Positions 1-35,706 of a DNA stretch of 35,706 nucleotides are shown one piece after another (positions within the stretch are counted from its first letter, which is position 1; every line of letters starts with the position of its first letter). The stretch is taken from the NCBI GenBank assembly GCA_002699025.1, contig PABA01000094.1:1-35706 (forward strand), written 5' to 3'. Made by a program: the position numbers and the translations under genes. Origin of the DNA: Sandaracinus sp. (GTDB lineage Bacteria > Myxococcota_A > Polyangia > Polyangiales > Houyiibacteriaceae). The notes below the pieces were generated by a model. That model did no database searches. It worked only from the letters and a program-made list of their open reading frames with translations, and was not told where the DNA came from.

Positions 1-79
1 CCAGATACGCCCGCCGCGACACCGTCCGCCGCGTCAGCGCCATCGTCGCCCCCGCCACCACGATTCGCGGCGCCGTCAT
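1..79 (-). CDS. Probable REP-associated tyrosine transposase (Y1_Tnp/RayT-like), 5' fragment
   Basis: Only the first 26 codons are inside the window, and the gene runs off the left edge. The ATG reads leftward from position 79. The peptide begins MTAPRIVVAGATMALTRR and continues TVSRRAYL. This matches the usual N-terminus of Y1 (HUH) transposases of the REP-associated type: M-x-x-P-R, then a beta strand ending in TRR, then R-x-x-L. Those enzymes nick and rejoin single-stranded DNA at REP palindromes. The HUH motif and catalytic Tyr would lie outside the window and cannot be checked. A purine-rich stretch (GGGGGATGAGGG on the coding strand) precedes the ATG and could be the ribosome binding site. 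The palindromic repeats upstream agree with the assignment. It could also be an unrelated protein, because only 26 residues are visible. Confidence 0.5.
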   Translation of the reverse strand, partial: MTAPRIVVAGATMALTRRTVSRRAYL

Positions 80-217
80 CCGGCCCTCATCCCCCGGCCC
101 CCGTCCGCCCTGGTGCTCCCGCAGCGCATCCCCACGCAACGTTTCACGCCCCGTGCCGGGCGCGCGCTCATGTGATTCCGCGTACTTGCGGCGACGAATC
201 GGCGGATTGGCGGCGGA

Positions 218-262
218 GGGGTGGCGGGCCGCCACCCCGGATGGAGCGGAGAAACTCGCTCC
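218..262. repeat. Two adjacent inverted repeats, REP-like
   Basis: Positions 218-227 (GGGGTGGCGG) and 229-238 (CCGCCACCCC) are perfect complements around one central G. A second dyad follows at once: GGAGCG at 243-248 pairs with CGCTCC at 257-262 across an 8-base loop. Two neighbouring hairpins close to a RayT-like gene is the usual arrangement of REP/BIME elements. A transcription terminator is an alternative, but no T-run follows on either strand. Confidence 0.55.
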
Positions 263-269
263 GTCGGGC

Positions 270-515
270 CGTACCCGGGACGACCCTCGCGCTCAGGCGG
301 CTCGGTCTGGCCGTACCCGGGACGGCTCTGCGTACCCGGGACGACCCTCGCGCTCAGGCGGCTCGGTCTGGCCGTGCCTGGGACGGCTCCGCGTACCCGG
401 GACGACCCTCGCGCTCAGGCGGCTCGGTCTGGCCGTACCCGGGACGGCTCCGCGTCTCGGTCTGGCCGTACCCGGGACAACCCGGTTCGCTCGGTCGGGC
501 CGTACCCGGGACGAC
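270..515. repeat. 61-base tandem repeat with internal palindrome, three full units plus a degenerate tail
   Basis: Units begin at 270, 331 and 392, with an exact 61-base period up to 452. A partly deleted and rearranged copy follows to about 515. Each unit has two CGTACCCGGGACG-type motifs. The second sits in a near-palindrome GCCGT-A-CCCGGG-ACGGC at 310-326, 371-387 (two or more changes) and 432-448, which folds as an eight-pair hairpin with one bulged A. The period is not a multiple of three, so coding use is unlikely. The array lies upstream of the RayT-like gene and may be its REP substrate family, which is inference. Confidence 0.85.
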
Positions 516-573
516 CCGGGGGGGGCACGGTGGTCTTGGCGGGCGGGCCGACTCCCCCAGCGGCGAGCGCCTG

Positions 574-3500
574 CTACTCGCCGCCGATGGGCTCGGCCGT
601 CGGCTCCGGGTCGTCTTCGTCGAAGAGCTCGGGCGCGCGCGCGAAGAGCTTGCCGACGCCGCGCTTGATGTCCTCGACGATCAAGTACGCGCTCGGCACG
701 AGCATCAGCAGGATCGCCGTCGCGAAGAGCACGCCGAACCCGAGCGAGATGGCCATCGGGATCAGAAAGCGCGCCTGCACGCTCGGCTCGAGGATCATCG
801 GCGCCAGCCCGAAGAACGTCGTCAGCGACGTCAGCAGGATCGGTCGGAACCGCCGCTCACCGGCCGCCCGCACGGCCTCCTCCGCCCCCATCCCCTCCTC
901 GCGATAGCGGTTGATCGCGTCCACCAGGATCAGCGAGTCGTTCACCACCACGCCGCTCAACGCCACCACGCCCATCAAGCTGATGATGCTCAGCCCGAAC
1001 CCCATCACGATGTGCCCGCCGAACGCGCCGACGATCCCGAACGGAATCGCCCCGAACATCACGATCATCGGCTGCATGTAGCTCTTGAACGCCACCGCGA
1101 GCAGCCCGTACATCACGAAGAGCGCCAGGATGAAGCCGATCCCCAGGCTCTTCAGGCTCTGCCCCTGCTCCTGCTGCTCGCCGCCGAGCTCGTAGGAGAG
1201 CCCGGGCACGTCGTCCATCAGCGCCGTCACCTCTCCGTCCGGCGCGGTGAGCGCCGCGACGATCTGGTTGGCGTTCCCCTCCCCCTGCACGATGTCGGCG
1301 GTCACGCTGATCACCCGCCGTCCGTCGACCCGCGAGATGGTGGTGTAGGCCCGCCCGCGCGCCACCTCCGCCGCCTGCCCGAGCGGCATCTCGCCCCCAT
1401 CCGGCGTCCGCACGACGAGCTGCTCGATGTGCTCCATCGACGTCCGCTCCTCGAGCGGTCGCCGTACGTACACCCGGATCTCCTCGCGCCCTCGCTGCTG
1501 CCGCACGGCCTCGGCGCCGAAGAAGGCGTCACGGATCTGCCGCGCGAGCTCCGCCTCCGTCAGCCCCCGCGCCCGCCCCTCGGGCGTCAGCGTCAGGTCG
1601 AGCTGCTCCTTGCCGGGCGAGACGCCGCTGTCGATGTCGCGCAGGCCCGGGTACTCGCCCATCTCCTCGGCGAGGCGCTCCGCCGCCGCCTCGAGCACGT
1701 CGTTGTCCGGGTGACTCAGCTGGATGTCCACCGGCGAGCCGGCGCTCGCGCCGATCGAGTAGCTGAAGGTCAACGCCTCCGCGCCGGGGATCTCTCCGAT
1801 CCGCCGCCGCCACTCCTCGGCGAAGTCACGCGTCTCCACCTCGCGCTGGTCGGACTGCACCAGGTACACCATCGCGCTCATCAGGTGCGAGCCCGTGCTG
1901 CCCTGGCTGCCCCGCGGTCCGCCGCCGAAGCCCTGCGCGACGCCGACCTGCGAGTAGAGACCCCGCAGGATGCGCTCACCGCCGTGCTCGTCGATCAGCG
2001 CCTGCGCCTCCTCGACGATGCGCTCCTGGTGGATGCGCGTCTCCTCGACGCTGGTCCCGACCGGCATGCGGAGCTGCACGCTGATCACGTCGCCCTCGAT
2101 CTTCGGCAGGAACGTGAACTGGAGCCGCCCCCCCGCCGGGAGACCGCAGGTGCCCAGGCCGAGGGCGCACGCGATGGCGAAGGTCAGGTAGCGCCAGCGG
2201 AGCGCAGCCCCGAGCGAGGGCCGGTAGGCCTTGCGGATGAACCACGCGAGCCCCTTGTCGACGCGCAGCTTCGCGAGCAGCTCCAGCGGCACGAGCAGCG
2301 GCGAGAGCAGGAAGCGAAGCTGCCACGGCATCTTGTGGCTGAGGTGCGCGGGCAGAACGAGCAGCGACTCGATCAGGGAGATCAGCAGGACCGAGATGAC
2401 GACGATGGGGATGTTCCGGAAGAACTTCCCGCTCACGCCAGGCACGAAGAGCAGCGGCGAGAAGGCCACGCAGGTCGTGATGATCGCGAAGAGCACCGGG
2501 ACCGCGACCTCCTTCACGCCGGCGATCGCCGCGTCCATGAAGCCCATGCCCTCGGAGCGCTTCTGATAGATCGCCTCGCCCACGACGATGGCGTCGTCGA
2601 CGACCATGCCGAGCGTCACGATGAACGCGAAGAGCGAGATCATGTTGATCGACACGTCCGCGCTCGGCAGGAAGAGCAGCGAGCCGGCGAAGCTGATCGG
2701 GATGCCCAGCGTCACCCAGATGGCGAGCCGCGGCTCCAGGAAGAGGCCCAGGATCACCAAGACGAGGATCAGGCCGATCCACGCGTTCCGGGCGAGCAGG
2801 TCGATGCGGTCGGCGTAGACCTCGCTCTGGTCGTTCCATGTGGTCGCCTCGATGCCCGGCGGGAGTCGGTGGACGAGCTCCTCCTCGAGGTAGGCCTTCA
2901 CCGTGTCCGAGACCTCGATGGGCGTCTCCTCGCCCACCCGGAAGACGTTCACCATCACGGCGCGCTGCCCGTTGAAGAACGACTCGCGATCCTCCTCGCG
3001 GAAGCCGTCCTCGATCTCGGCCACGTCGCCGAGCCGCAGCTGGCTCCCGTCCGCGCGGCTCCGCAGCACGACGTCGCGGAACTCGCTCCCCCGGTCGCGC
3101 CGCTCGGTCGTCCGCAGGAGCACCTCGCCGGAGCGCGTCTTCACGCCACCACCGGGGATCTCGACGTTCGCCTGGCGAATCGACTGGGCGACCTGGCCGA
3201 GCGTCAGCCCGTGCTCGCGGAGCCTCCGCTGGGGCACCTCCACGCTGATCTCGAGCGGGCGCGTCCCGTCGATCTCGACGTAGGTGATGCCGTCCTTCTC
3301 GAGGAGATCGAAGCGCACCTGCTCGGCGAGGTCGTGGAGCACGTGCTCGGCCTGCTCCACGTTCCCGTGGAGCACGAGGCTGATCACCTGCCGCCGGTTG
3401 GTGGCGAGCGAGATCACGGGCCGCTCGGCGTCCTCGGGGAAGCTCGTGATGCGATCGACGGCGCTCTTCACGTCGTTCAGCGCTCGGTCGTTGTCGGTGC

Positions 3501-3879
3501 CGATCAGCAGCTCGACCGCGACCACGGCGTTGCCCTCGACGGCCGTCGTGCGGACCTCCTTGACCCCATCGAGGCCCTGCACGGCCTCCTCGATCGCGAG
3601 GGCGACGCCCTCCTCGACCTCGGCCGGCGACGCGCCCGGGTAGGGCACGTTGATGAGCACGGTGTCGATGTCGACCTCGGGGAAGACCTCCTGCTTCACC
3701 GTGGTGAAGAGCATGGCGAGGCCGCCCGCGATCAGGACGAGCATGATGGTGTTCGCCGCGACCGTGTTCTGCGCGAAGTAGGCGAGAAAGCCCGAGCGCT
3801 CGGGCGTCTCCGCAGTGCTCGACTCCGCCTCCCGGTAGGGGCCGGGGCCTTCGGGCCGGCCGGGGGTCGGCTCGTTCAC
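574..3879 (-). CDS. RND-family efflux pump, inner-membrane permease (AcrB/HAE-like)
   Basis: This 1101-residue protein has the typical length and layout of resistance-nodulation-division pumps, which use the proton gradient to export drugs, lipids or metals. TM1 is at about residues 38-60 and is followed by the first periplasmic porter segment. The TM2-TM6 block is at about 365-510, the second porter segment runs from about 580 to 880, and TM8-TM12 fill the C-terminus. The TM4 acidic pair used in proton relay is present at D428-D429 (GMVVDDAIVV). TM10 has VVVNDSLILVD where AcrB has a Lys-Asn pair, so the relay differs in detail. Its ATG overlaps the stop of the fusion-protein gene by 4 bases (ATGA). 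The substrate cannot be read from sequence. The nearby His-rich two-component module could hint at metal or envelope stress, but the protein lacks an obvious CusA-type Met signature that I can point to. Confidence 0.95.
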   Translation of the reverse strand: MNEPTPGRPEGPGPYREAESSTAETPERSGFLAYFAQNTVAANTIMLVLIAGGLAMLFTTVKQEVFPEVDIDTVLINVPYPGASPAEVEEGVALAIEEAVQGLDGVKEVRTTAVEGNAVVAVELLIGTDNDRALNDVKSAVDRITSFPEDAERPVISLATNRRQVISLVLHGNVEQAEHVLHDLAEQVRFDLLEKDGITYVEIDGTRPLEISVEVPQRRLREHGLTLGQVAQSIRQANVEIPGGGVKTRSGEVLLRTTERRDRGSEFRDVVLRSRADGSQLRLGDVAEIEDGFREEDRESFFNGQRAVMVNVFRVGEETPIEVSDTVKAYLEEELVHRLPPGIEATTWNDQSEVYADRIDLLARNAWIGLILVLVILGLFLEPRLAIWVTLGIPISFAGSLLFLPSADVSINMISLFAFIVTLGMVVDDAIVVGEAIYQKRSEGMGFMDAAIAGVKEVAVPVLFAIITTCVAFSPLLFVPGVSGKFFRNIPIVVISVLLISLIESLLVLPAHLSHKMPWQLRFLLSPLLVPLELLAKLRVDKGLAWFIRKAYRPSLGAALRWRYLTFAIACALGLGTCGLPAGGRLQFTFLPKIEGDVISVQLRMPVGTSVEETRIHQERIVEEAQALIDEHGGERILRGLYSQVGVAQGFGGGPRGSQGSTGSHLMSAMVYLVQSDQREVETRDFAEEWRRRIGEIPGAEALTFSYSIGASAGSPVDIQLSHPDNDVLEAAAERLAEEMGEYPGLRDIDSGVSPGKEQLDLTLTPEGRARGLTEAELARQIRDAFFGAEAVRQQRGREEIRVYVRRPLEERTSMEHIEQLVVRTPDGGEMPLGQAAEVARGRAYTTISRVDGRRVISVTADIVQGEGNANQIVAALTAPDGEVTALMDDVPGLSYELGGEQQEQGQSLKSLGIGFILALFVMYGLLAVAFKSYMQPMIVMFGAIPFGIVGAFGGHIVMGFGLSIISLMGVVALSGVVVNDSLILVDAINRYREEGMGAEEAVRAAGERRFRPILLTSLTTFFGLAPMILEPSVQARFLIPMAISLGFGVLFATAILLMLVPSAYLIVEDIKRGVGKLFARAPELFDEDDPEPTAEPIGGE

Positions 3880-5138
3880 GGCGACGCCTCCGCGCCCGAC
3901 TCGGCGCCTGCCTCCGCGCCCGTCTCGGCGCGCGCGGTGGCCGGCCCGCTCGGGTCCTCGGACGACGCCGTGCGGAGCTCGAGCCCGTTCACCGGGTTGG
4001 GCACGCGGCTCGTGACGACCCGCTCCCCGCTGGTCACGCCGCGCGCGAGGAGCACGCTCTCTTCCCGGGTCCAGGCGAGCTCGACCTCGCGGATCTCGAG
4101 CGTCCCCGCGTCGGTCATCACGTAGATCTTCCCGCCCTCGCGGAGCGCGAGCCGGGGCAGCTCCACCACGCCGTCCAGCGGCGCCACGTCGATGTCCACG
4201 TGCACGTAGGAGCCGAGCAAGAGCGGTAGCCCGCGCTCCTCCTCGGGCTGCTCCAGGCCGAGCGGGTCTTCGATCTCGACCAGGACCCGCGCCATGCTGC
4301 CGATCGGGTCGAGGCTCGGGAGCAGGCGGAGCACCCGGCCATCTCGGGTGAGGGTCTCGTCGCCGACGACCTGGTGGATGCGGGCCGTCGAGCCCGGCTC
4401 CTCGCCCTCGGGGAGGCGGATGCGCTCGAGCGCCTCGACGGGCACGGAGACCTCGACCCAGAAGGCGTCGGTCCCGACGAGCGTGGCGACCTGCGAGCTC
4501 GGCCCGAGGAGCTGGCCGAGGTCGGCGTTCTCCTCGAGCACCATGGCGTTGAAGGGCGCGCGGATCGTCGTGCGCTGCAGGTTCAGCTGCGCGCGCTGGC
4601 GGGCGCTCTGGGCGGCGCGCACGGAGACCTGCGCGGTCTCGAGCTGGGGCTCCCGGAGCGCGAGGGCGCGACCGGCCTCATCGTCGGGGCTCGCCTCGTC
4701 CTCGTCCTGGAAGAGCTCCCACTCGCGCGTGGCCACCCGCTGGCGTCCCCGCTCGAGCTCCAGCTCGAGCTGCGCGCGCTGCACCTCCGCGGCGCTCTGC
4801 TCGACGGCCAGCCGGTAGTCCCGGGCGTCGAGCCGCAGCACGGGCTCGCCGCGCTCGAAGCGGCCTCCCGGGACGAGCTGCGCCGACTGCCAGCGGACCG
4901 TGCCCGTGACCTCGGGGCTGAGCACGACCTGCTGCGCCGCCCGGACCTGACCGCTGCCGCGCACGGCGACCTCGTGCCGGCCGGCCTGCACCTCCATCAC
5001 CTCGACCAGCAGCCCGTCCTCGCCCCGCGGGCGTCGCGGCGGCTCGGGCCGGGTCGCGACCAGGCCGCGGAAGATGCCGAAGCCGATCACGAGCACCACG
5101 ATCGGTGAGACGACCTTCACGATCTTCTTGGCGTTCAT
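3876..5138 (-). CDS. RND efflux membrane fusion protein (HlyD/AcrA-like periplasmic adaptor)
   Basis: This 420-residue adaptor links the inner-membrane pump to the outer-membrane channel. It has an N-terminal anchor (about residues 6-27, with KIVKVVSPIVVLVIGFG visible). A first lipoyl half follows near residues 55-105 (GSGQVRAAQ, then LSPEVTGTV). A long Gln/Glu/Arg-rich coiled coil comes next, about 115-195, then the second lipoyl half (TIRAPFNAMVLEENADLGQLL) and the beta-barrel and membrane-proximal domains. The C-terminus is an Ala/Glu/Ser-rich tail. The start at 5138 is supported by the 4-base overlap (ATGA) with the stop of the outer-membrane-factor gene, and its own stop overlaps the RND start in the same way. 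A much longer reading frame runs upstream to 6440 but lies over the TolC-like gene and is not used. Confidence 0.95.
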   Translation of the reverse strand: MNAKKIVKVVSPIVVLVIGFGIFRGLVATRPEPPRRPRGEDGLLVEVMEVQAGRHEVAVRGSGQVRAAQQVVLSPEVTGTVRWQSAQLVPGGRFERGEPVLRLDARDYRLAVEQSAAEVQRAQLELELERGRQRVATREWELFQDEDEASPDDEAGRALALREPQLETAQVSVRAAQSARQRAQLNLQRTTIRAPFNAMVLEENADLGQLLGPSSQVATLVGTDAFWVEVSVPVEALERIRLPEGEEPGSTARIHQVVGDETLTRDGRVLRLLPSLDPIGSMARVLVEIEDPLGLEQPEEERGLPLLLGSYVHVDIDVAPLDGVVELPRLALREGGKIYVMTDAGTLEIREVELAWTREESVLLARGVTSGERVVTSRVPNPVNGLELRTASSEDPSGPATARAETGAEAGAESGAEASP

Positions 5139-6601
5139 CGCTCTTCGTCTCCGTCCCGGAGCGGCGTGGGCTCGGGCGCTTCGAGGTCGGCGGGCCAGTC
5201 CCCGCCGAGGGCGCGGTGGAGCTGGATGCGGCGCGACACGAGCTGCCGCTTCGCCGCCTGGAGGTTCAGCTGGGCGCCCTGCTGGGCGACGAGCGCCGTG
5301 AGCACCGGGAGGAAGTCGCTCAGGCCCGAGCGGTAGCGGTCGCGCGCGCTCGTCAGGGTCTCCTCGGCGATGGCGACCTGCTCCTCGAGGAGCTCCACGT
5401 TCCGCTTCTGCTGGCGCTCCTGCACCAGCGCGCCCTCGACCTCGAGGAGCGCGTTCAGCACGGTCTGCGAGAGCGTCTCGACCTGCGCCTGGAGCGCCGC
5501 CTCGTTCGCCTCCACCTGGCCGCGGCCGGCGAAGCCGTCGAAGAGGGGCACGGTGAGCGTCGCGCCGGCGTTGAAGGTCCAGTCGTTCGCGGTCTGGGCG
5601 CCGCGATCGGGGAAGGCCGGGCTGTCGAGCTCGTTGCGCTGCCAGGCGTAGCCCGGGGTCACGGAGAGGCGGATGCTCGGCAGGCGCGAGGCGATGGCCG
5701 AGCCGACCCGCCAGTCGGCGGCGCGCACCCGCTGCTGGGCGGCGCGCACGTCCGGGCGGGCCCAGACGACGGTGGCGGGGACGCCGGTCGCGGGCGTCGG
5801 GCCGAGGGGCGGGAACTGGTCGCGCGCCTCGAGGCCGCCGAGCTCGCTCGGGGGCTGGCCGAGGAGCACGGCGAGCTGCTGGACGAGGAGCGCGACCTCG
5901 TCGTCGACCAGCTCGAGCTGCGCGCGGGAGGCCTGCGTCTGGCGGCGCTGCTGGTGCACGTCGAGCGCGTTCGCGAGGCCCTGCTCGAAGCGGAGGCGCG
6001 TGAGCTCGAGGTAGCGCTCGTTCACCTCGAGCTGCTCGGCGAGGATGCGCTGGCGCGCGCGGGCGTCGACCACCGAGTACCAGGCCTCGGCGACCTGAGC
6101 GGAGGTGGAGAGCGCGAGCGTCTCGATGTCCAGGCGCGTGGCCTCCGCGTCGAGCTCGGCGGCCTCGTGTTGCCCACGCCAGCGGCCGAAGAGGTCGACC
6201 TCGTAGCTCACGGGGAGCGAGCCGCTGACCTGCAGCGAGCGCGACGTGCCGATGGCGCTGAAGCTGCGGTTGAAGCTCACGCCGCCCTGAGCGCTGACCT
6301 GCGGGTAGCGCGCGGCGGCGGCCTGGGTGGCGAGGGCGCGGGCCTGCTGGAGCGCGGCCCAGCGCGCGCGGAGGCTGACGTTGGCGCCGAGCGACTGCTC
6401 GACCAGCGCGTGCAGGGTCGGATCCTCGTAGCGGAGCCACCAGCGATCGTCGCCCTCCTCGGGGGCGGGCGCCGTGGCCGCGACCCCTTCCGCCGGCGGC
6501 GTGAAGCGATCCGGCATGGCGTAGTCCGGCTCGGGGGTCTCGACGCGCCCGTGCGGGAGGCAGCCGAGCGCGAAGGCCAGGAGCGGGGCGGCGCGCTTCA
6601 C
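5135..6601 (-). CDS. TolC/OprM-family outer membrane efflux protein
   Basis: This 488-residue protein is the outer-membrane channel of the tripartite pump. I chose the GTG at 6601 because it forms a GTGA overlap with the TetR stop and is followed at once by a signal sequence (VKRAAPLLAFALGC). Cys15 could be a lipoprotein acylation site, as in OprM/NodT proteins, although the lipobox (ALGC) is not ideal. Two internally similar halves follow, with the long Ala/Gln/Glu/Arg-rich helices of this family, for example SLRARWAALQQARALATQ and a later ARDRYRSGLSDFLPVLTALV. The second is the conserved Y-x-x-G-x-x-(D/N)-x-L motif near the end of each repeat. It lies between the regulator and the adaptor in the operon. 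Confidence 0.93.
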   Translation of the reverse strand: MKRAAPLLAFALGCLPHGRVETPEPDYAMPDRFTPPAEGVAATAPAPEEGDDRWWLRYEDPTLHALVEQSLGANVSLRARWAALQQARALATQAAAARYPQVSAQGGVSFNRSFSAIGTSRSLQVSGSLPVSYEVDLFGRWRGQHEAAELDAEATRLDIETLALSTSAQVAEAWYSVVDARARQRILAEQLEVNERYLELTRLRFEQGLANALDVHQQRRQTQASRAQLELVDDEVALLVQQLAVLLGQPPSELGGLEARDQFPPLGPTPATGVPATVVWARPDVRAAQQRVRAADWRVGSAIASRLPSIRLSVTPGYAWQRNELDSPAFPDRGAQTANDWTFNAGATLTVPLFDGFAGRGQVEANEAALQAQVETLSQTVLNALLEVEGALVQERQQKRNVELLEEQVAIAEETLTSARDRYRSGLSDFLPVLTALVAQQGAQLNLQAAKRQLVSRRIQLHRALGGDWPADLEAPEPTPLRDGDEER

Positions 6602-7287
6602 GAGGCGACCCCCTCGGCGGGGCTCGACGAGGAGCCGGGCGAAGCGGACGCCGGCGCGAGCGTGCGCCTCAGCGTGTCGCGGTGGAGGTCGGGGAGGCGC
6701 CCGAGCTCGACGGGCAGGCTGATGCGCTTGCTCACCGATTCGGCGTTCCGATGCATGAGCATGACCCCGAGGGTGCTGGACCAGATGTGCATGGCGTGGT
6801 GGGTGATGTCGATGTCGGCGCGGATGGAGCCGTCGCGCTGGCCGCGCTCGAGGGCGCGCACGAGCAGGCCGATCGTCTCGCGCACGCGGGCGCGGTAGCG
6901 CTGGAACGCCTCGCTCCGGTCGTCGATGCGCGGCTCGAGGAACCACTCGATCATGAAGCGGAAGACGTGTGGCGTGCGGCTCAGCTCGACGTGCCAGGCG
7001 TCGTGGAGCGCGAGGACCTCGCCCAGGCCGTCCTCGGCGGATTCGACGGCGGCCCGGAGCGCGGGGAGCTTCTCGGAGATGTTCCGCTCGGCGACGGCGG
7101 CGAAGAGGGCGTCCTTGCCCGCGAAGTAGAGGTAGAGCGTGCCCTTGCTGAGCTCGGCCGCGCGCGCGACCTCGTCCATGGTCAGGTGCCGGGCGCCGGT
7201 GCGCGCGATCACCTCGTCGGCGGCGCGCAGGATGGCTTCCCGGCGGGCTTCCTTTTCACGCTTTCGGCGGGCGGCGGCGACGCTCAT
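6598..7287 (-). CDS. TetR/AcrR-family regulator of the efflux operon
   Basis: This is a 229-residue regulator. The TetR N-terminal domain is clear: AILRAADEVIARTGARHLTM, then the helix-turn-helix at about residues 36-57 ending GTLYLYFAGKDALF. The C-terminal half would be the ligand pocket and dimer interface and gives no hint of ligand. The ATG at 7287 starts directly before the basic leader of the domain. An upstream in-frame start at 7383 would add 32 unlike residues and would lie across both candidate operators, so I did not use it. It is the first gene of the four-gene pump operon, its stop overlaps the next start by 4 bases, and the two dyads upstream suggest autoregulation together with control of the pump genes. 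Confidence 0.94.
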   Translation of the reverse strand: MSVAAARRKREKEARREAILRAADEVIARTGARHLTMDEVARAAELSKGTLYLYFAGKDALFAAVAERNISEKLPALRAAVESAEDGLGEVLALHDAWHVELSRTPHVFRFMIEWFLEPRIDDRSEAFQRYRARVRETIGLLVRALERGQRDGSIRADIDITHHAMHIWSSTLGVMLMHRNAESVSKRISLPVELGRLPDLHRDTLRRTLAPASASPGSSSSPAEGVAS

Positions 7288-7309
7288 GGCGGGGGGCGAG
7301 GGGAGGAGG

Positions 7310-7326
7310 GCTGACCGGCGGTCAGC
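7310..7326. promoter_or_regulatory. Candidate TetR operator, proximal
   Basis: GCTGACC-GGC-GGTCAGC is an inverted repeat with 7-base arms, 23 bases upstream of the TetR start. The core CTGAC-N5-GTCAG (7311-7325) recurs at 7375-7389. Site length and symmetry suit a TetR dimer. Binding is inferred. Confidence 0.6.
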
Positions 7327-7374
7327 AGAGGAGGGGTGGGATTCCTCGGTTGTTTCGGGGGGCGCGGCGTTACG

Positions 7375-7389
7375 CTGACGCACGGTCAG
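7375..7389. promoter_or_regulatory. Candidate TetR operator, distal
   Basis: CTGAC-GCACG-GTCAG repeats the dyad of the proximal site. The two centres are 64 bases apart, close to six helical turns, so both would lie on the same face of the DNA. The site is in the gap between the histidine kinase stop and the TetR start. Confidence 0.6.
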
Positions 7390-7430
7390 TCGCTGGCAGG
7401 GGGGTCGGCGGCGCCGCGTCGGGGTCCCGT

Positions 7431-8741
7431 CTAGGCGCGTTCGGGCGGCGGAGCAAGCGGGCCCGGCGCCGCCCCGACGCCGACCGCCCGGGCGGCGACG
7501 CGGAGCTCGACCCGCGCGCCCCGCGCCCCCCCGGAGAGTCGTCGCACGCTCACCTCACCGCCGTGCGCGTGCGCGATGCGCCGGACCAGCGCGAGGCCGA
7601 GGCCCAGGCTGGGGTGCCGCCCGCTGCCTTCGCGCACGAAGGGATCGAAGGCCTCCTCGCCGAAGCCGGCGCCGTGGTCGTCGACCTCGAAGACCACCTC
7701 GTCCCCCGCGCTCCGCACGCCGAGGCGCGCGAGGCCCTCGCCGTGGCGCTCGGCGTTCTCGAGGAGGTTCGCGAGCGCGCGGCCCAGCAGCGTGGGATCG
7801 CCGACGGCGCGCACGGGGGCCGGCGCGTCGAGGCGCTCGGCGGGCAGATCGAGGCGCGTCAGGGCGCGGGCGGCGAGGTCGACGAGGTCGAGGTCCCGCG
7901 CGTCGAGGGTCTCGAACTCCAGGCGCGAGCGGGCCAGGAGCTCGCCGACGAGCCGGTCCATCTCGACGACCTCGCGCTCGAGCTCGTCGATGGCCGCGTC
8001 GTCGAGCTGCCCCTCGCGGGCGAGCTCGAGGAGGAGGCGCACGTGCCCGAGGGGCGTGCGGAGCTCGTGGGTGACGCCGGCGAGGAGCTCCTTCTGGTCG
8101 CGGATCTGGGCCTCGATGCGATCGGCCATGCGGTTCAGGGTCTGGCCGAGGACGGCGGCCTCGCCGCGCGGCTTGCCGCGGAAACGCACGCGGGCGTCGA
8201 GGTCGCCCTCGCCGATCGCCTCGGCGACGCGGCGGAGGTGCCGGAGCGGGCGCGAGAGCCGGCGAGCGAGGGCGCCGCTGAGGCCGGCGAGCACGACGAC
8301 GGCCGCGAGGAGCGCCAGGATCATCTTCCCGGCGATCGGCGGCGGCGGCGGCGGGCAGAGCCGGAGGAAGCCGTGGGGTGGCACCTCGACCCGATGCGTG
8401 TGGGGGCAGCGCTCTCCCCGCATCGGCTCGACGACCCGGCCGCGACGATCGTAGAGGGCGACGCCCACGCCGAGGTCGCGCTGGGCGGCGTCGAGGAGCT
8501 CGCGCCGCGCGCCCGGGCGGTCCCAGACGGCGGCGAAACGGCCGGCGAAGAAGCGCTCGACCCGGTGCATGCCGTGCTCCCAGCGGTCGCCGCCGGCGGC
8601 CCGGAAGACCAGCCCCACGGTCAGGGCGGTCGCGACGATGGCCACGAGGAACCACGCGAAGAGCACCCCGCGGAGGCTCCCCCGTGGGCGGCCTCGGCAC
8701 CCCCGGCGGGAGCGGCCGCAGCGTGGGGCGCCGCGCTTCAT
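7431..8741 (-). CDS. Sensor histidine kinase (CpxA-like, HAMP-HisKA-HATPase)
   Basis: This 436-residue membrane kinase has a basic N-terminus, TM1 at about 24-46, a periplasmic region of about 90 residues, TM2 at about 137-158, HAMP at about 159-212, and HisKA with phospho-acceptor H225 in THELRTPL. A HATPase follows, with an N-box (LLENAERHG), a G1 box (DDHGAGF) and a G2 box (GLGLALVRRIAHAHGG). The periplasmic loop ends in a Cys/His cluster (CPHTH, then PPHG, then LCP and a run of prolines before TM2), which could bind a metal. Its ATG overlaps the response-regulator stop by 4 bases. The likely partner is that regulator. The upstream His-rich Spy/CpxP-like gene suggests sensing of envelope stress or metal, and that part is inference. 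Confidence 0.94.
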   Translation of the reverse strand: MKRGAPRCGRSRRGCRGRPRGSLRGVLFAWFLVAIVATALTVGLVFRAAGGDRWEHGMHRVERFFAGRFAAVWDRPGARRELLDAAQRDLGVGVALYDRRGRVVEPMRGERCPHTHRVEVPPHGFLRLCPPPPPPIAGKMILALLAAVVVLAGLSGALARRLSRPLRHLRRVAEAIGEGDLDARVRFRGKPRGEAAVLGQTLNRMADRIEAQIRDQKELLAGVTHELRTPLGHVRLLLELAREGQLDDAAIDELEREVVEMDRLVGELLARSRLEFETLDARDLDLVDLAARALTRLDLPAERLDAPAPVRAVGDPTLLGRALANLLENAERHGEGLARLGVRSAGDEVVFEVDDHGAGFGEEAFDPFVREGSGRHPSLGLGLALVRRIAHAHGGEVSVRRLSGGARGARVELRVAARAVGVGAAPGPLAPPPERA

Positions 8742-9433
8742 GGGGCGGCCTCCTCGTGGGAGGCGGCGAGCACGTAGCCGACGCCGCGCACGGTCTGGAT
8801 GCGCCGCGGCCGGCGCGGGTCGTCGCCGAGCTTCTTGCGGAGCTTCGAGATGTGCACGTCGACCGTGCGCTCGCCGACCACCTCGTCGCGCCCCGCTTCG
8901 GCGAGGAGCGCGGTCCGCGGCACGACCCGGCCGGCGCGGCGGAGCAGGGCGACGAGGATGTCGAACTCGATGCCCGTGAGGTGCACCTCCTCGCCGTCGA
9001 CGGTGACGCGCCGCGCCTCGACCTCCACGACGACGCCGTCGGCCGAGAGCCGCTCGCTCGCGAGCCCGGGGCGCAGGCGCCGGAGCACGGCCCGAAGGCG
9101 CGCGAGGAGCTCGCGCGGCGAGAAGGGCTTGGGGACGTAGTCGTCGGCGCCGAGCTCGAGGCCGACGACCCGGTCGGCCTCGTCCCCGCGGGCCGTGAGC
9201 ATGAGCACCGGGATGGCGCTCGTCTGGCGGATGCGTCGGAGCACCTCGAGCCCGTCCATGCCCGGCATCATCACGTCGAGGAAGACGGCGTCGTAGGCGC
9301 CCTCGGCGATCATGGCCAGCCCGCGCCCCCCGTCGGGGGCGTAGTCCAGGCTCACGTCGTGCTGCCGGAGGTACTTCTCGAGCAGCTCGTGGAGCCGGGC
9401 GTCGTCGTCGACGAGGAGGGCGCGGGTGGCCAT
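8738..9433 (-). CDS. OmpR/PhoB-family response regulator (CpxR-like)
   Basis: This 231-residue regulator has a complete receiver domain: acidic pocket VDDD at 8-11, phospho-acceptor D53 (FLDVMMPGMDG), T80 (MLTA) and K102 (YVPKPF). A winged-helix DNA-binding domain follows from about residue 130, with the transactivation-loop and wing signature TVDVHISKLRKKLGDD then TVRGVGYVL. It is co-transcribed with the kinase (4-base overlap), and the His-rich small gene ends 12 bases upstream. OmpR-family members bind direct repeats with a spacing near 10 bases. One such repeat, GTGAA-N5-GTGAA, lies ahead of the first gene of this cluster. Confidence 0.95.
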   Translation of the reverse strand: MATRALLVDDDARLHELLEKYLRQHDVSLDYAPDGGRGLAMIAEGAYDAVFLDVMMPGMDGLEVLRRIRQTSAIPVLMLTARGDEADRVVGLELGADDYVPKPFSPRELLARLRAVLRRLRPGLASERLSADGVVVEVEARRVTVDGEEVHLTGIEFDILVALLRRAGRVVPRTALLAEAGRDEVVGERTVDVHISKLRKKLGDDPRRPRRIQTVRGVGYVLAASHEEAAP

Positions 9434-9445
9434 GGCGCGCGGATC

Positions 9446-9778
9446 CTACTCGCCGGGCGCCGGCGGGGCCGGTCGGCGGTCGGGCGGCGGGTGGCGCGGG
9501 TGGCGCCGATGGGGCGGCGGGTGGTGCGGGCGGCGGTGGCGACGCCCGCGGCGGGCGCGCTCCTCGCCGTGCGCGTGAGGCGGGCGCGCTTCGGGCGGCG
9601 GCGCGTGGGGGGCTTCGTCGGCCTCGAGCTCGCGGGCCGCCTCGAGGCAGACCTGGGCGACGTGGCGCTCGAAGTGGGCGCGGCGGTGGCGGTGGTGGTG
9701 ATGCAGGCTGGCGAAGCCGGCGCCGAAGCCGCCGACCGTGCCGACGGAGAGCAGGGCGAGGAGGATGTTGCGCTTCAT
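9446..9778 (-). CDS. Small secreted or membrane-anchored His-rich protein
   Basis: This protein of 110 residues belongs to no family I recognise. It begins with a lysine/arginine pair and a hydrophobic stretch (MKRNILLALLSVGTVGGFGAG), either a signal peptide or an anchor. Right after it come a run of four His at 26-29 and further His at 31, 35 and 39, with one Cys at 44. The C-terminal half is almost entirely His, Arg and Pro. The composition suggests metal binding in the periplasm. The gene sits between the Spy/CpxP-like gene (43 bases upstream) and the response regulator (12 bases downstream), all on the same strand, so it is probably part of the signalling operon. The Pro/Arg/His-rich tail could partly reflect GC-rich frame bias, so the real protein function is uncertain. 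Confidence 0.7.
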   Translation of the reverse strand: MKRNILLALLSVGTVGGFGAGFASLHHHHRHRRAHFERHVAQVCLEAARELEADEAPHAPPPEARPPHAHGEERARRGRRHRRPHHPPPHRRHPRHPPPDRRPAPPAPGE

Positions 9779-9821
9779 GGGATGGTTCCTGGGTAGGGGA
9801 GAGAGGGGGGAGGGCGGCCGC

Positions 9822-10364
9822 TCAGCGATAAGGGCCGAAGCCTCGGCCGGGGCGGCGCGGGGGGGCGAAGGGGAAGGCGCCGCGGCGGCCGCGCCGACGG
9901 AGGAAGGAGGCGAGCTCCTTGCGCTGATCCTCGTCGAGGGCCTCGTGGATGCGGCGGAGCGCCTCCTTGAGGGCCACCCGCGTGCGGGCGAGCTGGGCGT
10001 CCTGGGCGTCGAAGCGCGCGTCGAGCGGGGCCTCGTCGAAGAGCTCGCCCTTCAGGGTCTCCGAGGCGCTCCGCGGGAGATCGCGCAGCTGCCCGCCGAG
10101 ATCCCAGGCCTCGTCCATGAAGTCGCGGACGGCCGCGCGGATCTCCTTCTCCTGGCCCGGCGTGGTGTCGAGGCGCTCGAAGAGCCGATGCATCCAGCGG
10201 TGTGGGCCGCGGCCGTGGCGCGCCCACGGGGGGCCGCCGTGACCGTGGTGGTGGTGGTGATGGTGGCCGCAGTCGCCGCCGTGGAAGCGGCCGGCGCAGC
10301 GCCCCTTCCGGAGCACGCTGATGAGGCCGACGAGGCTGGCGAAGCCGATGACGAATCCGAACAT
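9822..10364 (-). CDS. Spy/CpxP-like periplasmic protein with His cluster (heavy-metal sensor type)
   Basis: This is a 180-residue protein. The ATG at 10364 is preceded by a strong ribosome binding site (AGGAGG, about 7 bases away), and a hydrophobic N-terminus follows (MFGFVIGFASLVGLISVL). Seven consecutive His occupy residues 34-40, with Cys at 23 and 32 and more His up to 59. The rest is a helical hairpin with LTxxQ-type motifs in modified form, TTPGQ at 67-71 and LDEDQ at 143-147. That is the signature of Spy/CpxP/CnrX proteins, which act as periplasmic chaperones or as inhibitory partners of sensor kinases. It is first in a probable operon with a His-rich small protein, an OmpR regulator and a kinase. 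A longer reading frame from 12827 overlaps other genes and is rejected. Confidence 0.85.
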   Translation of the reverse strand: MFGFVIGFASLVGLISVLRKGRCAGRFHGGDCGHHHHHHHGHGGPPWARHGRGPHRWMHRLFERLDTTPGQEKEIRAAVRDFMDEAWDLGGQLRDLPRSASETLKGELFDEAPLDARFDAQDAQLARTRVALKEALRRIHEALDEDQRKELASFLRRRGRRGAFPFAPPRRPGRGFGPYR

Positions 10365-10432
10365 GAGAGGGACCTCCTGGGTGTGGCCCTCTCTTCGTGC
10401 GGCGCGCGCATGAAGCTTCTGTGGGGGGCTTC

Positions 10433-10447
10433 GTGAAGAAGTGTGAA
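10433..10447. promoter_or_regulatory. Candidate CpxR/OmpR-type direct-repeat box
   Basis: GTGAA (10433-10437) and GTGAA (10443-10447) are separated by exactly 5 bases, a 10-base period. E. coli CpxR recognises GTAAA-N5-GTAAA, so both the spacing and four of the five bases agree. The box lies 69 bases upstream of the Spy/CpxP-like start and 89 bases upstream of the divergent secreted-protein gene. It would suit autoregulation of the Cpx-like operon. This is inference from the pattern. Confidence 0.4.
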
Positions 10448-10535
10448 GAGGCGACGCGGGCGCCTCCGGGGGCCCCGCCCTGGAAATCCCGGCCCGGCCT
10501 TGATGCCGGCGCCCGCCTGGGGCACCACACGCCCG

Positions 10536-12764
10536 ATGCGATCGTTCCCGACCGCCGCCCTCGTGGCGCTGGCCCTGGCCGCCCCGGCCGCGCCCGCCGC
10601 CGCGCAGTCCTCGAACCCGCGCTGCTTCGGCGGCGACGCCGTCCGCGCCGCGCCGCTCACCCTCGGCGAGCCCGTCGCCGTCGGCGGCGTCTGCGAGTAC
10701 GCGCGCGATCCGGACGGCCCCTACCGCCCGCTGAACGATCGCAGCTCGATCACCGCGCTCCTCGACGGCCTCGGCTGGACCGGTGAGGGCTCGACCACCG
10801 TCTACGGCCGCCGCCGCGACACCCCCGAGGAGGTCGCGAGCGTCTTCGTCGACCACTGCACGGACTACCTGCTGCAACCCGGCGGCGCCTTCGCCGTCGG
10901 CCCCGGGGACGCGCCGGGGACCCTCCGCGTGCGCCGCGCCTCGAGCCGCTGCGGCGCGGCGGCCCTCTCGCTCCGCTTCCAATGCCTCGCCTCCTCCGGC
11001 CCCGGCGAGCGCAGCCTCGCCGCCGGCGCGACCACCCTCGAGCTCCCCGAGTGCACGAGCGGCTGGGTCGTCGAGGCCCGCGCCGGTGACGCGCCGCCGT
11101 ACCCGCTCGGCCGCGTGCAGGCCGGCGGCGAGACCCCGCTCCAGGCCTGGTTCGGCCGCGGGGACGCGCCGCCGCTCTTCCAGCCCGACTGGCAGGGCGA
11201 GCAGGGCCTCCGCTTCCGCGCCACGGGCGACGACGACCTCTGGGCCGAGCTCCGCACCGCCTTCGCCGCGGGCGCCGCTCGCCTGGTGCGCCTCCAGGGC
11301 GCCACGGCCCGGAGCGCCTGCGCCGGCGAGGGCGAGGAGGTCCCCGTGGTCGTCACCGGCAGCGGCCTGGCCTTCGACGAGGGCTGGCTCGCCGGCGAGA
11401 TGCGGGGCGCCTACGGCGAGGATGGGCTCCGGGTCGCGCCGGGGCTCGGCCGGCTGAAGGCGCTCGCCGACGGCCTCCACCTCTGCCTCGCGCCGAGCTA
11501 CGGCGTGCGCGGCGCGCAGCAGGCCCGCGGCCAGAGCTTCGCCCAGGTCGCCCGCACCGCCGAGCTCGCCGAGCGCTTCGAGAGCGCCGAGCTCTGCCTC
11601 GACCACGCCCGGGTCCGCGTCACCCCCGGCGGCACCACCAGCGAGCCCGGCGAGCGCCAGTGCGTCTCGGTCGCGGCCGACGCCGCCCCGCCCGTGCTCG
11701 CCGCCGTCGTGGGCGCCACGGTCTCGGTGCCCGAGGGCGCGCTCCTCTGCAACGGCCGCGAGGACGTCGAGGCCAGCGAGGCCGGCTACACCCCCGGCCG
11801 CGGCTTCTACGACGTGCGCGTCGCCACCCGCGGCGGCTGCCGCACGCTCCAGGCCGCGTCGCTCGCGCGCCTCGCCGTCGTCGACCCGGCCATCGACTGG
11901 ATCCCTGCCGGCGTGGAGCGCGACGACCCCGAGGAGGGCGAGGGCCCGCTCGCCTGGCGCGGCATCCCCGTGGACGACCCGCAGACCTTCGCGCGCGTGC
12001 GCCGCCGGGACGCGCTCCGCTTCCGCATGACCACGCCCGAGGGCTTCGCGAGCGCCTGGAACCACCCGGGCCAGGGCGCGCCCACGGCCGTCTCCCAGTT
12101 CGCGCCCGTCGTGACCGGCGAGCCCGGCGAGTACGGCCACGCCCGGCCGCCCGCTTTCTCGACGCGCATCACCACCGAGGAGGCCTGCCCGCTCGTCCAA
12201 GCGACCGGAGTCGAGGAGGGCGAGGAGGGCGAGGAGCAGGCCGAGGGCCCCGAGCTCCTCGGCTCCCAGGACGCCCTCGTCGATCAGCGCGTCTTCACCC
12301 ACCTCGTCCTCGACGACGGCCGCCAGCCCCGCTGCGTCGCCGTCGCCGCCTTCCGCGCCTGGGAGCCGCGCGTCGTCGCGAACGTCGGCCGCTCCGAGCG
12401 CCGCCAGTTCCGCCTGGGCCTCCTCGGCGACGCCCGCGTCGGCGTCTTCTTCAGCAAGCCCGAGCCCGGCGCCATCGGCGTCGCCTGGCCGCTCCTCTAC
12501 GCCGACCTCCACCTGAACGCCGGCTTCGTCTTCGAGGCCTCCATCCCCGTCACCGCGGCCATCTCCTGGGAGGACGGCGGCGGCAGCCGCGTCGGTCCGG
12601 CGCTCATGCTCGCCATGAATTGGGGCTGGCCCGAGGTCGCCCCGCGCCTGCTCACCTTCGCCTTCCTCATCAACACCCCCTGGCCGAACGACCAGGACGA
12701 GATCTGGAGCTTCTTCGCCGGCGTGAACCTCTCCTCGCTCATCGATCTGCTCGGGGGCCGCTGA
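10536..12764 (+). CDS. Unknown secreted protein, 742 residues
   Basis: I do not recognise the family. The ATG at 10536 directly precedes a clear signal peptide (MRSFPTAALVALALAAPAA, cleavage likely after PAAAQ). An earlier in-frame ATG at 10443 would bury that signal behind 31 residues. The mature part is rich in Gly, Ala, Glu and paired Cys, with a Glu/Gly-rich insert (VEEGEEGEEQAEG) near residue 560. The last 110 residues have alternating hydrophobic patterns and end ASIPVTAAISWEDGGG, then FFAGVNLSSLIDLLGG. This resembles an outer-membrane beta-barrel or surface-anchoring end, but that is weak. The next gene starts 1 base after the stop, so the two are probably made and used together. Confidence 0.8.
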   Translation: MRSFPTAALVALALAAPAAPAAAQSSNPRCFGGDAVRAAPLTLGEPVAVGGVCEYARDPDGPYRPLNDRSSITALLDGLGWTGEGSTTVYGRRRDTPEEVASVFVDHCTDYLLQPGGAFAVGPGDAPGTLRVRRASSRCGAAALSLRFQCLASSGPGERSLAAGATTLELPECTSGWVVEARAGDAPPYPLGRVQAGGETPLQAWFGRGDAPPLFQPDWQGEQGLRFRATGDDDLWAELRTAFAAGAARLVRLQGATARSACAGEGEEVPVVVTGSGLAFDEGWLAGEMRGAYGEDGLRVAPGLGRLKALADGLHLCLAPSYGVRGAQQARGQSFAQVARTAELAERFESAELCLDHARVRVTPGGTTSEPGERQCVSVAADAAPPVLAAVVGATVSVPEGALLCNGREDVEASEAGYTPGRGFYDVRVATRGGCRTLQAASLARLAVVDPAIDWIPAGVERDDPEEGEGPLAWRGIPVDDPQTFARVRRRDALRFRMTTPEGFASAWNHPGQGAPTAVSQFAPVVTGEPGEYGHARPPAFSTRITTEEACPLVQATGVEEGEEGEEQAEGPELLGSQDALVDQRVFTHLVLDDGRQPRCVAVAAFRAWEPRVVANVGRSERRQFRLGLLGDARVGVFFSKPEPGAIGVAWPLLYADLHLNAGFVFEASIPVTAAISWEDGGGSRVGPALMLAMNWGWPEVAPRLLTFAFLINTPWPNDQDEIWSFFAGVNLSSLIDLLGGR

Positions 12765-12765
12765 G

Positions 12766-13830
12766 ATGCGCCTCGCCCTCGTCCTCGCGCTCCTCGCCGG
12801 CCGCCTCTCGCCCTGCGGCGGCACCACCTACCAGGCCCAATCGGGCACGACGACGCCCGCCCTCGAGCCGGCCCCGGCGCCCTCCGATCCCGCCCCCGTC
12901 GCGCGCATCCAGGAGCTCGAGCGGCGCTGCCGGAGCACCATCCCCGCGACCACCTTCCAGGACGCCGCCGAGGCGCTCAGCCGCGTGCGCGCGGCCATCG
13001 GGCGCATGTGCTCCATCGAGCTGATCGGCGACACGCCGCTCCAATGGATCGTGAGCTGCGGCTCGGACGACCTCTTCGCGAGCGGGCGCCACACCTTCGA
13101 CCAGGCCACCGAGTGCGAGGGCGGCGACAGCGCCTTCGAGTGCCTCGGCGCGGGCCTCCGGGAGATGGCGAGCCACCTCGAGCACGTGGACGTCGCCGTC
13201 ATCGGGCACGTGGACCTCCAGCTCCCGCGCGACCGGGCGCTGAGCTGCGAAGAGCTGCTCGCCGAGGGCTGGGCGACGCCGCCCTGGGCGGGGCGCATCC
13301 GCGGGCGCATGCGCGATCGGGAGGCGGCCAACGATCGGCTCGCCTGGTGCCGCGCGGCCCGGGCGGCGGCGGCGGTGAAGAGCGGCCTCGGCCCCGGCGC
13401 GCCGGTGCGCACGACGGCCGTGGGCGCCTCGTCGAGCTGGCTCCGCGGGCTGCTCCCGGACCCGAGCGCCGAGGGCGCGACCTGCCCGGCGCCGGTGGGC
13501 GAGGACGACGAGCCGGCCGAGGGCAAGTGCCAGGCGGCGCGGCGCGTCGACGTGCTCGTGCGCCTCGAGGCCGAGCCGAGCCAGGCGAGCACCGAGTGCA
13601 CGCGGGAAGGCAACTCGCCCGCGGACGTCCTCTACTGCCTCGAGGAGTGCGCCGCCCGGCCGGAGCAGAGCCAGTCGGCGCTCGCGAACCCGAGCGCCTT
13701 CTTCGGCCCGGGGGGCACGAGCGAGGTGCGCCCGCGCCGCGGCTGGTACCTGACGCGGAGCCGCGGCGCGCCGGCCGTGGATCTCGACTCCGTGCTGCGC
13801 CGCTTCGGCGTGGCGCCCAGCGAGGGATGA
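12766..13830 (+). CDS. Divergent OmpA-like (peptidoglycan-associated) secreted protein
   Basis: This 354-residue protein has an N-terminal hydrophobic leader (MRLALVLALLAGRLSPCGG). Cys17 could be lipidated, but the lipobox is poor. Later segments follow the order of the OmpA C-terminal domain: VDVAVIGHVDLQL for the GH-x-D strand, NDRLAWCRAARAAAAVKSGL for the N-x-x-L-x-x-x-RA helix with its Arg, an A-V-G-A turn, and CQAARRVDVLVRLE for the closing RRV strand. That domain binds diaminopimelate in peptidoglycan. A Cys-rich, Glu-rich insertion of about 30 residues precedes the last strand. The gene starts 1 base after the unknown secreted protein, and its stop overlaps the next gene by 4 bases. 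The match is by pattern only and should be checked by structure prediction. Confidence 0.75.
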   Translation: MRLALVLALLAGRLSPCGGTTYQAQSGTTTPALEPAPAPSDPAPVARIQELERRCRSTIPATTFQDAAEALSRVRAAIGRMCSIELIGDTPLQWIVSCGSDDLFASGRHTFDQATECEGGDSAFECLGAGLREMASHLEHVDVAVIGHVDLQLPRDRALSCEELLAEGWATPPWAGRIRGRMRDREAANDRLAWCRAARAAAAVKSGLGPGAPVRTTAVGASSSWLRGLLPDPSAEGATCPAPVGEDDEPAEGKCQAARRVDVLVRLEAEPSQASTECTREGNSPADVLYCLEECAARPEQSQSALANPSAFFGPGGTSEVRPRRGWYLTRSRGAPAVDLDSVLRRFGVAPSEG

Positions 13831-14531
13831 GCGCGCCGACCAAGGCCGCCCTCCGGGAGGCCGGCTGGCAGGCGATCCGCGACGCCGGCGCGAAGCGCTT
13901 CCCGGGCGTCGAGGGGCGCATCCCCAACTTCGTCGGCGCCGAGGCCGCGGCCACGCGCCTGAGCCAGACGCCCGAGTGGGAGGCGGCCGAGGCGCTGAAG
14001 TGCAACCCGGACGCGCCCCAGCGGCCCGTGCGCCACGCCGCGCTGAAGGCCGGCAAGCGCGTCTACATGGCCGTGCCCCGCCTCCGCGAGACGAAGCCCT
14101 TCCTCTTGCTCGACCCGGCGCGGCTCGACGACCCCTGGCGCGCCTCGTCGATCCGCGGCGCGGGGGAGGTCGGCGTGCCCGTCGGGCTCGAGGAGGTGGA
14201 GCCGCTCGCGCTGATCGTCACCGGCTGCGTGGTCATCGGCGCGCGCGGCGAGCGGGTGGGGAAGGGCGGCGGCTACAGCGACCTCGAGTGGGGCGTGCTG
14301 GCGGACGCCGGCAAGGTCGGCGAGGGCACGGTGATCGCGAGCACCGCCCACGCGTGCCAGCGCGTCGAGGCGGCCCCGCGCGAGGCCTGGGACATCGCCC
14401 TCGATCTCCTCGCCACGCCCGAGGCGCTCCATCGCTTCGCGCGCCTCCCCCGCCCGCCCGGCATCCTCTGGGACGCGCTCGACCCCGAGCGCCGTGCCGC
14501 CATCCCCGTCCTCGCCGAGCGCGCCCCCTGA
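13827..14531 (+). CDS. 5-formyltetrahydrofolate cyclo-ligase-like protein (MTHFSD-type)
   Basis: This is a 234-residue protein. The sequence follows the longer branch of the 5-FCL family: RIPNFVGAEAAATRL near residue 31, CNPDAPQRPVRHAALKAGK near 59, a FLLLDP strand, and the phosphate-binding glycine motif GKGGGYSD at 145-152, which matches the G-R-G-G-G-Y-Y-D box. The enzyme uses ATP to convert 5-formyl-THF into 5,10-methenyl-THF in the cytosol. Members of this branch may have other substrates. The ATG overlaps the OmpA-like stop by 4 bases. Translational coupling of a folate enzyme to envelope genes is odd and may just reflect compact packing. A longer frame from 13008 lies over the OmpA-like gene and is not used. 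Confidence 0.88.
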   Translation: MSAPTKAALREAGWQAIRDAGAKRFPGVEGRIPNFVGAEAAATRLSQTPEWEAAEALKCNPDAPQRPVRHAALKAGKRVYMAVPRLRETKPFLLLDPARLDDPWRASSIRGAGEVGVPVGLEEVEPLALIVTGCVVIGARGERVGKGGGYSDLEWGVLADAGKVGEGTVIASTAHACQRVEAAPREAWDIALDLLATPEALHRFARLPRPPGILWDALDPERRAAIPVLAERAP

Positions 14532-14533
14532 AC

Positions 14534-14718
14534 GGCGCGCCTCCTCGGACCGACGGGCTCGCGGCTCGGCGTCGGTGAGCCACTCGTCGGCCCGGGGAGC
14601 GGCGTGCCTCCTCGGACCGACGGGCTCGCGGCTCGGCGTCGGTGAGCCACTCGGCCGGGCCGGGGAGCGGCGTGCCTCCTCGGACCGACGGGCTCGCGGC
14701 TCGGCGTCGCTGAGCAAC
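14534..14718. repeat. 67/68-base direct tandem repeat, 2.8 units
   Basis: Units start at 14534, 14601 and 14669. Each has a near-identical core of about 50 bases (GGCGTGCCTCCTCGG onward to GGTGAGCCACTCG) and a variable spacer of about 16 bases. The core holds a dyad, CCGACG...CGTCGG, with a GC-rich loop. It occupies most of the 234-base gap after the 5-FCL-like gene and ahead of the small membrane protein. No coding use is likely. It could be a transcription attenuator or a mobile palindromic repeat. Confidence 0.85.
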
Positions 14719-14765
14719 CCGGGCGTCCCCGGGGCGAGCAGGAAGCCATTCTCAGGAGGTTTCCC

Positions 14766-15191
14766 GTGCCCGATCCGAACGTGCTCCTCGGCCTCGTCCC
14801 GCTCCTCGGGACGACCTTCCTCTTCCACCTCGCCGCCGCCCCGATGATCGTCGGCCATCTCGAGCCCCGCGCCGAGACCGGCTGGCGCGCCGCGGGCCTC
14901 GTCGCCGCTGGCATGCTCGGAGCGGCGCTGGTCGCGCTCTTCGTCGCCCCCCAGGCCGGCACCGCCATCGCGCTGCTCGTCTCGCTCGCGCTCCAGCTCC
15001 TCGTGCTCGCCCGGGGCTTCCGCATCGGCGCGGGCCTCGCGTTCGGCGTCATGGTGTTGCTCCGCCTCGCCGAGGCGGCGGTCGGCATCCTCGCGCTCGC
15101 GCACCCGCTGATTCCGATCCTCGTCGCCCTCGTCCTGCTCGCCGTCCGCGTCGCGAAGCGCCGCGCCATCCGCTACCCGGGGGCGGCGTGA
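14766..15191 (+). CDS. Small integral membrane protein, function unknown
   Basis: This is a 141-residue protein. The GTG start at 14766 is supported by an ideal ribosome binding site, AGGAGG at 14754-14759, 6 bases upstream. The sequence is nearly all hydrophobic, with four predicted membrane spans at about residues 5-27, 42-62, 66-84 and 90-127 (the last possibly two helices), and it ends with a basic cytoplasmic tail (RVAKRRAIRYPG). I recognise no family motif. Its stop overlaps the next start by 4 bases (GTGA), so it is coupled to the Cys-cluster protein. Confidence 0.85.
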   Translation: MPDPNVLLGLVPLLGTTFLFHLAAAPMIVGHLEPRAETGWRAAGLVAAGMLGAALVALFVAPQAGTAIALLVSLALQLLVLARGFRIGAGLAFGVMVLLRLAEAAVGILALAHPLIPILVALVLLAVRVAKRRAIRYPGAA

Positions 15192-15844
15192 GCGCCCGGC
15201 CCCTCGCGATCTTCGAGCGGCCCGAGCGCTACTGCGATCGGCGCTGTGAGCGCTGCCCCCAGCGCGGGCGCTGCTCCCTCGCCGCCACCCTCGCGACGGG
15301 GGAGGAGTCGCTGGCGCTCGCCGCGCCCCACGCCGACCCGGCGACCCTGGAGCCGCCCGGGTCGCCCGATTTCGTCGTCACCCAGATCGGAGCCGCGGAG
15401 CTCGCGGCGCTCATGGAGTCCGAGAGCGCGATGCTCCGGGGCTGTGGGACCACCTACGGGTGGCTCGTCCGGGCCCAGATCCAGGGGGTGGCGCCTCGAG
15501 CGGAGCGTCTCGAGGTCGAGCGGCTCGCGGAGCAGATCGGACCGTGCTGCAAGTCGATCTCCATGGGGCTCGAGCGCGACGCGGATGCGAGCCTCGACGT
15601 CTGGGGGCCGAGCCTGCTGGTCCTGGAGAACGTGCTGGCACGCCTCGACGCCGGGCTGGCGCGGCTCCTCGCCGAGCCCGAGCGGCGGATGCTCCAGGAG
15701 ATCCGCGCCGACCTCGACCGGCGCCTTCGTCCGCTCCAAGAGCGAATTCCGAGGGCGGCGCGCGACGCGCTCGCCCGGGCCATCGCCGAGGGGAGGGCGC
15801 CGTCGCCGTTCCTCGTGGTGGCGCCGGTCTCGCCTGCCGCGTAG
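15188..15844 (+). CDS. Unknown protein with N-terminal Cys cluster
   Basis: This 218-residue protein is in no family I recognise. Four cysteines near the start, C16-x3-C20-x2-C23-x5-C29, could ligate an Fe-S cluster or a zinc ion. Three more follow at C86 and C120-C121. The C-terminal half is helical and rich in Arg, Leu and Glu. There is no signal peptide, so it is probably cytosolic. It begins with a GTG that overlaps the stop of the small membrane protein by 4 bases, which suggests a two-gene unit, perhaps a membrane protein with a metal-binding partner. That role is a guess. Confidence 0.85.
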   Translation: MSARPLAIFERPERYCDRRCERCPQRGRCSLAATLATGEESLALAAPHADPATLEPPGSPDFVVTQIGAAELAALMESESAMLRGCGTTYGWLVRAQIQGVAPRAERLEVERLAEQIGPCCKSISMGLERDADASLDVWGPSLLVLENVLARLDAGLARLLAEPERRMLQEIRADLDRRLRPLQERIPRAARDALARAIAEGRAPSPFLVVAPVSPAA

Positions 15845-15875
15845 CGGGGGGAGGGCGCGCCGGTCGGGCGCCACC

Positions 15876-15966
15876 GGAGAGGCACCGCGGAGAACCCCCG
15901 CAGAGAGCCTCTGCGGAGAGGCACCGCGGAGAGGCACCGCGGAGAAGCCCCGCGGAGAAGCCCCGC
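15876..15966. repeat. 13-base tandem repeat, seven consecutive units
   Basis: The unit is GGAGA-N-GC-N-CCGC, seven times in 91 bases with no gap. Units 1, 4 and 5 are GGAGAGGCACCGC, units 6 and 7 are GGAGAAGCCCCGC, and units 2 and 3 are diverged. Each junction makes a CCGCGG or similar short palindrome. The array fills the gap between two convergent genes. It may be a replication-slippage array or part of a bidirectional terminator. Confidence 0.9.
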
Positions 15967-15996
15967 GGGGCGCTCGACCGGCGCGTCTCGCCGCCC

Positions 15997-16929
15997 CTAC
16001 TCCGCGCCGACGAAGGCCCAGAGGGCGGCCACCTCGTCGTCGTCCAGGTGGGCGTAGCTCTCCCAGGGCATGAACCGGTCGAGGGCGCGGCCCGCGCGGT
16101 TTCGGCCCTGGCGGACGGCGACGTCGAAGCTCTCGGCGTCCCAGCCCGTGGCCGGGCGGAGAGGCGGCGCGTAGGGAGCGCCCCCGGGGGGCTGAGCGCC
16201 CTCGAGCGCTTCGCCGTGGCAGTCCTGGCAGCCCGCGACGCGCGCGAGGTAGGCGCCGTGCTCGCCGGTGGGGGCAGGCGTCGGGTCGCCGACCGAGTCG
16301 CGCGCGTCCGAGCGCTTCGGGGCGAGGGCGCCGAAGGTCATGAGCATGCGAGCGATGGGGCCGGGCGCTTGCTCGATCCGGCGATCCACGGGCGATGCCG
16401 CCTCGATGTAGGCGATGAGCGCGCCGAGATCGCCGTCCGAGAGGGCGGCGTAGTTGGACGAGGGCATGATGTAGAGGCCGCGCCCGTCGTCGCCCACGGC
16501 CAGCGCGATGGCGCGGACCCAGTCGGCCGAGCCGTAGCGCGCGCCGACGCCGCCCTCGCCGCGGGTGAGGTTGGTGCCGTACCACTGACCGAAGGCGCCG
16601 TCGTCGATGAAGCGCGCGCCGCCGAGGTCCTCGCCGTGGCAGTGGGCGCAGCCGAGCGCCAGGTAGAGGTGCTCTCCCCGCGCGAGCGTCGCCTCGTCGC
16701 GGGCCACGCTCACCGGCGCGACGGCGACCTGGAAGCGCTCGCCGCGGACGCCCTCGCTGCGCAGCCAGACGAAGGTCCCGAAGCCCACGACGACGACGAG
16801 GAGCCCGAGGCCCAGGCGTTTCAGCCAGCGCCCGAGCCTGCCCTGCTTCTTCTCGCCGTCGCCTCCGGCGCGGATCGCGTCCGCGCGCTCGTCCGCCTCG
16901 GGCGGTACGTCGACCCCACCATCCATCAT
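15997..16929 (-). CDS. Membrane-anchored diheme c-type cytochrome
   Basis: This is a 310-residue protein. A charged cytoplasmic leader is followed by one anchor helix at about residues 38-56 (LGRWLKRLGLGLLVVVV...), so the rest is periplasmic. Two cytochrome c domains follow, each with a covalent haem motif: CAHCH at 94-98 and CQDCH at 234-238. M155 (IMPSSNYAALSD) and M287 (FMPWESYAHLDD) sit where the distal Met ligand is expected. Similar diheme proteins transfer electrons from membrane dehydrogenases or act with terminal oxidases, but no such partner is nearby. Either of two adjacent Met codons could start it. Confidence 0.93.
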   Translation of the reverse strand: MMDGGVDVPPEADERADAIRAGGDGEKKQGRLGRWLKRLGLGLLVVVVGFGTFVWLRSEGVRGERFQVAVAPVSVARDEATLARGEHLYLALGCAHCHGEDLGGARFIDDGAFGQWYGTNLTRGEGGVGARYGSADWVRAIALAVGDDGRGLYIMPSSNYAALSDGDLGALIAYIEAASPVDRRIEQAPGPIARMLMTFGALAPKRSDARDSVGDPTPAPTGEHGAYLARVAGCQDCHGEALEGAQPPGGAPYAPPLRPATGWDAESFDVAVRQGRNRAGRALDRFMPWESYAHLDDDEVAALWAFVGAE

Positions 16930-17026
16930 CCCACCTCCGGGGGAGAGGATACCGCGGGAGGCGGGGTCACGTCTCGGGGGCTCGAGGAGCGGGAGTGAGG
17001 GCCGCGCGCGGCTCGTTCACGCGCGC

Positions 17027-18256
17027 TCAGCGGCTCTCGGTCAGCGGGTAGCTGGACGAGTCCGGTACGCCGAGCTCCGCCATGCGCCGCCGCAGGTCCG
17101 CCGTCGCCCGCGCGTAGCCGCCCCCGGCGCCGTCGATGAAGTGCACGTGGTCGCCCTCGTAGTCCCAGATCAGGCACGTCATCAGCGCGTGGCTGCTGCT
17201 GTGGAACCCGTAGACGAGCTCGCCCGCCAGGTAGCGGCTCTCCAGGAAGTCCTCGAGCTCCGCGCGCGCGCCGTGCGTGAGGTCCACGACCATCCGCAGC
17301 GTGCCGTCGATCTTCCGGAAGTCCGACTGCTTCACCACGGCCCGCCGGTAGCTCGCCCCGTCGAAGTCCCCGGCGCTCCAGCCGCGCGCCATCAGCAGCG
17401 AGCCGACGCTGGTCACCGTGGCGACCTTCGCCTTGAACATGCTCCGTCCGAAGCCGTCCTCGGGCACGTAGAGCCGCGCCTCCGAGTCGAGATCCGCCGG
17501 GCGCTTCTTCAGGTGCGCCGTGTCCTCCGAGACCGGGCGCAGGTCCGCGTCGCCGGCCAGCCGCCGCAGCTTCACCACGATCGCGCCGTAGGTGCGGAGC
17601 TGCTCGACCGTGTCCTTGGAGGTCGAGCGGACGAGCAGCGAGACCATCTCCCCATGGCGGCTCGGGATCGGCTGCCAGCGGCAGTGGAGCCCCTCGAAGG
17701 GCTCCTCGAGATCGGGCTGCAGGCCCGGCCGCGAGAGCGTGTAGGCGGGTGCCGTGCGTGGGTCCTTGATGAGGCGCGAGGCGGCCTCGAGCCCGTCGCC
17801 AGCGAAGAAGGCCAGCGAGACGTGCTCGGAGAGGGCGTAGCGCGCGACGCGCACGTCGTGGCCGAGGTCGCGGAGGTCTTCCACGGGCACGGCGCCGATG
17901 CGCACCTCGAGGTCGAAGGCTTCGCGGGCCACGCGGACGAGCTCGTTGAGGACCTCCGTGACCTGGCCGCGCGTCTCGCGCGGGACGAGCACCATCGCCC
18001 CGTCCCCGCCGAAGGTGTAGGGCAGCCGGCGTCCGCAGGCGTTGAGGATCGCCGCGATGGAGGCGCCGCCGACCACGTTCACGTCCGCGTAGCGTCCCGC
18101 CGCGATGGAGGCCGTGGAGTCGATGACGTCGGTGACGACGACGAGCCAGCGGTCGGGGGCCGGGCGGTACTGGGCCGGGTCCGTGAGCTCGAAGAAGTCG
18201 TCGCAGGCGGGAAGCGCGTCGAGGAAGGCGTTTCCGGCGTCCGGGGGATCCGACAT
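17027..18256 (-). CDS. DUF3095 family protein, class III nucleotide cyclase-like N-terminus
   Basis: This is a 409-residue soluble protein. The N-terminal part resembles class III cyclase/GGDEF-fold metal sites: VVVTDVIDST carries D43 and D46, and a following FGGDG carries D85. An N-x-VGG-x-SI helix lies between them. This pattern defines DUF3095, whose biochemical activity is not established to my knowledge. The C-terminal 200 residues are a separate domain of unknown role. On the minus strand a TATAGT hexamer (18274 to 18269) lies 12 bases upstream of the ATG and could be a -10 element, so the leader would be short. The gene is divergent from the MopE/RCC1 lipoprotein, with 68 bases between the starts. 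Confidence 0.85.
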   Translation of the reverse strand: MSDPPDAGNAFLDALPACDDFFELTDPAQYRPAPDRWLVVVTDVIDSTASIAAGRYADVNVVGGASIAAILNACGRRLPYTFGGDGAMVLVPRETRGQVTEVLNELVRVAREAFDLEVRIGAVPVEDLRDLGHDVRVARYALSEHVSLAFFAGDGLEAASRLIKDPRTAPAYTLSRPGLQPDLEEPFEGLHCRWQPIPSRHGEMVSLLVRSTSKDTVEQLRTYGAIVVKLRRLAGDADLRPVSEDTAHLKKRPADLDSEARLYVPEDGFGRSMFKAKVATVTSVGSLLMARGWSAGDFDGASYRRAVVKQSDFRKIDGTLRMVVDLTHGARAELEDFLESRYLAGELVYGFHSSSHALMTCLIWDYEGDHVHFIDGAGGGYARATADLRRRMAELGVPDSSSYPLTESR

Positions 18257-18324
18257 CAGCGTCGCTCCACTATACCAGAAGGGCGAAGCCCGTTCTCGTC
18301 TGACGTTGCGGTACGATTCCGCTC

Positions 18325-21300
18325 ATGCAGAAGATCGTCTGGGGGGTGGGGTGGCTCTGGATCGGCGTGCTGGCCGGGGCCTGCGGGGGCGGCGAGGACG
18401 TGGGTGACCCGGACGGCGGGGTGACCCTGTGCACCTCGAACGCCGTGTGCTCCGACGGGGTCTTCTGCAACGGCGCGGAGCGCTGCGCGCCGGAGGAGAG
18501 CGGGGCGGACGCGCGCGGCTGTGTGACCGGAGCGGCGCCCTGCTTCGCGGGTCAGGAGTGCAGCGAGGACGAAGGGCGCTGCGTCACGGTGGACTGCTCG
18601 AGCCCGGACCTCGACGGGGACGGCGTCGACTCCATCGACTGCGGGGGCGAGGACTGCGACGACGGCGACGCGGAGCGCTATCCGGGGAACGCCGAGCTCT
18701 GCGACGACCTCGGCAAGGACGAGGACTGCGATCCGGATACGCTCGGCCCGGACGAGGACGGGGACGGCTACGCGCCCCTGGCCTGCTGCAACGGGACCCG
18801 CTGCGGCCTCGACTGCGACGACACGCGGGACGGCGTCTCGCCGGAGGCCGTGGAGGCCTGCAACGGCATCGACGAGGACTGCGACGGCGACCTCGACGAG
18901 GGGGCCACGGAGGTCTTCTACCGGGACCTCGACGGGGACGGCTTCGGCGACCCCTCCACGGGCGTCGAGCGGGCGTGCGTGGAGGACCCGCTCTTCCGCC
19001 GGCAGGCCGACGACTGCGACGACCGCGACCCGGCGACCCACCCGGGGGCCGAGGAGGTCTGCGATGGCGTCGACAACGACTGCAACCCGGCGACGGCCTT
19101 CGACCAGGACGGGGACGGCGACGGGCACCTGCGCGTGGACGCGCCCTGCGAAGGAGGCCCCTTCCCGAAGGACGACTGCGACGACGGGAACCCCTTCGCC
19201 CACGGTGGCGCGGTCGAGCGCTGCAGCGCCGTAGACGACGACTGCGATGGCGCCATCGACGAGGAGGCGGCGAACGATTGGTGCACGGCGCAGGCGCGGC
19301 TCGGGGACGACACGGAGGCGACGGCGCTCTGCGGGGTGGCGGCGAGCTGCGTGCTCTCGGCCTGCGGCGCGGGGAGCGCGGATTGCGACGGGGTCGTCGC
19401 GAACGGCTGCGAGGTCGACACGATGGGCGACGCGGCGAACTGCGGGGGCTGCGGCGTCGCGTGTTCTTCCGGGAGCTGCGTGGACGGGCTCTGCGCGCCG
19501 GAGCCGGGGCTGGCCGAGGACGAGCGCATGGTGGCGCTGCGCGCGAACGGGAGCGCCGCCTGCGGGGTGACCGACGGGGGCCACGCCATCTGCTGGGGCG
19601 AGGTCTTGCCCTTCGAGAGCCACGCGCGGCCGGCGCCGCTCCGCGACCGGGGCGGGTTGCTCTCCGGGGTGGTCGACGTGGGCATCGGGCGCGAGTGCCT
19701 CTGCGCGTTGAAGGACGACGGCACCGTCGTCTGCATGGGCAACACGGACGGCTTCGGGGAGCCCTCGCAGTGCGGCGCCACCGGGAGCGACGAGGTCTTC
19801 GTCGTCGATCCGCTGCCCGTGCTCGCGGGCGGGAGCCCGATCACGGACGCGTCGCGGTTGACGCTCGGGAACGGCTACGGCTGCCTGGTGCGCGGGGGCG
19901 TCGACGTCGGCGGAACGAGCTACACGGACGCGGTGATGTGCTGGGGCTCGGGGGGCCTCGGGGACGGCACCTACGAGGGCTCGAACGAGCCGGTGGTGGT
20001 GCAGCGCGCGGGCGGCGCGCCGCTCGATCGGGTGACGGACCTCGACGGGGGCGCCCAGGCGGCCTGCGCCGTCCGCGATCGCGAGGTCTGGTGCTGGGGC
20101 CGCGACAGCACGATTCACGGCACGGATGGGCGGCGCGCCACGCGCGTGCGGCGGAGCGGCGGGGCCCTGCTGCGGGCCGACGCGGTCGAGGTGGGCGAGG
20201 AGATCGCCTGCGCCCTCGACGGGAGCGCGCTCTGGTGCTGGGGCGTGAACTACAACGGCGTGCTCGGGAGCGGGCTCCTGGACGACTTCGCCTACGAGGA
20301 GGCGCAGCCGATCCCCGGCGCGTGGGCCGAGGTCGCGCCCATGCAGGAGCGCAACGGGCAGGAGGAGCACGTCTGCGGGCGCCGGCTCTCCGGGGAGCTC
20401 GAGTGCTGGGGCGACCAGGCCTTCACGCCCGGCGTGCCCTGCTACGGGGACGACCGGCCGTGCATCGTCGAGCCGCAGGGCGCGGCGCCCTTCACGACCG
20501 TGACGACGGGGAGCTCCGTGAGCTGCGCCCTCGCGGAGGGGTGGCCCTGGTGTTGGGGCTGGGCCGACGAGGCGCAGCTCGGCTTCGACACGACCTCCTT
20601 CGACGCGCGCTTCCCGCTGCCCATCCCCCGTACGGCGCCGCCGGTGGAGATCGCCGCCGGGTTCCTCGGGGGCTGCGCGCGCACCGCCGACGGCCGGGTC
20701 GCCTGCTGGGGGAGCGACCTCTATCGGGGCGAGGTCGGGCCCGATCCGGCCCGGGCGGCGTTCCCCATGGCCGGCGTCGCGGAGGCCGCGCAGGTGGCCG
20801 TCGGTCTCTCGAGCGTCTGCGTGCGCGGGGGCGACGGATCCGTCCGCTGCTGGGGCGGGAGCTTCGACGACGACTACGGCTTCCTCGGCGGGGAGAGCGC
20901 GCGCCCGTCGGACGACGCCTACGCCATCCCCGGCCTGCCGAGGGCGGTCGAGCTCGCGGTCGGCAACGCGCACGGCTGCGTCATCGGCGACGATGCCAGC
21001 GTGTGGTGCTGGGGCGAGAGCGCGGCGGGGGCGACCGGGGCCATCGGTGGAGACGACTGCGCCGGGACGCCCTGCACCCGCACGCCGCGGCGTGTCGAGG
21101 GGCTCCCGGGTACGCCGGTCGAGCTGGCGCTCGGGGGGCTCCTCAGCCTGCGGGAGCCAGGCTTCAGCTGCGCGCGCCTCGCGGACGGGCGGGTCTCCTG
21201 CTGGGGGGCGAACGGGCTCGGGACGCTCGGCGACGGAACGCGCGTCGACTCGGCGGCACCGGTGCTGGTGGAGGGCATCGACGACGCGGTCGAGCTCCGC

Positions 21301-21741
21301 GGCGTGGGCCTGCACGTGTGCGCGCGGCGGAGCAGCGGGGAGGTCTGGTGCTGGGGCGCCGACCTCGGCGGCACGCTCGGGACGACGGCGCGCCTGCCTG
21401 CATGCGGCTTCGCGCCATGCGCCAGCGCGCCGGTGCGAGCGACCGCGCTCGCCGGGACCGAGGCGCTGGCGGCCGGGCTGATGCGGACGTGCGCCTCGAC
21501 CGCCACGGGCAACGTGTGGTGCTGGGGCGGGCGGGGCTTCACCAACCGCGTCACGAGCCTCGGCGCCGAGCCGCAGCTCGTGCCCGGGCTCGCCTTCCCG
21601 CGCGCGCTCGCGGCGGCCAACGAGGGGCACTTCGCGCTGACCGCCGACCAGGTCGTGGCGTGGGGCAACCCGCTGCAGGTCCCCATCGGCTTCGAGTCGG
21701 AGAGCGAGATCCTGGTGCCGCGGCCCGTCCCCGGGCTCTGA
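18325..21741 (+). CDS. Surface lipoprotein with four MopE-type metal-binding repeats and RCC1-like propellers
   Basis: This is a 1138-residue protein. The signal sequence ends in VLAGAC, and Cys20 is the likely lipidation site. Four copies of the MopE putative metal-binding motif follow at about residues 109-137, 162-192, 229-256 and 283-313. Each has the form DCDD...(D/N)G(I/V)D-x-DCDG, rich in Asp/Cys, and several are preceded by calcium-type DxDGDG loops. A small Cys knot (NCGGCGVACSSGSC) lies near residue 375. From about 400 to the end are RCC1-like blades carrying W-CWG motifs (ICWG, VWCWG, LWCWG, SCWG, RCWG). I count fourteen, twelve with an exact CWG. Fourteen equals two seven-bladed propellers, which is inference. 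The copper-binding role is known for MopE of Methylococcus only. Calcium binding is more likely here. Confidence 0.92.
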   Translation: MQKIVWGVGWLWIGVLAGACGGGEDVGDPDGGVTLCTSNAVCSDGVFCNGAERCAPEESGADARGCVTGAAPCFAGQECSEDEGRCVTVDCSSPDLDGDGVDSIDCGGEDCDDGDAERYPGNAELCDDLGKDEDCDPDTLGPDEDGDGYAPLACCNGTRCGLDCDDTRDGVSPEAVEACNGIDEDCDGDLDEGATEVFYRDLDGDGFGDPSTGVERACVEDPLFRRQADDCDDRDPATHPGAEEVCDGVDNDCNPATAFDQDGDGDGHLRVDAPCEGGPFPKDDCDDGNPFAHGGAVERCSAVDDDCDGAIDEEAANDWCTAQARLGDDTEATALCGVAASCVLSACGAGSADCDGVVANGCEVDTMGDAANCGGCGVACSSGSCVDGLCAPEPGLAEDERMVALRANGSAACGVTDGGHAICWGEVLPFESHARPAPLRDRGGLLSGVVDVGIGRECLCALKDDGTVVCMGNTDGFGEPSQCGATGSDEVFVVDPLPVLAGGSPITDASRLTLGNGYGCLVRGGVDVGGTSYTDAVMCWGSGGLGDGTYEGSNEPVVVQRAGGAPLDRVTDLDGGAQAACAVRDREVWCWGRDSTIHGTDGRRATRVRRSGGALLRADAVEVGEEIACALDGSALWCWGVNYNGVLGSGLLDDFAYEEAQPIPGAWAEVAPMQERNGQEEHVCGRRLSGELECWGDQAFTPGVPCYGDDRPCIVEPQGAAPFTTVTTGSSVSCALAEGWPWCWGWADEAQLGFDTTSFDARFPLPIPRTAPPVEIAAGFLGGCARTADGRVACWGSDLYRGEVGPDPARAAFPMAGVAEAAQVAVGLSSVCVRGGDGSVRCWGGSFDDDYGFLGGESARPSDDAYAIPGLPRAVELAVGNAHGCVIGDDASVWCWGESAAGATGAIGGDDCAGTPCTRTPRRVEGLPGTPVELALGGLLSLREPGFSCARLADGRVSCWGANGLGTLGDGTRVDSAAPVLVEGIDDAVELRGVGLHVCARRSSGEVWCWGADLGGTLGTTARLPACGFAPCASAPVRATALAGTEALAAGLMRTCASTATGNVWCWGGRGFTNRVTSLGAEPQLVPGLAFPRALAAANEGHFALTADQVVAWGNPLQVPIGFESESEILVPRPVPGL

Positions 21742-21815
21742 CGCGCGGGCGCTGCGGATGGGGGCGAGGTGCAGGCTGGCGAGGGGGAGGGGCGATGACT
21801 ATGCTCCCGCCTCCC

Positions 21816-21887
21816 GGGTGGGTAGCTCAGCGGTAGAGCGTCGCCTTTACACGGCGAACGTCGCAGGTTCGACCCCTGTCCCACCCA
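21816..21887 (+). tRNA. tRNA-Val (anticodon TAC)
   Basis: The 72-base cloverleaf is complete. The acceptor stem is GGGTGGG/CCCACCC, the D-arm is GCTC-AGCGGTA-GAGC, the anticodon stem is TCGCC/GGCGA with loop TTTACAC (anticodon TAC, reading GTA and other valine codons), and the T-arm is GCAGG-TTCGACC-CCTGT. The discriminator is A at 21887. CC follows at 21888-21889, then G, so CCA is not fully encoded. A TATGCT hexamer at 21800-21805 is a possible -10 element. Confidence 0.97.
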
Positions 21888-22018
21888 CCGGCGGCCGACG
21901 CGGCGCGTGAGCGTCGCGGTCGGCGGCCTGCCCCGTCGGGGCGTGGCACCGCGGCGGGACGGGAGGCGACGCGGCGGGGGGAATGCCCGGGCGGCCGGGC
22001 TCCGTTGGGCGCGGCGTC

Positions 22019-23074
22019 ATGGCATCGCGTCCCACCGTCTCGCTCGCGTCACTCTTCCTGATCGCCTGCGCTTCTTCGCCGCAGCCCGCGGGCCCGGCCC
22101 GGAGCGACCCGGCCGGCGCTGCTCGCTCGCCCGCCCCTCGCTCGCCCGACGCGGAGACGCAGGCGGCGCGGGCGGCGGCTGCGGCCGGGCTCCGGGGGCT
22201 CGCGGAGCGCGGCGAGGTGGAGCGGGCCGGCGTCGTCGTCCTCGACCCGCGATCCGGCCGGCTCCTGGCGGCCGTCGGCCTCGGCCCGGAGGGGGACGCC
22301 GAGCCCTTCCGCAGCGCGCCAACCGGCTCGACCTTCAAGGCGGTGACGATCGCGGCGGCCCTCGACGCGGGGCTCGACCCGGCTCGTCGCTTTCCGGGCG
22401 CGGCCCTCGACGGGGTCCGGGACTGGCGGCCGGAGCCCTGGCAGGACGCGCGGACGACGCTGGTGCGCTCCTCCAACGTCGGCGCGACGCACATCTTCGA
22501 CGCGGTCGGGGGGGCGCCCCTCGGAGCGGCCGCCACGGCGCTCGGCTTCGACCGGACCTGGCGCGTCGGCGAGCGGGAGACGGACCCGCCGGCGTTCCCC
22601 TCCGACTGGCTCGGCGCCCCGGGCCGCGACGCGGCGGCGCACGGCGGCGAGGCGTCGCTCGTGCACCTGGCGGTGGCCTTCGGCGCGCTGGCGAACGACG
22701 GCGAGCGGGTGGCGCCCACCCTCGCGGGCGGGGGCGAGCACGAGCGCGTCGTGAGCCCCGAGGCGGCTGCGCGGACGATGGCGTTCCTCGCGGACGCGAC
22801 GGGTCCGGAGGGCACCGGGGCGCGCGCCGCCTCGCCCGCGCTGCGGGTGGCCGGCAAGACGGGGACGGCTCACCTCGGGGAGGGCCCGGAGCGGCGCTGG
22901 GTCGCGCTCTTCGTCGGCGCGGCCCCGGCCGAGGAGGCCCGCTGGGTCGTCGCCGTGCGCGTCATCGGGCGCGCGGAGGCCTCTGGCGGCGCCGTCGCCG
23001 CGCCCGTCTTCCGTGACGTCGTCGAGCATCTCCGCCGTTCGAGCGCGGCTTCGCAGGGCGGCGCGGCTGGCTGA
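22019..23074 (+). CDS. Penicillin-binding transpeptidase domain protein, probable lipoprotein
   Basis: This is a 351-residue protein with the three active-site motifs of serine transpeptidases in order: S104-T-F-K107 (SxxK), S151-S-N153 (SxN) and K280-T-G282 (KTG). They show a class B-like PBP transpeptidase that cross-links peptidoglycan in the periplasm. The N-terminus is a lipoprotein signal (SLFLIAC, Cys17) followed by a Pro/Ala linker. The usual N-terminal dimerisation domain and the transmembrane anchor of class B PBPs are missing, so it is a stand-alone catalytic domain held by lipid. The ATG at 22019 places the signal at the start, while an in-frame ATG at 21983 adds 12 residues. It is about 130 bases after tRNA-Val, with no co-transcribed partner. 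Confidence 0.87.
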   Translation: MASRPTVSLASLFLIACASSPQPAGPARSDPAGAARSPAPRSPDAETQAARAAAAAGLRGLAERGEVERAGVVVLDPRSGRLLAAVGLGPEGDAEPFRSAPTGSTFKAVTIAAALDAGLDPARRFPGAALDGVRDWRPEPWQDARTTLVRSSNVGATHIFDAVGGAPLGAAATALGFDRTWRVGERETDPPAFPSDWLGAPGRDAAAHGGEASLVHLAVAFGALANDGERVAPTLAGGGEHERVVSPEAAARTMAFLADATGPEGTGARAASPALRVAGKTGTAHLGEGPERRWVALFVGAAPAEEARWVVAVRVIGRAEASGGAVAAPVFRDVVEHLRRSSAASQGGAAG

Positions 23075-23130
23075 GGGCGGACGGCGGGCGGCCGGGTCGC
23101 CGTGCGGCGGCCGGGCCCGTCGCCCGCGCC

Positions 23131-25089
23131 TCAACGCCGGCGCCGCCCGAGGAGCACGATCGCCGCGGCCGCGAAGAAGAGCGTCGGCCCCGCCGCGGGC
23201 CGACCGGTGGCGCAGCCTCCGCAGCCGCCGGCCCGTTCCTCCTCCTCCGGGTCTTCGGGGCTCGGCGGCAGGTCGCCCGCGCCGGACGCCTCGTCCTCCC
23301 CGCCGCCGCTCGCCTCCGCGTCGGCCGCGGCGCCCAGCTCGAGCGACGCGATCCCGATGGTGGGGATGGCCTGCTTCAGGAGCGACGCCAGGCGCAGCTC
23401 GCCCCGCGGCGCCCGCGCCGTCCCCGTGGCGGCGGTGGTCTCCGGCTCGGACGCGCCCGCGCGCTCCTCGCCTTCGCCGGCCGGGCGCCCTCCCCAGATG
23501 CCGCGTCGCGGGTTCTCGCAGGCGACCTCGCCCTCCCAGGCGTGCCGGATCACGTAGCGCCCCTGGAAGTTGTTGAACGTGTCGGGCGTGGCGCCGCGCT
23601 CGAGCTCACCCTCCGCGCTCCGCCGCTCGCGCCCGCCGACGATGGCCTCGGCCGGCCGGAAGACCAGATCGTCCCCCAGCTCGCCCCGCCCGTAGCGGTA
23701 GTGCAGCCGCGTCAGGACGAACTGATTCAGCTGTCCGCCGGGGCTCCCGCCGCCGGCCGGGATACGGAGCACGTAGCGCACGGGCACCGTGCGGCCCGCC
23801 TCGGGCTGCGGGAAGCGCCAGCGCCGGAGCGCCGTCTCCACGCAGCCCTTCACCCGGGGCGCGTGGTCGACGCCCCCGGCCGACGGGCCCCTCACCGCGC
23901 CCGCCGGGTCGATGGAGAAGCCCAGCTCGACGACCGCCCCGGGCAGGCCACCCTGGCCGGCGCAGAAGCGGAGCTCGTTCAGGTGGCGCCGCACGACGCG
24001 CCGCACGACCTCGCTCGGGAGCCCCTCACCGGTCTCGGGCGGCCCGGGCTGCAGCTCGGTCGGCTGGGGCGGGGTCGGTGGGGTCAGCCCGAGCGCGACG
24101 TCGGCGCCGAGGGTCATCAGGTCCGACGCGGAGAGCACGGGCCCGGGGCAGGGGTCGCAGCCCGTGGCCTGCCAGGCGTATTCGGTGACCACCGCGTTCG
24201 GGTGGGCCTCGAGCGTCCGGTCGAAGAGCGCCGCGTAGAACTCCCCGAAGCGCTCCCGCGTCGCGTCGGCCACGTCGATGTTCGTCGGGATGGTCACGTT
24301 CTCGTAGTTGGCGACCTCGTAGCGTTGGTTCCGCGCGAGGACGTGCACGAGCAGGTCCTGGGTGCCGGACGAGTTGAGCATCCCGAGGCGCACCGGGAGC
24401 GCGAAGGACTCGGAGTCGTAGTGGATGCGCAGCGGCGAGAGCACCGCCCGGCCGTCCTCGAAGCGCGCGCGCTCGGCGTCGACCTTCGCGACGAAGAACT
24501 TCATCCCGCCCTCGACGTAGGGGCGGAGCGCCTCCCCCGCGCCCTCGGGGATGCGGTAGTCGTTCTGGCGCAGCCAGGTGTCGAGGTCGCCCGAGTCCTC
24601 GGCGCTGAGGATCACGATCTCGTACTCGCCGACCGCGAACTCCGCCTCGACGCGCACCTGCAGCCGCCCGGCCCCGCGCCCGTAGCCGGCGCCTCCGCCG
24701 CCCGCGCCGAAGCCGATGGTCCCGAGGTTGCCGAGGCCGATGGTGCCCTCGCCGCCCGCGCAGGGATCCTGCTCCCAGTACTCGACGAGGCGCGGCGCCG
24801 CGAGCGTGTCGACGCGCTCGAAGACGTCCCGCGGGAGCGTCTTCACGTCGCCTTCCTCGAGGATCACCGGCACGGGCACGACCATGGCGAAGTCCTCGGT
24901 CGGGCCCCGGTAGTCGTTCTGCATGGAGAGCACGGTGGTCGTGCCCTCGCGCAGCAGCACGACGTTCGTCGCGTCGTTGAAGAGCTCGGCGTCGGCCCCG
25001 GCGACGTAGAAGCCGCAGAAGGCGTGGCCCCGCGTGGCGGGCAGCAGGGCCAGCGCCGCGGCGGCGGTGGCGATCGTGAATGCGCGCAT
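23131..25089 (-). CDS. DUF2330 protein with inserted AgmX/TonB-like domain and MYXO-CTERM-type end
   Basis: This 652-residue exported protein starts with a signal peptide (MRAFTIATAAAALALLPATR) and the DUF2330 opening HAFCGFYVAGAD. The family body continues through PVPVILEEGDVKTLP and YEVANYENVTIPTN to VTEYAWQATGCDPCPGP. Residues 358-444 are unlike DUF2330 and match AgmX/PglI and TonB C-terminal domains: VVRRHLNELRFCAGQG, then GCVETALRRWRFP and VPVRYVLRIP. DUF2330 sequence then resumes (FVLTRLHYRYGRGELGDDL, FNNFQGRYVIRHAW). The last 32 residues, GGCGGC then a hydrophobic span and RRRR, are the MYXO-CTERM sorting type. A GGGGAGAG sequence precedes the ATG. A longer frame from 26628 overlaps the kinase gene and is rejected. 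Confidence 0.9.
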   Translation of the reverse strand: MRAFTIATAAAALALLPATRGHAFCGFYVAGADAELFNDATNVVLLREGTTTVLSMQNDYRGPTEDFAMVVPVPVILEEGDVKTLPRDVFERVDTLAAPRLVEYWEQDPCAGGEGTIGLGNLGTIGFGAGGGGAGYGRGAGRLQVRVEAEFAVGEYEIVILSAEDSGDLDTWLRQNDYRIPEGAGEALRPYVEGGMKFFVAKVDAERARFEDGRAVLSPLRIHYDSESFALPVRLGMLNSSGTQDLLVHVLARNQRYEVANYENVTIPTNIDVADATRERFGEFYAALFDRTLEAHPNAVVTEYAWQATGCDPCPGPVLSASDLMTLGADVALGLTPPTPPQPTELQPGPPETGEGLPSEVVRRVVRRHLNELRFCAGQGGLPGAVVELGFSIDPAGAVRGPSAGGVDHAPRVKGCVETALRRWRFPQPEAGRTVPVRYVLRIPAGGGSPGGQLNQFVLTRLHYRYGRGELGDDLVFRPAEAIVGGRERRSAEGELERGATPDTFNNFQGRYVIRHAWEGEVACENPRRGIWGGRPAGEGEERAGASEPETTAATGTARAPRGELRLASLLKQAIPTIGIASLELGAAADAEASGGGEDEASGAGDLPPSPEDPEEEERAGGCGGCATGRPAAGPTLFFAAAAIVLLGRRRR

Positions 25090-25338
25090 CTCTCTCCCCT
25101 CCCCGCGCCGAGTATGCGCGCGGTGGACGCCGAAGAGACAGCGCCGAGGAACAAAGGTTCGCGGCGGCGCCCCGCGCAGCAGGATCGGCCGGGCCCGCAA
25201 CGGACCGCGAAGGGCCAGCAGGTTCTCGGCCCCGTCGCTGCGGCGCGTTCCGGTGTAGCCTGCTCGCGGCATGCCTCCGTCGCCTCGCCTCTTCGCGCTG
25301 CGTGCATCTCCTCGCCGCGCGTGGGCCGGGGCGATCTG

Positions 25339-26901
25339 ATGGTCGACAGCCTCACCGATCCGCGGGCCTACCTGCAGAAGCGCGTCGCGCTCTTCACGGG
25401 CGTGACCTTCGTCTTCTTCGCGCTCCTCCTCGCGCTCGACTTCGCCACGCCCGCGGAAGGCGAGCCGCTCATCTCGAGCACGCGCATCGCCTCCATGGTC
25501 GTGCTCGTCACCCATGGCGCCGTCTGGGCCATCACCCGGCGCGGGGAGCGCTCGGTCGCCCTCTGCCGCGGCCTCGAGCTCCTCGCCATGCTCGCCGCCA
25601 TGGCCGTCTTCGCGACGCTCCCGCTCGTGCCGCCGATCCCGGGTGTGGGCGGCGTCATGGCCATGTTCACCCCCGTCCCCATGGCCGTCCTGGTGCTCCT
25701 GCGCGCGGCCATCATCCCGAGCCCCGCCTGGCTCTCGGCCGCCCTCACCCTCGCCTGGGGCGCGCTCATGACCGCGAGCAGCGCCCTCGGCTGGGAGGGC
25801 GTCGAGATCGGCATGGTGAACCGGCTCCTCGAGGACGGCATCGAGCCCTGGATGGTGCCCGTCTCGCTCGGCGTCCTGACGACCTTCGCCTTCGCCTTCG
25901 TCGCCGCGGTCGTCTCGCACGTCGTCCACGGTCTCCAGAGCAAGGTGCGCGAGGCCATGCAGCTCGGGCAGTACACGCTCGAGGCGAAGATCGGCGAGGG
26001 CGGCATGGGCGTCGTCTACCGCGCGCGACACCGGCTGCTGCGGCGCCCGACGGCCGTGAAGCTCCTTCCGCCGCGCAAGGCGGGCGAGGAGGCCATCGCC
26101 CGCTTCGAGCGCGAGGTGCACCACACGAGCCGCCTCACGCACCCCAACACGGTCGCCATCTACGACTTCGGGCGCACCGCCGACGGCGTCTTCTACTACG
26201 CGATGGAGTACCTCGACGGCATCAGCCTGCAGGACCTCGTCGACGAGCACGGGCCCTTGCCACCCGGCCGCGTGATCGCGCTCCTCGCGCAGGCGGCCGA
26301 GGCGCTCGCCGAGGCGCACGAGGCGGGGCTGGTCCATCGGGACGTGAAGCCCGACAACATCATGCTCTGCGAGCGCGGGGGCGTCGCGGACGTGGTGAAG
26401 GTGCTCGACTTCGGCCTGGTGAAGGACGTGGGCGCGCCCGACGAGGTGGCGCTCAGCCGGGATGACGCGCTCCAGGGCACGCCGCTCTACATGGCGCCCG
26501 AGGCGTTGACGGATCCGGCGGCGGTCGACGGGCGGAGCGACCTCTACGCGCTCGGCGCCGTGGCCTACTTCCTCCTGGCGGGCCGGCACGTCTTCGAGGG
26601 GAAGCTCGTGGAGGTGCTGGGCCACCACCTACACACGGCGCCGACGCCGCCGAGCGAGCTGGGGGCGGAGGTGGAGCCCGCGCTCGAGGCGATCGTGCTG
26701 CGTTGCCTCGAGAAGGCGCCCGCCGCGCGCCCGGCCACGGCGGGGGAGCTACGCCGCGCGCTGCTCGCATGCCCGGCGGCCGGGGCCTGGGGGCGCGAGG
26801 AGGCGACGGCCTGGTGGGATCGGCAGCGGGATGCGCTGAGGGCCCGGCGCCAGCGGACCCTCGAGCCCGCCGAGCTCACGGTGGCGCCCCGCTCGCGCTG
26901 A
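25339..26901 (+). CDS. Membrane-bound Ser/Thr protein kinase (PknB-like) with N-terminal transmembrane region
   Basis: This is a 520-residue kinase. Residues 15-195 hold about six membrane spans. The kinase domain runs from residue 213 to about 480 with P-loop GEGGMGVVYRA (219-229), ATP-binding K241 (AVKLL), HRDVKPDN (333-340, base D335), DFG (357-359) and GTPLYMAPE (380-388). A short basic tail follows. This order is the reverse of PknB, in which the kinase is at the N-terminus and the membrane span follows it. The start at 25339 is a compromise: an in-frame GTG at 25321 adds six residues and neither has a good ribosome site. It is divergent from the DUF2330 gene. The substrate is unknown, although myxobacteria carry many such kinases. 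Confidence 0.93.
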   Translation: MVDSLTDPRAYLQKRVALFTGVTFVFFALLLALDFATPAEGEPLISSTRIASMVVLVTHGAVWAITRRGERSVALCRGLELLAMLAAMAVFATLPLVPPIPGVGGVMAMFTPVPMAVLVLLRAAIIPSPAWLSAALTLAWGALMTASSALGWEGVEIGMVNRLLEDGIEPWMVPVSLGVLTTFAFAFVAAVVSHVVHGLQSKVREAMQLGQYTLEAKIGEGGMGVVYRARHRLLRRPTAVKLLPPRKAGEEAIARFEREVHHTSRLTHPNTVAIYDFGRTADGVFYYAMEYLDGISLQDLVDEHGPLPPGRVIALLAQAAEALAEAHEAGLVHRDVKPDNIMLCERGGVADVVKVLDFGLVKDVGAPDEVALSRDDALQGTPLYMAPEALTDPAAVDGRSDLYALGAVAYFLLAGRHVFEGKLVEVLGHHLHTAPTPPSELGAEVEPALEAIVLRCLEKAPAARPATAGELRRALLACPAAGAWGREEATAWWDRQRDALRARRQRTLEPAELTVAPRSR

Positions 26902-26966
26902 GCCGGGGCTCGACGCGTCTCGGCGCGGATGCTCGCGCGACGCCGACGACCCTCGGGAGATCCGGG

Positions 26967-28163
26967 TCAGTCCCAGCGCGAGCTGACCGTCAGGGCGAAG
27001 CCGCGCAGCTCCCCCTCGCCGCGCCCGCCGACGTTCCGGACGAGCAGCGCCCACTCGCCGTTCACCATGTCGTCGCGGTAGATGCGCCGGTCGACGAAGC
27101 GCCCGGGGAAGGGCTCGGTGGCCGTCGCGCCGTCCCAGACGGTCACGGCCTCCTGGCCGGTCGGCGGCTGCAGGCCGATCCACAGGCTCGAGGGGTCGTC
27201 GTGCGCGAGATCGACCTCCAGGAGGATGTCCTCGGGCACGCTGGCCTGGCCGTAGACCCAGAAGGGGAACGCCATCGGCTCGTCCATCTCCACGCCGGGG
27301 ATCGACGCGACGCCGCCCACCTCGAAGGTGTCGCGCATCCACGCGGCGGCGCAGTAGCCCTCGCCGTAGACCGTCTGCGCGATGCAGACCAGGCCCTCGG
27401 CGCAGGCCGCGTCCGCGTCGCACGAGGCGTAGGCGCCCTCCGGCGAGCGGGTGTCCTGGCACTTTCCGAGGCCGAGCCCGGGCGCGCGGCCCACGCAGGA
27501 GAGCCCCTCGGCGCACTCGTCGGAGCGCGCGCAGTCTTCCCCGCCGACCGGGCCGGCCACGGCGGCCTGCAGGTGCTCGAGCGTGCGCGGCCCGACCCAG
27601 TAGAGGTCGGCGAGCGTCGCGACGGAGTCGATGGGCCGGGCCTCGACGATGGAGGTGACGGCGCGGGAGGGGACGCTCGCCTCGCGGAGCGCCTCGGGGG
27701 CGGCCTCGTTCACGTAGGCGAGCACGGCCTCGGCCTCGGCCCAGGTGAAGGAGACGCCGTCGAAGGTGCCGTGGAGGTCGTCGTCGCCGGGCACGTAGTC
27801 GTTCGAGCGCGCGAACGCCGCGAGGCGCTCGAGGGCGGCCGGGCCGACCCAGGAGACGCCGTCGACCTCGGCGATGGTCTCGAAGAGGTCGTCGTCGTCC
27901 GTGCCGAAGCGGCCGTCGAGGCCGTCGCGATGCTCGACCAGGTGGGCGGCGGCGCGTCGGTCGAGGGCGACCACGTCGTCGAGGAAGACGAAGGTGGCGG
28001 ACTCGCCGTCGTTCAGGAGCCGGAGCACGCCGTGGCCCTCGCGCGTGCCCTCCAAAGCCTGGGCCCCCTCGGCGACGCCGTCGCGCGGGTCGACGGAGGT
28101 GTCGGGATCGCTCGCGGCGGTGCAGGCGGCCAGGGCGACGAGGACGGGGGTGAGGCGGCGCAT
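26967..28163 (-). CDS. Lipoprotein with helix-hairpin-helix repeats, Cys-rich linker and P/Homo B-like domain
   Basis: This is a 398-residue protein. The signal MRRLTPVLVALAAC has a good lipobox and Cys14 is acylated. Two HhH-like segments follow: DLFETIAEVDGVSWVGPAAL (92-111) and a shorter one (172-200) with WVGPRTLEHL. They share the VGP turn typical of the motif, although DNA binding outside the cytoplasm is improbable, so they may be a protein-protein module. A Cys-rich stretch (211-271: CARSDECAEGLSC, then CDADAACAEGLVC) links to a C-terminal P/Homo B-like domain (285-396) with the D-L-x-H-D-D strand and MVNGEWALLVRN then LRGFALTV. That domain caps subtilisin-type proteases, but no protease is fused here. 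Confidence 0.87.
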   Translation of the reverse strand: MRRLTPVLVALAACTAASDPDTSVDPRDGVAEGAQALEGTREGHGVLRLLNDGESATFVFLDDVVALDRRAAAHLVEHRDGLDGRFGTDDDDLFETIAEVDGVSWVGPAALERLAAFARSNDYVPGDDDLHGTFDGVSFTWAEAEAVLAYVNEAAPEALREASVPSRAVTSIVEARPIDSVATLADLYWVGPRTLEHLQAAVAGPVGGEDCARSDECAEGLSCVGRAPGLGLGKCQDTRSPEGAYASCDADAACAEGLVCIAQTVYGEGYCAAAWMRDTFEVGGVASIPGVEMDEPMAFPFWVYGQASVPEDILLEVDLAHDDPSSLWIGLQPPTGQEAVTVWDGATATEPFPGRFVDRRIYRDDMVNGEWALLVRNVGGRGEGELRGFALTVSSRWD

Positions 28164-28320
28164 GGGGGAGGGAGGAGCAAGAGCCGGGCCGTTTCGCGTG
28201 GCTGGAGATCGTGGGGAAAACGCCTGGCTGGGGTGGCGGCTCGGGCTTCGGGGTGGCGCCTCGAGCGGCCGCCTGCGGGGCGACCTCGACACCACGCCGA
28301 GGCCGCCGTAGCGTGGGCCG

Positions 28321-29688
28321 ATGCGACGCCTCGGGACGCTGCTCTTCGTGGGGATGGTCGGCTGCGGTGGCGGCGGCGGCTCGGAGCGCGTGGACGCGGG
28401 AGGTGCCGTCGACGCGGGCGCCCGGGACGCGTCGGTCGTCGACGCCGCGGTGGAGGCGGACGGCGGGAGCGACGCGGGCCCGACCGACGCGGGCGAGGCC
28501 GACGCCGCGACGGACGGAGGCACCGACGGCGGCGTCGACGCCGGCCCGGGGGACGCGGGGACCGACGCCGGCCCGCCCGACGCCGGGGTTCGGGACGCGG
28601 GTCCGCTCGACGCCGGCCCCGATGGTGGCCTCCTGCTCCCGCGCTGTGGCGGCGGCGCCGGCGACCACTTGCTCTTCTCGGGTCGCCAGCCGGGCTTGCC
28701 GCGCATCGCCTGGGACGGCGCCCGCTACGCCTATGCGCTCTTCTCGCGCACCGGTCCCACCGCCGCGGAGCCGATGGAGGGCTTCGTCGGCTTCGCCAGC
28801 GCGGCGGGGACGGCGAGCCCGCCCGCCCAGGTCACCCCGGACGACGGGGAGGCGAGCATCTGGCCGCGCGTCGTGGCCGCCGAGCGGGCCGGTGAGCGGC
28901 GCTACGGCGTCGTGTACCTCGACGACCGGGGCGAGCGGCGTGCCGCCTACTTCGCGCTGCTGGACGAGACGGGGGCGCCGATCCGCGAAGAGCTCCTCTC
29001 CAGCGGCGACGGGGAGCGGGCCGACGACCACGCGCTCGCCTACGCGCCTTCCGCCGGCCTCTTCGCTGCCGCGTGGTCGGGCTCCGAGGGCGTCCACGTG
29101 GCGCGCATCGCCACCGATGGCGCCGTGCTGGGCAGCACCCTGGTGGCGCCGAGCACTGCCGCGCTCGCGTACACGGGCACACCGATGGTGTGGGCCGGTG
29201 ATCGCTTCGCGCTGGTGATGGGTCCGGCGGGCGAGATCGTCGAGGTCTTCCCCGATGGCTCTCTCGGGGATCGGCACCCGCTCGGCGTCTCGGGCATCCG
29301 CTTCGCGCTCGGCTGGTCCGGCAGCGAGTACGCCGTCGCCTGGCAGCAGGGCGGCGTCGTCCGCTTCCTTCGCGCCGACGGAGACGGGGTCATCGCCGAC
29401 AGCGAGCGTGAGCTCGATCCGGGCCCGGACGGTGGCGAGGCCGATGTCGCCTGGGGCGGCACCGAGTGGGGCGTCGTCTGGCATCGGGGCAGCAGCACCA
29501 TGCCCAGCGACGTCTGGTTCGCGACCGTCTCCGCCGCGGGCGTCGCGGGCGCGCCGCGCCGGCTCACGACCACCGGCGAGGTCGACTGGTGGCCCTCGCT
29601 GACCTGGTGCGGCCAGTTCGCCGTGGTCTACGAGCACGGCCGGACCGGGGTCGGCGAGACCGGGGAGCTCCGCCTGGTCTTCCCCTGA
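28321..29688 (+). CDS. Lipoprotein with DAG-rich linker and propeller-like C-terminal domain
   Basis: This 455-residue protein has a lipoprotein signal (MRRLGTLLFVGMVGC, Cys15). Then comes a low-complexity linker of about 80 residues (24-104) built from Asp-Ala-Gly and Asp-Gly-Gly repeats, common in surface lipoproteins of this bacterial group. After it are repeated segments of about 45-60 residues with W-(D/S/A)-G motifs (IAWDGARYAYALFS, AAWSGSEGVHVAR, LGWSGSEYAVAWQ, VAWGGTEWGVVWH), which suggest a beta-propeller. A likely role is surface binding or structural, but the ligand is not visible. It is divergent from the P-domain lipoprotein, with 157 bases between the starts. Confidence 0.88.
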   Translation: MRRLGTLLFVGMVGCGGGGGSERVDAGGAVDAGARDASVVDAAVEADGGSDAGPTDAGEADAATDGGTDGGVDAGPGDAGTDAGPPDAGVRDAGPLDAGPDGGLLLPRCGGGAGDHLLFSGRQPGLPRIAWDGARYAYALFSRTGPTAAEPMEGFVGFASAAGTASPPAQVTPDDGEASIWPRVVAAERAGERRYGVVYLDDRGERRAAYFALLDETGAPIREELLSSGDGERADDHALAYAPSAGLFAAAWSGSEGVHVARIATDGAVLGSTLVAPSTAALAYTGTPMVWAGDRFALVMGPAGEIVEVFPDGSLGDRHPLGVSGIRFALGWSGSEYAVAWQQGGVVRFLRADGDGVIADSERELDPGPDGGEADVAWGGTEWGVVWHRGSSTMPSDVWFATVSAAGVAGAPRRLTTTGEVDWWPSLTWCGQFAVVYEHGRTGVGETGELRLVFP

Positions 29689-29738
29689 GCCGGCTCGCAC
29701 CGCTTCCCGTGTCGGCGCCCGTGCGATAGGGAGAGGCG

Positions 29739-29915
29739 ATGGCGAAATCGAAGATGCGTTGGGAGCCCGAGGCCGAGGCCATGATGAAGAAGGTGCCCTT
29801 CTTCGTGCGTCCGCTCGCGAAGCGGAAGGCCGAGGAAGCCGCCCGGCAGCGGGGTATGGACGCGGTGACGAAGGCGCTCGTCGAGGAGCTCCGTGACGCG
29901 AACATGCCGCGCTGA
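29739..29915 (+). CDS. Small PCP_red-domain protein (protochlorophyllide reductase 57 kDa subunit C-terminal type)
   Basis: This is a 58-residue protein, too short for many gene callers. It reads MAKSKMRWEPEAEAMMKKVP, then FFVRPLAKRKAEEAARQRG, and ends DANMPR. The pattern W-x-x-E-A-x(6)-V-P-F-F-V-R-x(12)-A-R matches the PCP_red family (PF08369), a C-terminal segment of the light-independent protochlorophyllide reductase subunit. The stand-alone form occurs in non-photosynthetic bacteria and has no known function. A GGGAGAGG sequence lies 2 bases before the ATG as the ribosome site. There is no chlorophyll gene nearby, so the role is probably different from pigment synthesis. Confidence 0.8.
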   Translation: MAKSKMRWEPEAEAMMKKVPFFVRPLAKRKAEEAARQRGMDAVTKALVEELRDANMPR

Positions 29916-30002
29916 GCGGGCTCGGCGGTACTCGCGCGCGAGCGCACGGACCGAACGCCGCTCACGGTCCGAGCCGGCGCGCAGCTGCTAATCTGTCGCG
30001 CC

Positions 30003-31001
30003 ATGCTTCGCCTCTTCGCCTTCTTCGCGCTCTCCTCCTCGCTCCTCCTCGCCGCCTGCGGCGACGGATCCTCGCCTCCGCCGCCGCTCGACGTCAGCTG
30101 GGTCGAGGCGCCCGTCGAGCTCGACACGCCCGCCCGCTACGCCGCCGGCCTCGCTTGCGGCCCCCACGACGAGACCGTCTTCGACGTCTTCGTCCCCGAA
30201 GGCGCCGAGCGCGCGCCGCTCGTCTTCTACATCCACGGCGGCGGCTTCACGGCGGGCAGCCGCACGGAGCTCTGGACTGGCTACGAGGACGAGCTCGAGG
30301 CCTTCCTCGCGGCTGGCTTCGTGGTGGCGACCATCGACTACCGCCTGCTCAGCGAGGACGTGGACCCGGACGGCGTGCTCAAGCCGCTCGGCGACAGCGC
30401 CCGGTGTCTCCAGTACCTCCGCTACCACGCGAACAGCTTCGGCATCGACTCCGAGCGCGTGGTCGCCATGGGCACGAGCGCCGGCGCCGGCACGGCCCTC
30501 TGGCTCGGCACGCACGACGACCTGGCCGATCGCGAGGCCGAGGATCCGGTGCTCCGCGAGTCCACGCGGCCGAGCGCCGTCGTCGCCATCGAGACCCAGG
30601 CCACCTACGACTTGCTCCGCTGGTCCACGGACGTCTTCGCCGAGTACGAGCTCGACCCGATCGAGGCCGCCGAGTTCCTCGGGCTGACCCAGCGCATGCT
30701 CAACTTCTACGGCATCACGGACGTCGAGGATCTGGAGACGCCGGAGATCCAGGCGTACCGCGCGGAGGTCGACATGCTCGGGCTGATGAGCGACGACGAC
30801 CCGCCCGTCTTCGTGAGCAACGTCTGGGAGGACGCCTCGTTCCCCGGCACGGTCGGCTCCCTCTTCCACCACCCCTACCACGCCGAGGCCGTGGCCGACT
30901 TCGCCGAGGCGGAGCCCATCCCGGTGGTCGCGAACATCCCCAAGATCGGCGTCGACGCCAGCGAGACCGCGGTCGAGTTCGCGCGCCGCCAGCTCCAGTA
31001 G
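30003..31001 (+). CDS. Alpha/beta-hydrolase (esterase/lipase fold) lipoprotein
   Basis: This is a 332-residue protein. The signal LFAFFALSSSLLLAAC has a textbook lipobox with Cys19. The catalytic part shows the HSL/carboxylesterase oxyanion motif HGGGF (78-82) and nucleophile elbow G-T-S159-A-G. The likely His base is in a late HHPYHAE segment, with an Asp somewhere before it. The enzyme probably cleaves esters at the cell envelope. The substrate cannot be told. It is a single gene. Downstream is a 9-base repeat, then the convergent TetR gene. Confidence 0.92.
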   Translation: MLRLFAFFALSSSLLLAACGDGSSPPPPLDVSWVEAPVELDTPARYAAGLACGPHDETVFDVFVPEGAERAPLVFYIHGGGFTAGSRTELWTGYEDELEAFLAAGFVVATIDYRLLSEDVDPDGVLKPLGDSARCLQYLRYHANSFGIDSERVVAMGTSAGAGTALWLGTHDDLADREAEDPVLRESTRPSAVVAIETQATYDLLRWSTDVFAEYELDPIEAAEFLGLTQRMLNFYGITDVEDLETPEIQAYRAEVDMLGLMSDDDPPVFVSNVWEDASFPGTVGSLFHHPYHAEAVADFAEAEPIPVVANIPKIGVDASETAVEFARRQLQ

Positions 31002-31011
31002 GCGAGCCGGC

Positions 31012-31047
31012 CGGAGCGGACGGAGCAGCTGGAGCGCCTGGAGCGGC
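31012..31047. repeat. Imperfect 9-base tandem repeat, four units
   Basis: CGGAGCGGA, CGGAGCAGC, TGGAGCGCC and TGGAGCGGC follow each other. The array begins 10 bases after the esterase stop, between convergent genes. It could be a slippage array or contribute to a terminator. Confidence 0.6.
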
Positions 31048-31126
31048 CGGGAATCGATCGCGCCGCCTCGACGGACGCGACTCCGGAGGCGGTTCGTGGC
31101 CCGCTCCAGCGACGACCCGGCGACCC

Positions 31127-31729
31127 TCAGCCGGGCGAGGGCAGGGCGCCCTCGAGGAGGAGCCGGACGCCGGCGCGCACCGTGCGTTTCGCGGCGCGCC
31201 GCTCCTCCCCGTCGCCGACGTGGGCGAAGCCGAGGCCATGGACGAGGGAGACGACGCAGGCCGCCGCGAGGCCCGCCTGGAGGCGAGGGACGACCGCTCC
31301 GGTCCGCTTCGCCTCCTCGAAGGTCTCCGCGTAGGGCCCGAGCACGGCGTCGTGGAGGCGGGCGTTCAGCGCGAGGCCGGCGGCCTCGTCCAGGTGTGGT
31401 AGGTCCACGCGGACGATGTGCTGGAGGTCCACGGGCGGGTGCTCGAGCATCCAGTCCGTCATGCGCAGCAGGCGCTCCGGGAAGCGCGCCCGGCCCCGGG
31501 AACCGGCGAGGCCCTCCCGGTAGTCCGCCAGGAAGACCTCGAGAGAGCGCCGGTAGAGCTCCGCCTTGCCCGCCGGGCAGTGGTGGTAGAGCGACGCGGC
31601 CCGGATGCCGAGCGCGGCGGCGACCTCTCGGAGGCTCACGCCGGCGTAGCCCTTCGCGAGGAAGAGCTCGGCGGCCGTGCGGGCGATGCGTTCGAAGGGA
31701 GCGTCGGCGGAGCGCATGGGCCCTTGCAT
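31127..31729 (-). CDS. TetR-family transcriptional regulator
   Basis: This is a 200-residue repressor-type protein. The N-terminal helix-turn-helix is clear: RIARTAAELFLAKGYAGVSL, then LGIRAASLYHHCPAGKAELY (about residues 14-60). The C-terminal domain has LAxxVVSLVHGLGFAHVG, a typical dimer helix. A start at residue 5 (ATG at 31717) is an alternative. A TAGAAT hexamer (31733 to 31728 on this strand) could be a -10 element and would favour that shorter start. Two near-identical palindromes at 31734-31774 lie between this gene and the divergent ABM-like gene, so it probably controls both. The ligand is unknown. Confidence 0.94.
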   Translation of the reverse strand: MQGPMRSADAPFERIARTAAELFLAKGYAGVSLREVAAALGIRAASLYHHCPAGKAELYRRSLEVFLADYREGLAGSRGRARFPERLLRMTDWMLEHPPVDLQHIVRVDLPHLDEAAGLALNARLHDAVLGPYAETFEEAKRTGAVVPRLQAGLAAACVVSLVHGLGFAHVGDGEERRAAKRTVRAGVRLLLEGALPSPG

Positions 31730-31733
31730 TCTA

Positions 31734-31749
31734 CCTAACGACCGTTAGC
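31734..31749. promoter_or_regulatory. TetR operator candidate, copy 1 (imperfect)
   Basis: CCTAACGACCGTTAGC is the near-copy of the perfect palindrome 25 bases to the right. It overlaps the region just upstream of the TetR start. Confidence 0.75.
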
Positions 31750-31758
31750 TTGGGGTGG

Positions 31759-31774
31759 CCTAACGATCGTTAGG
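31759..31774. promoter_or_regulatory. TetR operator candidate, copy 2 (perfect 16-base palindrome)
   Basis: CCTAACGATCGTTAGG is perfectly self-complementary. It lies 18 bases upstream of the ABM-like start. Two sites between divergent genes suggest shared repression by the adjacent TetR protein. Confidence 0.8.
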
Positions 31775-31792
31775 TGCGACGCGAGGAGCGAG

Positions 31793-32176
31793 ATGATGAC
31801 GGAGATGATGGCCGAGACGATGGCCGAGACGATGTCCGAGACGGGTTCGATGAACGAGAGCGGGCCGACGAAGCCCGGCTACACCTTCGTGAGCGTGTCG
31901 ACGGCTGCGCCGGGCCGCCTCGACGAGCTGGCCGAGCTGGCCGCTCGCCCGAGCGAGCGCATGGACGGGAAAGTCCCCGGCCTGATCGCGCGCCAGGTGG
32001 GCGTCGATCGAGAGCGCAACGCCGTCGTCGTGTGGGTGACCTTCGACCGGAAGGAGAGCCTCTACGGCTACCTCCAGAGCGAGGAAGGTCGCCGCGACCA
32101 CGAGGAGGGCGACATGAGCTGCATCGCCTCCTTCGAGATGTACGACCTCGAGCCCATCGGCGGGCGCCTCGTCTGA
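31793..32176 (+). CDS. ABM-like ferredoxin-fold protein (antibiotic biosynthesis monooxygenase type)
   Basis: This is a 127-residue protein. After a Met-rich leader the sequence is a small alpha/beta fold (YTFVSVSTAAPGRLDEL, then GLIARQVGVDRERNAVVVWVTF, YGYLQSEEGRRDHEEG and SFEMYDLEP), which fits the ABM/YgiN dimeric fold used by quinol or anthrone monooxygenases and by haem-degrading enzymes. The catalytic residues are not obvious. An AGGAG site precedes the first ATG. The leader comes from a 12-base repeat (GCCGAGACGATG) and gives several in-frame Met codons, so the real start could be later, for example at 31850. It faces the TetR gene across the twin palindromes and is its likely target. 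Confidence 0.85.
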   Translation: MMTEMMAETMAETMSETGSMNESGPTKPGYTFVSVSTAAPGRLDELAELAARPSERMDGKVPGLIARQVGVDRERNAVVVWVTFDRKESLYGYLQSEEGRRDHEEGDMSCIASFEMYDLEPIGGRLV

Positions 32177-32555
32177 GCGCCGAGCCACGGCACGCACTCT
32201 TCCGTGGGCGGGCGCCGGTCGTCGCTCATCGGGGGGCTGCGGAAGAGCGCCGCCCGGGGGAGCTCCGGCTCCCCGGCATGTCCCGGGCTCGGTCGTCCGT
32301 GCGTTCGGCTTCTCGCCCGACCCGCGCGTGCTCGTCGTCGCGACCACAGTGCGTGGTGCTCCGGCGGCGCGCCGATGTGCCCACGGGGTGACGCCGGCAT
32401 GGTCGCGTCCCCTCGACGCCCCAGGGACACCTGGGCTCCCGGAGCATGCGGGCGGCTCGCGTCGCCGATGGGCCCCGAGCATGGCTGAACCGAGGCGAGG
32501 CGAGTGAAGCGAGGGGTGGCCCGCGCGAGACGGCGGCGCGGGTACTCTCCAGCTC
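32177..32555. other. 379-base intergenic region, no gene seen
   Basis: Frames on both strands give Arg/Ser-rich peptides without family features. One imperfect hairpin (CCGGGGGAG...CTCCCCGG, 32254-32276) may terminate the ABM-like transcript, and a perfect 6-base hairpin (CCCAGG-GACA-CCTGGG) is at 32420-32435. Neither has a T-run. The promoter of the WES/DGAT gene should be here, but I cannot place it. Confidence 0.5.
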
Positions 32556-33965
32556 GTGGAACGCCTCAGCTTCATGGACCGGTGGTACCTGCTCGCCGAG
32601 CGCCGCGAGACCCCGATGCACGTGGGCGGGCTCTGCCTGTTCACGGTCCCGGAGGAGGAGGACGAGGCCGAGTTCGTCCGCCGGCAGGTCGACATCCTGC
32701 GATCACCAGAGGACTGGCGGCCCCCTTTCGGCCACCGCCTGAAGGTCGGGCCGCTCGGTCCGGCGGGGCCGACCTACTGGGAGCCCGCCGAGCACCTCGA
32801 CGTCGACTACCACGTGCGGCACGTGGTGTTGTCCGAGCTCCGGCGCGAGGACGTGTTCGGGCTCACGGCGCGCCTTCACGAGAGCCTCCTCGATCGGCGC
32901 CGTCCCCTGTGGGAGGTGCACCTGATCGAGGGGCTTCCGGACCGCCGCGTCGCGCTCTACTCGAAGGTCCACCACGCGGCGATCGACGGCGTCAGCGCGG
33001 TCCGGCTCGCCCTGGAGATGATGTCGCCGGAGCCCGCGGAGCGGCACGACCGTTCCCCCTTCGCGCGGCACATCCACGAGCGGGCCGGCGCCGGGCGCGA
33101 CCGTCCCGAGCGCGAGCCGCCGACCCCGCGGGAGCTCGCTGCGGTGGCGGAGGGGCTCCACGAGAGCCTGGGCTCGCGCACCGGGCTGCTCGCGGGCCTC
33201 CGGACCTACGCCCGCGCCTGGTGGAGCGACGAGGCGCAGGCGCTCCCCACCGCGTGGACGCCCGAGCCCGAGACCCGGTTCGGGAACCGGATCTCCGGTC
33301 GGCGCAGCCTCGTCGGGCACTCCTGTTCGCTGTCCCGGGTGCGGGCGGTGGGCAAGGCGCTCGGCGGCACCCTCAACGACGTCGTCCTCGCGATGTGCGG
33401 GGGCGCGCTCCGCCGCTATCTGGATGTGCGGGGGGAGCTGCCGGAGCAGCCGCTCAGGGCGATGGCCCCGGTCTCGCTCCGCACCGAGGAGCGCGGGAGG
33501 GTCGGCAACGCGGTCGGCGCGCTCGTCGCGAACCTCGGCACGCACCTGTCCGATCCCGGGGCGCGCTTCGAGGCCGTGGCCGCGTCGATGAGCGCGGGCA
33601 AGGCACTGCTCCGCGGGATGAGCGCGAGGGAGATCGAGCTCTTCACTCTGCTCACCCTGACCCCCGCCCAGCTCGCCGCCGTGCTCGGGTTCGGTGACCG
33701 CTTCTCGCCCTACAGCGTCGTGGTCTCGAACGTGCGGGGGCCGCGCGAGCGCCAGTACTGGAACGGCGCCTGCCTCGACGGCCTGTACGCGATGGGCGGC
33801 ATCTCCCACGGCTGCGCGCTCAACATCACGCTGCTGTCGAACGCCGACCGGCTCGACTTCGGGATCCTCGCGTGCCGCGACGTGGTGCCCGATGCGCAGC
33901 GCCTGAGCGACGACCTCCGGTGCGCTCTCGAAGACCTCGAGCGCGCGGCCGGGCTCGCGACGTGA
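32556..33965 (+). CDS. Wax ester synthase/diacylglycerol acyltransferase (WS/DGAT family)
   Basis: This is a 469-residue acyltransferase. The active-site motif HHAAIDG occupies 139-145, where H140 and D144 form the catalytic dyad of HHxxxDG. Other family segments are PLWEVHLIEGL (117-127), LNDVVLAMCGGALRRYL, and VVSNVRGPRERQYW near the end. The enzyme transfers acyl groups from acyl-CoA to alcohols or diacylglycerol, making storage lipid on the inner membrane face. The GTG at 32556 is used because MERLSFMDRWYLL plus TPMHVG is the usual opening. The ATG six codons later would cut it. No ribosome site is visible. Confidence 0.93.
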   Translation: MERLSFMDRWYLLAERRETPMHVGGLCLFTVPEEEDEAEFVRRQVDILRSPEDWRPPFGHRLKVGPLGPAGPTYWEPAEHLDVDYHVRHVVLSELRREDVFGLTARLHESLLDRRRPLWEVHLIEGLPDRRVALYSKVHHAAIDGVSAVRLALEMMSPEPAERHDRSPFARHIHERAGAGRDRPEREPPTPRELAAVAEGLHESLGSRTGLLAGLRTYARAWWSDEAQALPTAWTPEPETRFGNRISGRRSLVGHSCSLSRVRAVGKALGGTLNDVVLAMCGGALRRYLDVRGELPEQPLRAMAPVSLRTEERGRVGNAVGALVANLGTHLSDPGARFEAVAASMSAGKALLRGMSAREIELFTLLTLTPAQLAAVLGFGDRFSPYSVVVSNVRGPRERQYWNGACLDGLYAMGGISHGCALNITLLSNADRLDFGILACRDVVPDAQRLSDDLRCALEDLERAAGLAT

Positions 33966-34054
33966 GAGGAGCCTGACGTCGCTCGGGGCGTCTGGGATGC
34001 GCTCGAGACCCGGCGTACCGCGGCGACATCGAGAGGTGGAAGCGCGCCGTCGAC

Positions 34055-34330
34055 GTGTTGATGGACTCGGCCCTCGAGGAGACCGAGTCCCTGCGCGGCT
34101 TCGGGCTCAGCACTGCCGACGTCCAGGCTGTCGGTCGCACCCTGGCGGAGGAGCACGCGCTCCTGACCGAGGCGGCGTCGGGCCGGACCCTGTCGGAGGC
34201 GCTGAAGGTGGAGGTGTCGGCCTTCGACGTCGCCAACGCCATCACGGCGACCGCGCGCACGCGACCCGCCGCCGCTCGGCTCTCGATGGAAGAGACCGGG
34301 CACCGCTACCTCGTCCGTCAGACGGGGTAG
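34055..34330 (+). CDS. Hypothetical protein or 3' remnant of a broken gene
   Basis: This 91-residue frame starts with GTG TTG ATG, and the first visible strong feature is MDSALEETESLRGFGLSTAD. Upstream the same frame reads DPAYRGDIERWKRAVDV without a start. A neighbouring frame upstream reads EEPDVARGVWDALE up to 34007, which would join smoothly if one base were missing near 34007. So this may be the tail of an older gene with a frameshift and a lost 5' end. I do not recognise the family. It lies between the WS/DGAT gene and the HEPN gene. Confidence 0.4.
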   Translation: MLMDSALEETESLRGFGLSTADVQAVGRTLAEEHALLTEAASGRTLSEALKVEVSAFDVANAITATARTRPAAARLSMEETGHRYLVRQTG

Positions 34331-34429
34331 CGTGGAGCCGCCCTCGTCGGGCGGTTCCTTTGCTCCATCGTCTGAACGTTGATGGCCGTCGACGACGACC
34401 GAATACGAAGCGCGCGGCGTCGCTGGCAG

Positions 34430-35068
34430 TCAGGGAACGATGGTGAAGGCAGCCGCGCGCAGAACAGCTATCGAATGCTCGAAGATGGTCGTACCCGCAA
34501 CCCTGTGGGCGGAGAGAAAGCGGCCTGTCGTAAGCCCCCTCATCGACCTGGTGCTAAGGCCGTAGGGCTGCCTCTGCACCAGCGTGCGAAAGTCCTGCCA
34601 TGCCTGGTCGCTCTTGTGTGCGACGGCGTTTCTTATCTTCTTGAGGCGGCGTACATCTCCCAACGGGTTGCCCGCCAGGTTAGCGAAACGGTGGTTCGGT
34701 CCGAGGAGGGCGTCAGCGCGCTGCTTGACCGCATCGATACTCGACCACTCCACCCACTTGCCTTCATCGGGATGCTCGGTGATCAACTGAGCCAATCGCA
34801 TGTGGGATTGCTTGAGTCGGAAGCCGGTCGCCTTGACCTCCTTGCGAAGGACGCCGTGGGGGTCGACCGAAACCTCGTGAATGAGCAGTCGACGCAGAAA
34901 CTGCTCCCAGTAGGTCCATCCACTCAGGAACAGGCCCTCCGTGGTCTTGTGGAGGTCGGGAAACGAGAGGGGCCGACCTCTACCCGCGTTGGCCACCAGC
35001 TTCCCGAAGGCGCTCGCAACATGGTCGAGCGTGCCTTCCAGGTCGGTTCGGATGTCGACGGCGGTCAC
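34430..35068 (-). CDS. HEPN-domain RNase-like protein (MAE_28990/RiboL-PSP-like)
   Basis: This is a 212-residue protein. The HEPN nuclease motif R-x4-H is R146-N-A-V-A-H151. An earlier helix, SGWTYWEQFLRRLL, resembles the W-E motif of the MAE_28990 and RiboL-PSP HEPN groups. Proteins of this kind cleave RNA in toxin-antitoxin and phage-defence systems. The GTG start at 35068 overlaps the stop codon of a 21-codon open stretch upstream, so the gene once followed a co-translated partner. Two 60-base rows counted by hand here are 60% and 57% G+C (rows from 34621 and 34741), well below neighbouring genes, which suggests horizontal transfer. The target RNA is unknown. Confidence 0.8.
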   Translation of the reverse strand: MTAVDIRTDLEGTLDHVASAFGKLVANAGRGRPLSFPDLHKTTEGLFLSGWTYWEQFLRRLLIHEVSVDPHGVLRKEVKATGFRLKQSHMRLAQLITEHPDEGKWVEWSSIDAVKQRADALLGPNHRFANLAGNPLGDVRRLKKIRNAVAHKSDQAWQDFRTLVQRQPYGLSTRSMRGLTTGRFLSAHRVAGTTIFEHSIAVLRAAAFTIVP

Positions 35069-35130
35069 TGGGGCCTCACGTAGAAGTTGGTCACGCGCTT
35101 GCCGTGATCGTCACCGGCGACGTTGCGATG
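35065..35130 (-). pseudogene. C-terminal tail of a lost upstream partner of the HEPN gene
   Basis: On the minus strand, 21 codons reading HRNVAGDDHGKRVTNFYVRP and a final Q lead to a TGA (35067-35065) that overlaps the HEPN GTG start. A TGA at 35133-35131 precedes them, and no ATG lies between. The stretch looks like a protein end rather than random sequence, and the 4-base overlap is the usual sign of a coupled pair. MAE_28990-type HEPN genes are, as I recall, often next to DUF262 genes, but nothing here proves which gene was lost. Confidence 0.45.
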
Positions 35131-35272
35131 TCAAGCGAGACGGCGGTTGGGAAACGGCAGCCCACTCCTCCTATCAGCGGGTGAACCGGGACGACCCCGC
35201 CGTGCTCCCGCGCGGCCACGTCTCGACACCACCCCGCGGGCGAAGCCCCGCACCAACCTCTGGAGGAACACC

Positions 35273-35419
35273 ATGAACGAGAACCAGACCGACAACCCCT
35301 ACGGCGACCCCTTCTACAAGCGCGTCGCCAAGGACGACGGCGTCCAGCGCGCGGCGGCCGGCGTGGTCGTCGCCGTCATCGTGGCCGGGGCCAAGGAGCT
35401 GCTCTTCGGCAGCAAGTGA
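35273..35419 (+). CDS. Small single-span membrane protein
   Basis: This is a 48-residue protein. A polar, acidic N-terminus (MNENQTDNPYGDPFYKRVAK) is followed by one hydrophobic segment (AAAGVVVAVIVAGAKELLF) and a short basic end. An AGGA site lies 6 bases before the ATG. A longer frame from 35123 adds a basic stretch without support. No known family. A strong hairpin follows 22 bases after the stop. Confidence 0.65.
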   Translation: MNENQTDNPYGDPFYKRVAKDDGVQRAAAGVVVAVIVAGAKELLFGSK

Positions 35420-35440
35420 ACCCAGGCAAGACGTCGTGCG

Positions 35441-35473
35441 GCGCCCCGGTCTCCCTCGTGGAGGTCGGGGCGC
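35441..35473 (+). terminator. Hairpin terminator candidate after the small membrane protein
   Basis: GCGCCCCGGTCTCC (35441-35454) pairs with GGAGGTCGGGGCGC (35460-35473) as a 14-pair stem with two G-T wobbles and a 5-base loop (CTCGT). No T-run follows, so it may act with Rho or be a processing site. Confidence 0.5.
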
Positions 35474-35495
35474 TGTCGCGTCTGCGGGAGACACC

Positions 35496-35573
35496 ATGGA
35501 CCACATCCCCACGTACACGCTTCGCACCGTCGGGCTCTTGAGCGCCTTTGGGACCTTCCCCGGTGAGGCGTGA
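35496..35573 (+). CDS. Possible 25-residue small protein
   Basis: The frame MDHIPTYTLRTVGLLSAF continues GTFPGEA and ends with TGA. A GGGAG sequence lies 6 bases before the ATG. Only the ribosome site and the start codon support it. It could be a chance frame. Confidence 0.25.
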   Translation: MDHIPTYTLRTVGLLSAFGTFPGEA

Positions 35574-35706
35574 GGTGGGCCCCTTCGGGGGCGGCTTGGG
35601 GCGGGTCCGGTCGCGCCGGGGTGGTGGCGTGGGCCGGTCGAGGGCCTGGTGAGAGCCGGTTGGGGGCTCGAGGGGCGCCTTCTCCGGCTCTTGGGGGCCG
35701 ACGCCG
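35574..35706. other. Right edge of window, no gene seen
   Basis: Very G-rich sequence. A five-pair hairpin GCCCC-TTCG-GGGGC is at 35579-35592, just after the possible small protein. I see no start codon with a ribosome site. The next gene lies outside. Confidence 0.5.

Follow-up and report, generated by a model that had tools for sequence, protein, structure and literature searches.

The RiboL-PSP-HEPN family (PF18735) comprises all-helical proteins of about 210 aa with an R-x4-H motif, and its founding survey placed it near AbiF and AbiD, as a distant relation (Anantharaman et al. 2013, PMC3710099). Fusion to L-PSP or an operon with ParB is reported for some members and is not obligatory (PMC3710099). 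HEPN domains of the PF18735 type are listed in the experimentally found anti-phage systems PD-T4-2, PD-T4-5, PD-T7-3 and ApeA (PMC10952713); PD-T4-5 is plasmid-borne, distantly related to AbiF/D and acts by abortive infection (PMC9519451). AbiF of Clostridioides difficile belongs to the Abi_2 group, which is reported to be a distant relation of RiboL-PSP-HEPN (PMC3710099), and is reported to be a HEPN toxin with an RNA antitoxin (PMC12373285).

The window analysed here, the whole stretch of 35,706 nucleotides, is one complete contig of a 9.24-Mb Sandaracinus sp. genome, in which the HEPN gene that it carries occurs once (Table 1). A preliminary description had reported a lower-GC gene for an R-x4-H HEPN protein, of foreign origin, and all of this holds: the 212-aa minus-strand ORF carries R146-NAVA-H151, the predicted fold and the orthologues agree with the assignment, local GC is ~0.60-0.65 against 0.70-0.77 around it, and relatives from the same family have the site without the insert. 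The gene is real, intact, horizontally acquired and of a known kind. It is likely a solitary gene related to RiboL-PSP-HEPN, inserted as single-gene cargo, with the short open run in front of it serving as its leader; it probably encodes an abortive-infection RNase that would work without a protein partner.

Table 1. Features of the HEPN locus in the window, and neighbours of selected orthologues
Feature	Position	Strand	Remarks
Intact HEPN gene, RiboL-PSP-HEPN-like	34430..35068	minus	GTG start, 212 aa
Codons of R146-N-A-V-A-H151 (R-x4-H motif)	34616..34633	minus	Seen in the sequence; invariant in alignments A3 and A4
21-codon start-less open run ('tail'), read as non-coding HEPN leader	35069..35130	minus	GAGG 5 nt before GTG; TTGACA hexamer
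Inserted DNA, approximate extent	34376..35163		Missing from the corresponding site of L041 and L043; L042 has other cargo there
C-terminal remnant of DUF932-family gene	34018..34330	+	Full-length relative (L042) is DUF932
Conserved backbone resumes	35163..35419	+	Motif CCTATCAGCGGGTGAA at 35170-35185; small ORF MNENQ...AKELLFGSK at 35273-35419
Neighbours of orthologue L004			Recombinase genes and a DUF4352-like gene
Neighbour of orthologue L011			Phage-type integrase
Neighbour of orthologue L009			AAA ATPase
Neighbour of orthologue L010 (Dokdonella)			DnaJ-domain gene

Taken alone, the window protein matches nothing significantly in Pfam, PADLOC, NCBIfam or the PDB sequences, and its sequence is too diverged for the PF18735 model (no match at E 0.1). 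A full-length homologue, 42% identical, was found by tblastn on a Pseudomonas amygdali plasmid (L004) and scores 23.3 bits (E 6.8e-5) against Pfam HEPN_RiboL-PSP, under the gathering cut-off of 28.4 bits; a distant homologue from Sulfitobacter (L005) scores 29.3 bits, over that cut-off. One genome scan using a two-sequence alignment added twelve distant relatives and seven further orthologues (39-51% identity), the latter from Betaproteobacteria, Hydrogenophaga, Defluviicoccus, Dokdonella, Acetobacteraceae, Pseudomonas punonensis and Phycisphaeraceae. All eight orthologues belong to other classes and phyla than the window, at 39-51% identity. PF18735 is matched by seven of the eight aligned members (best E 1.1e-5); the window protein has no match. 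The orthologues' N-terminal starts align with the GTG start of the window gene, and at the C terminus V211-P212 is invariant in alignment A4; the copy in L013 is interrupted. Alignments A3 and A4 show no variation at R146, N147, H151, K152 and S153. Conservation of R146 and H151, which had been proposed as a check, was borne out in 18 sequences, although among L007-L025 the invariance of the motif is partly built in, one of the two search patterns being IRNA[VI]AHK; L004 and the distant L005, found without the motif pattern, likewise carry R-x4-H. The gene is rare: the pattern scan of 84,980 species genomes returned only a handful of orthologues, and no other true carrier was present among 377 searched genomes of the window's phylum. 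A scan of viral contigs gave no relatives, and E. coli genomes held no DNA match. Two weak matches within the phylum (L002, L003) were set aside as chance, since they fall in ORFs that are unrelated or in the wrong frame; matches to the PADLOC RTasHEPN models, of weak score and covering only ~30-40 residues around the R-x4-H motif, were likewise rejected. The proteins are single-domain, no L-PSP fusion was seen, and the neighbouring genes vary, with no ParB gene seen among them. The window protein is best described as an ordinary new member of a solitary group of HEPN proteins resembling RiboL-PSP and AbiF/D.

An AlphaFold2 model built from 18 aligned sequences (pLDDT 92, pTM 0.88) is nearly all helix. 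Foldseek searches of the PDB with this model gave nothing at E 0.001; after re-alignment of the Foldseek candidates, the best 14 rows (Z 7.8-9.5) were HEPN toxins from HEPN/MNT pairs or other proteins of HEPN fold, HI0074 and YutE among them, a Z of ~9 being modest for a helical protein; Csm6 and an integron-cassette HEPN ranked after those 14. The protein combines the R-x4-H motif with a helical bundle that models best onto HEPN structures, as membership of the HEPN superfamily requires, and its predicted fold is that of HEPN. That HEPN toxins of HEPN/MNT pairs are the nearest solved structures (SO_3166 and HI0074, PDB 5yep and 1jog; Z 8.9-9.5) raises the idea of a similar pair, in which an MNT antitoxin would AMPylate a tyrosine of the HEPN protein and the MNT gene has since been lost. 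HEPN/MNT toxins carry the motif RX4HXY, and the tyrosine at H+2 is the site of AMPylation. In the window protein, however, the H+2 residue is serine (Ser153), as in all relatives in A3 and A4, and the mechanism is rejected because the class needs the tyrosine. No MNT gene was recognised near the window gene, nor an MNT-like neighbour among the orthologue neighbours examined, and such a pair appears extremely improbable. The integron-cassette protein Vpc_cass2 (PDB 3jrt, Z 6.0) shares the HEPN fold and an existence as solo cassette cargo, and the L012 orthologue is followed by an attC-like site; Vpc_cass2, however, belongs to another family, and a simple pattern scan found no attC-like site around the window gene.

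The insertion itself can be delimited by comparison with relatives. A search with the flanking DNA located the matching site in three other genomes within the family. Two of these (L041, L043) lack the HEPN gene and have a DUF932-type gene, then 142-255 nt, then a small ORF (MNEN...) preceded by the conserved motif CCTATCAG..., while the third (L042) has an unrelated 163-aa ORF (6595-7086) in its place; this alternative cargo suggests a cargo hotspot. Similarity between window and backbone reaches as far as ~34376 and resumes at ~35152-35163, which makes the HEPN gene an insert of ~790 bp. The right junction falls at ~35131-35170, close to the recombination junction that had been placed at about 35131-35190. 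On the other side, the DUF932 remnant lacks its 5' part (~285 codons in L042, where the gene encodes ~400 aa) and directly follows a 469-aa ORF (32556-33965), so that a second rearrangement junction is placed near 33966-34018.

Some further features of the backbone deserve mention. In L041, L042 and L043 the small ORF is preceded by the motif CCTATCAGC[GA]GGTGAA (window 35170-35185; also in G000:C103), and a similar sequence lies ahead of the DUF932 gene in L042 (5019-5060); the motif may be a regulatory site shared within an element that carries DUF932 and RadC-like genes. A fuller copy of the DUF932 and RadC-like region lies on another contig of the window's own genome (L044, G000:C103:14000-27000), where a 690-aa ORF is found upstream of the DUF932-like gene.

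The gene begins in a GTGA overlap with a run of open codons (HRNVAGDDHGKRVTNFYVRPQ, then a stop codon), which the preliminary description took for the end of a protein whose gene had been cut away. The overlap and the open run stand: the run has 21 codons and no start, its 5' end is closed by a stop, and its TGA overlaps the GTG start. The protein end does not, as a run of this kind is expected by chance. The probability of 21 open codons is 0.64 given the local dinucleotide composition, and of the window's 291 GTGA/ATGA sites 67% follow an open run of 21 codons or more, 38% one that is also start-less. The overlap arises because the GTG start is followed by A. Three orthologues (L009, L011, L013) likewise start with ATGA, and in front of two of these, L009 and L011, there are open runs too, longer and start-less or else unrelated. 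The run is part of the insert and falls within the 95 nt that separate the gene start from the backbone; it contains a good ribosome-binding core (Table 1). At the stop codon that opens the run there is an overlapping TTGACA hexamer with no good -10, and a promoter scan reported no promoter. The family of a lost gene was thought to be recoverable from the peptide, a claim that is not supported: searches of plasmids and phages with the peptide gave no match, and in its own genome it finds only itself at a meaningful E-value. Its sole match in 56 related genomes (G017, E 0.15) was dismissed as chance, the frame being broken by a stop. In comparisons with the 2.5 kb upstream of each of the eight orthologues, the scores of the peptide are mostly no higher than those of ten shuffled copies. 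L007, L012 and L013 give scores that slightly exceed every shuffled one, with no site resembling a gene end before the HEPN start. The run is read as ordinary non-coding DNA, a leader being the simplest interpretation.

The same holds for the supposed partner. The preliminary description saw the leftover of a two-gene defence or toxin-antitoxin system, its upstream gene deleted except for 21 end codons, and such a history would fit the GTGA overlap with its open frame and a junction close to the run's upstream end. Its own check, a search for the HEPN gene and the tail in intact loci elsewhere, went against it, since neither a coupled upstream ORF nor a similar tail was found in any of the eight orthologues, nor a conserved overlapping upstream gene. 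What is transferred, moreover, is one ORF. The gene has 82% identity from end to end between L007 and L008, whose flanks have nothing recognisable in common within 600 nt on either side (0 nt upstream). Between L004 and L012 its identity is 79%, and outside it they have only 28 nt in common, just before the start. Because similarity within these pairs stops at the gene ends, the mobile unit is a single ORF, at most with a ribosome-binding leader. With the run expected by chance and the tail without a database match, the two-gene history is largely contradicted and is highly improbable; a recoverable lost partner is not supported.

Neighbours differ at every orthologue locus. In Pseudomonas punonensis the orthologue (L012) overlaps a 76-nt attC-like site (6625-6700, CCCTAAC...GTTAGGC), which gives it the look of an integron-type gene cassette. 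An array of 16-nt tandem repeats (GAAATCCCGGGTCACG, L010:8456-8631) lies downstream of the orthologue from Dokdonella.

By analogy with its family, the window protein is probably an RNA-cutting anti-phage toxin, and its most likely role is that of a single-gene abortive-infection RNase. PD-T4-5 and PD-T7-3, described with PF18735-type HEPN domains and in the case of PD-T4-5 borne on a plasmid, are among the closest known systems (PMC9519451, PMC10952713), although no PADLOC model fits the window protein. The gene was inserted as single-gene cargo between the DUF932 gene and the small ORF of an element-like region. Its product probably dimerises, R146 and H151 of two subunits forming a metal-independent RNase site, and would stay inactive or poorly expressed until phage infection, the presumed trigger. 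It would then cut RNA and stop growth, as abortive infection without a protein partner. A solo toxin lacking an antitoxin protein requires some restraint, for which autoinhibition or low expression is a first guess. The main rival is an antitoxin RNA, with an adjacent non-coding RNA holding the HEPN protein in check in a type III-like arrangement, as for AbiF of C. difficile (PMC12373285). Unlike AbiF, the window protein has no Abi_2 Pfam match and no conserved RNA next to it: the two close orthologue pairs share no conserved non-coding DNA within 600 nt, six orthologue loci gave no Rfam match at the gathering score, and the window gave only two weak sub-threshold ones. A closely linked, conserved antitoxin RNA is disfavoured because the flanks of close pairs are unshared, while a fast-evolving or distant RNA is still compatible with these data; overall, restraint by RNA seems unlikely.

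The supposed orphaned two-gene system is thus struck from the list, and a sparse subfamily of solitary HEPN proteins, one that goes unrecognised by the PADLOC models, is added to the candidates for single-gene defence. As a tentative suggestion, these genes may form a one-gene anti-phage HEPN subfamily outside the PADLOC models that spreads between phyla as a bare ORF, in settings such as a plasmid, genomic islands and an integron-like cassette, and has to control its own toxicity without a protein or RNA partner.
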